A stretch of DNA of 58,198 nt, from assembly GCA_004295005.1 (NCBI GenBank), contig SHNG01000023.1:1-58198 (forward strand). Reading direction: 5' to 3'. The position numbers and the translations under genes were made by a program. The notes under the pieces are model-generated. The model was not told where the DNA came from, ran no database searches, and saw only the letters and a program-made list of their open reading frames with translations. The stretch comes from Gammaproteobacteria bacterium. GTDB lineage: Bacteria; Pseudomonadota; Gammaproteobacteria; Xanthomonadales; Rhodanobacteraceae. This document shows positions 1 through 58,198 of this stretch, piece after piece. Position 1 is the first letter of the stretch, and each line of letters starts with the position of its first letter.

Positions 1-366
1 AAGCGATATCCGGACCTGCGAAGGCATGGATGCCGAAGCGGAACGCCGCAGGCGGCCCGGAGGGCGAACGCCGGGAGGCGTGAGTCATCCAGCGCCTTTG
101 CATTTCAACGAGTTGCGAAAAAGTCACCGGGTTGACTCGCCGCTCCCGCGTCTCGCCCGTTGGGCCATCGGCTGTGCCGATGTTCGCTCCGGCGTCCTGC
201 CTTCGCAGTCCGCCTTCGCGGGAACGACGAAGATTGGGATTAATCAAAGTTTCCTTAAGGATGGTCTGAACAAGTATAGTCGCGAGCAAGCTCGCTCCCA
301 CAAAATCGCGCGATGGTGGGAGCGAGCTTGCTCGCGACGAATGAGTTCCGTACTTGTTCAGGGTTT
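1..366. repeat. Composite dispersed repeat, copy 1
   Basis: No gene is seen in 1-436. Positions 1 to about 93 match 22115 to about 22207 base for base. Similarity then continues imperfectly through a GGGATTAATCA-containing stretch and ends in a palindrome. The palindrome has two perfect 23-base arms at 279-301 and 316-338 (arm begins GTCGCGAGCAAGCTCGC), the type seen as REP elements in pseudomonads and xanthomonads. Weak ORFs across it are translated repeat, not genes. The sequence runs into the window edge, so the left end is unknown. Confidence 0.85.
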
Positions 367-436
367 CCTTGAGAATCGAGCGGTGCCGAAAGTCCCGCGT
401 AACGCATCTGCCTGCGTCCACGCGGGAGGATTTCAT

Positions 437-1561
437 TCATGGCGCTTTGCGATCAAGGCAGGTACCGAGCGCAGCCAGGATCCTATCCACGTTCCCTGGG
501 CTGCTGCCCGCGCCCATCAGTCCGATGCGCCAGATCTTTCCGGCCAATTCGCCCAGGCCCGCGCCAATCTCGATGCTGAAGTCCGTGAGCAAGCGCTTGC
601 GCACCGCCGCTTCATCAAGACCCTGCGGCACCTTCACCGCATTGAGTTGTGGAAGTCGGCAGTTTTCCGCGACCAGCAATTCCATGCCCATGGCCTGCAA
701 GCCATCGCGGAATCGCTCGTGATTGGCCCGGTGTCGTGCGAAGGCAGCCTGCAGACCTTCCGCTTCGAGCATGAGCAAGGCTTCATGCAGGGCGTACAAC
801 ATGTTGATCGGCGCGGTGTGGTGGTAGGCACGCCCGCCCTCGCCTTGCCAATAGTTCATCACCAGTCCGAGATCGAGGAACCAGCTTTGCACGGGTGTAC
901 GACGCGCCTTGATGGTCTCCACGGCACGCTTGCTGAAGGTGACGGGTGACAGCCCCGGCGGCGCTGCAAGACACTTCTGCGATCCCGAGTAGGTGGCATC
1001 AGCGCCCCAGGCATCGGCACACACCGGGATGCCGCCCAGACTGGTGACCGCATCGACGATGCTCAGGGCACCGTGTTCCTGCGCGAGTCGACACAACTCC
1101 TCAGCATTGGACTCAACACCCGTGGAGGTTTCCGCATGCACAAAGGCCAATGCCTTGGCACCCGGGTTGGCCTGCAATGCGGAATGCACCTTGTCGAGGT
1201 CAATCGGCGTGCCGAAGGCATCACTCACCATCACCGGCTTGGCACCCATGCGCACGACGTTCTCGCGCATGCGTCCACCGAACACGCCGTTCTGGCACAC
1301 GATGACCGTGTCGCCCGGCTCGATCAGATTGACGAACGCCGTTTCCATGCCGGCTGAGCCCGGTGCCGAAACCGGAATGGTCAACTCGTTGCCGGTCTGG
1401 AATGCATACCGAAGCAAGCGCTTCAGGTCATCCATCATGCCGACGAAGCGGGGATCCAAATGACCGATGGTGGGCCTCGCCAAGGCATCCAGGATGCGCT
1501 GCGGAACCGGAGACGGACCTGGCCCCAACAACAGGACCTCGGGTGGAATGAATGACGGCAT
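437..1561 (-). CDS. Alanine/serine-glyoxylate aminotransferase family protein
   Basis: A fold-type I PLP aminotransferase of about 374 residues, the usual length for the AGT/SGAT class V family, which moves an amino group from alanine or serine to glyoxylate. The N-terminus shows the typical LLGPGPSPVP substrate loop. The motif GSQKCLAAPPGLS carries the lysine expected to hold PLP. I chose the ATG at 1561, giving MPSFIPPEV, because GAGGT lies just upstream; an ATG at 1585 is possible but would overlap the preceding gene. It follows the FAD monooxygenase by about 20 bases and ends the long minus-strand run. Family is clear; the exact amino donor cannot be told from sequence. Confidence 0.88.
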   Translation of the reverse strand: MPSFIPPEVLLLGPGPSPVPQRILDALARPTIGHLDPRFVGMMDDLKRLLRYAFQTGNELTIPVSAPGSAGMETAFVNLIEPGDTVIVCQNGVFGGRMRENVVRMGAKPVMVSDAFGTPIDLDKVHSALQANPGAKALAFVHAETSTGVESNAEELCRLAQEHGALSIVDAVTSLGGIPVCADAWGADATYSGSQKCLAAPPGLSPVTFSKRAVETIKARRTPVQSWFLDLGLVMNYWQGEGGRAYHHTAPINMLYALHEALLMLEAEGLQAAFARHRANHERFRDGLQAMGMELLVAENCRLPQLNAVKVPQGLDEAAVRKRLLTDFSIEIGAGLGELAGKIWRIGLMGAGSSPGNVDRILAALGTCLDRKAP

Positions 1562-1581
1562 GGCTACCTCAGGGCATTGAA

Positions 1582-2865
1582 TCAAGCATCCAGTTTAAGC
1601 GAAGCGCGCTTCAGAAATTCCGGGTCAAGTGCGTGCGTGCCGAACATGCCCTGTTGGGTGCCCGAAAGCACACGCAACATCAGCGAGCGCGTACCCCACA
1701 AGCGCCCCATCTGCAGGAAGGTGAGATCCCGCACCCTGGCGGGGATGCGTTGATGCGACTGGAACAAGGGAGTCAGCCAGCGGCTCCAGAACTGGTAGGC
1801 GGAAACCTGCGCACGTCGTTGGCGCGCATAACCCGCCAGCGCGTGATCCAGTGATCGACTCGCGCGCATGGCATCGCGCAGGGCCAGCGCATCCAGCAAC
1901 GCCATGTTCACACCCTGGCCCAGTTGTGGACTCATCGCATGGGCAGCATCTCCCAGCAGAACCAGGCGACCCTTGTGCCACGCTCGCGGAATGGCATCCC
2001 GATAGCTGGCGCGGCTGAGCTCAGAATGCTCCTGCAAGCCACACAGCCTCGGCGCGGATTCCGGCCACAATTCACGCACTTCGTCGAGCCAGGCCGCGAG
2101 AGGCGCTTGCGTCCACCCATCCATCCCGCTGGTGGGAAGACTCCAGAAAAAACTCAAGCGCGGCACGTCATCGCCAGGTCGCGTTCCAACCGGGAGCATG
2201 CCGATCATCCGGTGCGCGCCGACATACCGCTGGCGCAACTCATCGCCAAATGCCCAATCACCCTGTTCGAGCAGGCACCACAAGGCACCCCAGGGGTAGG
2301 GTCGATCCAGGCGCGGTTTCCCGGTCAATGAACGCAAGGACGATGCCGAGCCGTCAGCCACCACGATCAGGTCAAACGGACCGTGGCTCTTTCCACGCGC
2401 ATCGCGGAGGCGGCCACTGTCTGCATCCGCATCGACGACGCGAAAATCCGCGTGAAGCACCGTGGCGGGATCCATGACCGAGGCGAGGATGGAAAACAGC
2501 GCACCGCGTTGCAGGCCAAGGCCATAGAGGCGCGGATCAAGCCGCGCATAGCGGATGTCGAGCACGCCCTTGCCTTTCGGTGTGTCGCCATACAGTCGAT
2601 CAATGCGTCGACCGTGTCTGAGGACTTCATCGAGCAGGCCCATCTTCCACAAGACCTGCAAGCCCACCGGCTGCAGGAGTACGCCCGCTCCGACCGGCCC
2701 GGGTGCGGCGGCCTGCTCAAACACCTCAACGCGATGCCCATCGCGCGCGAGCAGAACCGCGGCAGCCTGGCCCGCCGTGCCGAAGCCGATGACTGCAACA
2801 CTCAGGCGCGAAAACGGCACGACATCAGCCACGATGAAGCAAGACGACGACAAGCCACGTGCCAT
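1582..2865 (-). CDS. FAD-dependent monooxygenase (PHBH/UbiH-like)
   Basis: A flavoprotein hydroxylase of up to 427 residues. It shows the N-terminal dinucleotide motif VAVIGFGTAGQAAAV with the acidic strand end VEVFEQ, a middle ADGSASSLR segment of the DG type, and the C-terminal GD motif LLGDAAHAMSPQLGQG that binds the FAD ribityl chain. Family members use NAD(P)H and oxygen to hydroxylate aromatic or related substrates; the substrate is not evident. The start is uncertain: the ATG at 2865 has AGGA very close upstream, and a GTG near 2820 just before the Rossmann strand is an alternative. It sits between the trans-sulfuration enzyme and the aminotransferase on the same strand, 42 bases after the former. 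Confidence 0.82.
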   Translation of the reverse strand: MARGLSSSCFIVADVVPFSRLSVAVIGFGTAGQAAAVLLARDGHRVEVFEQAAAPGPVGAGVLLQPVGLQVLWKMGLLDEVLRHGRRIDRLYGDTPKGKGVLDIRYARLDPRLYGLGLQRGALFSILASVMDPATVLHADFRVVDADADSGRLRDARGKSHGPFDLIVVADGSASSLRSLTGKPRLDRPYPWGALWCLLEQGDWAFGDELRQRYVGAHRMIGMLPVGTRPGDDVPRLSFFWSLPTSGMDGWTQAPLAAWLDEVRELWPESAPRLCGLQEHSELSRASYRDAIPRAWHKGRLVLLGDAAHAMSPQLGQGVNMALLDALALRDAMRASRSLDHALAGYARQRRAQVSAYQFWSRWLTPLFQSHQRIPARVRDLTFLQMGRLWGTRSLMLRVLSGTQQGMFGTHALDPEFLKRASLKLDA

Positions 2866-2907
2866 CGTCCTGCAACCGACCGATGCGACGGCACCATTGG
2901 CCCACGC

Positions 2908-4080
2908 TCATTCGCCCATGCCGGCCAACGCCTGGGCAAGATCGGCAATGAGCAGATCCGCATCTTCAAGGCCGATGGAGAGGCGAACCAGACTCAAGGG
3001 CAAACCACCCGCGGGGCGCAAGGCGGCATCGCGCGGGAACACCGCGCACACCGGAAACATCAGGGATTCGTAGCCGCCCCAGGAAACCGTCATCAGGAAG
3101 CGCTTCAACGCATTGCAGAAATGTTCCACTGCACTGACCGAGCCGACATCGAGATCGATGCTGAGCAGGCCACTGGCACCGCGCAACTGTCGCTGCGAAA
3201 GCTCGCGCTGTGCGTAGCCCTCGGCGTGCGGATGGTGGACTGCGCGTATCCGCGGATGCGATTCAAGAAACGCGAGCACCTTCGCGGTTGATTCCGCAAC
3301 GCGCTGCATGCGGATTTCCAGGGTTCGCATGCCACGCATCATCAACCAGGCATCGTGCGGTGAAAGAATCGCGCCCAGGGTCATGTAAGGGCCCTTGAAC
3401 ACCTCGCGCAACAGGGCTTGCGATCCACACAACATGCCCGCAACCACGTCGCTGTGGCCATTGAGGTACTTGGTTGCCGAGTGGGCGACCAGGTCGATCC
3501 CCATGGCAATCGGCGACTGGTTCAACGGCGTCGCGAAGCTGTTGTCACACAGGGTTCGAATGCCTTTCGCCCGCGCCAGTGCAGCCACTGCGGCCAGATC
3601 CTGCTGCTCAAAGGTCATGGTGTTGGGACTTTCGAGCACGATCAGGCTGGTTTCCGGGCGCAACGCCTGTTCGATATTGTCCGTGTTGCGCGCATCGACA
3701 AAGCTCGCGGCGACACCGAAACGCGCGAGCAGATCGCGCAGCAGGCTGCGTGTCCAACTGTAGGGCTTGGCCACGCAGACCACGTGGCTTCCCCCGCTCA
3801 CGCACGTCAGTACGCCCGCGGCAATGGCCGCGGCACCACTGGCAAAGGCCAGGCAATCCTCGCTGCCCTCGAGGGCCGCCACCTTTTGTCTGAGCATGCG
3901 CGTGGTCGGGTTGTTGCCGCGCGTGTAGAGATGCTGTGCATACTCATCCGCGAACCCGCCACGCATGGCCTCGACGCTGGCAAACGCGAAGATCGATGAC
4001 TGCACCAGCGGCGGCGCCACGGCACCGTGATAGTCCTCGCGCACTTCACCCAGATGATTGAGGATGTGGCTGATATCCAT
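2908..4080 (-). CDS. Trans-sulfuration PLP enzyme (cystathionine gamma-synthase/beta-lyase family)
   Basis: A 390-residue Cys/Met metabolism PLP-dependent enzyme. Visible landmarks are LYTRGNNPTTR, which supplies the tyrosine and arginine that contact PLP phosphate from the neighbouring subunit, and SATKYLNGHSD with the PLP lysine. The C-terminus RLSIGLEDADLLIADL is typical of the family. Members exchange or remove substituents at the beta or gamma carbon of cysteine, homocysteine or cystathionine; synthase and lyase cannot be separated here. It lies 74 bases downstream of galU and just before the FAD monooxygenase, with no methionine or cysteine pathway genes next to it. Confidence 0.88.
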   Translation of the reverse strand: MDISHILNHLGEVREDYHGAVAPPLVQSSIFAFASVEAMRGGFADEYAQHLYTRGNNPTTRMLRQKVAALEGSEDCLAFASGAAAIAAGVLTCVSGGSHVVCVAKPYSWTRSLLRDLLARFGVAASFVDARNTDNIEQALRPETSLIVLESPNTMTFEQQDLAAVAALARAKGIRTLCDNSFATPLNQSPIAMGIDLVAHSATKYLNGHSDVVAGMLCGSQALLREVFKGPYMTLGAILSPHDAWLMMRGMRTLEIRMQRVAESTAKVLAFLESHPRIRAVHHPHAEGYAQRELSQRQLRGASGLLSIDLDVGSVSAVEHFCNALKRFLMTVSWGGYESLMFPVCAVFPRDAALRPAGGLPLSLVRLSIGLEDADLLIADLAQALAGMGE

Positions 4081-4154
4081 GTCTTGTCAGCAGAGAGTGC
4101 AATCGAGCATCCGGCGACCCCCGGTTCCTGTCTCGCGTGAAGATACTCGCGACT

Positions 4155-5048
4155 TCATGCCCCCCGCCCGCGCACCAGCTTGGCGGTTTCCTCGCCAATT
4201 TGCGGATCCTGCAATGCCATGTGCAAGGTGGCCTTGACCAGGCCCAACTTGTTGCCGCAATCAAATCGCGTGCCCTCGAAGCAGTAGGCCAGCACCGGCA
4301 TTTCGTGCAAGAGGGCTTCGATGGCATCGGTCAACTGGATCTCGCCGCCTGCGCCGGGCTTGGTCTGTTCAAGCAACGGAAAAATGCGCGGGGGCAGAAC
4401 ATAGCGTCCGACAATCGCAAGGTTCGAGGGTGCCACCTCCGGCGCGGGCTTCTCGACTACCATGCGAATCCTCGCGGAACGCGCCGAGATCGACTCGGCA
4501 TCGACAATGCCGTACTTGCGCGTGTCGGCGCGCGGCACTTCTTCCACCGCAAGCACGCCGGCATCCTCGCGCGCCGCCACTTCCGCCATCTGGCGCAGGG
4601 CTCCGGCCTTGCCGGAACCGGGCGCACCATTGACGATGAGATCATCGGCAAGGATGACTCCAAACGGCTCGTCGCCGGCAACCTGCTTGGCACACAACAC
4701 GGCATGACCGAGGCCCAATGCTTCCGGCTGGGTGACGAACACGCAGCGCACATTGCGCGGCAAGGTGCCTTGCACCAGCGCCAGCAGTTCCTCCTTGCCG
4801 GCCTGTGCGAGTTTGCTTTCCAACTCGTAAGCCTTGTCGAAGTAGTCGGCGATGGCGTGCTTGTAGCGGTTGGTGACAAAGATCAAGGTGTCGGCACCCG
4901 CATCCACCGCCTCGTCCACCGCGTACTGGATCAATGGCCGATCCAGCACCGGCAGCATCTCCTTGGCGACCACCTTGGTGGCCGGCAGGAAGCGCGTACC
5001 CAGGCCCGCCACCGGAAACACCACCTTGCGCAAACGTCCACTTTTCAT
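4155..5048 (-). CDS. galU: UTP-glucose-1-phosphate uridylyltransferase
   Basis: A 297-residue nucleotidyltransferase matching GalU, which makes UDP-glucose from UTP and glucose-1-phosphate. The N-terminus KVVFPVAGLGTRFLPATK is the nucleotide-binding signature, and DRPLIQYAVDEAVDAG and FGVILADDLI follow in the usual order. UDP-glucose feeds LPS core, exopolysaccharide and related sugars. It begins 20 bases after the CapD-like gene stops, so the two are very probably co-transcribed with the upstream sugar transferase, an envelope polysaccharide precursor block. Length and motifs are complete. Confidence 0.95.
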   Translation of the reverse strand: MKSGRLRKVVFPVAGLGTRFLPATKVVAKEMLPVLDRPLIQYAVDEAVDAGADTLIFVTNRYKHAIADYFDKAYELESKLAQAGKEELLALVQGTLPRNVRCVFVTQPEALGLGHAVLCAKQVAGDEPFGVILADDLIVNGAPGSGKAGALRQMAEVAAREDAGVLAVEEVPRADTRKYGIVDAESISARSARIRMVVEKPAPEVAPSNLAIVGRYVLPPRIFPLLEQTKPGAGGEIQLTDAIEALLHEMPVLAYCFEGTRFDCGNKLGLVKATLHMALQDPQIGEETAKLVRGRGA

Positions 5049-5068
5049 CGGGAAGTACCCATACTCAC

Positions 5069-6961
5069 TCAGGAAGGCCGAACAGCGAAAGGAATCACCA
5101 CCGGATCCGGGCTGGCGACGTAAGGCGCGAACTCGGGCAGCAACTGGTCGAGGATACGGCGCAATGCCGCCTCATCGTAGTCAGTCACAGCCTGGCGTGC
5201 CTGTTGCAGCAACTGCGAAAGCAGGTCCCAGCTCATGCTGCGGGGCTGGGCCAGAAAGATCTTGGCGTGCGCGGTGGCCTGGTAGTTCTCGAGTTCGTGA
5301 AACAATTCCTCGAACAATTTCTCGCCGGCACGCAGCCCACTGAAGACAATTTCGATATCACGCCCGGGTTGCTTTCCGGCAAGGCGGATCATCTGCTCCG
5401 CAAGATAGGCAATCTTGACCGGCTCGCCCATGTCCAGCGCAAAGATTTCCCCGCCCTTGCCGAGCACGGCAGCCTGCAGGATCAATTGGCAGGACTCGGG
5501 GATGGTCATGAAGTAACGCGTGATTTCGGAATGGGTAACCGTGACCGGGCCACCGGCGTAAATCTGCTCGCGGAAAAGCGGCACGACCGAACCGGCGGAA
5601 TCCAGCACATTGCCGAAGCGCACGGTGATGAAGCGGGTTTGCGACTGCATCGCAAGGTTCTGGCAGTAGATCTCGGCCATGCGTTTGCAAGCGCCCATGA
5701 TGCTGCTGGGGTTGACCGCCTTGTCGGTTGAGATCAGCACGAAACTTTCCGCGGCATGACGATGCGCAAACTGGGCCACGCTGACCGTGCCCAACACATT
5801 GTTGCGAAAGGCCTCGCGCAGTTGCTCCTGCAGCAAGGGCACGTGCTTGTATGCCGCCGCATGGAAAACGACTTGGGGCCTGGCGTTGCTGAAAACCCGT
5901 TCGCAGGCCGCGTGGTCCCCGCAATCGCCAATGCGCGCATCCAGCAGCAGATCCGGAAACTCGCGGCGCAGCTCCTGCTCAATCCGGTACAGGTTGAACT
6001 CGGAGATTTCCATGATCGTCAGTGCCGAGGCGCCGAGTCTTGCAACCTGCCGGCACAACTCCGAACCAATGGAACCACCGCCTCCAGTCACCAGCACGCG
6101 CTTGCCGGAAATGCCGGTGCGGATCGAGGTCCAATCCAGTTGCACCTGCTCGCGTCCGAGCAGATCCTCGATGGCAACCTCCTTGAGTTCGCCCAGGCTG
6201 GAACGACCGGCCACCACATCGGCCAGCCGTGGCATGGTGCGAAAAGGAAGCCCGGTTGCTTCGCAAAGCCCGACCACGCGCTGCATCTGCGAACTGCTGG
6301 CCGAAGGCATGGCGATGAGCAGCATCTGCGCCGCGGTCTCGCGCGCAAGTTCGCCCATCTGGTCGAGCGTTCCCAGCACCGGCACGCCGCGAACCCGCGC
6401 GCCACGCAATTGCGTGTTGTCATCCAGCATGCCGACCACGAGATAGCGGTTTTCGCGCACCAGTCCGCGCACCAGGGTGTCGCCGGCCCGGCCCGCTCCC
6501 AGCACCAGCACGCGCATCGCGGGTGTGCGCGAAAGGAAATCCAGGCGATTGTCCTTCCAGTAGCGGTAGGCCAGTCTCGGCAAACCCAGCATCACGGCCA
6601 GGCAGGCCGGATAGACCACCAGCACCGTGCGTGGCACGGTTGCCAGGCGGTTGTAGATGAACAAGGTGAGCGCAATCAGCAAGGCACCCAGCAGCGCTGC
6701 GCGCAGGATGTTCCACAGGTCCGGCAGGCTGGCAAACCGCCACAGCCCCTTGTACAGCCCGGTAACCCAGAAGATCAGCCCCTGTGCGGCGAGTACCAAC
6801 AAGACTTCGAAGCCGAACCAGTCCTGGCCCGGGCGTGCCGCTGCGGTTTCAAAAGACCAGCGAAAGGAGTTGATCGCGATCCAGGTCAACCAGACCATGG
6901 CGAGGTCGTGCACGACAACCGCGAAGCGGGGATGGATCTTTGCAATCAAGCGACTGCTCAC
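5069..6961 (-). CDS. Membrane-bound nucleotide-sugar epimerase/dehydratase (CapD/WbpM-like)
   Basis: A 630-residue inner-membrane protein. About four hydrophobic segments occupy the first 130 residues, followed by a CoA-binding-like Rossmann region (VLVLGAGRAGDTL). A C-terminal SDR domain has VTGGGGSIGSELCRQ and STDKAVNPSSIMGACKR; the last carries the lysine with methionine in place of the usual SDR tyrosine, as described for WbpM. Relatives are UDP-GlcNAc 4,6-dehydratases for O-antigen or capsule sugars. I place the start at a GTG (6961) whose GTGA overlaps the stop of the upstream transferase; a longer reading adds 82 residues with no domain. galU follows. Confidence 0.9.
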   Translation of the reverse strand: MSSRLIAKIHPRFAVVVHDLAMVWLTWIAINSFRWSFETAAARPGQDWFGFEVLLVLAAQGLIFWVTGLYKGLWRFASLPDLWNILRAALLGALLIALTLFIYNRLATVPRTVLVVYPACLAVMLGLPRLAYRYWKDNRLDFLSRTPAMRVLVLGAGRAGDTLVRGLVRENRYLVVGMLDDNTQLRGARVRGVPVLGTLDQMGELARETAAQMLLIAMPSASSSQMQRVVGLCEATGLPFRTMPRLADVVAGRSSLGELKEVAIEDLLGREQVQLDWTSIRTGISGKRVLVTGGGGSIGSELCRQVARLGASALTIMEISEFNLYRIEQELRREFPDLLLDARIGDCGDHAACERVFSNARPQVVFHAAAYKHVPLLQEQLREAFRNNVLGTVSVAQFAHRHAAESFVLISTDKAVNPSSIMGACKRMAEIYCQNLAMQSQTRFITVRFGNVLDSAGSVVPLFREQIYAGGPVTVTHSEITRYFMTIPESCQLILQAAVLGKGGEIFALDMGEPVKIAYLAEQMIRLAGKQPGRDIEIVFSGLRAGEKLFEELFHELENYQATAHAKIFLAQPRSMSWDLLSQLLQQARQAVTDYDEAALRRILDQLLPEFAPYVASPDPVVIPFAVRPS

Positions 6962-8079
6962 GCTGCGCGCTTCCGGGACCGACCGACTGCGCGCAGGCAG
7001 TACTGCTTGCCGAATACCCAAACCAGCAGGGCAAGCGCATATACAAGACCGGCTTGCACGGCCCCGGCTGCCGCCAGCGCGCCCGTTGTGGGCAGGTCGT
7101 CGGCTTCGATAGCGGCGAGCAACAGCGCAGGGGTCACGATCAGCAGGTTCCAGGTCATGTACAGGGCGACAACCTTCGCATGGCTCATGCCGCTGCGCAC
7201 CAGCCATTGATACAGATGTTCGCGGTGCGCACTATACCAACGCCGCCCGCCCAGCATGCGTGAGAGCAGGGTCGCCGACGCATCCACGACGAAACCGGAA
7301 CAGGCAATCAGCCCGGCGTAAACCAGGTTGGGCATCGCGGCCATTTGCCAGCCGATGCTTGCCGCGACCAGCAGCCCCAGGCTGCCGCTGCCGACATCGC
7401 CCATGAAAACGCGGGCCCGTGGAAAATTGAACGGAAGGAATCCGAGCGTGGCTGCGGCGAACAATCCCATGTGCTGGGCCTCGACTGCATGTCCGGAGCG
7501 TGAACAGACCACGCTCAACGCGACAAAGACAAACACCACCTGGCATGCCAGCAGTCCATTGATGCCGTCCATGAAATTGTGCAGGTTGATGGACCACACC
7601 GCCGCGATGCAAGCCAATGCCAGTGCAGCAAGAACCCAGGGCAGCACGGGGTTGCCCGACAAGGATGGAACGTCGATCAGCAGGATCGGCAAAAGGCTCA
7701 CGACGACTGCAAGCACATGGGCGCAAAGGCGGATTCCGGCACCGAGACTGCGGTGGTCGTCAAGCCAGCCCACCGCTGCCACGATCAACACGCCGCCGCA
7801 CAGCGACAGCAGGGCGAGCTCTTCGCGCCCAAGCCATCCCGTGGCGGATTCAGGGATGCCCAGCATGGCCATCAGCAATCCTGCGAGCACCGCGACAACA
7901 ATGCCGATGCCACCACCGCGGGGCGTCGGCACGACATGCGATCGACGATGTCCCGGCCGGTCGATCAATTGCCGGCGATTGGCGTAGTGGATGGCCAGCC
8001 AACACACCACAGCGGAAACCAGGAAAGTCGCCAGCAACAGGATCACCCACGTCGAAAGCGACCAGGCCAGCACCGGCAT
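6958..8079 (-). CDS. Polyprenyl-phosphate sugar-1-phosphate transferase (WecA/MraY family)
   Basis: A 373-residue polytopic membrane protein of glycosyltransferase family 4, which moves a sugar-1-phosphate from a UDP-sugar onto undecaprenyl phosphate and starts synthesis of a surface glycan. Motifs in order are GWLDDHRSLG (acidic pair), NLHNFMDGINGLL (metal and substrate loop), FMGDVGSGSLG, and the cytoplasmic HREHLYQW loop. The start at 8079 (MPVLAWSL) lies two bases after the lapB stop. With the CapD-like gene and galU downstream this forms an O-antigen or exopolysaccharide initiation set. The sugar specificity is unknown. Confidence 0.9.
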   Translation of the reverse strand: MPVLAWSLSTWVILLLATFLVSAVVCWLAIHYANRRQLIDRPGHRRSHVVPTPRGGGIGIVVAVLAGLLMAMLGIPESATGWLGREELALLSLCGGVLIVAAVGWLDDHRSLGAGIRLCAHVLAVVVSLLPILLIDVPSLSGNPVLPWVLAALALACIAAVWSINLHNFMDGINGLLACQVVFVFVALSVVCSRSGHAVEAQHMGLFAAATLGFLPFNFPRARVFMGDVGSGSLGLLVAASIGWQMAAMPNLVYAGLIACSGFVVDASATLLSRMLGGRRWYSAHREHLYQWLVRSGMSHAKVVALYMTWNLLIVTPALLLAAIEADDLPTTGALAAAGAVQAGLVYALALLVWVFGKQYCLRAVGRSRKRAA

Positions 8080-8081
8080 TC

Positions 8082-9254
8082 CTATTCGCCAACCACACTG
8101 TGGATGGGGCGGATCGTGGTCCAGCTCTTGCAGCTCGGACAATGCCAGTGGTGGGACTTTGCCCCGAAGCCGCATCGCGAGCAACGATACATGGCCTGCC
8201 CCTCCAGCAGCTTGCGGGTCAGGTCGCGTTGTATCAGCAGGTTTTCGCGTGCCTCGCCCTGCGCGGTATGCAGGTTCGCATCGATGAGTGCCATCAGGGC
8301 ACGCACCGATGGACGCTGGTGCAACTGCCGGGTGAGAAAATCCACGGCCGCCTTCTCGCCCTTGGTGCGCGAATACAACCTGGCCAATGCCAACACCGGG
8401 GAAACACCCTGGTGGCGCTCGGTCATGCGCAGCAGGAATTCCTCGGCTCGCTGCATGCGCTGGGCCTTGGCATACACATCCAGCAGTGGCGAAAGGATTT
8501 CCGGCACATAGTCCACGTCACGCTCTGCAACGTGTTCGAAGGCGGCGATGGCTGCATCCGGGTTGCCGTTTGACGCCTCGATGTGCCCCAGGATCATGCT
8601 GGCACGCACGCAATCGCCCTCGGCGGAAATTGCTTCAGCGAGGAATCCCCTGGCCTCCGTCCAGGCCTTGCGCGAACGCGCCTGCTCGGCCAGCTCGCAG
8701 TAGAACTGGGCGATGCTGCTCCCTTGGGATTCCCCGGTCGCCGCCTCGAGCTTTCGCGCGATGTCGATGGCCTTGTTCCAATCGCGCTCATGCTGGTAGA
8801 TGGCAACCAGGTGATTCAATGCCACTGGCGCCAGTGCATCCATGGCGACCAGATCGGTGAACAGGGTCTCTGCACGGTCCAGCAAGCCGGCGCGCATGTA
8901 GTCCTCGCCCAGTTCCAGCAAGGCGACGGTTTTTTCCTCATCGCTCAGACTGGGCCGGGCGATGAGGTTCTGATGAACCCGGATTGCCCGATCAACCTCA
9001 CCGCGCCGGCGGAACAGGTTGCCCAGGGCCAGATGGGTTTCGACGGTGTCGCGGTTGTATTCGGCAAGTTGCAGGAAGACTTCGATCGCCTTGTCCTGCT
9101 GCTCGTTGAGCAGGTAGTTGAGGCCGCGGAAGTAATTGCTGGACAGCTCGCTGACCTTGGCACCGGACGTGCGCTCGCTGCCACGCCGGGCAACATACCA
9201 GCCGGAAAATGCGGCGACCGGCAGCAACAGGAACAACAGGCCTATCTCATTCAT
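8082..9254 (-). CDS. lapB: LPS assembly protein B (TPR/rubredoxin-type)
   Basis: A 390-residue protein matching LapB (YciM). One N-terminal membrane helix (LLFLLLPVAAFSGWYVA) is followed by TPR-like helical repeats through about residue 340. A C-terminal zinc ribbon has CSRCGF and CPSCKSW cysteine pairs. In E. coli LapB presents LpxC to FtsH and so limits lipid A synthesis. The start overlaps the lapA stop by 4 bases, and the stop is two bases before the sugar transferase, so LPS control and surface glycan initiation are translationally linked here. Confidence 0.95.
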   Translation of the reverse strand: MNEIGLLFLLLPVAAFSGWYVARRGSERTSGAKVSELSSNYFRGLNYLLNEQQDKAIEVFLQLAEYNRDTVETHLALGNLFRRRGEVDRAIRVHQNLIARPSLSDEEKTVALLELGEDYMRAGLLDRAETLFTDLVAMDALAPVALNHLVAIYQHERDWNKAIDIARKLEAATGESQGSSIAQFYCELAEQARSRKAWTEARGFLAEAISAEGDCVRASMILGHIEASNGNPDAAIAAFEHVAERDVDYVPEILSPLLDVYAKAQRMQRAEEFLLRMTERHQGVSPVLALARLYSRTKGEKAAVDFLTRQLHQRPSVRALMALIDANLHTAQGEARENLLIQRDLTRKLLEGQAMYRCSRCGFGAKSHHWHCPSCKSWTTIRPIHSVVGE

Positions 9255-9541
9255 GCAAGGCCATCACTTCCCGTATCAGGCCGCACGTACGATGCATTTT
9301 GCTGGGCCAGTGATCGCCGCAGCGCCCGCAACTCGCGCCGCAATGCGCGCACACGCAGGCTCCAGACCAGCAGACCGCCAAGCACCCAACCGAGCAGCAG
9401 CGCCGCAAGCAAGGCGGCCCCCTTGGGGACCGAAAAATCGATCAGCCAGAAATCGAGCAGGATGCGGTCAGCGTTCAAGGCACCAAAGGTGGCGCCGACA
9501 ACAACCGCAAGCAGGATCAACACCACCACGCCTAGTCGCAT
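9251..9541 (-). CDS. lapA: LapA domain membrane protein
   Basis: A 96-residue inner-membrane protein of the LapA (YciS) family. It has two hydrophobic helices (roughly residues 3-22 and 40-62) and a basic, arginine-rich C-terminal coiled tail. It partners LapB in LPS homeostasis. Its stop overlaps the lapB start by 4 bases, and ihfB ends 47 bases upstream. Length and topology are normal for the family. Confidence 0.92.
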   Translation of the reverse strand: MRLGVVVLILLAVVVGATFGALNADRILLDFWLIDFSVPKGAALLAALLLGWVLGGLLVWSLRVRALRRELRALRRSLAQQNASYVRPDTGSDGLA

Positions 9542-9588
9542 GGCCGACTTCTCCAGGGGACACCCGCGTGCGGGCGTTGATTCGGCAA

Positions 9589-9894
9589 TCAGCGGGCGTC
9601 GTCGGAAACCGTGGTGGATCCATTCACACGCTCGCGCAGTTCCTTGCCCGGTTTGAAGTGTGGCACATGTTTGCCGGGCAACGCGACCGCATCTCCGGTC
9701 TTGGGATTGCGTCCCATGCGCGGTGGTCGGAAATGCAGGGAGAAGCTGCCGAAGCCGCGGATCTCGATGCGCTCGCCACCGGACAGCGCATGCGTCATCT
9801 GCTCAAGCATGCTCTTGACGGCCATTTCCACGTCATTGCCCGCCAGATGCTGCTGGCGGGCCGACAAGGCTTCGATCAATTCGGATTTGGTCAT
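9589..9894 (-). CDS. ihfB: Integration host factor subunit beta
   Basis: A 101-residue HU/IHF family protein beginning [11 protein letters not shown]. The DNA-bending arm signature [21 protein letters not shown] includes the conserved proline, and the C-terminus [12 protein letters not shown] is typical of IHF-beta. It bends DNA with IhfA in recombination, replication and transcription. I chose the ATG at 9894; the longer open frame upstream is non-coding leader. The position directly after rpsA is the classic gammaproteobacterial order. The leader has two hairpins (annotated separately) that may uncouple its expression from rpsA. Confidence 0.95.
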
Positions 9895-9918
9895 TGTCGG
9901 GTACCCGCTGGTGAGGAA

Positions 9919-9975
9919 GGTGCCTACGGGTCTCGCAGGCACCGGGAAATGCAGGGCCGGCGTCTTTCGACGCCG
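9919..9975 (-). promoter_or_regulatory. Two hairpins between rpsA and ihfB
   Basis: On the minus strand, the first 30 bases after the rpsA stop form a 7-bp stem with a GAAA tetraloop (9958-9975). A second 7-bp stem follows (9919-9925 with 9937-9943, loop of 11). Neither ends in a T-run, so they look more like leader, processing or attenuation structures than a strong terminator. Role is inferred only. Confidence 0.45.
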
Positions 9976-9986
9976 ACCCGACTTCA

Positions 9987-11678
9987 TCACTCGCGGTTGA
10001 ACTTCTCTTTCAGCAGGGCGCCCAACTGGGTTGTTGCGCCGGTGCTGCTCTGGTAGTCGTCCAACACGGACTGCAGTTCTTCCTCATCCTTGGCGCGGAT
10101 GGAAAGCTGCAGCACGCGTCCCTTGCGGTCCATGCCGGTGAACTTCGCTTCGACGGTGTCGCCAACCTTGAAATGCAGCGTGGCATCGTCAACGCGTTCC
10201 TTGGCGATGTCGTTGCCACGCCGGTACCCCCCGATGCCGTCCTCGATGTCGACGGTGACGCCCTTCGCATCAACTTCACGCACCGTTCCGGTGAGGATGC
10301 TGCCGCGCGGATGGTTGGCCATGAACTGGCCGAACGGATCCTGTTCGAGCTGCTTGATGCCGAGCGAAATGCGCTCGCGCTCCGGATCCACCGCCAGCAC
10401 CACGGCTTCGATCTCGTCGCCCTTCTTGAAGTTGCGCACCAGGTCTTCGCCAGCCGCAGCCCAGGAAATGTCAGACAGGTGCACCAGGCCATCGATGCCG
10501 CCCTCCAGACCAATGAAGATGCCGAAGTCGGTGATCGACTTGATCTGGCCGGTGACCTTGTCGTTCTTCTTGTAGATGGCGGCAAAGGCTTCCCACGGAT
10601 TGGCGCGGGTCTGCTTGATGCCCAGCGAAATGCGGCGACGCTCTTCATCAACGTCGAGCACCATCACTTCGACATCGTCACCCACCTGCACGACCTTGGC
10701 CGGGTTGACGTTCTTGTTGGTCCAATCCATTTCGGAAACGTGGACCAGGCCCTCGACGCCGGCTTCGAGCTCCACGAAGCAGCCGTAATCGGTGACATTG
10801 GAAACCTTGCCGACAGCCTTGGTGCCGCTCGGATAGCGACGGCTGATGGCGACCCAGGGATCTTCGCCGAGCTGCTTGAGGCCGAGGCTGACGCGATTGC
10901 GCTCACGATCGAACTTGAGCACGCGCACATCCAGCTCGTCGCCGACGTTGACCACTTCGCTCGGATGACGCACGCGCTTCCACGCCATGTCGGTGATGTG
11001 CAGCAGGCCATCGATGCCGCCGAGATCGACGAACGCACCGTAATCGGTGAGGTTCTTGACCACGCCCTTGACCACGGCGTTTTCCTGCAGGCGATCCAGC
11101 AACTGCTCGCGCTCGACGCTGAATTCGCTCTCGACCACGGCGCGGCGGGAGACCACCACGTTGTTGCGCTTGCGGTCGAGCTTGATGATCTTGAATTCGA
11201 GTTCCTTGCCTTCCAGGTAGGACGGGTCGCGCACCGGGCGCACGTCGACCAGGGAGCCTGGCAGGAACGCGCGAACATCCTTGATGTCGACCGTGAAACC
11301 ACCCTTGACCTTGCCGGAGATGCGGCCAACAACGCTTTCGTTCTTGGTGTGCACTTCCTCAAGCTCATCCCATACCAGCGAACGCTTGGCCTTTTCGCGC
11401 GAGAGCATGGTTTCGCCGAAACCGTTCTCGATGGCGTCGAGCGCGACCTTGACCTGGTCGCCAACATGGATTTCAAGCACACCATCATCGGTGCGGAACT
11501 GTTCGATCGGAACAATGCCTTCGGACTTGAGCCCGGCATTGATGACGACGACGTCGGAACGGATTTCCACAACGGTGCCAAGAACGATCGATCCCGGCTT
11601 GAGGTTGGCGATGGATTGGCTCCGCTCGAACATTTCGGCAAAGCTTTCGGTCATCGCGGTTTCGGCTACAGCATTCAT
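9987..11678 (-). CDS. rpsA: 30S ribosomal protein S1
   Basis: A ribosomal protein S1 of about 563 residues with six S1 (OB-fold) repeats. The repeats are visible as recurring [39 protein letters not shown] and [20 protein letters not shown] segments. S1 recruits structured mRNAs to the 30S subunit. I chose the ATG at 11678 with a weak GGA upstream. An internal ATG at 11657 would start [10 protein letters not shown], as in many relatives, and give a length close to the E. coli protein. The preceding 158 bases (to the cmk stop at 11837) include a GC-rich inverted repeat that could be an autoregulatory leader. ihfB follows. Confidence 0.95.
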
Positions 11679-11836
11679 TGAGTGATTCCAGTGAAAGACA
11701 ACGGAGCGACAACCACACGTGATGCCTTGGCAAGCACGCGGGGATTGCGATCCACCTGTCAGGGGCATGCGGGTACATGCCATGATTGAAACCGGCACCC
11801 ACCATGGGCACCGGACCGTTTCCCCCTTGCACGCAA

Positions 11837-12517
11837 TCAGGCGGGACGAACCACCGAAAGCACCGCAGCGACAACGCCAGCAACCGGAATACCGGTGGTA
11901 TCGATGGTCAGGGCGTCCCGTGCTGGGCGGAGAGGAGCGACTTTTCTCGCTGCATCCCGCTCGTCGCGCGCCTGGATTTCGCGCAAAAGGGCGGCAAGGG
12001 TAACATTCAACCCCTTATCCTTCAACTGCTTATAGCGTCTTTTCGCCCTTTCCTCGGCGCTTGCGGTCAGGAATACCTTGAATGCCGCATCCGGGAAAAT
12101 GACCGTACCCATGTCGCGACCGTCCGCCACCAGCCCAGGCGTGCGCCGGAAGCCGCGCTGCTTGTCCAGCAAGGCCGTACGCACACCGGGGATCGCGGCA
12201 ATGGCGGAAGCCGCCGCAGCAGCCGTTTCGGTACGCAATTCGTCGGTGGCATCGTGGCTGTTGACGATGACCCGGGTTTCGCCTCCGTCACCCGGATCGC
12301 GGAAGCGGATCTTGGTGGTTTCGGCACAGCGGGTGACCGCCGCCGCATCGGAGAGGTCCAGACCGGCGGCACCCGCCGCGTAGCCAACCGCCCGATACAA
12401 GGCACCGGAATCGAGCAAATGCCAGCCCAACTGTTCGGCGACCAGGCGGCTGATCGTGCCCTTGCCGGAGCCGGAAGGCCCATCGATGGTCAGAACGGGA
12501 ACGGAATCGGCAGTCAT
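11837..12517 (-). CDS. cmk: Cytidylate kinase
   Basis: A 226-residue (d)CMP kinase that transfers phosphate from ATP to CMP or dCMP. The P-loop GPSGSGKGT is near residue 11, followed by [11 protein letters not shown], then [12 protein letters not shown] and the lid [14 protein letters not shown]. The start at 12517 ([13 protein letters not shown]) puts the P-loop where it belongs; a longer frame adds 21 residues of no known domain. rpsA follows, the standard order. Its upstream side is unusual: 459 bases of repeats and a vapBC module separate it from aroA. Confidence 0.94.
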
Positions 12518-12854
12518 TCGGCGCGGATCAGGATGGTTGGACCCCGCGATTGTAGCGGGCGCAGGCTTCGCGACCAGCATTCCGTTCGGAACCCGGACAG
12601 CTGAAGATCATCATCTCTTCTTCGGAATGCGCACTCTGCCCTGGGTTTCTTTGCGGGTTTTCGAAGCTGCTGTTGTGGGAGGCCGCTTGCGGGCGACCGT
12701 AATGCCGGCGCATTCGGGATACATCAAACATTCCGGTCGCGCATGAATGCGCTCCTACAGAAAGCGGGGCGCGCCTGATGCTTCTGTTGCGGGAAGCCGT
12801 TTGCGGGCGACCGTAGTGGAAAAAAGATCGCGGACGAATCCGGGAGACGAATCC
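12518..12854. repeat. REP-like cluster upstream of cmk
   Basis: This non-coding stretch has two related copies of a REP-type sequence in the same orientation, about 12672-12702 and 12785-12816, sharing TTGCGGGCGACCGTA. Between them at roughly 12735-12765 is a palindrome of another type (GTCGCGCATGAATGCGCTCC). A short direct duplication of GACGAATCCGGGA lies at about 12833-12858. I see no ORF with coding character; the cmk promoter must lie near the left end. Confidence 0.7.
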
Positions 12855-12990
12855 GGGACACCCACTTGCCGGACAGCCCGAGCTGGCGGCAGCAAGAGTC
12901 CCGATTGCTCAGACCCGAGCTTGGGACACCCACTTGCCGGACAGCCCGAGCTGGCGGCAGCAAGAGTCCCGATTGCTCAGACCCGAGCTT
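12855..12990. repeat. Perfect 68-bp tandem duplication overlapping the vapC 3' end
   Basis: Two adjoining copies, 12855-12922 and 12923-12990, look identical by eye. The unit begins GGGACACCCACTTGCCGG and ends GACCCGAGCTT. The second copy includes the vapC stop codon and its last few codons (12977-12990), so the duplication copied the toxin gene's end into the downstream spacer. Identity implies it is recent. Confidence 0.9.
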
Positions 12991-13354
12991 TGACGAGGCG
13001 CAAACCGTGCGCGACAAAAGGCTGGAAATCGCCCACGTTCAAGGTAACCAAATCAGCTCCGGCGCGAATCGCTGCCGCAGCAATCAAGGCTTCCGTCTTC
13101 AATCGGCGCGCGCGCACGGCGGTATTGAACATGTGAGCAGCCAGCGCTGCATCTTCGCCGGTGACAGCCGTAATGCCGCCTTGCAGAAACGACCGTGCTC
13201 GCTCCGACTCACCTTCAATCAAGGGGCCGGCACAGAATTCATACCAAACCAGCGAACAGGCCGCCGCCGCTTCGCCAGCTAGCACACGTTCAATCACCGA
13301 ATGCCGGTTAGCGCGACTCCACTCCGGCAAGGCAATCAGCGCATTGGTATCCAA
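12977..13354 (-). CDS. vapC: PIN-domain toxin of a VapBC-type module
   Basis: A 125-residue PIN ribonuclease. The first strand reads LDTNALIAL, and the acidic residues expected to bind Mg2+ are D2, E39, E88 and D109 (the last in TLNVGDF). VapC toxins usually cleave tRNA or rRNA. No ATG or GTG lies between the preceding in-frame stop and LDTN, so a TTG at 13354 is the likely start, placing the first catalytic Asp at residue 2. It overlaps the antitoxin gene by 19 bases, typical of coupled toxin-antitoxin pairs. The 3' end sits inside a tandem duplication. The pair lies in an otherwise conserved biosynthetic cluster, suggesting acquisition. Confidence 0.85.
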   Translation of the reverse strand: MDTNALIALPEWSRANRHSVIERVLAGEAAAACSLVWYEFCAGPLIEGESERARSFLQGGITAVTGEDAALAAHMFNTAVRARRLKTEALIAAAAIRAGADLVTLNVGDFQPFVAHGLRLVKARV

Positions 13355-13644
13355 GTGAATCGCGTGGCGGAGCGGTCGCGGAGTTCATCGTCCTCGTGTC
13401 GCCACGCATGCACCTCCCCAATCCAATTCAGCGTGTCGTCGTGACCGCGCGGCAACGGATGGGTTCGGTACCAGGCAACCACTTCTGCAGGCGTCATCCT
13501 GGATTCGGCCTGATCAGCCGCTGCCTTGACCGAACGCCGAATCACTTCTGCCTGCGACACATGCCACGCCTTGGCCAGCCGGCGAATGTTCTGGTCGGTT
13601 TGTTCATCAAGCGCGTAGGTGGCGCGAATGGGCATGCGGGGCAT
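13336..13644 (-). CDS. vapB: Ribbon-helix-helix antitoxin paired with VapC
   Basis: A protein of about 102 residues with an N-terminal ribbon-helix-helix pattern (PIRATYALDEQTDQNIRRLAKAWHVSQAEVIRRSVKAAAD), the DNA-binding fold of CopG/Arc-type antitoxins. A polar C-terminal part (HPLPRGHDDTLNWIGEVHAWR) probably wraps the toxin. ATG codons at 13644 and 13635 and a GTG at 13653 are all possible starts. It overlaps vapC by 19 bases. Just upstream (13656-13675) the hexamer ATGGTA occurs twice, a possible operator for autoregulation. Confidence 0.82.
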   Translation of the reverse strand: MPRMPIRATYALDEQTDQNIRRLAKAWHVSQAEVIRRSVKAAADQAESRMTPAEVVAWYRTHPLPRGHDDTLNWIGEVHAWRHEDDELRDRSATRFTWIPMR

Positions 13645-13744
13645 GGCGATCACGTCATGGTATTGCGCTATGGTAAACCTACCACAACTCCAAACCGTAC
13701 TTCAGCCTTGCGCCTGACTTGCGTGCAGGCAGCGGTAAGTTCAT

Positions 13745-15082
13745 TCAACCCCTCGACGAGCCACATACCGCGCCTCGAGCGCGGATAACGAAGCCGCAGC
13801 CGTTTGCCAGTTCGACAAATCCGGGGAATGAAGTGGCCACATTGCTGCAGTCATCAATGGCAACCGGACCCTCGGCAATCAATCCGGCCACGCAGAAGGC
13901 CATGGCAATGCGGTGGTCGCCAGCGCTCTCGACCTGACCTGCGGCAATCCTGCCGCCCTGGATCAGTGCGCCATCGGCATGTTCTTCGATGTGCACGCCA
14001 AGCGCGGCAAGCCCGCGCGCCATCATGGCCAGTCGATCCGATTCCTTGACCCGAAGCTCCGGAGCCTGGGTTACCCGGGTTTGGCCGTGTGCTGCCGCCG
14101 CAGCCACAAACAGCACCGGGAACTCATCGATCATGTCGGCGACCAGCGATACGGGCACGTCGATCCCGCGCAGCGGCGCATGGCGAACGCGCAGGTCGGC
14201 TACCCATTCACCACCCTGCTGGCGACGCGCTTCCTCGACAATATCGGCGCCCATCATGCGCATCACGCTCAGCAATCCGGTGCGGCGTTCATTCATGCCC
14301 ACGCCACGAAGCAACAGGTTTGAACCCGGCACGATGCTGGCCGCGACCAGGAAGAACGCAGCCGAGGAAAAATCCGCAGGCACTTTCACATCGGTGGCTC
14401 GCAGGCGATGTCCACCCTCGATGCGCGCCCAGCCGCTGCCAAACTCGATGGGCCAGCCAAAGGCCGCGAGCATGCGTTCGCTGTAGTCGCGCGTGGGCTG
14501 CGTTTCACGCACCTCGGTTGTGCCTTGCGCATACAGGCCGGCGAGCAGGATGGCGGACTTGACCTGGGCGCTGGCCACAGCCGGCTCATGCAGGCAACCC
14601 TGAAGGGATTGCTTGCCGTGAACGTGCAAGGGTGGCATTCCCGCCGTCGAGGCCGTGATGCGCGCACCCATGCGTGCCAGCGGCTCGATGACGCGGAGCA
14701 TGGGCCGGCGAGAAAGGGATGCATCGCCGATCAGCTCCGAATCGAACGCTTGTCCGGCCAGCAATCCGGCCAGCAAGCGCATTCCGGTACCGGCATTGCC
14801 GCAGTCGATGGGCCCATCCGCTGCGCGCAAACCATGCAAGCCGACACCATGCACGATGCGCCGCGCGCTGGACGGAGCATCAATCCGTACGCCCATGCGG
14901 GTGAATGCGCGCGCAGTGGCGCGGGTATCTTCGCCTTCGAGGAAGCCATCGATGACCGAGCTGCCATCGGCAAGCGCCGCCAGCATGATCGCGCGGTGCG
15001 AGATCGACTTGTCACCCGGAACGCGCACTTCGCCATGCAAGCAAGCGGCGGGATGGCTGCTCCAGCGCAAACCTGCGTTCAC
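13745..15082 (-). CDS. aroA: 3-phosphoshikimate 1-carboxyvinyltransferase (EPSP synthase)
   Basis: A 445-residue EPSP synthase that joins PEP to shikimate-3-phosphate in the sixth shikimate step. It shows VPGDKSISHRAIMLAALADG (PEP and phosphate binding lysine and arginine), DCGNAGTGMRLLAGLLAG, and RVKESDRLAMMARGL near the C-terminus. DCGNAGTGMR carries alanine next to glycine rather than the common GNAGTAMR form, a detail relevant to glyphosate-class predictions but not testable here. Its start overlaps the hisC stop by 4 bases. No TyrA domain is fused, unlike the TyrA-AroA fusion in some pseudomonads. Confidence 0.95.
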   Translation of the reverse strand: MNAGLRWSSHPAACLHGEVRVPGDKSISHRAIMLAALADGSSVIDGFLEGEDTRATARAFTRMGVRIDAPSSARRIVHGVGLHGLRAADGPIDCGNAGTGMRLLAGLLAGQAFDSELIGDASLSRRPMLRVIEPLARMGARITASTAGMPPLHVHGKQSLQGCLHEPAVASAQVKSAILLAGLYAQGTTEVRETQPTRDYSERMLAAFGWPIEFGSGWARIEGGHRLRATDVKVPADFSSAAFFLVAASIVPGSNLLLRGVGMNERRTGLLSVMRMMGADIVEEARRQQGGEWVADLRVRHAPLRGIDVPVSLVADMIDEFPVLFVAAAAAHGQTRVTQAPELRVKESDRLAMMARGLAALGVHIEEHADGALIQGGRIAAGQVESAGDHRIAMAFCVAGLIAEGPVAIDDCSNVATSFPGFVELANGCGFVIRARGAVCGSSRG

Positions 15083-16185
15083 GGCAGGGCCTCCAGCAGG
15101 CGCAGGTTTTCGCTGCGCGTGCCCACGCTGATGCGTACGGTATGGGCCAGTCCATAACCGCCCATGGGTCTGACGATCACACCGCGATTGAACAGGTGGG
15201 CTTCCAGTTCGCGGGCATCCCGCGCGAGGTCAAGCAACAGGAAATTGGTTTGCGATGGCAGCGCGTTGTAGCCGCGAGCCTGCAATTGGGCACGCAGCCA
15301 TCCGCGTTCCTCACGCGTCTGCGCACACACGCTGTCAAGCCAGGACTGATCTCCCAGCGAGGCCTCGGCAGCCGCGAGCCCGAGCAGGTTCACGTTGAAG
15401 GATTCGCGCAGGCGCTCGATGACTTCGACGACCTGCGCATGTGCAATCAGGTATCCGACGCGCAAGCCCGCCAGTGCATGGGCCTTGGAAAAAGTCCGGG
15501 TCACGACCAGATTCGGGAATCGGGCCAGCATGGGCAACGCGCCCTGCCCCACATTTGCGTCGACAAACTCTCGGTAGGCCTCGTCAACAACCACCAGGGT
15601 CGTCTGCGGAATCCGTTCGAGGAATCGCTGCAGTTCCTCATCCGCAAACCAGCTTGCGGTGGGATTGTTCGGATTGGCGAGGTAGACGAGGCGGGTGTCC
15701 GCGCGCACGGCCTGCGCAATGGCATCCAGGTCGTGGCCAAAGGGCGCCTGCGGATGATCGCCCGGCAAGGCCTTGACTTCGATTGCCTGCGCGCCAGCCA
15801 CGGCCGTTGCAATCGGAAACACGGCAAACCCGAATTGCGAGAACACCACGGAAGTCGTGGCATCGGCAAAACACTGGGCCAGCAGGATGAGCAACTCGTG
15901 TGACCCATTGCCGAGTGCGATGCCTTCGCTGGCGACACCCAGCCGACTGGCCAGCGCCTGCTTCAGGCTTGCCCCACGCGGGTCGGGATAGCGCAACACC
16001 TCCGCGCTGGCGCGCGTGATTGCCGCGAGCGCTTGCGGACTGGGTCCGAACACGTTTTCGTTGGATCCAAGCTCGGCCAGTTGCGTGCCGAACCTGCGCC
16101 GCAATGCGGGCAGGTCGTGGCCAGGATCATAGGCGCGCAGGCCACGGGTGTTGCGGTTTGCCAGCGCGAATGCGTTGAAGCTCAC
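15079..16185 (-). CDS. hisC: Histidinol-phosphate/aromatic aminotransferase
   Basis: A 368-residue fold-type I aminotransferase of the HisC family. It shows LGSNENVFGPSP near residue 40, YLANPNNPT, and SKAHALAGLRVGY with the PLP lysine. HisC enzymes act on histidinol phosphate, and copies placed in aromatic clusters also transaminate phenylpyruvate and 4-hydroxyphenylpyruvate. Here it lies between pheA and aroA with 4-base overlaps on both sides and no other his gene nearby. I therefore infer an aromatic role (the hisH-b/hisC2 slot of the pseudomonad supraoperon); it could still be the only histidine enzyme of this genome. Confidence 0.9.
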   Translation of the reverse strand: MSFNAFALANRNTRGLRAYDPGHDLPALRRRFGTQLAELGSNENVFGPSPQALAAITRASAEVLRYPDPRGASLKQALASRLGVASEGIALGNGSHELLILLAQCFADATTSVVFSQFGFAVFPIATAVAGAQAIEVKALPGDHPQAPFGHDLDAIAQAVRADTRLVYLANPNNPTASWFADEELQRFLERIPQTTLVVVDEAYREFVDANVGQGALPMLARFPNLVVTRTFSKAHALAGLRVGYLIAHAQVVEVIERLRESFNVNLLGLAAAEASLGDQSWLDSVCAQTREERGWLRAQLQARGYNALPSQTNFLLLDLARDARELEAHLFNRGVIVRPMGGYGLAHTVRISVGTRSENLRLLEALP

Positions 16186-17291
16186 GGAACCGCAACCGGG
16201 TAGGAGCCGAGCACCTTGATCTGGGCCACGTGTGCATCGAGTTCCTGCAATGCCTTCTGCATCGGCTCATCGTCGATGTGACCGGCCAGGTCAATGAAAA
16301 ACGCGTATTCCCATTTGGCCTGGTGCGAGGGTCGCGATTCGATGCGGTTCATGGAAATGCCATGTCGGGCAAACGGACTGAGCACATTGAACAGCGCGCC
16401 GGGTTGGTCCTTGATGAACACAAGCACCGAAGTGCGGTCGTGACCCGATGGTGGGAACACCTGGCGCCCAAGCACGAGGAATCGCGTGGTGTTGTCGGCA
16501 TGGTCCTCGATCGGTCCGGTAATGACCTTCTTCAATCCATACACAAGGCCCGCCGATTCGCCAGCGATGGCAGCGGCATCATCCGCATTGCGCGCGCGTC
16601 GCGCCGCTTCGGCGTTGCTGGAGACCGGCAACTTCTCGACCTTTGGCAAGTTGCCGCGCAACCAGGCCTGGGTCTGGGCGAAGGATTGCGGATGCGAATA
16701 AATGCGCTCGATGTCTTCGATGCGACCGCTGCGCGATAGCAGATACTGGTGCACGCGCAGTTCCACTTCGCCGCAGATTTTCAGGCTGGAAGTCAGGAAC
16801 ATGTCGAGGGTGATCTGGATCGTGCCCTGGCCGGAGTTCTCCACCGGCACCACGCCGAAATCCGCATTGCCGTTTTCCACTTCCTGGAAAACCTCTTCGA
16901 TGCTTGCCATCGGCTGACCGTGTGCCGAACGTCCGAAATGCTTGAGCACCGCCTGTTGGCTGAAGGTGCCTTCCGGCCCGAGGTAACCGATCTTCAGCGG
17001 CTCCTGCTGGGCCAGGCAGGCCGACATGATTTCCCTGAACACATGCACCAGCACTTCATCGCTGAGCGGCCCCTCATTGCGATCCACCACCATGCGCAAT
17101 ACCTGTGCCTCGCGCTCGGGGCGGTAGTAGTCGACCGCGGCGGAAAGCGGCCCCTTGGCCAAACCAACCTGATGGGCAAAGCGGGCGCGCTCGGCAATCA
17201 ACGACTGGATTGAACGATCAATGCCATCAATGCGGGAGCGTACATCCGCGAGATTCAATGCGGGCTGCGTGCAATTTTCCGAATCACTCAT
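16182..17291 (-). CDS. pheA: Bifunctional chorismate mutase/prephenate dehydratase
   Basis: A 369-residue P-protein with three domains: an AroQ chorismate mutase helix bundle (about residues 12-95, VRSRIDGIDRSIQSLIAER), a prephenate dehydratase (IGYLGPEGTFSQQAVLKHFG through VPVENSGQGTIQITLD), and a C-terminal ACT domain (VFIKDQPGALFNVLSPF, NRIESRP) for phenylalanine feedback. It converts chorismate to phenylpyruvate. The ATG at 17291 (MSDSENCTQ) is preferred over an upstream in-frame start because it begins just before the mutase domain. It overlaps hisC by 4 bases, and serC ends 65 bases upstream. Confidence 0.95.
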   Translation of the reverse strand: MSDSENCTQPALNLADVRSRIDGIDRSIQSLIAERARFAHQVGLAKGPLSAAVDYYRPEREAQVLRMVVDRNEGPLSDEVLVHVFREIMSACLAQQEPLKIGYLGPEGTFSQQAVLKHFGRSAHGQPMASIEEVFQEVENGNADFGVVPVENSGQGTIQITLDMFLTSSLKICGEVELRVHQYLLSRSGRIEDIERIYSHPQSFAQTQAWLRGNLPKVEKLPVSSNAEAARRARNADDAAAIAGESAGLVYGLKKVITGPIEDHADNTTRFLVLGRQVFPPSGHDRTSVLVFIKDQPGALFNVLSPFARHGISMNRIESRPSHQAKWEYAFFIDLAGHIDDEPMQKALQELDAHVAQIKVLGSYPVAVP

Positions 17292-17356
17292 TGTTGCGGT
17301 TTCCTTGCGCGTTGCCGCGTCAATAATTCTTTTTGAATTGAAAAGGGATGCCGGGT

Positions 17357-18439
17357 TCAACCATGCCGCCGTTCAAACTCGCGCATGAAGTCGACCAGCA
17401 CCTCGACGGCCTGGATCGGGGTTGCGTTGTAGATCGAGGCACGCATGCCGCCGAGTACGCGGTGTCCCTTGAGCCCGATCAGGTTCTCGGCATCGGCTTC
17501 CTTGAGGAACACCTGGTCGAGTCCGGCGTCGGCCAGGAAGAACGGCACGTTCATCAGCGAACGCGCCGTGGCATTTACCGGGTTGCTGTAGAAACCCGAT
17601 TCGTCGATGGTCCGGTACAGCAATTCGGCCTTGCGCCGGTTGCGTTCGGCCATCGCCGCCAGGCCGCCTTCGCCCTTGAGCCACTTGAATACCAGCGCAG
17701 ACAGATACCAGCCAAAGGTATTGGGCGTGTTGAACAGCGAATCGGCCTTCGCATGTTCCGCATACTTGAAGATGCGCGCGATTGGTTGCGGGCTGCGCTC
17801 CAGCAGGTCATCACGAACGATGAGGATCACCAGGCCGGATGCACCGATGTTCTTCTGCGCGCCCGCATAGATGATGCCGAAGCGGGAAACATCGATCGGT
17901 GCAGAAAGAATGTCCGAGGACATGTCGGCAACCAGCGGCACGGTTCCGACGTCGGGAATCTCATGGAACTGCACGCCATGGATCGTCTCGTTGGTGGTGT
18001 AGTGCACATAGGCCGCCTGCGCATCACGCTTCCAGTCCGTGCTGGCCGGCACGTCGCGGAAACCGCCCGCCGCGGAACTGGCACAAATGCGCGCCTGCAC
18101 GTGCGGCCCGGCTTCGGAAAACGCCTTCTCGCCCCATGCACCGCTGATCACGTAGTCGGCAGACTGATTCTGCCGAGCCAGGTTCATGGGTATCTGCGCG
18201 AAATGCTGGGTGGCACCGCCCTGCATGAACAGGACCCGATGGCTGGAGGGGATATCCAGCAACTGCCGAAGGTCGCTTTCGGATTCCCGCGCCAGCTCCA
18301 TGAATGCGGAGCCGCGATGGCTGATTTCCATCACCGAAGCACGCGCACTGCCCCATTCAAGCAATTCTTCACGGGCTTGCCGAAGCACGGCTTCCGGCAA
18401 GGCTGCCGGTCCGGCACTGAAGTTGAAGGCACGCGTCAC
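17357..18439 (-). CDS. serC: Phosphoserine aminotransferase
   Basis: A 360-residue PLP enzyme. The N-terminus FNFSAGPAALPEAVL is diagnostic of SerC, with MQGGATQHFAQIPMNL and the PLP lysine in YAGAQKNIGASGLVI. It makes phosphoserine from phosphohydroxypyruvate and also serves pyridoxal phosphate synthesis. It starts the aromatic block serC-pheA-hisC-aroA on the minus strand, as in the mixed-function supraoperon of pseudomonads. The FHA-domain gene ends 186 bases upstream. Confidence 0.96.
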   Translation of the reverse strand: MTRAFNFSAGPAALPEAVLRQAREELLEWGSARASVMEISHRGSAFMELARESESDLRQLLDIPSSHRVLFMQGGATQHFAQIPMNLARQNQSADYVISGAWGEKAFSEAGPHVQARICASSAAGGFRDVPASTDWKRDAQAAYVHYTTNETIHGVQFHEIPDVGTVPLVADMSSDILSAPIDVSRFGIIYAGAQKNIGASGLVILIVRDDLLERSPQPIARIFKYAEHAKADSLFNTPNTFGWYLSALVFKWLKGEGGLAAMAERNRRKAELLYRTIDESGFYSNPVNATARSLMNVPFFLADAGLDQVFLKEADAENLIGLKGHRVLGGMRASIYNATPIQAVEVLVDFMREFERRHG

Positions 18440-18625
18440 GGGGCGCTCCAGGCAAAACGAATTCGGTGCAGGCTGTCCGGCGGGTCAGGCCGCAGCCCTG
18501 GAGCGCACAACGATATGCCGCATTGCAGCATGGACGCAAGCCCGGGAAGCCAGCAATCGGCAGGCAGTATGGATGTCCAAACAGAGAGCAGCCCCGACGC
18601 TTGCGCCGGACGAACAAGCGCTGCT

Positions 18626-19453
18626 TCAGTAATTGCCGAACCAGAGCAGGCCGGCGATGCCGAGGCCGATGACACCCGCAGCCAGGATCAACCACCAGAT
18701 GCCCGAGCCATCATCTTCGGCTGCAGGTGCCACTGGATCGGCCATCTGGATGGCGTCCAGTGTCTGAGTGATGGAAGGCGCTTCGTTGCCCGGCGTGGGC
18801 ACGCCTTGCCCGCGTGCCGGGTAGCCCGGCGCCTCCAGCACGAATCGGTTGCGTCCGAACACCAGTTGGTCGCCCGGGTGCAGAACCGCATCGTGGACGC
18901 TGACGCCATTGACCTCGGTCCTGCCGGATGGCTCCAGGTTCCTCAGATGGATGGCGTCGCTGGATACCACCAATACCGCGTTTTGCGCCGATGAATCGGG
19001 GTCATCCAGCCCGAGTCCACCGCGATCGCTTCCAATCAGCAGGCGTGCGCCCACGCTGATGGTCTTGCCGAAATGGGCCCCAGACAGGCCACGCAGCACC
19101 ACGCGGGAAACCTCGTTGCCCGGCATGCCTTCGGATTGACCGGTGGGAACGCGGGTATCGATGATGGCATCGTGGTCCGGCTTCAGGACCGCGGCCACCG
19201 CATCAAAGTTGACGACATCCCCCAGCCTGAGCAGGGCACGTTCCTGAATCGGCCTGGCATTGACGTGGGTTCGCGCCTGCGGATCCAGCACCTCAAGGAT
19301 CATGCCGCGCTTGTCGATGACAATCCGCGCATGCCAGGGAGCGACTCCCGCGGCCCCCAGCACGATGGTATTGCCCTGTGCCGACCCGATCCCGGTGACG
19401 CCGTTGTCGACGATCACGTCAGCATGCTCCCCGTTGGAAAAGCTCAGACGCAT
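18626..19453 (-). CDS. Membrane-anchored protein with two FHA domains
   Basis: A 275-residue protein. Two FHA-like modules are visible, about residues 15-95 (HARIVI, HVNARPIQERALLRLGD) and 115-210 (LIGSDRGGLGLDDPDSSAQNAVLVV, GRTEVNGVSVHDAVLHPGDQLVFGRNRFVL). An acidic linker and one C-terminal membrane helix follow (IWWLILAAGVIGLGIAGLLWFG). FHA domains bind phosphothreonine peptides. The first module is degenerate and lacks a clear GRxxxN core. No kinase, phosphatase or type VI secretion gene is near in this window, so the partner is unknown. It could be co-transcribed with serC. Confidence 0.78.
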   Translation of the reverse strand: MRLSFSNGEHADVIVDNGVTGIGSAQGNTIVLGAAGVAPWHARIVIDKRGMILEVLDPQARTHVNARPIQERALLRLGDVVNFDAVAAVLKPDHDAIIDTRVPTGQSEGMPGNEVSRVVLRGLSGAHFGKTISVGARLLIGSDRGGLGLDDPDSSAQNAVLVVSSDAIHLRNLEPSGRTEVNGVSVHDAVLHPGDQLVFGRNRFVLEAPGYPARGQGVPTPGNEAPSITQTLDAIQMADPVAPAAEDDGSGIWWLILAAGVIGLGIAGLLWFGNY

Positions 19454-19761
19454 AGGCTACGGATCGAGGGAATTGCAGGCACTTTAGCAGGATAGACCCT
19501 GATCTGACACCTGCCCGGAAAGGTGGGGAACAAGCCGTTCCAGCGCTCTTGGCCCCGGCGGGTACCGATGCACATTCAGGCACAGGCAAATGGGGCCGGG
19601 GCGGCAGATGAAGCACGGCATCATGGCGCCAAGCCCATGCATCGGCCAGAATATCGGATCAAGGCCCGTGCCCCGCGCCCGCCCTGCAACCATCGCGTAA
19701 TCCGATGGAGCAATGCGGCATCCGCAGCTCCAGGGCAAACCGGCCGCTTGAGGACTACTGA
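19454..19761. other. Intergenic region between the FHA gene and the PHA-system operon
   Basis: This 308-base divergent spacer holds the promoters for both directions. I see no ORF with coding character, no long repeat and no convincing sigma-70 pair. A GGAGG-like site is absent directly before 19762; GAGGACTACTGA precedes the start. Confidence 0.5.
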
Positions 19762-20037
19762 ATGGCGACAATCGATATCCGCAGGAAGCATTCCTTGTCC
19801 ATGGCCGAGGCACGCAAGGCGGTCAACAAGCTGGCCAAGTCCATTGCCAAGGAATTCGATCTCGAGTACGACTGGGATGGCAACACCCTGGCGTTCTCGC
19901 GAAGCGGCGTCGATGGGCACATTGCACTGGAGAAGGGCGAGGTCCATGTCTACGCGCAACTCGGCTTCCTCATGGGCATGATGAAGCCGATGATCGAAGG
20001 CGAGATTCATCGCCATCTCGACGAGCAGATTGGCTGA
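19762..20037 (+). CDS. Polyhydroxyalkanoic acid system family protein
   Basis: A 91-residue protein beginning MATIDIRRKHSLSMAEARKAV. The pattern (short N-terminal strand, a KAVNKLAKSIAKEF helix, then FDLEYDWDGNTLAFSRSGVDGHIALEKGEVHVYAQLGFL) fits the small putative PHA granule-region family found beside phasins in Xanthomonadaceae. Its biochemical role is unknown. The TGA stop shares its A with the ATG of the patatin gene (TGATG), so the two are translationally coupled. The recognition is from memory of the family, not a search. Confidence 0.75.
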   Translation: MATIDIRRKHSLSMAEARKAVNKLAKSIAKEFDLEYDWDGNTLAFSRSGVDGHIALEKGEVHVYAQLGFLMGMMKPMIEGEIHRHLDEQIG

Positions 20038-21341
20038 TGCTGGTTGTCAAATCCTCGGCGCAGGCGCGCCAGAAACACTCGCCTTCGCGCATCGGGCTTG
20101 CCGTTGCAGGTGGCGGTCCGGTGGGTGGCATTTTCGAGATCGGTGCCGTGCGTGCCCTCGATGATGCACTCGATGGACTCGACATGCATGCCCTGGACAT
20201 CTACGTGGGCATCAGCTCGGGAGCTTTCGTTGCAGCCAGCCTGGCCAATCGCCTGAGCACCGCCGAGTTGTGCCGCATTTTCATCACCGGCGATTCGGAC
20301 CAGTTCCAGTTTCGCGCCGAGGATTTCATCCGTCCGGCCATCTACGAATACCTGCAACGATTGGCCGGGGTTCCCCGCATGCTGGCAACCGCGCTGGCGG
20401 ATTTCGCGCGCCACCCGCTCGACCTCAGCATTTCCGACAGCCTGATGCGCCTGGGCAGCATTCTTCCGACCGGGCTGTTCGACAACTCCGCGATCGAGCG
20501 ATTCCTGCGCAAGGCCTACAGCTCGCATGGCCGCAGCAATGATTTCCGCGAGCTGGCCAGCAAACTGATCATCGTTGCCGTCGAACTGGAAAGTGGCCAG
20601 ACGGTACGCTTTGGAACCAGCGGGCATGACGGCGTGCCGATTTCACGCGCAATCGAGGCGAGCTCTGCCCTGCCCGGCCTCTACCCGCCCGTGCAGATCG
20701 ACGGCAAGCATTATGTGGACGGCGCGCTGCGCCATACCGTGCATGCCTCGGTGGCTTTGGATTCGGGTGCGGATCTGGTGCTGGCGATCAATCCATTGGT
20801 TCCCATCAACACCGTGCACGCGAAATCCCAAGGCAAGGCCAGTTCCCCCAACGTGGTTGACGGCGGTTTGCCCGCGGTCCTGTCACAGATGTTCCGCACC
20901 CTGCTGGAATCGCGGATGCAGACCAGCATTCCTCGATACGAACGCACCTACCCGGGTTCCGACTTGATGCTGTTGCAGCCGGACACCGACGACACCGACA
21001 TGTTCTTCACCAATATTTTCAGTTTTTCGCATCGGAAGCGGCTCGCGGAACACGCCTACCAGTCGACCTTGCGCGACCTGCGCATGCACCGCAAGACGCT
21101 CAAACCCTTGCTGGCGCGCCACGGCATCTCGCTGCGCGACAAGGTCCTCGACGATCCAGAGCGCACCCTGCTGGGCACGCTGACCGACAAGCCTCCGCGC
21201 CGCTCGAAGGTCACCTCCCATTTGCATCGGGCGCTGGATGATCTTGATCGGGCCCTTTCCGGCGAGACACCCGCCAAGTCTCCGCCAAGCCGCGAGGCGC
21301 CGCTCAGGCGACGCCCCGCACGCGCCAAGGCACGTGTCTGA
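20037..21341 (+). CDS. Patatin-like phospholipase
   Basis: A 434-residue patatin-fold hydrolase with the whole catalytic set: oxyanion loop AGGGPVGG (about residues 25-31), nucleophile Ser60 in GISSG, and the dyad Asp228 in YVDGALRH. Such enzymes cleave acyl esters of phospholipids or storage lipids. No signal peptide is seen, so it should act in the cytoplasm, possibly on granules. The basic tail after about residue 395 (RRSKVTSHLHRALDD onward) is probably disordered. It is coupled to the upstream PHA-system gene, and a phasin follows 89 bases later, so a storage-lipid role is likely but inferred. Confidence 0.88.
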   Translation: MLVVKSSAQARQKHSPSRIGLAVAGGGPVGGIFEIGAVRALDDALDGLDMHALDIYVGISSGAFVAASLANRLSTAELCRIFITGDSDQFQFRAEDFIRPAIYEYLQRLAGVPRMLATALADFARHPLDLSISDSLMRLGSILPTGLFDNSAIERFLRKAYSSHGRSNDFRELASKLIIVAVELESGQTVRFGTSGHDGVPISRAIEASSALPGLYPPVQIDGKHYVDGALRHTVHASVALDSGADLVLAINPLVPINTVHAKSQGKASSPNVVDGGLPAVLSQMFRTLLESRMQTSIPRYERTYPGSDLMLLQPDTDDTDMFFTNIFSFSHRKRLAEHAYQSTLRDLRMHRKTLKPLLARHGISLRDKVLDDPERTLLGTLTDKPPRRSKVTSHLHRALDDLDRALSGETPAKSPPSREAPLRRRPARAKARV

Positions 21342-21430
21342 TCCGCCTCCATCGATTGCTTGCTCTACTTTCCAACCCTAGCCTGTGCCGCGACAACCAC
21401 CTGTTCCACCAAATCCCAAAGGAAAACGCC

Positions 21431-22078
21431 ATGACCAAGCCGAAGCCCAAGCTCAAATCCAAGCCTGCTGCAGCCACGGCGACCAGCCCGAAGGCAAGCG
21501 GTGGCAAGTCCATTGTCGAATCCGCCCAGCACATCTGGCTGGCGGGACTCGGGGCGTTTGCCAAGGCCCAGGACGAAGGCACCCGCCTGTTCGAAGCCCT
21601 GGTGCGCGAAGGCGTATCCCTTGAACAAAAGACCCGCAAGCTGACCACCGGCAAGGCCGAGGAAGCGCGGGTTGCGATGGAAGCGGCGGTTGGCCAGGTC
21701 AAGGAGCGCAGCCAGGAAACCTGGGACAAGCTTGAGAAGGTCTTCGAGAACCGCGTATCACGCGCACTCAATGCACTGGGCGTTCCCGGCAGCACCGAAC
21801 TGAAGTCCCTCACTGCCCGCGTGGAGGAACTTGCCCGCGAAGTGCACAAGCTGAATGCCAAATCCGCACCCAAGGTGGCAAGCAAACCCGCCGCGGCGCA
21901 TTCGGTGCGACGCATCAAGGATGAACTGGCGGATGTCGCCCGTGAGCTGGAGTCCGAACAACTCAGGCAGGTAAACGCAAAGCGGCCGGGAGCATCCGCC
22001 AAGGCCGCGTCGAAAAAACCGGCAGCGAAGAAACCCGCAGCCGGAAAGTCGGGCGCAAAGAAGAAGGCTGCCCGCTAA
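21431..22078 (+). CDS. Phasin-like granule-associated protein with a Lys/Ala-rich tail
   Basis: A 215-residue protein of the poly(hydroxyalkanoate) granule-associated (PhaF/PhaI-type) family. An amphipathic region (SIVESAQHIWLAGLGAFAKAQDEGTRLFEALVREG) should bind the granule surface. A coiled segment follows (residues about 70-140), and then a Lys/Ala/Pro-rich tail of the AAKKPAAGK type, which in PhaF binds DNA nonspecifically. AAAGGAAAACGCC precedes the ATG at 21431. In PhaF this architecture ties granules to the nucleoid for even segregation; the same is inferred here. A second, tail-less phasin lies at 25672-26064. Confidence 0.87.
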   Translation: MTKPKPKLKSKPAAATATSPKASGGKSIVESAQHIWLAGLGAFAKAQDEGTRLFEALVREGVSLEQKTRKLTTGKAEEARVAMEAAVGQVKERSQETWDKLEKVFENRVSRALNALGVPGSTELKSLTARVEELAREVHKLNAKSAPKVASKPAAAHSVRRIKDELADVARELESEQLRQVNAKRPGASAKAASKKPAAKKPAAGKSGAKKKAAR

Positions 22079-22530
22079 GGAAACTCTGATCTTGCTCGTC
22101 AACCCGGAATCGCGAAGCGATATCCGGACCTGCGAAGGCATGGATGCCGAAGCGGAACGCCGCAGGCGGCCCGGAGGGCGAACGCCGGGAGGCGTGAGTC
22201 ATCCAGTGCCTTTGCACTTCAATGGGTTGAAAAAAGTCACTGGGTTCCCGCCTTCGCGGGAACGGCAAAGATTGGGATTAATCAGAGTTTCCCTAAGGAA
22301 ACTCTGAACAAGTACGAAACCCATTCGTCGCGAGCAAGCTCGCTCCCACAAAAGCAGGCAATGGTGGGAGCGAGCTTGCTCGCGACAATACATTGTTCAG
22401 ACCTTCCCTGAGACCTGAACCATCAACACCAGGAAGCCTTCCGCTTCCCGGGCACCATGATCCGGCCCGTCGCATGTCCTCGCGGCGGGCGTTTTCCATT
22501 GCACCTTGCGCGGCGCATTCATTGGGAAAA
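22079..22530. repeat. Composite dispersed repeat, copy 2, and spacer
   Basis: A non-coding spacer between converging genes. From 22115 it repeats the window's first bases, with about 93 identical at the start and imperfect similarity afterwards. A palindrome CCCGGAATCGCGAAGCGATATCCGG lies at 22103-22127. A longer one has two perfect 23-base arms at 22327-22349 and 22364-22386. A shorter relative of the first palindrome recurs at 37071-37130. The REP hairpins may also end transcription of the convergent phasin and reductase genes. Confidence 0.85.
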
Positions 22531-24525
22531 TCACCAGTGCACGCCACGCATGAGCGCGGCAAACGCCACCTGCTCCGATGATGCACCCTGCTGCTGTTCC
22601 TGGCGCACGCCCTTGATGCCCTTGGCGGCCGGCGAGTCGGGGAACAGGCGGAATGCCGTGTTCATAACGATCTCGTACGCACGCGGTGCAATGGCGTAGA
22701 ACAATTGCGCGAACACACCCGTGCGCGTGGCGACACGCACCGGCCGCTCGATGATGGCTTCGACCACAAGATCGGCGGCCTCCTCGGGGCTCAGGGTGGG
22801 AACCGAGTCGTACATCTTGGTCGGCGCGATCATCGGCGTCTTCACCAGCGGCATGTTGATGGTGGTGAAATTGATGCCCTGGTCCGAGAACTCGGCCTGC
22901 GCGCACCGCGAGAACGCATCGAGCGCCGCCTTCGATGAGACATAAGCGGAGAAGCGCGGCGCATTGGTGAGCACGCCGATCGAGGAAATATTGATGATGT
23001 GGCCGCGATGACGTTCGGCCATGCGCGGCAGAAAGCCCATGATCAGGCGCAGCGAGCCGAAGTAGTTGAGCTGCATGGTGCGTTCGAAGTCATGGAAGCG
23101 GTCGTAGCTGGATGCAATGGCCCGCCGGATCGAGCGCCCGGCGTTGTTGATCAGGATGTCTGCCCCGCCGTGCTCGGCGCTCACCTTGGCGACGAACTCG
23201 TCGCAGGAAGCAAGATCCGCCAGGTCCACCTTGTAGGCATGACAAGTGCCTCCGGCTGCTTCAATCTCCGCCTTGGTCGCCGCCAGCTCGTCTTCGCCAC
23301 GCGCGCAAACGATCACCTTGGCACCGGCTGCCGCAACCTTCAACGCAACCGCCCTGCCAATACCGGATGATCCACCGGTGACCACCACAACCTTCCTGCG
23401 AACCTTGCCGGACAGCGAGCGATCAACAAACAGCGCCGGGTCAAGGTGGCGCTCCCAGTAGTCCCAGATCCGCCAAGCATAACCCTTGAGATCCGGAAAC
23501 TTGAGTTTTGATCCACGCAGGGCGCGCTCGCATTCGCGCGTGTCGAATCGGGTCGGATAATTGATCATGCGCATGACTTCGGACGGAATGCCGAAATCGC
23601 GCAGGAACGTGTTGATCATGCGCCGCACCGGCGGCAGGTTGGACAGCGCCTGCCTGACCGCCGATGGCACGAAGGCAAACATGCGCGCATCAATGCGCAT
23701 GCTCATTTTCGGAGCATGGCCGGCATCGGCAAAAATGTTGAGTACCTCGCCAATCCGTCGCGGAGCGGGGTCAACCAGATGGAAGCAGCGGCTGTCCAGC
23801 TTGGCTACGTGGGCAATGTGGTCGAGGGCGGCTGCCACCCAGTCCACCGGCACCAGGTTCAGGCGTCCACCTTCCAGGCCAACCGTCGGTACCCACGGCG
23901 GCAACACCTCGCGCATGCGCTTGATCAGGCCGAACAGGTAATACGGTCCATCGATCTTGTCCATTTCCCCCGTTTTCGAATTGCCGATGACGATACCGGG
24001 GCGATAGATGCGGAAGGGACGCGTGCATTCCTTGCGCACAATGCCTTCGGACTCGTGCTTGGTCCTGAAATACACGTTGTCGAGTCCTTCAGCCTCGTCG
24101 AACATGTCTTCGCGGAACACTCCCGGATACATACCTGCTGCGGCAATCGAACTGACGTGATGGAAGCAACCGGCCTTGATCGCCTCGGCAACCTGTACCG
24201 CGTGCCGGGTGCCGTCGATGTTGGCGCTCACCTGGCTGGCTTCATCGGCGGAAAGGTCGTAGAGCGCCGCCAGATGGAAGAAATGCGAGATCTTGCCGCT
24301 CATGCTCTTCAGTGATGCCGGGGCAATGCCAAGGCGTGCCTTGCCAAGATCGCCGTTGACCGCCACCAGCCGATCCTTGTCCGCCCCCAGGCGTTCGCGC
24401 AGCGCCTCGAACTTGCCCAGCGATTCCTTGCGCACCAGGCAATAGATCTTGCCCTTGCGCAGCAACAGCTTCTCCAGCAGGTGACGCCCGATGAAGCCGG
24501 TGGCGCCCGTCACGAAGTACGTCAT
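22531..24525 (-). CDS. Fused fatty acyl-CoA reductase (alcohol-forming), two SDR domains
   Basis: A 664-residue protein with two NAD(P)H-binding SDR halves. The N-terminal half (VTGATGFIGRHLLEKLL near residue 5, FRTKHESE with the YxxxK motif) is of the male-sterility/NAD_binding_4 type. The C-terminal half (VVVTGGSSGIGRAVAL near residue 385, NNAGRSIRR, YVSSKAALDAF) is of the Acr1 type. Length, domain order and segments such as FERTMQLNYFGSLRLIMGF closely match the Marinobacter alcohol-forming acyl-CoA reductase as I recall it, which turns acyl-CoA or acyl-ACP into fatty alcohol for wax esters. AGGAGGGG precedes the start. It is divergent from the acyl-CoA-binding protein gene. No wax synthase is in view. 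Confidence 0.88.
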   Translation of the reverse strand: MTYFVTGATGFIGRHLLEKLLLRKGKIYCLVRKESLGKFEALRERLGADKDRLVAVNGDLGKARLGIAPASLKSMSGKISHFFHLAALYDLSADEASQVSANIDGTRHAVQVAEAIKAGCFHHVSSIAAAGMYPGVFREDMFDEAEGLDNVYFRTKHESEGIVRKECTRPFRIYRPGIVIGNSKTGEMDKIDGPYYLFGLIKRMREVLPPWVPTVGLEGGRLNLVPVDWVAAALDHIAHVAKLDSRCFHLVDPAPRRIGEVLNIFADAGHAPKMSMRIDARMFAFVPSAVRQALSNLPPVRRMINTFLRDFGIPSEVMRMINYPTRFDTRECERALRGSKLKFPDLKGYAWRIWDYWERHLDPALFVDRSLSGKVRRKVVVVTGGSSGIGRAVALKVAAAGAKVIVCARGEDELAATKAEIEAAGGTCHAYKVDLADLASCDEFVAKVSAEHGGADILINNAGRSIRRAIASSYDRFHDFERTMQLNYFGSLRLIMGFLPRMAERHRGHIINISSIGVLTNAPRFSAYVSSKAALDAFSRCAQAEFSDQGINFTTINMPLVKTPMIAPTKMYDSVPTLSPEEAADLVVEAIIERPVRVATRTGVFAQLFYAIAPRAYEIVMNTAFRLFPDSPAAKGIKGVRQEQQQGASSEQVAFAALMRGVHW

Positions 24526-24633
24526 TTACCCCTCCTGTCCCGATGCATTGGAGCGCAAGCCACGCTCTTCAAAGTCGAATTCGCAAACAGCATAGTCGTC
24601 TCACTCCCACCTTGCCACGCAAGTCTGACCGCG

Positions 24634-24662
24634 TTGACCGTCCATGGGGGCCGTGATAGAAC
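24634..24662 (+). promoter_or_regulatory. Sigma-70-like promoter of the ACBP-tetR operon
   Basis: TTGACC (24634-24639) and TAGAAC (24657-24662) are separated by exactly 17 bases, 38 bases before the ACBP start. The hexamer TGACCG occurs twice, at 24626-24631 and 24635-24640, spaced 9 bases and overlapping the -35 box. It could be part of an operator for the co-transcribed TetR regulator; that is inference. Confidence 0.55.
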
Positions 24663-24700
24663 ATTGCGGCGCAGGGGCGCGATCAATCAGGCAAACATTC

Positions 24701-24958
24701 ATGTCCAAGCTACAAGCCAGCTTCGAAAAAGCCGCCGAAGATATCAAGAAGCTGTCCGAGCGCCCCGACAACGATACCTTGCTGAAACTCTACGCACTCT
24801 ACAAGCAGGGAGCCGACGGAGACGTTTCTGGCCCCAAGCCGGGATTCTTCGATTTCGTTGGCACCGCAAAGTACGAAGCCTGGAGCAAGCTCAAGGGCAC
24901 CGGCAAGGAAGAAGCCATGCAGAAGTACATCGATCTGGTGGCCAAGCTGCGCGCCTGA
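24701..24958 (+). CDS. Acyl-CoA-binding protein (ACBP)
   Basis: An 85-residue four-helix ACBP. Diagnostic segments are LKLYALYKQGADGD, PGFFDFVGTAKYEAWSKLKG and EEAMQKYIDLV, with the conserved Tyr, Lys and Trp that hold the CoA headgroup and acyl chain. ACBPs keep long-chain acyl-CoA soluble and deliver it to enzymes; they are common in eukaryotes and patchy in bacteria. The start is the ATG at 24701. It is divergent from the acyl-CoA reductase gene (175 bases between starts) and followed after 29 bases by a TetR regulator, so it probably supplies substrate to that reductase. Confidence 0.93.
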   Translation: MSKLQASFEKAAEDIKKLSERPDNDTLLKLYALYKQGADGDVSGPKPGFFDFVGTAKYEAWSKLKGTGKEEAMQKYIDLVAKLRA

Positions 24959-24987
24959 ATCCAGCGCCAGCGGACACGGGCCCATCG

Positions 24988-25620
24988 ATGGCGCGCCAGA
25001 CCCGATCCCTGATCCTGGAAACCGCCCTGGTGATGTTCAACACCCAGGGCGAACCCAACGTCACGACCAATCATATCGCCGACGAACTGGGAATCAGCCC
25101 GGGCAATCTCTACTACCACTACCGCAACAAGGACGACATCATCGGCCACCTGTTCGCGCGCTATGAGCAGCGCATCGACCAGGCACTTGTCACCCCCGAC
25201 GACCGCTTGCCGACGCTCGAAGACCTCTGGCTGCAGTTGCACCTGATCTTTGAATGCATGTGGGACTATCGATTTGTCTATCGCGACCTGATCGATATTC
25301 TCTCCCGCAATCGCAAGCTTCGCCTGCATTTTTCCCGCATCCTCAAGCGCGCGTCCAACAACGCGGCGGGCGTGCTGAAGGGCCTGGCGGCGGCCGGCAT
25401 GCTGCGCGCGAGTGCCGACGAGATTCGTGCCACCGCCGAGAACATCGTGCTGGTGGCCACCTTTTGGCTCAATTTCGACGCCGTGCGCCATGCCAAGCAG
25501 GAGTCCGGTCAACTGGACATCGGCCGTGGCATCCACCAGGTCATGATGCTGATTGCACCGTTCCTGCGTGACGCCGAACGCCTGCACCTGAATACCCTCG
25601 CTGCCGCCTATCTGCGCTGA
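24988..25620 (+). CDS. TetR/AcrR family transcriptional regulator
   Basis: A 210-residue regulator. The N-terminal helix-turn-helix (ARQTRSLILETALVMFNTQGEPNVTTNHIADELGISPGNLYYHYRNKDDII) is a textbook TetR DNA-binding domain. The C-terminal helical part (from about residue 75) would bind a ligand, plausibly an acyl-CoA given the neighbours. It lies 29 bases after the ACBP gene and is likely co-transcribed. I infer that it controls the divergent reductase/ACBP intergenic region. Confidence 0.92.
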   Translation: MARQTRSLILETALVMFNTQGEPNVTTNHIADELGISPGNLYYHYRNKDDIIGHLFARYEQRIDQALVTPDDRLPTLEDLWLQLHLIFECMWDYRFVYRDLIDILSRNRKLRLHFSRILKRASNNAAGVLKGLAAAGMLRASADEIRATAENIVLVATFWLNFDAVRHAKQESGQLDIGRGIHQVMMLIAPFLRDAERLHLNTLAAAYLR

Positions 25621-25627
25621 AACGAAA

Positions 25628-25650
25628 TGCGGCCGCGCGAGGCGGCCGCA
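25628..25650. terminator. Bidirectional hairpin between tetR and the minus-strand phasin
   Basis: A perfect 9-bp stem (25628-25636 with 25642-25650, TGCGGCCGC arm) with a 5-base loop lies between two convergent genes. On the minus strand it is followed by TTTCGTTT, a fair terminator for the phasin; the plus-strand tail is poor. Confidence 0.6.
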
Positions 25651-25671
25651 GTGGCAACACTTTCATCCCGC

Positions 25672-26064
25672 TTACTTGGCCGCGCGAAGCTGCCTGGAAA
25701 GCTTGTCGACGCGTGCGATCAGCGCGTCCACGTCGGCCTTGGACGGGATGCCCGCATAGCTCAGTGCACGGCCGACGCCCTGTTCGAAGCGCGATTCGAC
25801 TTCATCGCGCAAGGTCGTGACCCGCGCAAGCAGGGGTGCCACGCGCTGGTCGACCGCCTTCCGCAGCCCGCCGCCCAGTGATCGTCCAAACTTTCGGCTG
25901 CGCGCCTGGAACGACTGACCCTCGCTGATCATGCCTTCGAGCACGCTTTCAGCCTGCTTCTGAAGGATGGAAAGCGCGCCAAGGCTGGCAAGCCACACCT
26001 TGCGCATCGTCTCCTCGGGAAGGTGCTTTTTTTCCGCCTGGATCTTCTTCAATTGCTTGCCCAT
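25672..26064 (-). CDS. Phasin family protein
   Basis: A 130-residue phasin-like protein with an amphipathic helix region (MRKVWLASLGALSILQKQAESVLEGMISEGQSFQ) and a long predicted coiled coil ending VDALIARVDKLSRQLRAAK. It corresponds to the PhaI-type short granule protein and lacks the basic tail of the phasin at 21431. The two share an ALNALGVPG/ALSYAGIPS-type motif before the final coil, so they are paralogs. AGGAGA precedes the ATG at 26064. It is convergent with tetR. Confidence 0.85.
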   Translation of the reverse strand: MGKQLKKIQAEKKHLPEETMRKVWLASLGALSILQKQAESVLEGMISEGQSFQARSRKFGRSLGGGLRKAVDQRVAPLLARVTTLRDEVESRFEQGVGRALSYAGIPSKADVDALIARVDKLSRQLRAAK

Positions 26065-26188
26065 GTGCTGTCTCCTGATTGGGAAATGCGCCAGTAGCCG
26101 GCGACCCGCGCAGCATCCTCCGGGCCAATCGAGCATTCACACTACGACGTGTCTGATTGCCTGGTCGATGTTGCCGAGCTGCGGCGCA

Positions 26189-26971
26189 TCAGCGCATGCC
26201 GCGTGGCCTGGCACTTTCCTGTTGGCGGTCCCAGGCGCGCAACTGATCACGAATGTGGGCAATGCCCTGGCGCCCCAGCGCACCGCGCTTTTCGTCCAGG
26301 AGGTTGCCATCGAGCAATTCGGCCAGCCTTTGCGCGGTAGGCAACACGGTATCCCATGCATCCAGCGCAGGCAGAGGTCCCGGCAAGGCCATGAACAGGG
26401 TCACGCCAGGGGTTTCCAGATGCTCGATGCGCGCCATGTCGAAGCTGCCCGGCTTGAGCATGTTGGCCATGCTGAACACCGGGCCAGCGTTGCGCTCGCC
26501 AGCAGGCATGCGATGGAAAATCCCGCGATCGCCGAACTCCAGCCCAGCCTTCTCCGCCGCAACGACCAGATCGCTGCCCCGGAAGACGTGTCCATCGCGG
26601 GCGCAAACCAGCAAAGTGATGATCAACTCAATGGGCGTATCGGGACGTGCACCAACCAGGGGGCGTGATGGGCGTCGTGAACGTGGGCCATTGCCACGCT
26701 CAAGCTCGATCAGCTCTTCCTCGGCCGGACGATCACCCAGCAGTTCCAACTGCTCGCCCGGAATGACGGGCAAGCCATCGTCGTCCGCTACTGCGCCGTC
26801 GATGCCCAGGGTTGGCTCCACGCGACCATTGGTCGATTTGCGGAACAGGGTGCGCTTTCCCTGCCCCGGCTTCTGCGGACGCCCAAACAGGTAAATCAGG
26901 GCCAGCACCACCAAACCCGCCAGGAAGAGGATGATGCGCATGTCGGTCGCGCTCATTGCCTGTTGTTCCAC
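26189..26971 (-). CDS. zipA: Cell division protein ZipA
   Basis: A 260-residue protein with an N-terminal membrane helix (about residues 12-30, IILFLAGLVVLALIYLFG), a basic and acidic linker, and a C-terminal ZipA domain from about residue 112 (PIELIITLLVCARDGHVFRGSDLVVAAEKAGLEFG, then GIFHRMP and FSMANMLKPGSFD). ZipA tethers FtsZ to the membrane. The start is a GTG at 26971 because AGGAGG lies 5 bases upstream. It follows smc by about 35 bases, the usual smc-zipA order in this group, but ligA, which normally follows, is not present. Confidence 0.9.
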   Translation of the reverse strand: MEQQAMSATDMRIILFLAGLVVLALIYLFGRPQKPGQGKRTLFRKSTNGRVEPTLGIDGAVADDDGLPVIPGEQLELLGDRPAEEELIELERGNGPRSRRPSRPLVGARPDTPIELIITLLVCARDGHVFRGSDLVVAAEKAGLEFGDRGIFHRMPAGERNAGPVFSMANMLKPGSFDMARIEHLETPGVTLFMALPGPLPALDAWDTVLPTAQRLAELLDGNLLDEKRGALGRQGIAHIRDQLRAWDRQQESARPRGMR

Positions 26972-27006
26972 AATTGCCTCCTTCTGCGCACTGGCTCGAC
27001 CGGCCG

Positions 27007-30000
27007 CTAGGCCGCTCCGGCCAGTTTAGCCGCTTCAGCCAGATCAACCTGCACCAGGCGCGAAACGCCGGGTTCGCGCATGGTCACGCCGCACAATTGC
27101 GAGGCCGCTTCCATGGTTGCCTTGTTGTGGGTGACGAAAATGAATTGCACGTTCTGGCTCATCTCGGAAACCAGCGCCGAGAAGCGGCCCACATTGGCCT
27201 CGTCCAGCGGTGCATCCACCTCGTCCAGCAGGCAGAACGGGGCCGGATTGAGGCGGAAAATCGAGAACACCAAAGCCACTGCGGTCATCGCCTTCTCGCC
27301 ACCCGAGAGCAGGGAGATGGATGTCACGCGCTTGCCTGGCGGGCGCGCCATGATGGAAACCCCGGTGGAGAGCAGGTCGTCTCCGGTCAACTCCAGGTAG
27401 GCCTGGCCGCCACCGAACAGACGCGGGAAAAGCTCCTGCACACCCTGGTTGACGCGATCGAAGGTGTCCTTGAAACGCTGGCGGGTTTCCCTGTCGATCT
27501 TGCGGATCGCCGACTCCAGGGTTTCCAGCGCCACGCCGAGGTCGGTCAGTTGCGCATCCAGATAGGTCTTGCGCTGTGATTGTTCCTCGTATTCCTTGAT
27601 GGCAGCGAGATTGACCGGTTCCAGGCGATGGATCTTCTGTTCGAGATCAAGCAGGTCCTGGCGCCACTGCCCTGCCTCGACGTGCTCCGGCAACTCGGCC
27701 AGCAGCGCATCAATCTCGAACCCGGCTTCGATGATGGCATCGGCCAGCGCTTGTGCTTGCAGGCGGTGTTCCTGGTCACTCAGGCGCAAGTTGGCCAAAT
27801 GCTCGCGGCGCTCGGTCAAGGCCTCGACGATGGCATTGCGCTCGCTTTCCAGCGCACGCATTTCCGCATCGCGTTCTTCCAGTGCCTTGCGCGCCTCGAC
27901 CAGTTGCCTGTCCACCAGCAGGCGCTGGTTGAGGCTGCTTTGCCTGAGCGCTTCCAGTTCCGCCAGTGGATCGCCGCCGGCGGCTATCTGGGCGGCAATC
28001 TCGGCCTGGCGGGTTTCGACCTGGCCCAGTTGCGCGCGCATGCGCGCCAGCGATTGTTCGAGCGACGCCATCGCCGAGCGTTTGGATTCGATCGACAGCG
28101 CGGCACGATGCTCGGCGTCGTGCGCCTCACGCGCGTTCATGCGGGCTTCCTCACGCCCTTCCAGCAAGGAACGCCGATCCGCATCGAGATGCTGGCGACG
28201 CTGTTCCAGTTCGCCCATCGCTTGCACCGCACCGTCAAGGCGTCCGCGCGCCTCGCGCGCCTGCTGGCGGTCTGCCTCCAGCTTGGCTGCCAGCTCGGTC
28301 AGCTCAACCTCAACCTTGGCAAGGCGCTCGCGTGCGCTGTCCATGCGTCCACGTTGACTCTGCAACTGACCGGCGATTTCCGAAAGGCGCCGATGTCCGG
28401 CGTGCAGATCCCGCTGCGCGTCGTCGCGCGCCTGCTCTGCTTCAATCCGGGCCAGGCGCGCGTCTTCCTGTTCGGTGACCAGGGCGCTGATTTCCGATTC
28501 AAGCTCCACGATGCGCTCGGAAAGCCCCGAGATCTCGCGTTCCCGCGACAATACGCCGACCTGTGCGCCCTGTGATCGCGCAATGCGGGCAAATCCGGGG
28601 CCAATCCATTCGCCCTCTGGGGTGATCAGTGATTGGCCATCGCCGAGCATCGGCATCGCGGATTGCGCCGCACTGATGGACTCGACGGTGGTTACCCGAG
28701 CCAGCAGGTTCAGCGCCGCGACCGGCCCCCTCGCCTTTGCGGCCAGGCTGCCTGCGGGGAAACCGGTATCACTTGAAGTTGCCGACAACAGGGTCAGGTC
28801 CACTTGCTCAAGACCGCGCAGGTCAGCCTCGAATGCGCTCGGAGAATCCACCAACACGGCATCCAGCCAACCCTGCAAAACCGTCTCCACCGCGGCTTCC
28901 CAGCCGACATCGACTTCCAGCACTTCGCCCAGGCGACGCGAGCGTCCCAATCCCACTCGCTCAAGCCATTCGTGGGCCGTTCCGGCTTCGCCGCCCAAGG
29001 CCGCATGTTGCAGGGCTTCGAGCGAAGCAAGTCGACCGCGGGACTTTTCCAGCTCGCTGCGCTTCTCGCTCAGGCTGGCTTGTAGGCGCCGAGCGTTTTC
29101 AAGGTGGGACTCAAGCGCGGAACGGCGGCCTTCCAGTTGGGTGGCAAGCACGCCGGTCTTGTCGCGCAACTGCGCATGCTCGCCATCAAGAAGTTCAAAC
29201 GCCTGTGCCAGGTCGGCCAGATTGGCGGTGCTGCGCTCGGATTCCAGCGCTTGCCTGCGTTTGTCCACGTCCAGGCATTGGCGGTCCAGGAAGTCGAGCC
29301 GGGTGCGCTCGATCTCGGCAGCCTGGCTGGCCTCGGAGTTGGCCTTTGCATAGGCATCCCACTTTTCCTGCCATTGGGCAAGATTGGCTTCCGCAACCTG
29401 CAACACCTCGGCAGCCTGTTGTGCCGCCTTGCTCAAGGCTTCACGCTGCGGGGCCGATTCATCAAGTCCCTGCACCAGCACTTGCATCTGGGCCGCATCA
29501 TTGGCGATGTGCTCGGCCAATTCCTTCTGCGCATTGGCGGACTCGATCCGCGCACGTTCGAGCTGTTCCGCCAGGGCACGATTGTGCTGGATCTGCTGTT
29601 CAACCCGGGCAATCTCCGCTCCCACCTTGTAGACCTCGGCCTGCACGCCGTTGAGGTGTTCGCTCGCGCTGGAGTGCGCTTCACGGCCGGTCTCGATCTG
29701 GGCCTCGCGCTGGCGCTGCACGGCAAGCTGCTCCTCGATGCCGAGCTCCGCCTGACGCAAGGCTGCGGAACGCACTTCGAGATCGGCCCGACTGTCGCGC
29801 AGGTTTGCCGCCTTGAGTTCCGCCTCGCGCCGCTTGCGTTGGTCCTGCAGTGCCTGCCAGCGCTCCGCTGCGCGCGCCTGGCGCTTGAGGTGCTCAAGCT
29901 GCTTGTCGACTTCGTCGCGTACATCCTTGACGCGATCCAGGTTCTCGCGCGTGGCCTTGATGCGACTTTCGGTTTCCTTGCGCCGCTCCTTGTAGCGCGA

Positions 30001-30510
30001 GATTCCGGCCGCTTCCTCCAGATGCACGCGCAACTGCTCGGGATCGGACTCGATGATCTGGCTGATCATGCCCTGCTCGATGATCGAGTAACTGCGCGGA
30101 CCCAGGCCGGTACCGAGGAAAAGGTCGGTAATGTCGCGACGCCGGCAACGGGTGCCATTCAGAAAATACTGGGACTGCCCGTCGCGACTGACCAGGCGCT
30201 TGACCGAAATCTCGTTGTAGTGGGCGTATTCGCCGGTCACGGTGCCGTCAGAGTTGTCGAAGATGAGTTCCACCACCGCCTGCCCAACCGGCTTGCGCGC
30301 GCTGGATCCGGAAAAGATCACGTCGGTGAGCGAATCACCGCGCAGGCGGCTCGCCGCGCTTTCGCCCATGACCCAACGCACCGCGTCGATGATGTTGGAT
30401 TTGCCGCAGCCGTTGGGGCCCACCACTGCCGACATGTTGGTCGGCAGGTGCAAGGTCGTGGGATCGACGAAAGATTTGAATCCGGCCAGTTTGATCGTGG
30501 TCAGGCGCAT
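27007..30510 (-). CDS. smc: Chromosome segregation protein SMC
   Basis: An SMC ATPase of about 1167 residues. Walker A is GPNGCGKSNIIDAV near residue 32. Long coiled coils flank a hinge at roughly residues 510-660. The C-terminal head has the signature LLSGGEKAM and Walker B FCLLDEVDAPLDEANV. It forms the condensin complex with ScpA and ScpB, whose genes begin 2.1 kb to the right on the other strand. I chose the ATG at 30510 (MRLTTIKLAGFKSFVDP), the family's usual start; an ATG at 30531 touching the preceding stop is possible. The long opposite-strand ORFs here are shadows. Confidence 0.96.
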   Translation of the reverse strand: MRLTTIKLAGFKSFVDPTTLHLPTNMSAVVGPNGCGKSNIIDAVRWVMGESAASRLRGDSLTDVIFSGSSARKPVGQAVVELIFDNSDGTVTGEYAHYNEISVKRLVSRDGQSQYFLNGTRCRRRDITDLFLGTGLGPRSYSIIEQGMISQIIESDPEQLRVHLEEAAGISRYKERRKETESRIKATRENLDRVKDVRDEVDKQLEHLKRQARAAERWQALQDQRKRREAELKAANLRDSRADLEVRSAALRQAELGIEEQLAVQRQREAQIETGREAHSSASEHLNGVQAEVYKVGAEIARVEQQIQHNRALAEQLERARIESANAQKELAEHIANDAAQMQVLVQGLDESAPQREALSKAAQQAAEVLQVAEANLAQWQEKWDAYAKANSEASQAAEIERTRLDFLDRQCLDVDKRRQALESERSTANLADLAQAFELLDGEHAQLRDKTGVLATQLEGRRSALESHLENARRLQASLSEKRSELEKSRGRLASLEALQHAALGGEAGTAHEWLERVGLGRSRRLGEVLEVDVGWEAAVETVLQGWLDAVLVDSPSAFEADLRGLEQVDLTLLSATSSDTGFPAGSLAAKARGPVAALNLLARVTTVESISAAQSAMPMLGDGQSLITPEGEWIGPGFARIARSQGAQVGVLSREREISGLSERIVELESEISALVTEQEDARLARIEAEQARDDAQRDLHAGHRRLSEIAGQLQSQRGRMDSARERLAKVEVELTELAAKLEADRQQAREARGRLDGAVQAMGELEQRRQHLDADRRSLLEGREEARMNAREAHDAEHRAALSIESKRSAMASLEQSLARMRAQLGQVETRQAEIAAQIAAGGDPLAELEALRQSSLNQRLLVDRQLVEARKALEERDAEMRALESERNAIVEALTERREHLANLRLSDQEHRLQAQALADAIIEAGFEIDALLAELPEHVEAGQWRQDLLDLEQKIHRLEPVNLAAIKEYEEQSQRKTYLDAQLTDLGVALETLESAIRKIDRETRQRFKDTFDRVNQGVQELFPRLFGGGQAYLELTGDDLLSTGVSIMARPPGKRVTSISLLSGGEKAMTAVALVFSIFRLNPAPFCLLDEVDAPLDEANVGRFSALVSEMSQNVQFIFVTHNKATMEAASQLCGVTMREPGVSRLVQVDLAEAAKLAGAA

Positions 30511-30530
30511 GGAACGGGATAACTCCGGCA

Positions 30531-31430
30531 TCAATTGGCGGGTTGGTCGACAGGCTTGCCGGCACTGTCGGATTTGTTGCCTGTTGGATTGGCCGCATCC
30601 GCGGCCTTTACCGCAGATTCGGGGGTGGAGACACTCGCCTCGCTGCGCAATTTTTGCAGGCGCTGCTGGCTCAACTGGGTGAGCAGGGTCTCACGGATGC
30701 TTTCCTTCAGGTCTTCAAACTTTGGTGGCACGAATGGCGAAATGGCGCCGACATGGATCACATGCCAGCCAAATTCGGTCTTCACCGGCACCACGCTGGT
30801 TTGCCCGGACTTGAGAGCCTGCAGCGCCTTGCCGAGCGCCTCGGGCAGTTGGCCTGGACGCACGCGCTGGAAAGCCCGCGCCTGCTTGGCACGTTTCGAC
30901 CACGCGTCATACACCTCGTTGAACGGCTTGCTCAGCGCTTCGCCAGCGGCCTTGATTGCGTCGTCTTCCTTGTCGAACAAGAGCTGGCTGAAGTCGTACT
31001 CCGAAGTCCCGGCCTTGGCAATCTGCTGCTGGTATTCGGTCATCAGCACGCTGTCATCCACCTGCGCGCTGTCACGGAACTTGCCCATGGCGGCATTGGC
31101 GATACCACGCAGCCGGTTGAGCTCGACTTCCGCCGAGAAATTCGCATCCTGGGCGTAGTCCCCTGCCTTTGCCGCCTGCTCGAGCAGAATGTAATCGGTC
31201 AGCTCAAGCACGGCGCGCGCGCGCTGTTCAGGCTGCGTCAGATCCAGATTGCGCTCCTTGGCCAGCAAGTCGAGCAGGATCTGCGGAACCGCCTGGCCAT
31301 TGACCGTCTCGAATGCCGGCAAGTCGCCTGGCAATCCGGTGGAATCGCCGGTGCGCTCGCCGCAGGCAGACAGCGCAAGGGCCGCACTGCAGGTCAGCAG
31401 CAAAAAGGATGTATGAAATTTCCGGGTCAT
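30531..31430 (-). CDS. Parvulin-type peptidyl-prolyl isomerase lipoprotein
   Basis: A 299-residue lipoprotein. The signal LLLTCSAALALSAC puts the lipidated cysteine at residue 23. A SurA/PpiD/EpsD-like N-terminal chaperone part (LLAKERNLDLTQPEQRARAVLELTDYILLEQAAKAGDYAQ) precedes a parvulin domain (FGWHVIHVGAISPFVPPKFEDLK). It probably assists folding of outer membrane or periplasmic proteins. It overlaps bolA by 4 bases at its start and runs into smc at its end. The terminal region is Ser/Asp/Ala rich. Confidence 0.85.
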   Translation of the reverse strand: MTRKFHTSFLLLTCSAALALSACGERTGDSTGLPGDLPAFETVNGQAVPQILLDLLAKERNLDLTQPEQRARAVLELTDYILLEQAAKAGDYAQDANFSAEVELNRLRGIANAAMGKFRDSAQVDDSVLMTEYQQQIAKAGTSEYDFSQLLFDKEDDAIKAAGEALSKPFNEVYDAWSKRAKQARAFQRVRPGQLPEALGKALQALKSGQTSVVPVKTEFGWHVIHVGAISPFVPPKFEDLKESIRETLLTQLSQQRLQKLRSEASVSTPESAVKAADAANPTGNKSDSAGKPVDQPAN

Positions 31431-31699
31431 GCGTTTTCCTCAGGGGCGCGCGCATCGATGGCGAGCGCATGGATGTCGGTTTGCATCAGTTCTCCCAGTG
31501 CCGAGTACACAGCACGGTGCCTCGCCAGTGGACTCATGCCATGGAAAATCGGGCTGTGAATGCGCACGCTGAAATGACCGCGACCGTCACGCGCCCCCAC
31601 ATGCCCGACATGCTTGTGGCTGTCATCCGTGATCTCGAGCAGGACGGGTGTCAGCCCTTCCTCCAGTCGGGCGCGGATCGCCGAGATGCGATCGCTCAC
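31427..31699 (-). CDS. BolA family protein
   Basis: A 90-residue BolA/IbaG-like protein. Signature segments are [11 protein letters not shown] and [27 protein letters not shown]. BolA proteins partner monothiol glutaredoxins in Fe-S handling and influence cell shape. Its start overlaps the YciI stop and its stop overlaps the isomerase start, each by 4 bases. Confidence 0.92.
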
Positions 31700-31995
31700 G
31701 GCAACACCTTGCGGAACGGCCGGACATCCACCCGCTCGTAGACTCCTGCCGCCAGGTAGGGATCAGCATCCGCCCACGCCCTGGCTGCCACGAGGCTGTC
31801 AAACTCGGCCAGGATCAAGCTGCCGGTAAATCCAGCCGCACCAGGATCCTCGCTGTCGATTGCGGGGAATGGCCCGGCCAGCAACAACTTGCCGTCCAGT
31901 TTCAAGGCCTGCAGACGTTCCAGATGGGCAGTTCGGCTCGCCTTGCGAAGCTCCAGCGTGCCTGGCCGGTCATGGCCGATGATCGCATACCACAT
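31696..31995 (-). CDS. YciI family protein
   Basis: A 99-residue YciI-like protein beginning [28 protein letters not shown], with the conserved His and Asp residues and KLLLAGPF expected of the ferredoxin-like fold. The function is unproven; the fold suggests a small enzyme. It is the first gene of the YciI-bolA-isomerase-smc-zipA run and is divergent from scpA with 588 bases between. Confidence 0.88.
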
Positions 31996-32583
31996 TCATC
32001 ACGATTCCAACTCGGGGCGCGTATGGTAGCCGATGGCCGCCCTCGGCGAATCGACCGATCGGTATCGAAACCCGTTCTGCGCCAACCGCGAACGTGAACC
32101 ACCCCTCCCACGGGGTCCGCCCTGTCGGCAGCGGATCGTTTGCAGACTGGACTTCCGCCACGGATTGGCTTTACGCTTGCACATCGACCAACCGGCCGCA
32201 TGAGTTTTAGCCATGGCCTGGTTGGATGCAACAGGCGATTTTCTCGCCTCGCAAGCATGACTCGCAGGCTGCATTGATCCGGAGCAGGTGGAGGTTCCGG
32301 ATCGGATGCATCGCAGCCTGCCAGCAGGCAACCCGATGACATCTCCGGCGACCGGCGTCACGGCCTCAGGCGACTGTCAGCGGACTCCGGGAAATCCGGC
32401 TGATTTGATCCAGAGTTGAACAGGACATCGGGCGGACTTTATCCGCGCCTGTCCCGAATTGCATGGTTTCGGCGCCTCGTCGCCAGCCACGCAGGACCTG
32501 CGCAGGTTTGTCGCAGGCAGACCAATCAAAGGTTGGATCTGTGCATGACCTGCGCCGTGAGGCGCGTGGCCAGCGGATCGGAA
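31996..32583. other. Divergent intergenic region YciI/scpA with inverted repeats
   Basis: A 588-base spacer with no believable gene. It has an 8-bp inverted repeat around a 12-base loop (32276-32283 with 32296-32303, GATCCGGA arm) and a nested hairpin at 32423-32454 (GGACA/TGTCC outside, GCGGA/TCCGC inside). The hairpin sits 130 bases before scpA and could be a leader structure. The length is large for a simple divergent promoter. Confidence 0.5.
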
Positions 32584-33441
32584 ATGAACACCCCAACAGT
32601 CCAAATCCAAACCCAGCAAGACGATTCCGTCACGGTGTTTCCACCGGTGCCGCAGCAGCAGGAAATGCCGCTCGCGATCGTGCGCGGCGAACCGGTGTTG
32701 AGCATGCCGCAGGATCTCTACATCCCGCCGGATGCGCTTGAGGTCATTCTCGACGCATTCGAAGGTCCGCTTGACCTGCTCCTGTACCTGATCCGCCGCC
32801 AGAACCTCGACATCCTCGACATCCCGGTTGCCGAGATCACCCGCCAGTACGTCGACTACATCGACATGATGCGGGAAATGCGCCTGGAGCTGGCCGCCGA
32901 ATACCTGGTGATGGCCGCGATTCTGGCCGAGATCAAGTCGCGGCTGCTGTTGCCAAGGCCGCCGGACGCCGAAGGCATCGAAGAAGATCCGCGTGCGGAG
33001 CTGGTGCGTCGCCTGCAGGAATACGAGCGCTTCAAGAAAGCCGCGGCCGACATCGACGAATTGCCGCGCATGGAGCGCGACTCCTCGCCCGTTTCCGCAT
33101 TCGTTCCGGATCGCAACGTCATCCGCATGCCGCCACCGGTGGACATGCGCGAGCTGCTGCTTGCGCTCAAGGATGTGCTCAATCGTGCCGAGCTGTTCAG
33201 CCATCACGCCATTCAGCGTGAAGCCCTCTCGGTGCGCAATCGCATGAGCGACCTGCTGCGCATGCTCGGCGATGGCGAGTTCCATCGCTTTGAAAACCTG
33301 TTTTCACTGGAAGAAGGTCGCCACGGGATCGTCGTCACCTTCCTCGCCATGCTCGAACTGGCCAAGGAGCAACTGGTTGAAATCAGCCAGGGCGAGCCCC
33401 TTGCACCGATCTACCTCAAATCCCTGGCTACGGCCAACTGA
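32584..33441 (+). CDS. scpA: Segregation and condensation protein A
   Basis: A 285-residue kleisin. After a Gln-rich N-terminal stretch it has the ScpA signature FEGPLDLLLYLIRRQNLDILDIPVAEITRQYVDYI, then LAAEYLVMAAILAEIKSRLLLP and a winged-helix C-terminus (HRFENLFSLEEGRHGIVVTFLAMLELAKEQLVEI). It bridges the two SMC heads. I chose the ATG at 32584, about 50 residues before the conserved core, with a weak GGA upstream. scpB starts 12 bases after the stop. Confidence 0.94.
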   Translation: MNTPTVQIQTQQDDSVTVFPPVPQQQEMPLAIVRGEPVLSMPQDLYIPPDALEVILDAFEGPLDLLLYLIRRQNLDILDIPVAEITRQYVDYIDMMREMRLELAAEYLVMAAILAEIKSRLLLPRPPDAEGIEEDPRAELVRRLQEYERFKKAAADIDELPRMERDSSPVSAFVPDRNVIRMPPPVDMRELLLALKDVLNRAELFSHHAIQREALSVRNRMSDLLRMLGDGEFHRFENLFSLEEGRHGIVVTFLAMLELAKEQLVEISQGEPLAPIYLKSLATAN

Positions 33442-33453
33442 ACCATCGTGCAC

Positions 33454-34194
33454 ATGATCGAATTCGAATTGCTCAAGCGAATCATCGAAGCCGCGATTCT
33501 GGCGGCCGGCAACCCGCTGACCCCGGCCCAACTGCTCGGCCTCTTCGAAAACCCGGAGGCGGTCAGCCATGAGGAAATCGCACGCGCCCTCGAATCCCTG
33601 CAGGCGGACTGCGCAAACCGCGGCATTGAGCTGGTGGAAGTTGCCTCGGGGTTTCGCTACCAGGTGCGCCAAGACGTGCATGCATGGGTTGCCCGCTTGT
33701 GGACGGAAAAGCCCAGCCGCTATTCACGCGCGCTGCTGGAAACCCTGGCCTTGATCGCCTATCGCCAGCCGATCACCCGCGCCGAGATCGAACAGATTCG
33801 TGGGGTCGGGGTTTCCACGAATATCGTGAAAACCCTCGAAGAGCGCGAATGGGTTCGCGTCGTCGGGCACAGGGACGTACCCGGAAAGCCCGCCCTGTTT
33901 GGAACCACGCGCGGTTTCCTCGACTACTTCAACCTCAAATCGCTGGACGAATTGCCCTCCCTTGGCGAAATTCGCGACATCGAGGATTTCGACCCCCAAC
34001 TGGCGCTCTCGCCCCCCTCCGATGGCCTGCCAATGCTGGCCCTGTCCGACGACATGCAGCCAACAGACGGGCATCTGTCGGCCCCCATTGATGAAACAGA
34101 CGAATCCATGATCATCACCCAGGCAAACTCCAATCCTGATCAAACCGTGCCTGCGTCCGAAGCCGACGCCGACACCACGGAGCAAGGCGCATGA
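33454..34194 (+). CDS. scpB: Segregation and condensation protein B
   Basis: A 246-residue ScpB with two winged-helix domains: RIIEAAILAAGNPLTPAQLLGLF at the start and RYSRALLETLALIAYRQPITRAEIEQIRGVGVSTNIVKTLEEREWVRVVG in the middle, then FGTTRGFLDYFNLKSLDELPSL. It binds ScpA as a dimer. The C-terminal 60 residues are an acidic, probably disordered tail. A GTG at 33448 could be the start instead of this ATG. The stop overlaps rluB by 4 bases. Confidence 0.93.
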   Translation: MIEFELLKRIIEAAILAAGNPLTPAQLLGLFENPEAVSHEEIARALESLQADCANRGIELVEVASGFRYQVRQDVHAWVARLWTEKPSRYSRALLETLALIAYRQPITRAEIEQIRGVGVSTNIVKTLEEREWVRVVGHRDVPGKPALFGTTRGFLDYFNLKSLDELPSLGEIRDIEDFDPQLALSPPSDGLPMLALSDDMQPTDGHLSAPIDETDESMIITQANSNPDQTVPASEADADTTEQGA

Positions 34195-35669
34195 CCACCC
34201 CCAGCCGCAACGTGCTCTCGCTCAAGCGCTCAGCACCAGAGCAGGTTTCCGCAACCCTGGAGGAACGCCTGCACAAGGTCCTGGCAACCGCCGGTCTCGG
34301 TTCCAGGCGCATGCTGGAAAGCCGCATCGAGGCGGGCGAAGTGCTGGTCAACGGCAACCCCGCCACCCTCGGATCCAGCGTACACGCGGGTGATCGCGTC
34401 GAAATCGACGGCAAGCGTTTCGTGGTCATCAGCGATACCTCCGAACACGCGCAAGTGCTGGTCTACAACAAGCCCGAAGGCATCGTGACGACGCGCGAGG
34501 ATCCGGAAGGTCGCCCAACGGTTTTCGAAACCCTGCCGCGCCTCAAGGGGGCGCGCTGGATTGCGGTTGGCAGGCTCGACATCAACACCACGGGCCTGTT
34601 GTTGCTGACCACGGACGGCACCCTGGCCAATGCCCTCATGCATCCAAGTTCGGAGCTGGAACGCGAATACATCTGCCGTGTGCATGGCGAGGTCCCCGAC
34701 GAAACCATCGAGCGCCTGCGCAGTGGTGTCGAACTGGAAGACGGCCCCGCGCATTTCGATGAAATCGAAGTCATCAGCCGTGGTGGCAGCCATTCATGGT
34801 TCCGCGTGGTTATCCGCGAAGGTCGCAACCGCGAGGTGCGCCGCATGTGGGACGTGGTAGGCCTGATGGTCAGTCGCCTCAAGCGCGTACGCTATGCCAA
34901 CGTCGAATTGCCGCGCTTGCTCAAGCGCGGACAGAACGCGCAACTTGATGCAGAGCAGGTCAAGGCCTTGCGCACCCTGTGTGGCGCCACCGAGCCGGTT
35001 GCGAACCTCACCCTTGCCCCGGTAATCGGGCAGCGCCGCAGCATGCCGACGGAATTTCGCCCCGATCCAAAGGAACAGCAAGCCTGGAGCAGCACGCGTA
35101 CCGAGGAAGCCCGCGAATTCAGCCAGTTCGATCGCATGCGCGACGACGGCTGGCGTGCGCCATCTTCAAACAAGAGCAAGCGCTCACGCGGCGGCGGCGG
35201 TCCTCGGCCATCCCGTCCGCGCGCCAAGTCGGCGCCATCGGGCAGCGGTTCCAAGTATGTCGAACCCGGGCTCAACCCGGCCATCCTGCGCGCATGGTTC
35301 CCCGACTCGCCGCAGCCCGGCGCACGCAAGCGCAAGGGCAACGCACGTGGACAGCGTGGCCCGGCACAAGGCAATCAGAATCCAGGATTCAATGGCCGTC
35401 ACGACGACGGCATGGGCAATCGCGCGCCTCGCGGCAACTGGATGCATGACGATTCGCGCGGCAATCGCATCAGCGGGCCGGATCACAATCGCAACCAGAA
35501 CGTGTGGGGTAATCGAGGCAATCCGCAGCGCGAGGGCTCACGCAATCCCGGCCACCGCCATCAGGGAAATCCATCCAATCGGGCAGGAGGAAACCGGGGT
35601 CCCGGTGACCAGCGCGGTCCCGGCGGACGCCATGGCGGACGCAACCGCCGGGGACCGGCAAAGAGCTGA
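34191..35669 (+). CDS. rluB: 23S rRNA pseudouridine synthase B with long Arg/Gly/Asn-rich tail
   Basis: A 492-residue RsuA/RluB-family enzyme. An N-terminal S4 RNA-binding domain (RLHKVLATAGLGSRRMLESRIEAGEVLVNG) precedes the catalytic core with GRLDINTTGLLLLTTDG, whose Asp attacks the target uridine, and REGRNREVRRMWD. It modifies 23S rRNA near the peptidyl transferase centre. The enzyme ends at about residue 290. The remaining 200 residues are a low-complexity tail rich in Arg, Gly, Asn, Gln and Pro, longer than in E. coli and likely an RNA-binding disordered region. It is coupled to scpB by a 4-base overlap. Confidence 0.93.
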   Translation: MTTPSRNVLSLKRSAPEQVSATLEERLHKVLATAGLGSRRMLESRIEAGEVLVNGNPATLGSSVHAGDRVEIDGKRFVVISDTSEHAQVLVYNKPEGIVTTREDPEGRPTVFETLPRLKGARWIAVGRLDINTTGLLLLTTDGTLANALMHPSSELEREYICRVHGEVPDETIERLRSGVELEDGPAHFDEIEVISRGGSHSWFRVVIREGRNREVRRMWDVVGLMVSRLKRVRYANVELPRLLKRGQNAQLDAEQVKALRTLCGATEPVANLTLAPVIGQRRSMPTEFRPDPKEQQAWSSTRTEEAREFSQFDRMRDDGWRAPSSNKSKRSRGGGGPRPSRPRAKSAPSGSGSKYVEPGLNPAILRAWFPDSPQPGARKRKGNARGQRGPAQGNQNPGFNGRHDDGMGNRAPRGNWMHDDSRGNRISGPDHNRNQNVWGNRGNPQREGSRNPGHRHQGNPSNRAGGNRGPGDQRGPGGRHGGRNRRGPAKS

Positions 35670-35675
35670 ACGAAA

Positions 35676-35704
35676 AACGGCGGAGCATGTGCTCCGCCGT
35701 TCTT
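35676..35704. terminator. Bidirectional terminator between rluB and the CsgG-like gene
   Basis: A 12-base inverted repeat (35676-35687 with 35690-35701, AACGGCGGAGCA arm) lies between convergent stops. On the minus strand it ends in TTTTTCG, a good Rho-independent signal for the CsgG-like gene; on the plus strand the tail is TTCTTG. Confidence 0.8.
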
Positions 35705-35731
35705 GATTGCTCCAGACCCGGACTGAGTTTC

Positions 35732-36445
35732 TCAGTCGAGTTTCAGACCCTTCTTGTTGCTGTCCCGGCGCTTGCGCTCCTTGGCGGCGTAGTCGGCTTC
35801 ACAGCCGTTCCGTTCAACCATGACGCAACTCAGATAGTCGGTAACTTCCACCAGCACGGCACGGATGGCCTTGCCAGCCGGCGTGTTCTTTTCACTGGCC
35901 AGCGATCCGCCAAAGCCACCGCGGTAGACGCCCACGCTGACGCCACCGCCAGAAGTACGGCCTTCGACCGTGCGTGAGAAATCAACCTCACCCGTGGTTG
36001 CGTTGACCACGCGCACATCAACCGCGATATAGGCCTCGCTCTTCTTGCCGCCCAGCGAGATGCCCTTGAAACTGATTCCACCACCAGTGCTGGCCGTGTT
36101 TTCCTCGTACGAGGTCACCGTACCCATGACCAGGTAGTCGGCACCGGTCAGTTTGCCGATGCTGGCACCGGTACCCGAACGGACCCGGCCCGAAGCGGCG
36201 AGATTCTGCTCTTCAAGCACATTCTCGAGCTTGGAGCGCTCAACCACACGGAAGCTGCCGGTGCTGGAGAGCTCGTTCGACAGCATTCCAGAGAGCTCCC
36301 AGCCCACGCCACCGCGCCACCAGGCGGCACCTGACTCATTCTTGAATTCCGCCACGCCAATGGCCGGCCTGTCTTGCGCCAACACGCTGTTGGCTGCCAC
36401 CAAGCACGCGATCGCCAAACTGGCGGACACGATCAACTTCTTCAT
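35732..36445 (-). CDS. CsgG/HfaB-like secreted protein
   Basis: A 237-residue protein with a signal peptide (MKKLIVSASLAIACLVAANSVLA, cleavage before QDRP) and a CsgG-like core: IGVAEFKNESG, ELSGMLSNELSSTGSFRVVERSKLENVLEEQNLAASG, and GADYLVMGTVTSYEE. Curli-type CsgG is an outer membrane lipoprotein pore. Here no cysteine follows the signal peptide, so it is not lipidated in the classical way, and no csg partner is nearby. GGAGGGG precedes the ATG at 36445. Its role may be periplasmic, as in other orphan CsgG-domain proteins. Confidence 0.82.
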   Translation of the reverse strand: MKKLIVSASLAIACLVAANSVLAQDRPAIGVAEFKNESGAAWWRGGVGWELSGMLSNELSSTGSFRVVERSKLENVLEEQNLAASGRVRSGTGASIGKLTGADYLVMGTVTSYEENTASTGGGISFKGISLGGKKSEAYIAVDVRVVNATTGEVDFSRTVEGRTSGGGVSVGVYRGGFGGSLASEKNTPAGKAIRAVLVEVTDYLSCVMVERNGCEADYAAKERKRRDSNKKGLKLD

Positions 36446-36909
36446 CTCACCCCTCCAAATCAAGCTGGTTGTCTGGCGCCAATCCTCAGCTCAAGTCGAA
36501 AGCCTGCGAGACTGGCCAATGGAACCTCGTTGCATCATGACTGGCCAAGCTCGCCGGTTGACGCTTCGATCGACGGGCATTCTAACAGGCGATTTCGCCC
36601 TGGCGATGCACTGGTCGAGCGGCCACGTGTCGATTGCCACGCACGCGTCCTGTCGATTGGCTCACGGTTCAGCCTGGGCCTTCTCTCCGCCAGATACGCA
36701 AAGAGCCCCGATTGGGGTATTCGTGGCGATTGAAGTCCCGTGGGATATGCTCGGCTCATCCCTGAGCCTCACCCTCGCGCGAAACGCTCGGGCCAGCCAT
36801 TCGGCTGTCCAAATTCGTTCCTGACGAATTTGTCGACCCAGGCGGTCTCGTCCACACCACTCTCTCCGCCAGATACGCAAAAAGCCCCTTTCGGGGCTCT
36901 TTGCGTATC
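36446..36909. repeat. Spacer with repeated copies of the tRNA-Ser 3' end
   Basis: No protein gene is seen. A 28-base sequence holding the tRNA-Ser 3' end (TCTCTCCGCCAGATACGCAA and flank) occurs on the plus strand at 36682-36709 and 36861-36888, and inverted at the tRNA itself (36893-36920). A separate palindrome (AAATTCGT/ACGAATTT, 36811-36831) lies between the first two. ORFs reading SNPTLSARYAKSP here are tRNA read-through artefacts. Confidence 0.8.
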
Positions 36910-36924
36910 TGGCGGAGAGAGTGG
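36857..36924 (-). terminator. 32-bp hairpin joining the tRNA-Ser 3' end to its terminator
   Basis: Two 32-base arms (36857-36888 and 36893-36924) are inverted copies with one difference that still pairs as G-U in minus-strand RNA; the loop is 4 bases. The inner part (AGAGCCCC, GAAA loop, GGGGCTTTTT) is a normal Rho-independent terminator for tRNA-Ser. The outer part extends the stem through the tRNA's CCA and acceptor 3' strand, which is unusual. Confidence 0.85.
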
Positions 36925-36997
36925 GATTCGAACCCACGAATGGTTTCCCATTGCCGGTTTTCAAGACCGGTGCCTTCAACCGCTCGGCCATCTCTCC
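36910..36997 (-). tRNA. tRNA-Ser (anticodon UGA)
   Basis: An 88-base class II tRNA including encoded CCA. The 5' end GGAGAGATGGCCGAGCGG pairs with TCTCTCC at the 3' end. The anticodon loop CTTGAAA gives UGA, a long variable arm follows, and the T loop is GTTCGAATC. It reads UCA and related serine codons. It lies 207 bases downstream of serS on the same strand, so it may share its transcript. Confidence 0.97.
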
Positions 36998-37070
36998 AAT
37001 TGAATTTCGTTACGTCGACTCAGCGCAGAACTTGGCCGGCGCGGGTACGGGATTCCACGGATCTTGCCCG

Positions 37071-37130
37071 TCATCCCGGAATCGCGCAGCGATATCCGGA
37101 ATCCAGTGCTTTTGCTCTTCAACTGCTTGT
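37071..37130. repeat. Short copy of the dispersed repeat between serS and tRNA-Ser
   Basis: The palindrome CCCGGAATCGCGCAGCGAT followed by ATCCGG and TCCAGTGCTTTTGC-CTTCAA-like sequence matches the ends of the repeats at 1 and 22103, without their roughly 110-base middle part. It looks like the basic unit into which the longer form expanded. Confidence 0.75.
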
Positions 37131-37204
37131 GGCAAATCCACCGGCTTGTCCTACGGCGGGGCGCGGAGTGTAGCGCAATCGTCGACAGCGTCCCAAGCAG
37201 GACC

Positions 37205-38494
<1,290 letters not shown>

Positions 38495-38547
38495 TTACGC
38501 ACCAAAAGGGCGCGAATTATCGCCGTGCGCCGGGGGCGGCGGCAAAT

Positions 38548-40083
38548 TCAAGGTGTGCTGCGCACGTCCAGCTCTGCCAGCAGGATGGCGATGGAGTCGA
38601 GTTCCGCGCTGGCGCGCCCTGAGTTCGGCGGGCGCCGGTAATTGTTGAGCATGATGGCAAAGGCAAGCCGCTCGTTGGCGCGGGTCACTGCATATCCGGC
38701 CAAGGCATAGGTGAACGCCATGCTGCCGGTCTTGGCGTGGATGCGTCCCTCGGCGGCGCTGTTGCGCATGCGCCCGGTCAGGGAGCCGTCTACGCCCGCT
38801 TCCGGCAAGGCCAGGCGAAATGCACGCGCCGCATCGCTGTCACCCCACTTCACCAGCAATCCTGTCAGCGCCGCTGCCGAAGTCAGGTTGCGTCGGGAAA
38901 GGCCCGCGCCGTCTTCGATCACCATGCCATTCAAGGGCACACCAATGCGCGAGAGAAATGCACGAAGGGCCTGGATGCCCATGGTCTCGCTGGAACGGAA
39001 CGCCAGCGGTTCCTTGCCGGCAGCACGAGCATCAGCCATTGCCTTGGTTCCAACCATCAGCAGCAGATTCTGCATGTACAGGTTCTGCGAAACCTTGAGC
39101 CCATGGTGAACAACCTCCGCCAACGGCTCCGACCAGACATCGGCAACCCGCTGAAGGGATTCGTCCTCGGCAACTTCGAGACGCTCCGGCCAATAGATGC
39201 TGCGCGACTTGCCGCGTACGCTGATGCCGACGCGCAACAATGCAGCGCGCAACTGCTCGGCGGCGACGAGGGCCGGATCCTGCATGGAAAGCCGGTAGTG
39301 CTGGGCAGCAGCGTCGCTGGCGATGCTGCCAAAGGCATGCAGCACCGCATCTCCCGGAGCCCGATACAAACTGATGTCGGTTCGCGCCGGCGCCCTGAGC
39401 GTGCGCAGGTCGTTTTCGATCTCCAATGCGGCAGGCTTTGGATCCAGTGCGATGCGGGCAATTGCCCCGGCTTGTGGTGCAGGACGAACTTCGACCCTGA
39501 ATACGTTTTCGTCAACACTGAGCGCAGAGGCTGGCGCACCAAACCAGCTTTGCAAATCAGCCGCCTCCCAACCGCTTCCATAGAGGGGTGAAGCAAACCA
39601 GGTGGCATCGGCAATCAAGGAACCGCGCACGGACTGGACTCCGGACTTGCGCAGCGCGACGGCGAGCAGGTCAGCCCAGTTGCGGCGCTTTTCGGTACCC
39701 AGCGTGGGATCGCCGTAACCCACCAGGATAAGGTCGCCTCGCAATTCTCCGTCGCGCCTGACCTTCTCCGTTGCAAACAGGCTGGTGGGAATTCGGTACT
39801 CGGGACCAAAGGTGTCCAGGGCCAACGCCGCAGTGAAGATCTTGGCAGTCGAGGCAGGCACCATCAGTGCGTCCTCGTCGTGCGCATAGAGCGTCTTGCC
39901 GCTGTCCAGCGACACCACGTGGATGCCCCAACCGGCCTCGGCGAACGCCGGTGCGGCGATATGCGCATCAATGCGTGCCGCAAGCTTGGCAAGCGAAGCG
40001 GACGCCGCGGTTGCGACCGCTTCCTGCTGCTGTGACAAGGCCTGCAACGGAGCCAGCAGACAGCAAAGCCAAATCCATCGCAT
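38548..40083 (-). CDS. dacB: D-alanyl-D-alanine carboxypeptidase/endopeptidase (PBP4)
   Basis: A periplasmic low-molecular-weight PBP of about 511 residues. The signal peptide is MRWIWLCCLLAPLQALS. The three penicillin-binding motifs are PASTAKIF (SxxK nucleophile), KVSQNLYMQN (SxN) and KTGSMAFTYALAGY (KTG). It trims peptidoglycan peptides and cross-links. The length with an inserted domain between the first two motifs fits class C PBP4. An in-frame GTG at 40104 overlaps the rarA stop (GTGA) and could be the true start, adding 7 residues. Confidence 0.93.
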   Translation of the reverse strand: MRWIWLCCLLAPLQALSQQQEAVATAASASLAKLAARIDAHIAAPAFAEAGWGIHVVSLDSGKTLYAHDEDALMVPASTAKIFTAALALDTFGPEYRIPTSLFATEKVRRDGELRGDLILVGYGDPTLGTEKRRNWADLLAVALRKSGVQSVRGSLIADATWFASPLYGSGWEAADLQSWFGAPASALSVDENVFRVEVRPAPQAGAIARIALDPKPAALEIENDLRTLRAPARTDISLYRAPGDAVLHAFGSIASDAAAQHYRLSMQDPALVAAEQLRAALLRVGISVRGKSRSIYWPERLEVAEDESLQRVADVWSEPLAEVVHHGLKVSQNLYMQNLLLMVGTKAMADARAAGKEPLAFRSSETMGIQALRAFLSRIGVPLNGMVIEDGAGLSRRNLTSAAALTGLLVKWGDSDAARAFRLALPEAGVDGSLTGRMRNSAAEGRIHAKTGSMAFTYALAGYAVTRANERLAFAIMLNNYRRPPNSGRASAELDSIAILLAELDVRSTP

Positions 40084-40100
40084 CGAAGAGCCAATCCACC

Positions 40101-41450
40101 TCACGATGGCTTGCCTTGTTTGCGCGCATCGCGTCGGGCGGCGCGCAGCGCGGCCAGCTTCTCGCCAATCTTCAACTCCAGACCACGCTCGACGGGCTGG
40201 TAGAACTCACGATCAATCAGCGCATCCGGCAGGCATTGTTGATCCAGCGCCACGCCGCCTTCGGCATCATGGTCGTACTGATAGCCCTTGCCGTAACCCA
40301 ACCCTTTCATCAAACGCGTCGGTGCGTTGCGCAGATGCAGGGGCACGTCCAGCGTGCCATTGGCCTGCACTTCGGCGCGCGCAGCGTTGAACGCTGCGTA
40401 GGCCGCATTGCTCTTCGCGGCAATCGCGAGGTAGATGGCAAGTTCCGCAAAGGCCAGTTCGCCTTCCGGGGATCCCAGTCGTTCGTACGTGTTCCAGGCT
40501 TCCAGTGCCAGGCTCAGAGCGCGCGGATCAGCCAGACCAATGTCTTCGATGGCCATGCGCGTCATGCGTCGCGCCAGATAGGCCGGATCAACGCCGCCAT
40601 CGAGCATGCGCGTGAGCCAGTACAGGGCTGCATCCGGATCCGAGGAACGCACCGATTTGTGCAATGCCGAGATCTGGTCATGGAACTGCTCGCCACCCTT
40701 GTCGAAGCGACGAGTGCGGTCTGCCAATACCTGGGTCAGGGTGGCTTCGTCGATTCGCCCTGCATCCGCCAGTTCGCTGGCGATTTCCAGCAAGGTCAAC
40801 GCGCGTCGCACATCACCATCGGCGGCCTGCGCGATCAGTTGCAGCGACTGCGTATCGACTTTGAGTTGCATCCCGCCTAGACCACGCGCCTTGTCGGCCA
40901 GCGCATGCTCCAGCGCTTCGACGATCTGCTCGATTGTCAGCGCCTCCAGCACGTGCACACGACAGCGCGAGAGCAAGGCCGAGTTGAGTTCAAACGAGGG
41001 ATTTTCGGTGGTGGCGCCGACCAGAATGATGACGCCACGCTCGATGTGCGGCAGAAACGCGTCCTGCTGGGACTTGTTGAAGCGATGTACCTCATCGACA
41101 AACAACACGGTGCGCCGACCCTGGGCAAAAGTGGCTTCAGCCTCGGCCAGCGCGGCACGCACATCCGGCAAGCCCGACAGAACTGCCGAGATCGCCTTGA
41201 AATCCGCATCGGCATAGCGCGCCAGCAACAGGGCCAGGGTGGTCTTGCCGCATCCCGGCGGGCCCCACAGGATCATCGAGTGCAACTTGCCGCTTTCGAT
41301 GGCTCGGCGCAGCGGCTTGCCCTCGGCCAGCAAGCGCGCCTGTCCGACAATCTCGTCCAGCGCCTGCGGACGCATGCGTTCGGCCAACGGCTTCAAACCG
41401 TCGGGCTCTGCAAACAAGGTGGAGGATTGCCGTGTACGCCTGGTAGCCAT
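40101..41450 (-). CDS. rarA: Replication-associated recombination protein A (AAA ATPase)
   Basis: A 449-residue RarA/MgsA clamp-loader-like ATPase. Walker A is LWGPPGCGKTTLA, Walker B is VLFVDEVHRFNKSQQD, sensor 1 is GATTENPSFELNSALLSRC, and the MgsA C-terminal domain follows (ALYWLTRMLDGGVDPAYLARRM). It acts at stalled forks. The ATG at 41450 has GGGAGG directly before it, with almost no spacer, so either the start is a little further in or spacing is unusual. It usually follows lolA in this group; here a copper module and other genes lie between. Confidence 0.93.
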   Translation of the reverse strand: MATRRTRQSSTLFAEPDGLKPLAERMRPQALDEIVGQARLLAEGKPLRRAIESGKLHSMILWGPPGCGKTTLALLLARYADADFKAISAVLSGLPDVRAALAEAEATFAQGRRTVLFVDEVHRFNKSQQDAFLPHIERGVIILVGATTENPSFELNSALLSRCRVHVLEALTIEQIVEALEHALADKARGLGGMQLKVDTQSLQLIAQAADGDVRRALTLLEIASELADAGRIDEATLTQVLADRTRRFDKGGEQFHDQISALHKSVRSSDPDAALYWLTRMLDGGVDPAYLARRMTRMAIEDIGLADPRALSLALEAWNTYERLGSPEGELAFAELAIYLAIAAKSNAAYAAFNAARAEVQANGTLDVPLHLRNAPTRLMKGLGYGKGYQYDHDAEGGVALDQQCLPDALIDREFYQPVERGLELKIGEKLAALRAARRDARKQGKPS

Positions 41451-41505
41451 CCTCCCATCATACGAAAAGCGCGGGACGCATTGCCCCGTCAAATTCGCTC
41501 ACCGA

Positions 41506-43863
41506 TCAAATCCTGGCACTGCGCAGGCGCAGCGCATTGCTGATCACGGACACCGAAGAAAGGCTCATTGCGGCAGCGGCAATCATCGGGCTCAACAGCA
41601 CACCGAAGAGCGGATACAGCACACCGGCCGCTATCGGCACGCCGAGTGCGTTGTAGCCGAATGCGAATGCCAGGTTCTGGTGGATGTTGCCAACCGTTGC
41701 TGCCGACAGCCTGCGCGCCCGCAGGATGCCCCCAAGCTCACCCTTGACCAGGGTCACCTGCGCGCTTTCCATGGCAATATCGGTGCCATTGCCCATGGCG
41801 ATGCCGACATCGGCCGCAGCCAGCGCCGGTGCGTCATTGATGCCGTCGCCTGCCATGGCCACGCGTGCGCCGCTCTTCTGCATCTCCTGCACCACGCGCG
41901 CCTTGTCTGCCGGTGACTGGTTGGCACGCACTTCATCCAGCGGCAGCGAACGCGCAACCGCATGCGCCGTGGTTTCGTTGTCGCCGGTGAGCATGACCAG
42001 GCGCAGGCCTTGCTGATGCAACTCAAGCAGGGTTTCGGCAACACCCGCTTTCAGCGCATCCTGCACCGCGATCAGACCCATGACCTGAGCGTCGATGGCC
42101 ACGAACATGACGGTTTTGGCATCGCGTCGCATGGCATCCGCGCTCATCGACAAGGCTTCGGGAATGGCTTGCGCCCCCACCAGGGCAGCATTGCCGAGCA
42201 AGATGGTGTGGCCATCGACCATGCCGCGAACGCCCTGCCCGGTGACCGACTCGAAACCGGCAACCGCGCGCAGCGAAACACCGCGTTTTTGCGCGCCCTC
42301 CACCACGGCGCGCGCCAGCGGATGCTCGCTGGCGGATTCCAGGGCCGCGGCCAGGGCCAGCACATCGGATTCGTCATGCCCTGATCCGGCAACCACGTCG
42401 GTCAGCGTAGGCCGGCCTTCGGTAATGGTTCCAGTCTTGTCGAGCACCAGGGTATCGACGCGGGCCAGGGATTCAATCGCTGCGGCTTCGCGAAACAGCA
42501 CACCGGATTCCGCACCGCGACCACTGGCAACCATGATCGAAATCGGCGTGGCCAGCCCCAGCGCACAAGGACAGGCGATGATCAGCACGGCCACCGCGTT
42601 GACCACGGCATAGGCAAGGCGCGGCTCAGGCCCGAACAACCACCAGATCACAAAAGTCAGCAGCGCGATTGCGACCACCGCAGGCACAAAGAAAAGCGAA
42701 ACACGATCGGCCAGGCGCTGCAGCGGAGCCTTCGAGCGCTGCGCCTTGGCCACCAGCGCAATGATCTGCGCCAGCACCGTTTCGTTGCCGACTTTGACGG
42801 CACGCATGACCAGGCTACCGGTGCCGTTGAGGGTGCCGCCGGTGACATGATCGCCGTGGGTTTTCTCCAGGGGCACCGGCTCGCCGCTCAACATCGACTC
42901 ATCGACATTGCTGCGTCCCTCCAGCACCACGCCATCGAGAGGAATCTTCTCGCCGGGCCGCACCCGCAGTCGCTCGCCCACGCCGATCTGATCCAGCGCA
43001 ACATCCTGTTCGGAACCATCATCGGCCATGCGGTGTGCAATCTTCGGCGCCAGCTCAAGCAGGCGACGGATCGCGGCAGAGGTTTTGCCACGCGCACGCA
43101 GTTCCAGCCATTCGCCCAGCAGGACCAGGGCAATGATCACGCCCGCGGCCTCGAAATAGAAAGGCACATGGCCGTGGGCTTCGCGCATTTGCGCAGGAAA
43201 CACCCCGGGCAGGAAAAATGCGGTCAGGCTGAAGCCGTAGGCCACCAGTACTCCGAGGCCAATCAGGGTGTACATGTTGGGCGATGCAGAAATCGCGCCC
43301 TGCCAGCCGCGCACGTAGTACGCCCTTCCCAACCAGATCACGAGGGGCGTTGCCAGCAGGAACTCGGCCCAGCGCAGTATCGTCAGCATCGGTTCCGCGA
43401 AATGGATTCCGATCAGGTGCGGACCCATGGCAATCAGCAACAGCGGTACTGCCAGCAGCGCGGCGAACAGGAACTTGCGGCGAACCTGACGCAACTCGCT
43501 GTCGTCCTCGATGGCCTGCGGCAATTCAGGCTCCAGCGCCATGCCGCATTTGGGGCAACTGCCGGGGCCCTGCTGGCGCACTTCCGGGTGCATCGGGCAG
43601 GTGTAAATCGCATCGGCAGGCTGCGCGGCTTCCGCCTGTCTTGATGCGCCCGACAGGTAGAGCGAGGGATCGGCGCTGAACTTCTGCAGACAGCGCGCAG
43701 AGCAGAACAGGAATGTCCCGCCTGCATGATCGGTGCGATGTGCCGCCTTGGCGGCGTCAACCTGCATGCCGCAGACCGGGTCGGTTTTCATCGCCCCTGA
43801 AGCGTCGCCGCTACCGACGTGGCAGCAACTGTGTGCCGAGTGGGCATGTTCGTGTGTGGTCAT
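41506..43863 (-). CDS. copA: Copper-exporting P1B-type ATPase with YHS and HMBD N-terminus
   Basis: A 785-residue Cu(+) pump. The N-terminus has a YHS-type module ([35 protein letters not shown]) and a heavy-metal-binding domain ([18 protein letters not shown]) in place of the usual CxxC HMA domain. The core has the CPC metal site ([12 protein letters not shown]), the phosphorylation motif [19 protein letters not shown], and [20 protein letters not shown]. It exports copper from cytoplasm to periplasm. The start at 43863 gives [15 protein letters not shown], itself His/Cys rich. A MerR regulator and an unknown membrane protein lie upstream on the same strand. Confidence 0.93.
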
Positions 43864-43992
43864 GGCTTGTCTCGTGAATTGTGGCAGCACCTGTCAAGTC
43901 GTCTTCCCGGCGAGGCGCTTTACAACAGCCGAAAGGCTGGTCAAGCCAGGATCCATCTTGATTTCAATGGCCTCTCTTCAAAGGCCAAATGG

Positions 43993-44012
43993 ATTCCGGC
44001 TTGCGCCGGAAT
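43993..44012. repeat. Short palindrome upstream of copA
   Basis: ATTCCGGC and GCCGGAAT with a TTGC loop, followed by GACGG, is a dispersed palindrome common in xanthomonad spacers. It lies in the 193-base gap between the unknown membrane gene and copA. Confidence 0.65.
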
Positions 44013-44056
44013 GACGGCAAGAGCAACGCGTTTGGTCTTCCTCAAGCAAACGTCAA

Positions 44057-44527
44057 TCAGGAAACGCGTCGCCCGAATGTCCGCCAGCCTGCGCCAAGCA
44101 TCGAACCGATCAACGGAACGCTGCTCGCAATCCGGGAGAAGTCGAGCAGGCTCGTCATCGCCCGATCAAACGCAGCGGGAAACAGCCACAAGGCCGTCGA
44201 AATGACCAGGATCGGCATCAACCAGGCAAGTGCGAATACGCGACGTGCGTGGGCAAGTTCGGCCAGGTCGTCGTGTCGCCACGGTGCGTCGATCACCGCT
44301 GGCGCAAGCACCGCCGCCTCGAGTTCGCCGTTGTAGAAGTCGCGTGGGCTTGGCGCGGTGCTCGCCAGGTCCGCGGCCGCCGTGCCGCGGCGCTGCTCGG
44401 CATCAGAAGCTGAATCCAAATGGCGCAGGCGCAGCGACTTCAGGGAATCACGGATATGGCACAGCCAGCAGCGCGAAGTTGAGGACCTGCCCGTGGCTTG
44501 CACGAGGGTTCCGGTTTGATTGTTCAT
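44057..44527 (-). CDS. Unknown single-span membrane protein between merR and copA
   Basis: A 156-residue protein I do not recognise. The start ATG at 44527 overlaps the MerR stop by 4 bases, which supports a real gene. It has an early cysteine pair in RCWLCHIRDSLK, a polar middle rich in Ala and Asp, and one hydrophobic segment (FALAWLMPILVISTALWLFPAAF, about residues 100-122), possibly with a second weak one near the C-terminus. It lies between a metal-responsive regulator and a copper pump, so a role in metal handling is possible but unproven. No domain known to me fits. Confidence 0.6.
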   Translation of the reverse strand: MNNQTGTLVQATGRSSTSRCWLCHIRDSLKSLRLRHLDSASDAEQRRGTAAADLASTAPSPRDFYNGELEAAVLAPAVIDAPWRHDDLAELAHARRVFALAWLMPILVISTALWLFPAAFDRAMTSLLDFSRIASSVPLIGSMLGAGWRTFGRRVS

Positions 44528-44931
44528 GCGAGAGTTTTCCGTTGGATCAATGCGTTGAGGATCGGGCAGTCGACTTCGCTGCCCTTGCGCGGACAACTGG
44601 ACATCAATTGCGAAAGGGCTTCGCGCATGCGGCTCAATTCGGCGATGCGGTTGTCGATGTCATGCAGGCGTACCTGGGCCGCCTGGTACATGGCCTCCAC
44701 ATCACCGCGACCGCTGATGGCCAGCAGTTCCGAAATCTCGCCGAGACTGAAACCCAGGTGCTGGGCGCGACGGATGAAGTTGAGGCGATCCAACTCGCCC
44801 TGGCCGTACTTGCGGTAGCCGGATTGGGTGCGTGTTGAAGGTTTGAGCAATCCACTGCGCTCGTAGTAGCGCACGGTGTCGATACCGACGCCGGCGGCAC
44901 TGGCCAACTGGCCGATGGCAAACTGGGACAT
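44524..44931 (-). CDS. MerR-family heavy-metal-responsive regulator
   Basis: A 135-residue MerR-type activator. The N-terminal winged helix is FAIGQLASAAGVGIDTVRYYERSGLLKPSTRTQSGYRKYG, followed by a dimerisation coil and a C-terminal metal loop CPRKGSEVDCPI with two cysteines. That loop resembles CueR/HmrR but has 8 rather than 7 residues between the cysteines, so the metal is probably Cu(I) but not proven. I chose the ATG at 44931 because GGAG lies 6 bases upstream; the ATG at 44937 would have no spacer. It overlaps the next gene by 4 bases, and copA follows. Confidence 0.88.
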   Translation of the reverse strand: MSQFAIGQLASAAGVGIDTVRYYERSGLLKPSTRTQSGYRKYGQGELDRLNFIRRAQHLGFSLGEISELLAISGRGDVEAMYQAAQVRLHDIDNRIAELSRMREALSQLMSSCPRKGSEVDCPILNALIQRKTLA

Positions 44932-44999
44932 GGGCATCTCCGTTCTGAAGGGATCGGACCCGACCCGACAACACCTGCCGCGGCCGATCCGATGGCGGC

Positions 45000-45030
45000 A
45001 GCATGCGCCCTGGACCTTGGTCCAGAGTCA
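45000..45030 (-). promoter_or_regulatory. MerR-type promoter/operator of the copper module
   Basis: A perfect 16-bp palindrome CTGGACCTTGGTCCAG (45010-45025) lies between a -35 box TTGACT (minus strand, 45025-45030) and a weak -10 CATGCT (45000-45005), with a 19-base spacer. Overlong 19-20 base spacers holding the operator dyad are the hallmark of MerR-activated promoters. It should drive merR and perhaps the following genes. Confidence 0.75.
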
Positions 45031-45060
45031 AGACCCGATGCAGGTCCGTTCAGGATTCAG

Positions 45061-46368
45061 TCAGGTTTTCTGGTTAGCCGCCGAAGCCGACTCTGTACCC
45101 GCCTGGGACCCTGCCTCATTGCGACCCACGATGACGCGCGCGCTGCGCTGATAGCTCCAGTAGGCGCGTGCCCAATCGATCAGCACCACCAGCCGGTTGC
45201 GGAATCCGATCAGGAACCAGACGTGCGCGGCCAACCAGAACCACCACGCGAACATGCCCGAAAGATGCCAACCGCGCACATCGACCACGGCCGCCATGCG
45301 CCCAATGGTGGCCAGGTTGCCAAAATCCCGGTAGCGGAATGACGCTGCGGCCTGCCCCGCGATGCGCGCGCGGATCACCTTGGCCACACAATCCCCCATC
45401 TGCTTGGCCGCAGGGGCAACACCCGGAACCGGCTTGCCCTCCTGCTGCACGGAGGCGAGATCGCCAGCGACGAACACCTCGGGCAGTCCCGCAACGCTGA
45501 GGTCGCCCTGCACCGGAACCCGACCGGCACGATCCAGCGGTACGCCCAGACTCCTTGCCAGCGGCGAGGCGGCCACGCCCGCGGACCAGAGCACGGTGCG
45601 CGCGGCGATCCGCTGGGTGCCGAGCACAACCCCATCGGCATCGATCGCGCTTACCGGCGTTCCCACAAGCACCTCCACGCCCAGGCGCTCAAGCTGCTTT
45701 CGTGCTTTTTCCGAGAGAGACTCCGGGAATGAGGAAAGCACGCGGGGTCCGGCTTCCAGCAACAACACGCGCGCCGCACGAGGATCGATGCGGCGAAATT
45801 CGTGCTTGAGCGTGTGGCGCGCAATCTCGGCCAGGGTTCCGGCAAGTTCCACTCCCGTCGGTCCTGCACCAACGATGGCGAACGTAAGCCATGCTGCCTG
45901 CGCCACAGGGTCCGCTTCGATTTCGGCATGTTCGAAAGCCGACAGGATGCGTCGGCGAATGGCCAGCGCGTCGTCCAGGGTTTTCAACCCGGGCGCAAAA
46001 CGGGACCAGTCATCGTGTCCGAAGTAGGCGTGCGTGGCACCGGTGGCCAGCACCAGGTAATCGTAGGCATGTGCGCGACCGTTGGCATCGATCACCTGCC
46101 TGCGTGCAGTATCGACTTCACACGCCTCTGCCATCAGTACGGAAACATTGCGCTGCCGCCGCAGGATGTGGCGCAAGGGTGCGGAAATGTCCGGAGCCGA
46201 CAGGCCCGCCGTGGCCACCTGATAAAGCAAGGGTTGAAACAGGTGATGGTTCTCGCGATCCAGCAGGGTGATGCGTACCGGCGAACCGGCCAGGGCGCGC
46301 GTCGCCCACAGTCCTGCGAAACCACCACCGACGATCAGGACATGGGGAACCCCGGAATCCGCTGGCAT
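45061..46368 (-). CDS. ndh: Type II NADH dehydrogenase (NDH-2-like)
   Basis: A 435-residue FAD/NAD flavoprotein with two dinucleotide folds: VLIVGGGFAGLWATRAL at the start and FAIVGAGPTGVELAGTLAE near residue 165. A FVAGDLASVQQEGKPVPGVAPAAKQMG segment and an amphipathic, Trp-rich C-terminus (MFAWWFWLAAHVWFLIGFRNRLVVLIDWARAYWSY) that attaches to the membrane follow. It passes electrons from NADH to quinone without pumping protons. Neighbours on both sides are on the same strand. Confidence 0.9.
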   Translation of the reverse strand: MPADSGVPHVLIVGGGFAGLWATRALAGSPVRITLLDRENHHLFQPLLYQVATAGLSAPDISAPLRHILRRQRNVSVLMAEACEVDTARRQVIDANGRAHAYDYLVLATGATHAYFGHDDWSRFAPGLKTLDDALAIRRRILSAFEHAEIEADPVAQAAWLTFAIVGAGPTGVELAGTLAEIARHTLKHEFRRIDPRAARVLLLEAGPRVLSSFPESLSEKARKQLERLGVEVLVGTPVSAIDADGVVLGTQRIAARTVLWSAGVAASPLARSLGVPLDRAGRVPVQGDLSVAGLPEVFVAGDLASVQQEGKPVPGVAPAAKQMGDCVAKVIRARIAGQAAASFRYRDFGNLATIGRMAAVVDVRGWHLSGMFAWWFWLAAHVWFLIGFRNRLVVLIDWARAYWSYQRSARVIVGRNEAGSQAGTESASAANQKT

Positions 46369-46427
46369 GGTTCAGGTCCTTCCTTCGCAAGGCCTCGATA
46401 CTGTGCGCATCCGCCTCGCGGTGGCCA

Positions 46428-46646
46428 CTACGGCGTGGGTGGTGTCGGCCGATAGCCGAGCAGGCGTGCCGGCAACATGAAAATGGCCTTGATCAAGGCG
46501 AGGATGCCTTCCATCAATGAGCCCACGATGCGGAACGGAATGGACAACAGCCACAGGATCGGCCACAGGATCAGCAACACCAAGGCCAGTGGCCAGCACA
46601 GGACCAGAAGGATTGCCCAAAGCAGGAAAACGACGAGTGCGCGCAT
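46428..46646 (-). CDS. Small two-span membrane protein
   Basis: A 72-residue hydrophobic protein beginning MRALVVFLLWAILLVLCWPLALVLLILWPILWLLSIPFRIVG, with two close membrane helices and a Pro-rich end. AGGGA precedes the ATG at 46646. I recognise no family; similar small proteins are common beside lolA or ndh in this group but have no known role. It lies 53 bases after lolA. Confidence 0.7.
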   Translation of the reverse strand: MRALVVFLLWAILLVLCWPLALVLLILWPILWLLSIPFRIVGSLMEGILALIKAIFMLPARLLGYRPTPPTP

Positions 46647-46699
46647 TGGATTCCCTTGTTTGTGAGCTGCAACCTGATCTTGCAGCGGCACAGGAAAAA

Positions 46700-47350
46700 T
46701 CAATCCTCGATCGGAAACACTTCGGCATCCGCCTCGGCATCACCCACGACATCCACTCCTGGCGGCGGTGAAAACGAAAAGGTGTCGGCAGGCAGCTTGG
46801 GATCGCGCTTCCAGTCGGAAAATCGGATCTCCGTGGTATTGCCCAAGGCGTCTTCGAAGCGCATTCGGGCCAGGTCCCTTTGCGCAAAGCCCAGCTCGGC
46901 AAAGGCAAATTCCGGCTCACTGGCGCGCGAAACCAGCTTGAGCCAGCGCAGACCATCACGTTCGCCCGCCTCGCTGACCACGAATTCCGCATCGAGCTGG
47001 CCAAGGTCGGTGAGCACGGTCAGAGGACTGTGCGCTTCTTCTGCGCCCTGTTTGCGCACGCTGACCTGCTCCAGATCCGGATCGTAGATCCACACCTTGT
47101 TGCCATCGGCGACGATCAATTGTTCGAACGGTGATGTGGTGTGCCAGCGCAACTGGCGCGGTGCCTGCAACATCATTTTCCCGGAAGAAACATCGCCACG
47201 ATGACCGCTTGCACCGGTCACCGACTGCTCAAAGCTGGCGCTGACCGAGTGCAGGTCTGCGGAAAAGGCTGCGAGCCTGGCGCGCGCGGAATCCGCGGCG
47301 CAGACCTGCGAGGAAACGACCAGCAACAGCAGCGCGAAGATCTTGTGCAT
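46700..47350 (-). CDS. lolA: Outer membrane lipoprotein carrier protein
   Basis: A 216-residue periplasmic protein. The signal peptide is MHKIFALLLLVVSSQVCA. The mature part reads like LolA: LHSVSASFEQSVTG, MMLQAPRQLRWHTTSPFEQLIVADGNKVWIYDPDLEQVSVR, and FSDWKRDPKLPADTFSFSPPPGVDVV near the end. It shuttles lipoproteins from LolCDE to LolB. The start at 47350 is fixed by the signal peptide; the longer frame upstream overlaps the next gene. rarA normally follows closely, but here it is 5 kb away. Confidence 0.9.
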   Translation of the reverse strand: MHKIFALLLLVVSSQVCAADSARARLAAFSADLHSVSASFEQSVTGASGHRGDVSSGKMMLQAPRQLRWHTTSPFEQLIVADGNKVWIYDPDLEQVSVRKQGAEEAHSPLTVLTDLGQLDAEFVVSEAGERDGLRWLKLVSRASEPEFAFAELGFAQRDLARMRFEDALGNTTEIRFSDWKRDPKLPADTFSFSPPPGVDVVGDAEADAEVFPIED

Positions 47351-47511
47351 GAAGTATTCGAAAGCGAAGTTCGGGGCGCACATTATCAGGCTTGATCCTG
47401 AACCGAACGTGGGCCTACCCAATCGTGCTTCGCCGCTGGCACGCGCAAGCGATCGCTGAGCGAACATTGCGGGAAAGCCGGGCCGCTCCCACTGCGACCC
47501 GGCGCACCGAT

Positions 47512-48543
47512 TCAATCAGCCGCGCGTCCTTCGCTCGTCGCCCCCAGGTGCTGATCCACAAGGGCCTTGATCTCGTTCTCCGCAACGGCCTCGCCCGAGA
47601 CGGCCTTTTCCGCCAGACTGAAGAACAGTTCCGCACGCGGCTCGCCATTGGGTTCCGGGTTCAGCTTGAATCTTGGCTTGCTCGCCATGGCCGCCGTCCA
47701 CTCCTGGCGTACGTTGGACCAGAATTCCCGGGACTTTTCCCAGTACGTACGACCGGCGCTGAAATCGTAGTCCGAAATTCGGGTGTAGCTGTTGATGCCG
47801 CGCTCCCGAGCGAGCGCATGCAAACTGCCATCGGCATCACGTTGAACCTTGGTGTTGTCCTGCTCGTGCACCCAGCCGGAAGGCGTCAGCGTGTGGCGAT
47901 TGACCACATCGAGAAGCTGGTAGTCCTTGCGCTTGCTGTATTCGCGACGCGGCAAGGGTCGCCAGCTGCGATCCGACTCCCACGCATCTGCGTTCGCCGA
48001 ATGTGTCCAGCGACCGATGCCGCCGTAGCGCGGCGCATCGTCCACTTCGTAAACCGTTTGCGACCACGCCCCGCGGGCGGCTTCGGCGGGAATCAACTCG
48101 TGCGCGAACTCGCCATCGCCTTGATAGCGCAGCACGCTGGCGGGTTCGAACTGCCAATCCTGACGCCAGTGCTTGACCACGATGTGGTCCTTGCCCATGA
48201 CCAGGATGTGTTGCAGTGAAATGAAACGGCCATTGTCGGCGACCACGGTCACCCATTCGGTTCCTCCACTGCGCTGGGCTGCATGTGGCGTATATCCGGG
48301 AGCCAATGCCGCGGTTTCATCGAATGCGAAACGCACGCGGAATTCACCGGCCATGGCCAGGATGCTGCGGCGATCGCATTCGAATGCCGCCTGTGGCGTG
48401 GTCGGCACATCCGCGCAGGGACGCTCGTAGGCGACCGGTGCAGGTTCGGCCAAAGGCGCCGGCTTTGCCGGGTCGGGCTTCGTGGTGTGGCCGGAACATG
48501 CCGCGAGTGCGCAAATCGCGGCAAAGGAAATCAACAGGCGCAT
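47512..48543 (-). CDS. DUF6607-like lipoprotein
   Basis: A 343-residue lipoprotein with signal LLISFAAICALAAC (lipidated Cys16) and a Pro/Ala-rich stretch. The globular domain includes RRSILAMAGEFRVRFAFDETAALAPGY, HILVMGKDHIVVKHWRQDW and TPSGWVHEQDNTKV. It fits the DUF6607 family, which I recall beside TonB-dependent receptors in gammaproteobacteria; the function is unknown. GGAG lies 6 bases before the ATG at 48543. It ends the putative heme/iron operon. Confidence 0.75.
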   Translation of the reverse strand: MRLLISFAAICALAACSGHTTKPDPAKPAPLAEPAPVAYERPCADVPTTPQAAFECDRRSILAMAGEFRVRFAFDETAALAPGYTPHAAQRSGGTEWVTVVADNGRFISLQHILVMGKDHIVVKHWRQDWQFEPASVLRYQGDGEFAHELIPAEAARGAWSQTVYEVDDAPRYGGIGRWTHSANADAWESDRSWRPLPRREYSKRKDYQLLDVVNRHTLTPSGWVHEQDNTKVQRDADGSLHALARERGINSYTRISDYDFSAGRTYWEKSREFWSNVRQEWTAAMASKPRFKLNPEPNGEPRAELFFSLAEKAVSGEAVAENEIKALVDQHLGATSEGRAAD

Positions 48544-48554
48544 GGTCTTCTCCA

Positions 48555-49229
48555 TCAGGCTGAATACAAGGGTGTCACCAGCTCTGCCCCTTCGGACCGC
48601 GCGATAGTGTGCGCCAGATCCAGACCGAGCAGCGACAAGCGCAACGGCGGCCTGGCATCCAGTGTATCCATCCAGGGCAGACGCTTGAGTTCAAAGGCGA
48701 GCAGGCGTGCATTCCAACCGGCGCCAAAGCGGGCAAAGGCACTGCGCAGAAATGCACCATGTGCCTGCCAGGTGGGCACATGCGCCGGGCCTTCGGCCGG
48801 AGCAATGCGTGCGGTCAGTTCATCCCAGGCCAGATAGTCGGTGTCCGGAAGCAGGTACACCTTGGCACGCGTCTCGCCACGACCATCCCGCAGGCACAAC
48901 CATTCGCGCGGTCCATGCGGGGTGACGGTGCTGCAAGCGGCAACGTCGCGGCAAGCGGCCAAGGTGCGCAGCGCCGGATGATCGAGCAGAAGGACACCAC
49001 GGGCACCGATTTTTACTTCGTCACTGGCGTGGCGCCGCTCACGGCGCTCAAGCCAGAGCACGGAACCGAGTCTCGGCAGGGCCTTGACCAGTTCCTGCAA
49101 TCCAGGATTGCCATCGGTCTGCGCGGGCCTTGTCCGGGCAACCGGTTCCGGCGATTCCGTCCACGCATCTTCGGCGGCCGACAACAGAGGCCAGGCAAGC
49201 GATTCAGTGTCGAACGGACGATCACTCAT
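48555..49229 (-). CDS. Unknown protein in the heme-uptake locus
   Basis: A 224-residue protein without a signal peptide or membrane helix, so cytoplasmic. Segments such as LPRLGSVLWLERRERRHASDEVKIGARGVLLLDHPALRTL and LCLRDGRGETRAKVYLLPDTDYLAWDELTARI look well folded. I do not recognise the family. GGAG lies 7 bases before the ATG at 49229, which is 20 bases after the TonB receptor stop, and the DUF6607-like gene starts 11 bases after its own stop, so all three are co-transcribed. A heme-handling or regulatory role is possible but only by context. Confidence 0.75.
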   Translation of the reverse strand: MSDRPFDTESLAWPLLSAAEDAWTESPEPVARTRPAQTDGNPGLQELVKALPRLGSVLWLERRERRHASDEVKIGARGVLLLDHPALRTLAACRDVAACSTVTPHGPREWLCLRDGRGETRAKVYLLPDTDYLAWDELTARIAPAEGPAHVPTWQAHGAFLRSAFARFGAGWNARLLAFELKRLPWMDTLDARPPLRLSLLGLDLAHTIARSEGAELVTPLYSA

Positions 49230-49249
49230 GGTCGTGCTCCGCATCGCGA

Positions 49250-51523
49250 TCAGAATGTTGTTCGCAAACCCAGGCGAATGGCGCGACCGGGTGCGCTGTA
49301 CAAGTCGATGTTGGCGCGTTCGGAGAAGCCGGCAACCGTACCCCAATCCCAATAGCGACGATTGCCGATGTTGGTCAGGGCGCCGAACAGCTCAAGGCGC
49401 GGCATTGCTTGCCAGTGCGCGTAGAAGTCGATGGTTGCGTGACCTGGCGCCTCGAACAACGGCGTCGGCGGCGGTTGCGTCGGATCGATCGAGGTCGAAG
49501 GTTCAGGCAGGCGATCCTTGCGCCCCACTATGCGCGTGATGAGTTCAGCCCCCCAGTTTTCGCCCTCGTAGGCAAGGCCGAGTACTGCGGTCATGGGGTC
49601 GATGCTGACCAGCGGTTCATTCGCGCCAAGATCATCTCCGCGCGCATGGGCCAGGCTGCCCTTGAGAAGCCACCCGTCCAGCGCGTCGTTGAACGAACCC
49701 AGTTCAACTCCAAAGCGCGCCTCCGCACCCCGGATGCGCACTCGTCCCACGTTCACCGACTGGAACAACATCAGCCCGCTTTGCGGGTCCACGCCGACGA
49801 AGGACATCGACTCGATGAAATCGCGATACCTGTTTTCGTAGGCCGACACGCTGACCCAGCCGGACGCCCCCTGCGCGCGCAGGCCTACTTCGAGGCCGTT
49901 GCTCGACTCCGGCTTCAGATCGGGATTTGGCAACGAGGTATAGCCGAAGGCAAGGTTGGTAAAGCCGAGGTTCACATCGTTGTAGGGCGGCGCGCGAAAG
50001 CCATGCGCATATTGCGCAAACATCGATACGAATGGGTTCCAACGCCAGATCATGCCCAGCTTTGGCGACCAACTGGTGCTGTTCAAGCCGCCGACGGCGA
50101 CACCTGGATTGTCCTCGGCAAAGGTCGCGTCGATTTCCGGATCAAGGCGGTAATGATCAACGCGCAAGGCCGGAATCAGGCTCAGGCGTCCGTCCAGCAA
50201 GCCCATTTCATCCTGCACGAACAATGCGGCATTGGTGGTCTTGCTCTTGGGGAAATCGCGCACCGGATAGACGTCGGGCATGACCACATTGGACATGGCA
50301 CCGGTGGTGAGATCCAGTTGCCAGCCGTCGCGCAATTCATCCGTGCCGGTGCGGGTCAGGTCGACGCCGTAGGTGATCGCGTGATCAAGCGATCCGGAGC
50401 TCAACGCCTTGCGCGCGCTTGCTTCGACTCCCAACACCTGCTGCTCGAACTCGAAGCGGCGAAAGCGTCGATTTGGATTGACCGGACCTTGTGCGGTCAC
50501 CGTGACACGGTCTTCGAAGGAATCCTGTGTTGTCGAACTGCGCTGAAGATTGATGCGCCAATCCAGCGAGTCGGCGAGCGCCGAGGAGAGCGTGAATTCC
50601 TGATCGAAGCCAAGGCGCAGGCGTTCGCGGCTGTCGTCGCCCAGCAAGGCGGTGGTTGACGCGCCGGTGAGCGGGTTGCGCAGGCGGCTGCTGAGCACGT
50701 CGGTTTCCACATTGCCGCGCTCGCCATCGAACGACAAGCGGTCGACACGCCCGGACTCCGCGGTGTGCACGTACTTGGCCAGCACTGCATCACTGCTTGT
50801 ATCCTGCGGATTCGGACGGGTTCGCGTGGAGTCGGCGCTGTCGATTTCCCCGCGATTGTTGCTTGCACCACCTTCACGGTGCGTTGCCACCAGCACCAGG
50901 CCATTGGCCTGCGAACCGCCCGCCCAGGTTCCCGTCAATGCACTGCCGCGATTGGCACTGTCATACAGGAGCTTGCCGGAAAGATACTGGCCGCCTTGCG
51001 GCCCCACGAAATCGACCGGATCCTTGGTCACGTAGCTAACCACGCCGGCGAGCGCGTCGGAACCATACAGGGACGATGATGCGCCACGTATGATTTCAAC
51101 GCGCTTGAGTACATCGACATCGACCACGTCGCGTCCGGCGCTGGAGAAGCTGCCGATTTCGAAACTGTCGGGAATCGCCACGCCATCCACCTCGATGCGC
51201 ACGCGATTGCCGCTCAAGCCGCGAATGGAGATTCCGCCCTGCCCAAAGCGACCTCCGCCCACTGCGCTGCCGCTGGCCGATACGCCAGGCTCATAGCGCA
51301 ACAGGTCGGCAACACTTTGACTTTGGCGGCGATCGATTTCGGCTGCTTCGATCACGCTGACTTCATTGGCCACGTCCTTCTGCGCGCGCTCATTGAGGGT
51401 CGCGGTGACCACGATGCGATCAAGCTCACTGAGCACGGGAATTTCGGGGACGCGGGTTTGCGCATGGCTTGCACCAGCACAGATCAACAGCGCAGGGATA
51501 CCGGCGGTTGGCGGCTTGAGCAT
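49250..51523 (-). CDS. TonB-dependent receptor (heme/hemoglobin type likely)
   Basis: A 757-residue outer membrane receptor. After a signal peptide (ending ASHA before QTRVP), a plug domain shows DRIVVTATLNERAQKDVANEVSVIEAAEIDRRQSQSVADLLRYEPGV, GGISIRGLSGNRVRIEVDGVAIP and GASSSLYGSDALAGVVSYVTKDP. The beta-barrel ends in an aromatic residue (GLRTTF). The plug pattern matches the hemoglobin/transferrin/lactoferrin receptor group. With hemP and a Fur box just upstream, heme or hemoglobin is the best guess for the ligand. Confidence 0.9.
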   Translation of the reverse strand: MLKPPTAGIPALLICAGASHAQTRVPEIPVLSELDRIVVTATLNERAQKDVANEVSVIEAAEIDRRQSQSVADLLRYEPGVSASGSAVGGGRFGQGGISIRGLSGNRVRIEVDGVAIPDSFEIGSFSSAGRDVVDVDVLKRVEIIRGASSSLYGSDALAGVVSYVTKDPVDFVGPQGGQYLSGKLLYDSANRGSALTGTWAGGSQANGLVLVATHREGGASNNRGEIDSADSTRTRPNPQDTSSDAVLAKYVHTAESGRVDRLSFDGERGNVETDVLSSRLRNPLTGASTTALLGDDSRERLRLGFDQEFTLSSALADSLDWRINLQRSSTTQDSFEDRVTVTAQGPVNPNRRFRRFEFEQQVLGVEASARKALSSGSLDHAITYGVDLTRTGTDELRDGWQLDLTTGAMSNVVMPDVYPVRDFPKSKTTNAALFVQDEMGLLDGRLSLIPALRVDHYRLDPEIDATFAEDNPGVAVGGLNSTSWSPKLGMIWRWNPFVSMFAQYAHGFRAPPYNDVNLGFTNLAFGYTSLPNPDLKPESSNGLEVGLRAQGASGWVSVSAYENRYRDFIESMSFVGVDPQSGLMLFQSVNVGRVRIRGAEARFGVELGSFNDALDGWLLKGSLAHARGDDLGANEPLVSIDPMTAVLGLAYEGENWGAELITRIVGRKDRLPEPSTSIDPTQPPPTPLFEAPGHATIDFYAHWQAMPRLELFGALTNIGNRRYWDWGTVAGFSERANIDLYSAPGRAIRLGLRTTF

Positions 51524-51640
51524 GAAGAGGTCCAGGGCAGCTTATGGAATTGAAATACCACTGGCTGGCTATGAACCGGGATGGCGGGCGGTGCTGGCTG
51601 GCGTCGTTGGAGTGGTTGCAGGCGGCGCGCGCCGAGGCTG

Positions 51641-51841
51641 CTATTTGGTGAGAATCAGCTTGTCATTGCGGGTCAGGTGCAAGCGGTATTGCTGGCCGGC
51701 ATGATCAATGAGCAGATCACGCCCACCTTGCAGCAAGCGTTCACTCTCGATCCGGGGTATGACGGACTTCGCTGCACAATGCGCAGGACTGCGATGACTT
51801 GCCGAATGGTCCGGATACTGCGGGGTAGCGACTTCGAACAT
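51641..51841 (-). CDS. hemP: Hemin uptake protein HemP
   Basis: A 66-residue HemP-type protein. The conserved C-terminal block IESERLLQGGRDLLIDHAGQQYRLHLTRNDKLILTK is diagnostic. HemP is a small protein needed for heme uptake in several proteobacteria, often as a regulator of the receptor. GGAGG lies 5 bases before the ATG at 51841. It is 118 bases upstream of the TonB receptor, and a Fur box sits 27 bases before its start. Confidence 0.92.
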   Translation of the reverse strand: MFEVATPQYPDHSASHRSPAHCAAKSVIPRIESERLLQGGRDLLIDHAGQQYRLHLTRNDKLILTK

Positions 51842-52266
51842 GGGATCCTCCGCCGTTGTGGATTTCTGAATGATAATGATTCGCATTTGCTAGTCAAGCC
51901 CCTGATTGCCTGACTGAACCTTTCGCTTTCTGATCCCGCGAAACCATGCCTTTCTGCGCCAGTACGCTGCCAGCGCCCTGCGAGGCCCAATGCAAAATCT
52001 CCATCGCTTCATCGATGTGCCATTCGACGGCGGCAGCGAACCGGTGATTCGCCTCAATCAAAAAACCTTCGATGCTGGAATCTGCAATTTGATGGGATCA
52101 GAATCACCCGCGCATAGCAGGTTGGATCACGCCGCGAATCGCCCTGTCACGAATCGGGCCAAGTCCGCTGCGACCCAATGACACAGGCGAACCCTGTGGC
52201 GAACTGACGCACTTCCACCACCAAACTCGTGATGCCTAGGACAATCCCCTTTTTCAGGAGCGAGCA
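51842..52266. other. Divergent intergenic region hemP/ccoN
   Basis: A 425-base spacer with the Fur box for hemP at its left end and the ccoN ribosome site (CAGGAG, 52255-52260) at its right end. A weak inverted repeat TTTCGC/GCGAAA is at about 51921-51941. I find no full FNR/Anr box (see the rejected list) and no ORF that looks coding. Confidence 0.55.
51868..51887 (-). promoter_or_regulatory. Fur box upstream of hemP
   Basis: The sequence GAATGATAATGATTCGCATT matches the Fur consensus GATAATGATAATCATTATC at most positions, including the central GATAATGAT hexamer repeats. It lies 27-46 bases before the hemP start, where it would block transcription when iron is plentiful. Confidence 0.85.
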
Positions 52267-53733
52267 ATGCCGAACACGGAAACCTACAACGATCAGGTCG
52301 TCAGGCTGTTTCTGTTGGCCGCCGCCGTCTGGGGCATCATCGGCATGTCGGTCGGCGTCTGGGCCGCCGCCGCGCTGGCCTGGCCCTTCTGGAACTTCGA
52401 TGTTCCCTTCCTCACCTTCAGCAGGCTGCGCGCCGATCACACTTTTGGCGTGATCTTTGCTTTCGGCGGCTCAGCCTTGATGGGCACTTGCTACTACGTG
52501 GTGCAGCGCACCGGCCACACCCGCCTGGCGCTGGGTCGCCTGGCCACGTTCACCTTCTGGGGTTGGCAACTGATCTGCGTGCTGGCGATGGTGACCATGC
52601 CGCTTGGCATCACGCAGAGCAAGGAATACGCCGAACCGGAATGGTTCATCGACATCCTGATCGCCATCGTCTGGGTTTCCTTCGGTGTGGTGTTCTTTGC
52701 CACTCTCGCGCGTCGGCGCATACGCCACATCTACGTGGCGAACTGGTACTACGGCGCCTTCATCATTGCCGTGGGCCTTTTGCACATCGTCAACAACCTG
52801 GCCCTGCCGGTATCCCTCACCAAGTCCTATCCGATCTACTCTGGCGTGGTCGATGCCATGGTGCAGTGGTGGTATGGCCACAACGCGGTGGCGTTTTTCC
52901 TCACTGCCGGTTTCCTCGGCATGATGTATTACTTCGTGCCGCGTCAGGCCCAGCAGCCGCTGTGGAGCTATCGCTTCTCCATCGTCAATTTCTGGGCGCT
53001 GATTTCCATCTACATGTGGGCAGGCTCCCACCACCTCATGTACACCGCCCTGCCCGACTGGGTGCAATCGGTCGGCATGGCGTTCTCGCTGGTGCTGCTG
53101 ATGCCAAGCTGGGGTTCAGCCGCGAACGGCCTGCTCACCTTCAATGGTTCCTGGCACAAACTGAAGACCGATCCGGCCGCCAAGTTCATGGTGATCGCGC
53201 TGGTGTTCTACGCCGCATCGACCTTTGAAGGTTCGATGATGGCGATCAAGACCGTCAACGCGCTTTCCCACTACACCGATTGGACCGTGGCCCACGTGCA
53301 CTCCGGCTCGATCGGCTGGGTGGCGATGATCACCATCGGCTCGCTGTATGCCATGGCACCGCGCGCATTGGGTCGCCCGGCCATGCACTCGATCCGCGGT
53401 ATGGAACTGCATTTCTGGCTGCACACGACAGGCGTGCTTCTCTACATTGCCGCCATGTGGGTCGCGGGTGTCACCGAAGGCCTGATGTGGCGTGCGACCG
53501 AGCCCAATGGCTCGCTTACCTACTCGTTCATCGACAGCCTGATCGCGATCAAGCCGTTGTACGTGGTGCGCTGGCTGGGTGGCATGTTTGTACTGTCGGG
53601 CATGGTGGTGATGGCCTGGAACCTCTGGCATACGGCAGCGCATGCCCGCGCCAAGCTGATCACGCCGATTCCCGTTCCGATTCCGGAACCGGAGCCGCAC
53701 CAGACACCGGCACCGTTGCCGGTGATGGGTTGA
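52267..53733 (+). CDS. ccoN: cbb3-type cytochrome c oxidase subunit I
   Basis: A 488-residue catalytic subunit with about 12 membrane helices. Ligands are visible: His in RLRADHTFG and in LHFWLH for the low-spin heme, [11 protein letters not shown] and [12 protein letters not shown] for CuB and the cross-linked Tyr, and [11 protein letters not shown] for the high-spin heme. It reduces oxygen to water at high affinity. The C-terminus is a Pro-rich tail ([17 protein letters not shown]). CAGGAG precedes the start. It begins the cco operon. Confidence 0.96.
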
Positions 53734-53743
53734 GGAGTAAACC

Positions 53744-54391
53744 ATGGCAGGTGGATACAAGTATTTTGAAGCGGTCGAAAAGCACGCCGGACTGCTCGGC
53801 ATTCTTACGGCAGTCATGGTTTCCATTGGTGGCCTGGCCGAGATCACGCCGCTTTTCATGGCAGCCAATACCGTCAAGGCCGCTGAAGGGCTCAAGCCCT
53901 ACGATCCACTGCGTCTTGCAGGCAAGGATATCTACGTGCGTGAAGGCTGTTACCTGTGTCACTCACAGATGATTCGCGCCTTGCGTGCCGAGACCGAACG
54001 CTACGGGCCCTATTCGGTTGCTGGCGAATCGGTGTACGACCGGCCGTTCCAGTGGGGTTCCAAGCGCACCGGTCCAGACCTTGCGCGCGTAGGCGGCAAG
54101 TACAGCGACGAGTGGCAACGCGTACACCTCATTGATCCGCGAAGCGTGGTGCCGGACTCGAACATGCCGTCCTACGCATGGCTGTCCAACGCCATGGTCG
54201 ATGCCGCGGATATCCAGGCGCGCATGCGCGTGCTGCGCACACTGGGCGACCCCTACAGCGATGAAGACATCGCCGGTGCCAAGTCTGCATTGGAAGGCAA
54301 GACGGAAATGGATGCCATGATTGCCTACCTGCAGGGCCTGGGCATCAATCGCCCCACTGAGAGCGCAGCGGCAAGCGGGGCGGCGCCATGA
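53744..54391 (+). CDS. ccoO: cbb3-type cytochrome c oxidase subunit II
   Basis: A 215-residue membrane-anchored monoheme cytochrome c. One N-terminal helix ([25 protein letters not shown]) is followed by the heme motif [13 protein letters not shown] and the distal Met in [10 protein letters not shown]. It relays electrons to CcoN. It starts 10 bases after ccoN and overlaps ccoQ by 4 bases. Confidence 0.95.
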
Positions 54392-54546
54392 GCATCCAGC
54401 CGTTCTGGGGCAACCTCATCGGCGTATTCACCGTGGCCATCATGCTGAGCTTCATCGGCATCTGGATCTGGGTCTGGAACCGGCGGCACAAGCCGAAGTA
54501 CGACGCGCTGGCGCGCCTGCCCATGAATGACGGAGAAACACAATGA
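54388..54546 (+). CDS. ccoQ: cbb3-type oxidase small subunit CcoQ
   Basis: A 52-residue single-span protein, [19 protein letters not shown] followed by [26 protein letters not shown] and a short tail. This is the small CcoQ subunit that stabilises the oxidase. It overlaps ccoO (ATGA) and ccoP (ATGA) by 4 bases each. It is easily missed because of its size. Confidence 0.93.
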
Positions 54547-55445
54547 CTGCTTTCTGGTCGGGCTGGATCATGTTTCTGGTGGTGTTCAATCTCGGCATCA
54601 CCCTGTTCCTTTTTCTGTGGGGACAGCGGGTGATTATCCCGCTGCTGCCGGACGGAACCACGGGCCACGTCTGGGCACATGGCGTGTTGCGCGAAAGCGT
54701 GCGCAAGTTGCCGATGTGGTGGGTGGTGCTGTCCGCTGCCATGTTCGTTGTCGGATTTGTCTATCTTGCGCTCTATCCGGGATTCGGCTCTTTCAAGGGC
54801 ACCCTGGGCTGGACTTCGCACGGCGAACTGGCCGAAGACCTCGCCGCCAACCAGGCCAGGCTCGATCCCCTGCTCAAGCGTGTTGCCACGATGCCGCTGG
54901 AACAAGTCGCTGCCGATCCCGAGGCCATGCAACTTGGACATCGCTTGTTTGTGGACAATTGCGCGGCTTGTCATGGCAATGAAGGTCACGGCAATGCCCT
55001 TGTCGGCGCACCCGACCTGACCGACACCGACTGGACCTATGGCGGCAGCGCCGATGCAATCCTGGCCAGCATCAACAACGGACGCCAGGGCGTGATGCCG
55101 CCATTGGGCGGTGGCATGGATGCGGCCGGCGTCGAGAACCTCGCAAATTATGTGCTGAGTCTTTCCGGAGCCGACCACTGGCCCAGCAAGGCTGAAGCCG
55201 GCAAGGCCTCGTTTGCCTTGTGCGCCGCCTGTCACGGCATGGATGGCACCGGCAACCAGGCGCTGGGCGCACCCAATCTCACCGATCACACATGGCTTTA
55301 CGGCGGAGACCAGGCTTCCATCGAGAAGACCATCCGTGAGGGTCGCAGCGGCTTCATGCCGGCCTGGCAAACCCGCTTGAGCGAGACCGATGTGCGCCTG
55401 ATTGCAGGATGGGTCTATGCCCAGTCTCACGCCAAGGCCCCCTGA
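54543..55445 (+). CDS. ccoP: cbb3-type cytochrome c oxidase subunit III (diheme)
   Basis: A 300-residue protein with two N-terminal membrane helices (FWSGWIMFLVVFNLGITLFLFLWG and MWWVVLSAAMFVVGFVYLALYPG) and two cytochrome c domains, each with CAACHG, in the later part. It delivers electrons from soluble cytochrome c. The last 29 bases overlap the next small gene. Confidence 0.96.
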   Translation: MTAFWSGWIMFLVVFNLGITLFLFLWGQRVIIPLLPDGTTGHVWAHGVLRESVRKLPMWWVVLSAAMFVVGFVYLALYPGFGSFKGTLGWTSHGELAEDLAANQARLDPLLKRVATMPLEQVAADPEAMQLGHRLFVDNCAACHGNEGHGNALVGAPDLTDTDWTYGGSADAILASINNGRQGVMPPLGGGMDAAGVENLANYVLSLSGADHWPSKAEAGKASFALCAACHGMDGTGNQALGAPNLTDHTWLYGGDQASIEKTIREGRSGFMPAWQTRLSETDVRLIAGWVYAQSHAKAP

Positions 55446-55647
55446 AGACTCCCGCAACCGCTGGTTTCACCAGCCGGTTGTCTGGCTGGGTGGCTTCATT
55501 TTCTTGGCGTCACTGGCCGGTTGCGTATGGATGATCGTGCTCGGCAGCCAGCATGCGGATGAGTCTTTGCTCACCAACGCGCCGCAGATCATGAAAATGC
55601 CGCTGGATCGAAGTGCCGAGCTTCCACCCGATTCCGATGTGCCGTGA
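55417..55647 (+). CDS. Small FixH-like membrane protein in the cco operon
   Basis: A 76-residue protein: a Pro-rich cytoplasmic start, one membrane helix (VVWLGGFIFLASLAGCVWMIVLG), then a short periplasmic part (ADESLLTNAPQIMKMPLDRSAELPPDSDVP). It occupies the place of ccoH/fixH but is about half its length, keeping only the membrane region. It overlaps ccoP by 29 bases and ccoI by 4. An assembly role is inferred from position. Confidence 0.75.
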   Translation: MPSLTPRPPEDSRNRWFHQPVVWLGGFIFLASLAGCVWMIVLGSQHADESLLTNAPQIMKMPLDRSAELPPDSDVP

Positions 55648-58064
55648 ACACCACCTGCTGGCATTGCAGCGAACCCCTGTCACCAGGTGAAATCATCGTT
55701 GCCACGGTTGCCGGCGCTGACCATGCGGTCTGCTGCCAGGGCTGCAAGGCCGCCGCGGAGTGGATTGACCAACTCGGCCTTGCCGACTACTACCGCCTGC
55801 GCAGCGAACCCGCGCTGCGTCCGCCCGCAGAACAGGCTGATTCCAGCCATTGGCAGCACAGCGAACTTGCCCGCCACGTAATCCACGAATTGCCTGAAGG
55901 TCGCCAGGAGGCGGTGATGCTGGTGGACGGCATCCGCTGCGCAGCCTGCGTCTGGCTGATTGAACGCGCGTTGGCTTGTGTTGCTGGCGTCGATAGCGTT
56001 CAGGTCAACGCCGTGGCGCGACGTGCGCGCGTGGTTTGGGATCCGCGCCGCTGCCATCTCGCCGACATCGTCGAGGCGTTCCAGCGCGCCGGATATCAGG
56101 CATTGCCGCTTGACGCGCGAGCGTTCGCCGACAGCCGCCGCGAGGAATCACGCAGTGCGCTCAAGCGCTTGGCGGTAGCCGGCTTCGGTGCCATGCAGGC
56201 AATGATGTATGCCAGCGCGCTCTATTTCGGTGCGTTTGATGCGGCAGGCCCCGATACCCGCGACCTCTTTCGCTGGCTCGGCCTCATGGTTTCCTCGCCG
56301 GTCGTGCTGTATTCGGCCCAACCCTTCTTTGCCGGCGCGCTGCGTGCCTTGCGTGCCCGTCGGCTCTCCATGGATGTACCGGTCGCACTCGCCATTGCCT
56401 TGATTTACGCGGCCAGCGTTGTCGAAATGCTGCGCGGCGCGAGCGAAGTCTATTTCGATTCGGTCAGCATGTTCGTGTTCTTCCTCCTGCTTGGGCGTCA
56501 CCTGGAAATGCGTGCGCGCCACCGTGCCGGCAATCTCACCGATGCACTGGCACGTCTGACGCCCGCCTTCGCCGATCGCGTTCGTCCTGACGGCACGATC
56601 GAACGCATCAACGCTGCCGCGCTGGTCGTCGGAGATCGCGTACGCATAGCGACCGGTGCGGTTGTTCCCGCCGACGGCACCTTGCAGGGAGCAGCCTGTC
56701 GCGTCGACGAGTCGATGCTGACCGGCGAATCGATGGCGGTCGCCAAGCAGGAGGCCGACACCCTGATGGCAGGCAGCCTTGTGCTCGCGGGACCGGCTGA
56801 AATCCAGGTGCAACGCGTGGGGGCGGACACCTTGCTTTCCGCTATCGTCACCCTGGTGTCGCGTGCGCAGAGCGAACGCCCGCGACTCGCACAATCCGGC
56901 GAGCGCGCCGCAGGGCGTTTTGTTGCGCGCGTACTCCTGCTGTCCACGCTTACCGCGATCGGTTGGAGCCTGCTCGATCCATCGCGCACCTTTGCCGCGA
57001 CCCTCGCGGTGCTGGTGGTGTCCTGTCCTTGCGCGTTCGCCCTTGCCGTTCCCGCGGCGTTGACCCGTGCGCTCGCCCTGCTAGCCCAGCGCGGCGTGTT
57101 GGTGGTTCACGTGGACGCCATTGAAAAACTGGCGATGGTCACGCACGCGGTTTTCGACAAGACCGGCACCTTGTCCGAGCCGGGATTCAGTGTCGCCCGT
57201 ACCAGTGATCGCATCAGCGCGACCGAAGCGCTTGCGCTGGCTGCAGCGCTCGCCCGCTGCAGTCGGCACCCCCTGGCGCGGGCCATCACGCATGCCGCAT
57301 CGCAGTGCGCGTTGCCTGAGGCCAGCGGCGTCGAGGAGGTTGCCGGCAATGGAATGATTGGAAGCATGGGTAGTCGATCCTTGCGCCTGGGCCATGCCGG
57401 GTTCGCCCTGCCCAACCACATTCCAGACCCCAGCCTTGAAGACGCACTCGTGCTGGCAGATGAACTAGGGTTTCTCGCCGCCTTCCGCATGACGGATCAG
57501 GCGCGACCCGGCACGCGCGCGGCGATGTCGCACCTTGCCGCACTCGGAATCCACGTGGAGATTGCCAGTGGTGATGCCGAACCCAGGGTCGCAGCGATGG
57601 CGCGCAACCTCGGCATCCCCCACTACCACGCGCGTCAGACACCGGCTGACAAGCTTGAACGCCTGCGCGAACTGCGCAGCAGATCCGCATGCGTGGTTGC
57701 CGTTGGTGACGGCATCAACGATGCTCCGGTGCTCGCCGGTGCCGATGTTGCCGTCGCCATGGGCAGCGGCAGTGATCTGGCACAGGCCTCCAGCGATATC
57801 GTGCTTTCCAGCAGTGATCTCACCGCCTTGCCGTCAGCCGTAGCCCTCGCTCGTGAAACGATGATGGTCCTGCGCCGCAACCAGCGCTGGGCGCTGGCCT
57901 ACAACCTGCTGGCGATTCCGTTCGCCGCGCTCGGTTTCGTACCGCCGTGGCTGGCTGCGCTGGGCATGTCGATGAGTTCCCTGGTGGTGGTGCTCAACGC
58001 CACCCGCATCGGCCGACACTTGCCGTCTGCCACTCGAACGCAGCCGCACGAGGCCATGGCATGA
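55644..58064 (+). CDS. ccoI: Copper P1B-type ATPase for cbb3 oxidase assembly (CcoI/FixI)
   Basis: An 806-residue pump with a Cys-rich N-terminus (CWHCSEPL, CCQGCKAAAEW), an HMA-like domain with GIRCAACVW, the CPC site VSCPCAFALAVP, the phosphorylated Asp505 in FDKTGTLS, CSRHPLARAI and [21 protein letters not shown]. This CopA2 class sends copper to the oxidase at low rate instead of serving detoxification. The start is GTG at 55644, overlapping the previous stop (GTGA). It overlaps ccoS by 4 bases. Confidence 0.95.
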   Translation: MNTTCWHCSEPLSPGEIIVATVAGADHAVCCQGCKAAAEWIDQLGLADYYRLRSEPALRPPAEQADSSHWQHSELARHVIHELPEGRQEAVMLVDGIRCAACVWLIERALACVAGVDSVQVNAVARRARVVWDPRRCHLADIVEAFQRAGYQALPLDARAFADSRREESRSALKRLAVAGFGAMQAMMYASALYFGAFDAAGPDTRDLFRWLGLMVSSPVVLYSAQPFFAGALRALRARRLSMDVPVALAIALIYAASVVEMLRGASEVYFDSVSMFVFFLLLGRHLEMRARHRAGNLTDALARLTPAFADRVRPDGTIERINAAALVVGDRVRIATGAVVPADGTLQGAACRVDESMLTGESMAVAKQEADTLMAGSLVLAGPAEIQVQRVGADTLLSAIVTLVSRAQSERPRLAQSGERAAGRFVARVLLLSTLTAIGWSLLDPSRTFAATLAVLVVSCPCAFALAVPAALTRALALLAQRGVLVVHVDAIEKLAMVTHAVFDKTGTLSEPGFSVARTSDRISATEALALAAALARCSRHPLARAITHAASQCALPEASGVEEVAGNGMIGSMGSRSLRLGHAGFALPNHIPDPSLEDALVLADELGFLAAFRMTDQARPGTRAAMSHLAALGIHVEIASGDAEPRVAAMARNLGIPHYHARQTPADKLERLRELRSRSACVVAVGDGINDAPVLAGADVAVAMGSGSDLAQASSDIVLSSSDLTALPSAVALARETMMVLRRNQRWALAYNLLAIPFAALGFVPPWLAALGMSMSSLVVVLNATRIGRHLPSATRTQPHEAMA

Positions 58065-58198
58065 ACATCCTGTTGGCGCTGATTCCAATCACGATCCTGC
58101 TCGCCGTTGTCGCCGGCATTGCATTCTTCTGGGCAGTCGATCACGACCAGTTCGACGATCTGGAAACTCCAAAGCTGCTGCCCCTGCTGGATCAGCCG
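58061..58198 (+). CDS. ccoS: cbb3 oxidase assembly protein CcoS (partial, cut by window end)
   Basis: The first 46 residues are visible: MNILLALIPITILLAVVAGIA, then FFWAVDHDQFDDLETPKLLPLLDQP. The membrane helix followed by FFWAVDHDQFDDLE is diagnostic of CcoS, which is needed to insert copper or heme in the oxidase. It overlaps ccoI by 4 bases. No stop is reached before 58198; the family's usual length suggests only a few residues are missing. Confidence 0.93.
   Translation, partial: MNILLALIPITILLAVVAGIAFFWAVDHDQFDDLETPKLLPLLDQP

What the first reader, a model, noticed from the sequence alone, without database searches (positions are those of the whole stretch)
19762..26064. Storage-lipid gene set combining phasins, a patatin lipase, an acyl-CoA reductase and ACBP
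Seven genes in 6.3 kb cover granule coat (two phasin paralogs), hydrolysis (patatin, intact Ser/Asp dyad), acyl-CoA supply (ACBP), reduction to fatty alcohol (fused reductase) and control (TetR). No PHA synthase or wax synthase is present. This could be a wax-ester or alcohol-based lipid body system in a Xanthomonad-type genome, where phasins coat something other than PHA. The link between PHA-type coat proteins and a wax-ester-type reductase is what stands out.
Basis: partly seen in the sequence, partly recalled or inferred. Interest (0 to 1): 0.72.

Follow-up and report, generated by a model that had tools for sequence, protein, structure and literature searches.

The report
Wax-ester gene cluster with phasin coats
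A bacterial gene cluster that looks built to make, coat and reuse wax droplets carries coat proteins usually linked to bioplastic granules, and across related bacteria those coat proteins follow the wax genes more closely than the bioplastic genes.

Summary
The seven genes are real: a PHA_gran_rgn protein, a patatin, a large PF05597 phasin, a fused acyl-CoA reductase (PRK07201), an ACBP, a TetR and a small PF05597 phasin. The genome is a Dokdonella-like assembly. The wider idea gains support, however. In 151 genomes of the order, all 103 with the reductase also have WS/DGAT and a PF05597 phasin; of the other 48, one (67% complete) has WS/DGAT and 17 have a phasin. Sixty-two of the 103 show no PHA synthase (44 of these at least 95% complete). 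In several families WS/DGAT, phasin, TetR, ACBP and reductase are neighbours. Conversely, 22 of 38 genomes with PhaC but no reductase lack the phasin. Best reading: a conserved wax-ester (or wax-ester/TAG) locus whose phasins coat neutral-lipid bodies, possibly shared with PHA granules where both exist. A 2023 metagenome paper partly anticipates the co-location. No lipid chemistry or localisation was testable, and no structure could be predicted.

The parts
19762..20037 (+). PHA_gran_rgn (PF09650/TIGR02610) small protein, 91 aa; its last base is the first base of the patatin start codon
   Evidence: family found in 139 of 151 genomes of the order, 138 over cut-off
20037..21341 (+). patatin-type lipase, 434 aa, GxSxG and DGA intact; proposed neutral-lipid hydrolase
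   Evidence: relatives at E<=1e-40 in 91 of 103 reductase-bearing genomes and 1 of 48 others
21431..22078 (+). large PF05597 phasin, 215 aa, Lys/Ala-rich C-terminal tail (PhaF-like layout)
22531..24525 (-). fused acyl-CoA reductase, 664 aa: NAD_binding_4 + short-chain dehydrogenase (PRK07201)
24630..24662 (+). promoter-like element CGCG-TTGACC-N17-TAGAAC in the divergent gap before ACBP-tetR; recurrent in relatives
   Evidence: reverse form GGTCAA within 300 bp upstream of the reductase in 89 of 140 loci, no control run for this 6-base form; 10-base form GGTCAACGCG in 27 of 140, against 0 of 420 control stretches
24701..24958 (+). acyl-CoA-binding protein, 85 aa
24985..25620 (+). TetR-type regulator (PF00440 + PF13972), 211 aa; proposed regulator of the divergent reductase and ACBP-tetR units
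   Evidence: within 5 kb of the reductase in 49 of 54 titled and 61 of 66 unnamed testable loci
25672..26064 (-). small tail-less PF05597 phasin, 130 aa; sits on the side where other families have the WS/DGAT-adjacent phasin

Best explanation
This is the reductase/coat/mobilisation part of a wax-ester (possibly mixed wax-ester/TAG) storage locus that is widely shared in the order of Dokdonella. ACBP presents long-chain acyl-CoA; the fused reductase reduces it to fatty aldehyde and then fatty alcohol; a WS/DGAT, adjacent in several sister families and unlinked here (contig C118), joins the alcohol to another acyl-CoA; the PF05597 phasins coat the resulting lipid body, the large one probably tethering it to the nucleoid by its Lys/Ala tail; the patatin hydrolyses the stored ester; and the TetR controls the divergent promoter region, perhaps sensing acyl-CoA. 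Shown: the genes, their motifs, the conserved neighbourhood and the co-occurrence pattern. Inferred: the reactions, the coating role, the tethering and the regulation. In this genome, which also has class III PhaEC, the same phasins may serve PHA granules too.
For: Reductase and WS/DGAT: 103 genomes with both, 0 with reductase only, 1 with WS/DGAT only (G076, 67% complete), 47 with neither, of 151. Reductase and phasin: 103 both, 0 reductase only, 17 phasin only, 31 neither. PhaC and phasin are not positively associated: 57 both, 22 PhaC only, 63 phasin only, 9 neither. By genus (positive if any genome is): 46 of 46 reductase genera have WS/DGAT and phasin; of 18 others 0 have WS/DGAT and 5 have phasin. 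In the window's own family 5 of 5 reductase-bearing genomes have the phasin against 1 of 19 with PhaC and no reductase. 62 genomes have reductase, WS/DGAT and phasin but no detected PhaC, 44 of them at >=95% completeness, among them the single-contig G037 and G058 at 99%. TIGR01836 over cut-off in 0 of 62 (12 of 62 had weak matches, best 24.9 bits) against 547.2 and 551.2 bits in the two class III controls. Neighbourhood: in unnamed loci with 5 kb on both sides, a phasin lies within 5 kb of the reductase in 46 of 66 and WS/DGAT in 22 of 66; in the PhaC-less subset 22 of 38 and 14 of 38. Patatin follows the reductase: 91 of 103 against 1 of 48. Literature: the phasin PhaP1 associates with TAG inclusions when expressed in TAG-accumulating bacteria (PMC6273058, passage).
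Against: The genome also encodes PhaE and PhaC, so PHA is a possible cargo here. Sixteen of 38 PhaC-positive, reductase-negative genomes keep a phasin; the 15 of these 16 loci fetched keep phasin, FHA and the serC-like gene but show no patatin or reductase, so this phasin is not exclusive to wax esters. In family f9 (22 reductase-bearing genomes, no PhaC) no phasin lies within 5 kb of the reductase in 14 of 14 testable loci. Twelve of 103 reductase-bearing genomes lack a patatin relative at E<=1e-40. In this genome WS/DGAT is not in the cluster. The genomes are related and the Fisher tests ignore that. No lipid, enzyme or localisation data exist here for this strain.
Confidence: 0.68

Rival explanations
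1. The phasins, PHA_gran_rgn and patatin are PHA granule proteins of the class III PhaEC system, and the reductase-ACBP-TetR unit is an unrelated lipid gene set that happens to be next to them.
For: Own genome has PhaE and PhaC over cut-off; phasin and PHA_gran_rgn carry PHA family names; 16 of 38 PhaC-positive reductase-negative genomes keep the phasin.
Against: The phasin is present in 62 genomes without detected PhaC and absent in 22 of 38 with PhaC but no reductase; no patatin relative (E<=1e-40) in 37 of 38 PhaC-positive reductase-negative genomes, the exception being the WS/DGAT-positive G076; a phasin sits between WS/DGAT and the TetR-ACBP-reductase set in many loci.
Confidence: 0.12
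2. The phasins are general storage-inclusion coats shared by PHA granules and neutral-lipid bodies; the cluster is wax-ester related, but the coat is not specialised.
For: The phasin occurs with reductase/WS-DGAT and no PhaC (62 genomes), with both (41) and with PhaC but no reductase (16); PHA_gran_rgn is present in 60 of 62 PhaC-negative reductase-positive and 35 of 38 PhaC-positive reductase-negative genomes; PhaP1 can bind TAG inclusions heterologously (PMC6273058, passage).
Against: Of 19 PhaC-positive reductase-negative genomes of the own family only 1 has this phasin, so PHA alone does not maintain it there.
Confidence: 0.17
3. The reductase makes fatty alcohol or aldehyde for another product (for example a membrane or surface lipid) and WS/DGAT makes TAG.
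For: WS/DGAT enzymes are generally bifunctional (established knowledge, recalled); no product has been measured here.
Against: Reductase and WS/DGAT presence agree in 150 of 151 genomes, as expected if one feeds the other.
Confidence: 0.1

Closest known systems
Marinobacter wax-ester pathway (reductase MAQU_2507 + WS/DGAT)
   Same: [quoted passage not shown] That MAQU_2507 shares the fused architecture is inferred from that length. Here too the genome has a WS/DGAT.
   Different: Here the reductase is clustered with ACBP, TetR, phasins, patatin and PHA_gran_rgn. A direct comparison with MAQU_2507 was not made, its sequence not being at hand.
WS/DGAT gene neighbourhoods of Antarctic/Subantarctic sediment metagenomes (PLoS One 2023, PMC10351704)
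   Same: Section on Pseudomonadota read: betaproteobacterial scaffolds with WS/DGAT and ACBP, two of them with a reductase about 59% identical to MAQU_2507 and a polyhydroxyalkanoic acid system protein, another scaffold with a putative phasin; alphaproteobacterial scaffolds where WS/DGAT sits among PHA metabolism genes; a gammaproteobacterial scaffold with WS/DGAT beside such a reductase (61.9%).
   Different: In the text read there was no test of PhaC absence, no order-wide co-occurrence, no mention of patatin or TetR with these, and no coat hypothesis.
Pseudomonas PhaF/PhaI phasin pair
   Same: One member with a long basic C-terminal region and one without: PhaF has a DNA-binding C-terminal domain and PhaI resembles its N-terminal domain (PMC3574117, passages). 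That both are PF05597 is recalled.
   Different: Pseudomonas phasins belong to a PHA locus (recalled); these lie beside a wax-ester-type reductase and, in relatives, WS/DGAT.
Rhodococcus MLDS lipid-droplet protein
   Same: A major droplet protein that binds droplets to genomic DNA (PMC5504291, start of abstract in the listing); proposed analogue of the large phasin's role.
   Different: No relatedness tested; different organism.

Membership tests
Fused alcohol-forming acyl-CoA reductase (PRK07201 / MAQU_2507 type) | NAD_binding_4 domain followed by a short-chain dehydrogenase domain over about 660 aa | tested here: met
   PRK07201 977.2 bits over residues 1-664, cut-off 549; PF07993 and PF00106
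Fused alcohol-forming acyl-CoA reductase (PRK07201 / MAQU_2507 type) | Both cofactor motifs and both YxxxK motifs intact | tested here: met
   GATGFIG at 7, YFRTK at 152, TGGSSGIG at 383, YVSSK at 528; G7, G10, G13, Y152, K156, T383, G384, G388, G390, Y528 and K532 are invariant in the 25 aligned sequences
Fused alcohol-forming acyl-CoA reductase (PRK07201 / MAQU_2507 type) | Reduction of acyl-CoA to alcohol | not testable with these tools
   needs an enzyme assay; fold comparison not run because the structure queue was full
Fused alcohol-forming acyl-CoA reductase (PRK07201 / MAQU_2507 type) | Direct sequence match to MAQU_2507 | not tested
   sequence not at hand; no locus titled Marinobacter among the 80 kept
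PF05597 phasin | Match over the curated cut-off | tested here: met
   140.9 and 77.3 bits against 28.8; the small one is below the TIGR01837 cut-off (65 against 94.7)
PF05597 phasin | Located on PHA granules | not testable with these tools
   own genome has PhaEC; 62 of 151 genomes have phasin, reductase and WS/DGAT but no detected PhaC
WS/DGAT (own genome, contig C118) | TIGR02946 match over cut-off and HHxxxDG motif | tested here: met
   425 bits against 309.95; HHCYADG
Class III PHA synthase PhaEC (own genome, contig C26) | TIGR01836 and TIGR01834 over cut-off in adjacent genes | tested here: met
   547.7 against 365.3 and 173.1 against 154.95; adjacent ORFs in L001
Patatin lipase | GxSxG nucleophile elbow and DG[AG] | tested here: met
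   PF01734 98.2 bits against 27.7; GISSG at 58, DGA at 228

The most novel reading that the evidence does not exclude
In this order the PF05597 phasins, with PHA_gran_rgn and the linked patatin, are primarily coat and turnover proteins of wax-ester droplets, with a PhaF-like tail that ties droplets to the chromosome; their use on PHA granules is secondary or retained after loss of the wax-ester genes. 'Phasin' and 'PHA system protein' annotations would then be misleading for many genomes.
Probability: 0.45. Interest if true: 0.75.

Novelty: new variant of a known kind. Interest (0 to 1): 0.6.

Why it matters
Phasins are treated as PHA proteins, and one review says that bacterial lipid (e.g. 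[quoted passage not shown] A phasin that follows wax-ester genes across an order, in 62 genomes without a detected PHA synthase, gives a concrete candidate coat for wax droplets in these Proteobacteria, and natural test organisms. It also warns against reading phasin or PHA_gran_rgn genes as evidence of PHA storage.

Tried and rejected
Rejected: 'no PHA synthase or wax synthase' as a property of the organism. Rejected: a chance assembly of genes. Rejected: weak PF05597 hits near 1e-4 as phasins. In G000 that hit lies in the PhaE gene; the 11 genomes with only such hits were counted as lacking a phasin, which leaves the 120 of 151 genomes over the Pfam cut-off.

Counting choices: five genomes with split or partial reductases below the cut-off (G026, G038, G114, G123, G138) were counted as reductase-positive beside the 98 over cut-off. 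The PF07167 hit of G118 (17.9 bits, E 0.003) was not counted as PhaC. PhaC positive means own-PhaC search E<=1e-20 or PF07167 E<=0.01. Presence lists were copied by hand from the tables into the scripts; set sizes agree with the tool tallies (103 = 98 + 5, 104, 67, 74 = 75 - 1, 120, 92, 139). Neighbour counts within 5 kb use only loci with 5 kb on both sides: 54 of 80 titled and 66 of 99 unnamed.

No result: structure prediction of the reductase and of PHA_gran_rgn, so no fold search. The inverted-repeat search of the window's divergent gap gave one 9-base palindrome (24540-24551) and no repeat shared with the three relatives searched; the consensus promoter scan found 0 sites, although a recurrent promoter-like element shows. 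Paper searches 'phasin + acyl-CoA reductase + patatin' (1 paper, a plant genome by its title), 'Xanthomonadales + wax ester + wax synthase' (0) and 'phasin + without PHA synthase' (0) found no earlier description of the coat idea in that library; 'phasin + wax ester' (29 papers, 25 listed) gave the 2023 partial precedent; one search gave 2 papers and one search gave 278 (20 listed). Subscription papers are mostly not held.
Full report
Observation. In order: PHA_gran_rgn (19762-20037, +), patatin (20037-21341, +), large phasin (21431-22078, +), fused reductase (22531-24525, -), ACBP (24701-24958, +), TetR (24985-25620, +), small phasin (25672-26064, -). Catalytic motifs of patatin and reductase are intact. 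The flanks are an FHA protein (18626-19453) and a serC-like gene (17357-18439, named by recall) on one side, and ZipA and an SMC-like gene (named by recall) on the other.

Organism. The best relative with a record title, 98% identical in the reductase, is a Dokdonella MAG (L010). The window's own genome is a 3.47 Mb assembly in 197 contigs, 87% complete, 0.77% contaminated.

What is elsewhere in the genome. Contig C26 carries adjacent PhaE and class III PhaC, both over their NCBIfam cut-offs, and contig C118 carries a WS/DGAT with both Pfam domains, TIGR02946 over cut-off and the HHxxxDG motif. The premise that neither synthase exists is therefore wrong for the organism, though right for the window. 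Binning error could in principle have placed these contigs here, but every other reductase-bearing genome in the draw also has WS/DGAT.

Conservation of the neighbourhood. With 5 kb of sequence on both sides available, TetR lies within 5 kb of the reductase in 49 of 54 titled and 61 of 66 unnamed loci, ACBP in 49 of 54 and 61 of 66, a phasin in 49 of 54 and 46 of 66, patatin in 40 of 54 and 26 of 66, WS/DGAT in 6 of 54 and 22 of 66. The two sets overlap in part, since several contigs have equal lengths. The fullest arrangement is WS/DGAT, phasin, [TetR, ACBP reversed], reductase, [phasin, patatin, PHA_gran_rgn reversed], as in L105 and L151; other loci add FHA and the serC-like gene at the far end. 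In the Dokdonella loci ZipA and SMC occupy the side where WS/DGAT sits elsewhere, and the small phasin corresponds in position to the WS/DGAT-side phasin. Phasin and reductase are also neighbours in loci titled Chromatiales, Burkholderiales and Betaproteobacteria (L080, L081, L084), whereas the Hahella locus L082 shows none of the partners.

Co-occurrence. In a draw of 151 genomes of the order, 103 have the reductase, 104 WS/DGAT, 120 a PF05597 phasin over cut-off and 79 a PhaC by either of two searches. Reductase and WS/DGAT agree in 150 of 151; the exception is G076, 67% complete. All 103 reductase genomes have the phasin; 17 of 48 others do. PhaC and phasin show no positive association (57 both, 22 PhaC only, 63 phasin only, 9 neither). 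Collapsed to 64 genera, 46 reductase genera all have WS/DGAT and phasin, and of 18 others 0 have WS/DGAT and 5 have phasin. Among the 114 genomes at least 95% complete the reductase and WS/DGAT agree in 114.

PhaC-less genomes. Sixty-two genomes in 24 genera and seven families have reductase, WS/DGAT and phasin but no PhaC; 44 of these, in 17 genera, are at least 95% complete. They include the single-contig G037 and G058 (99%), where WS/DGAT, phasin and reductase matches lie within about 6 to 7 kb. TIGR01836 is over cut-off in none of the 62; 12 of the 62 give weak matches (best 24.9 bits), while the class III controls G000 and G031 score 547.2 and 551.2 and the class I control G044 147.8. Within this subset a phasin lies within 5 kb of the reductase in 22 of 38 testable loci and WS/DGAT in 14 of 38.

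Results against. Sixteen of 38 PhaC-positive, reductase-negative genomes keep the phasin. In 15 of these 16 loci, fetched, the phasin stays beside FHA and the serC-like gene, in 13 of 15 with PHA_gran_rgn, and none shows patatin or reductase. G106 (L195) still has a TetR about 2 kb from its phasin, and the region of the sixteenth, G031 (L185), has an ACBP on the same 20 kb; these look like relics of loss. In family f9, with no PhaC in 22 reductase genomes, no phasin lies within 5 kb of the reductase in 14 of 14 loci; of four f9 phasin loci examined, two (L201, L202) have a patatin next to it and two (L203, L204) show no other cluster gene. So the phasin is not strictly tied to wax esters, and may serve PHA where only PHA remains. 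Twelve of 103 reductase genomes lack a patatin relative at E<=1e-40. The genomes share ancestry, so counts are not independent.

Mechanism. Steps inferred from families: ACBP supplies acyl-CoA; the fused reductase yields fatty alcohol, as reported for Marinobacter reductases without release of aldehyde, and for mycobacterial FCR1 with aldehyde and alcohol both seen (PMC3522743, passages); WS/DGAT makes the ester; phasins coat it; patatin degrades it; TetR regulates. The large phasin ends in a Lys/Ala-rich tail (10 K and 12 A in the last 45 residues), resembling in layout PhaF, whose C-terminal domain is described as DNA-binding, while PhaI resembles the N-terminal domain of PhaF (PMC3574117, passages); the small phasin has no such tail. 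A phasin can bind non-PHA lipid bodies: PhaP1 associates with TAG inclusions when expressed in TAG-accumulating bacteria (PMC6273058, passage, citing Hanisch 2006, not read). Solved structures matched by sequence are short-chain dehydrogenases for the C-terminal half and the MxaA chain 4u7w (E 1e-22) for the N-terminal half (best 60 of 626 shown).

Known work. PMC10351704 (one section and passages read) already reports, near WS/DGAT, ACBP, MAQU_2507-like reductases and a polyhydroxyalkanoic acid system protein, on another scaffold a phasin, and in Alphaproteobacteria PHA metabolism genes. The pairing is thus partly in print; the order-wide association, the PhaC-less cases and the coat reading were not found in the searches listed. 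The phasin review PMC5658603 (passages) has no occurrence of 'triacylglycer' or 'wax ester' in its main text, and lists PF05597 and PF09650 among phasin families.

Verdict. A real, widely conserved storage-lipid locus, best read as a wax-ester system with phasin coats; new variant of a known kind. Decisive evidence must come from lipid analysis and localisation.

Noticed in passing
19762-20037: PHA_gran_rgn (PF09650) is in 60 of 62 PhaC-negative reductase-positive genomes, 35 of 38 PhaC-positive reductase-negative ones and 3 of 10 with neither, so its family name seems too narrow.
   Followed up: partly
24630-24662: CGCG-TTGACC-N17-TAGAAC lies before ACBP-tetR; the reverse form GGTCAA lies within 300 bp upstream of the reductase in 89 of 140 loci (no control for this form), the 10-base form GGTCAACGCG in 27 of 140 and 0 of 420 control stretches.
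   Followed up: partly
L195 and L185: Genomes without the reductase keep single genes of the cluster (a TetR near the phasin in G106, an ACBP in the phasin region of G031), suggesting loss of an older full cluster.
   Followed up: no
L010:7805-7900: In the 98%-identical Dokdonella locus a G-rich stretch separates the GGTCAACGCG element from the reductase start, so that the element lies farther upstream than in the window; real divergence or assembly error.
   Followed up: no
L160, L166, L168-L171, L174: In family f9 one or two further short-chain dehydrogenase frames (matching the reductase profile at 168-196 bits) recur near the TetR-ACBP-reductase set.
   Followed up: no
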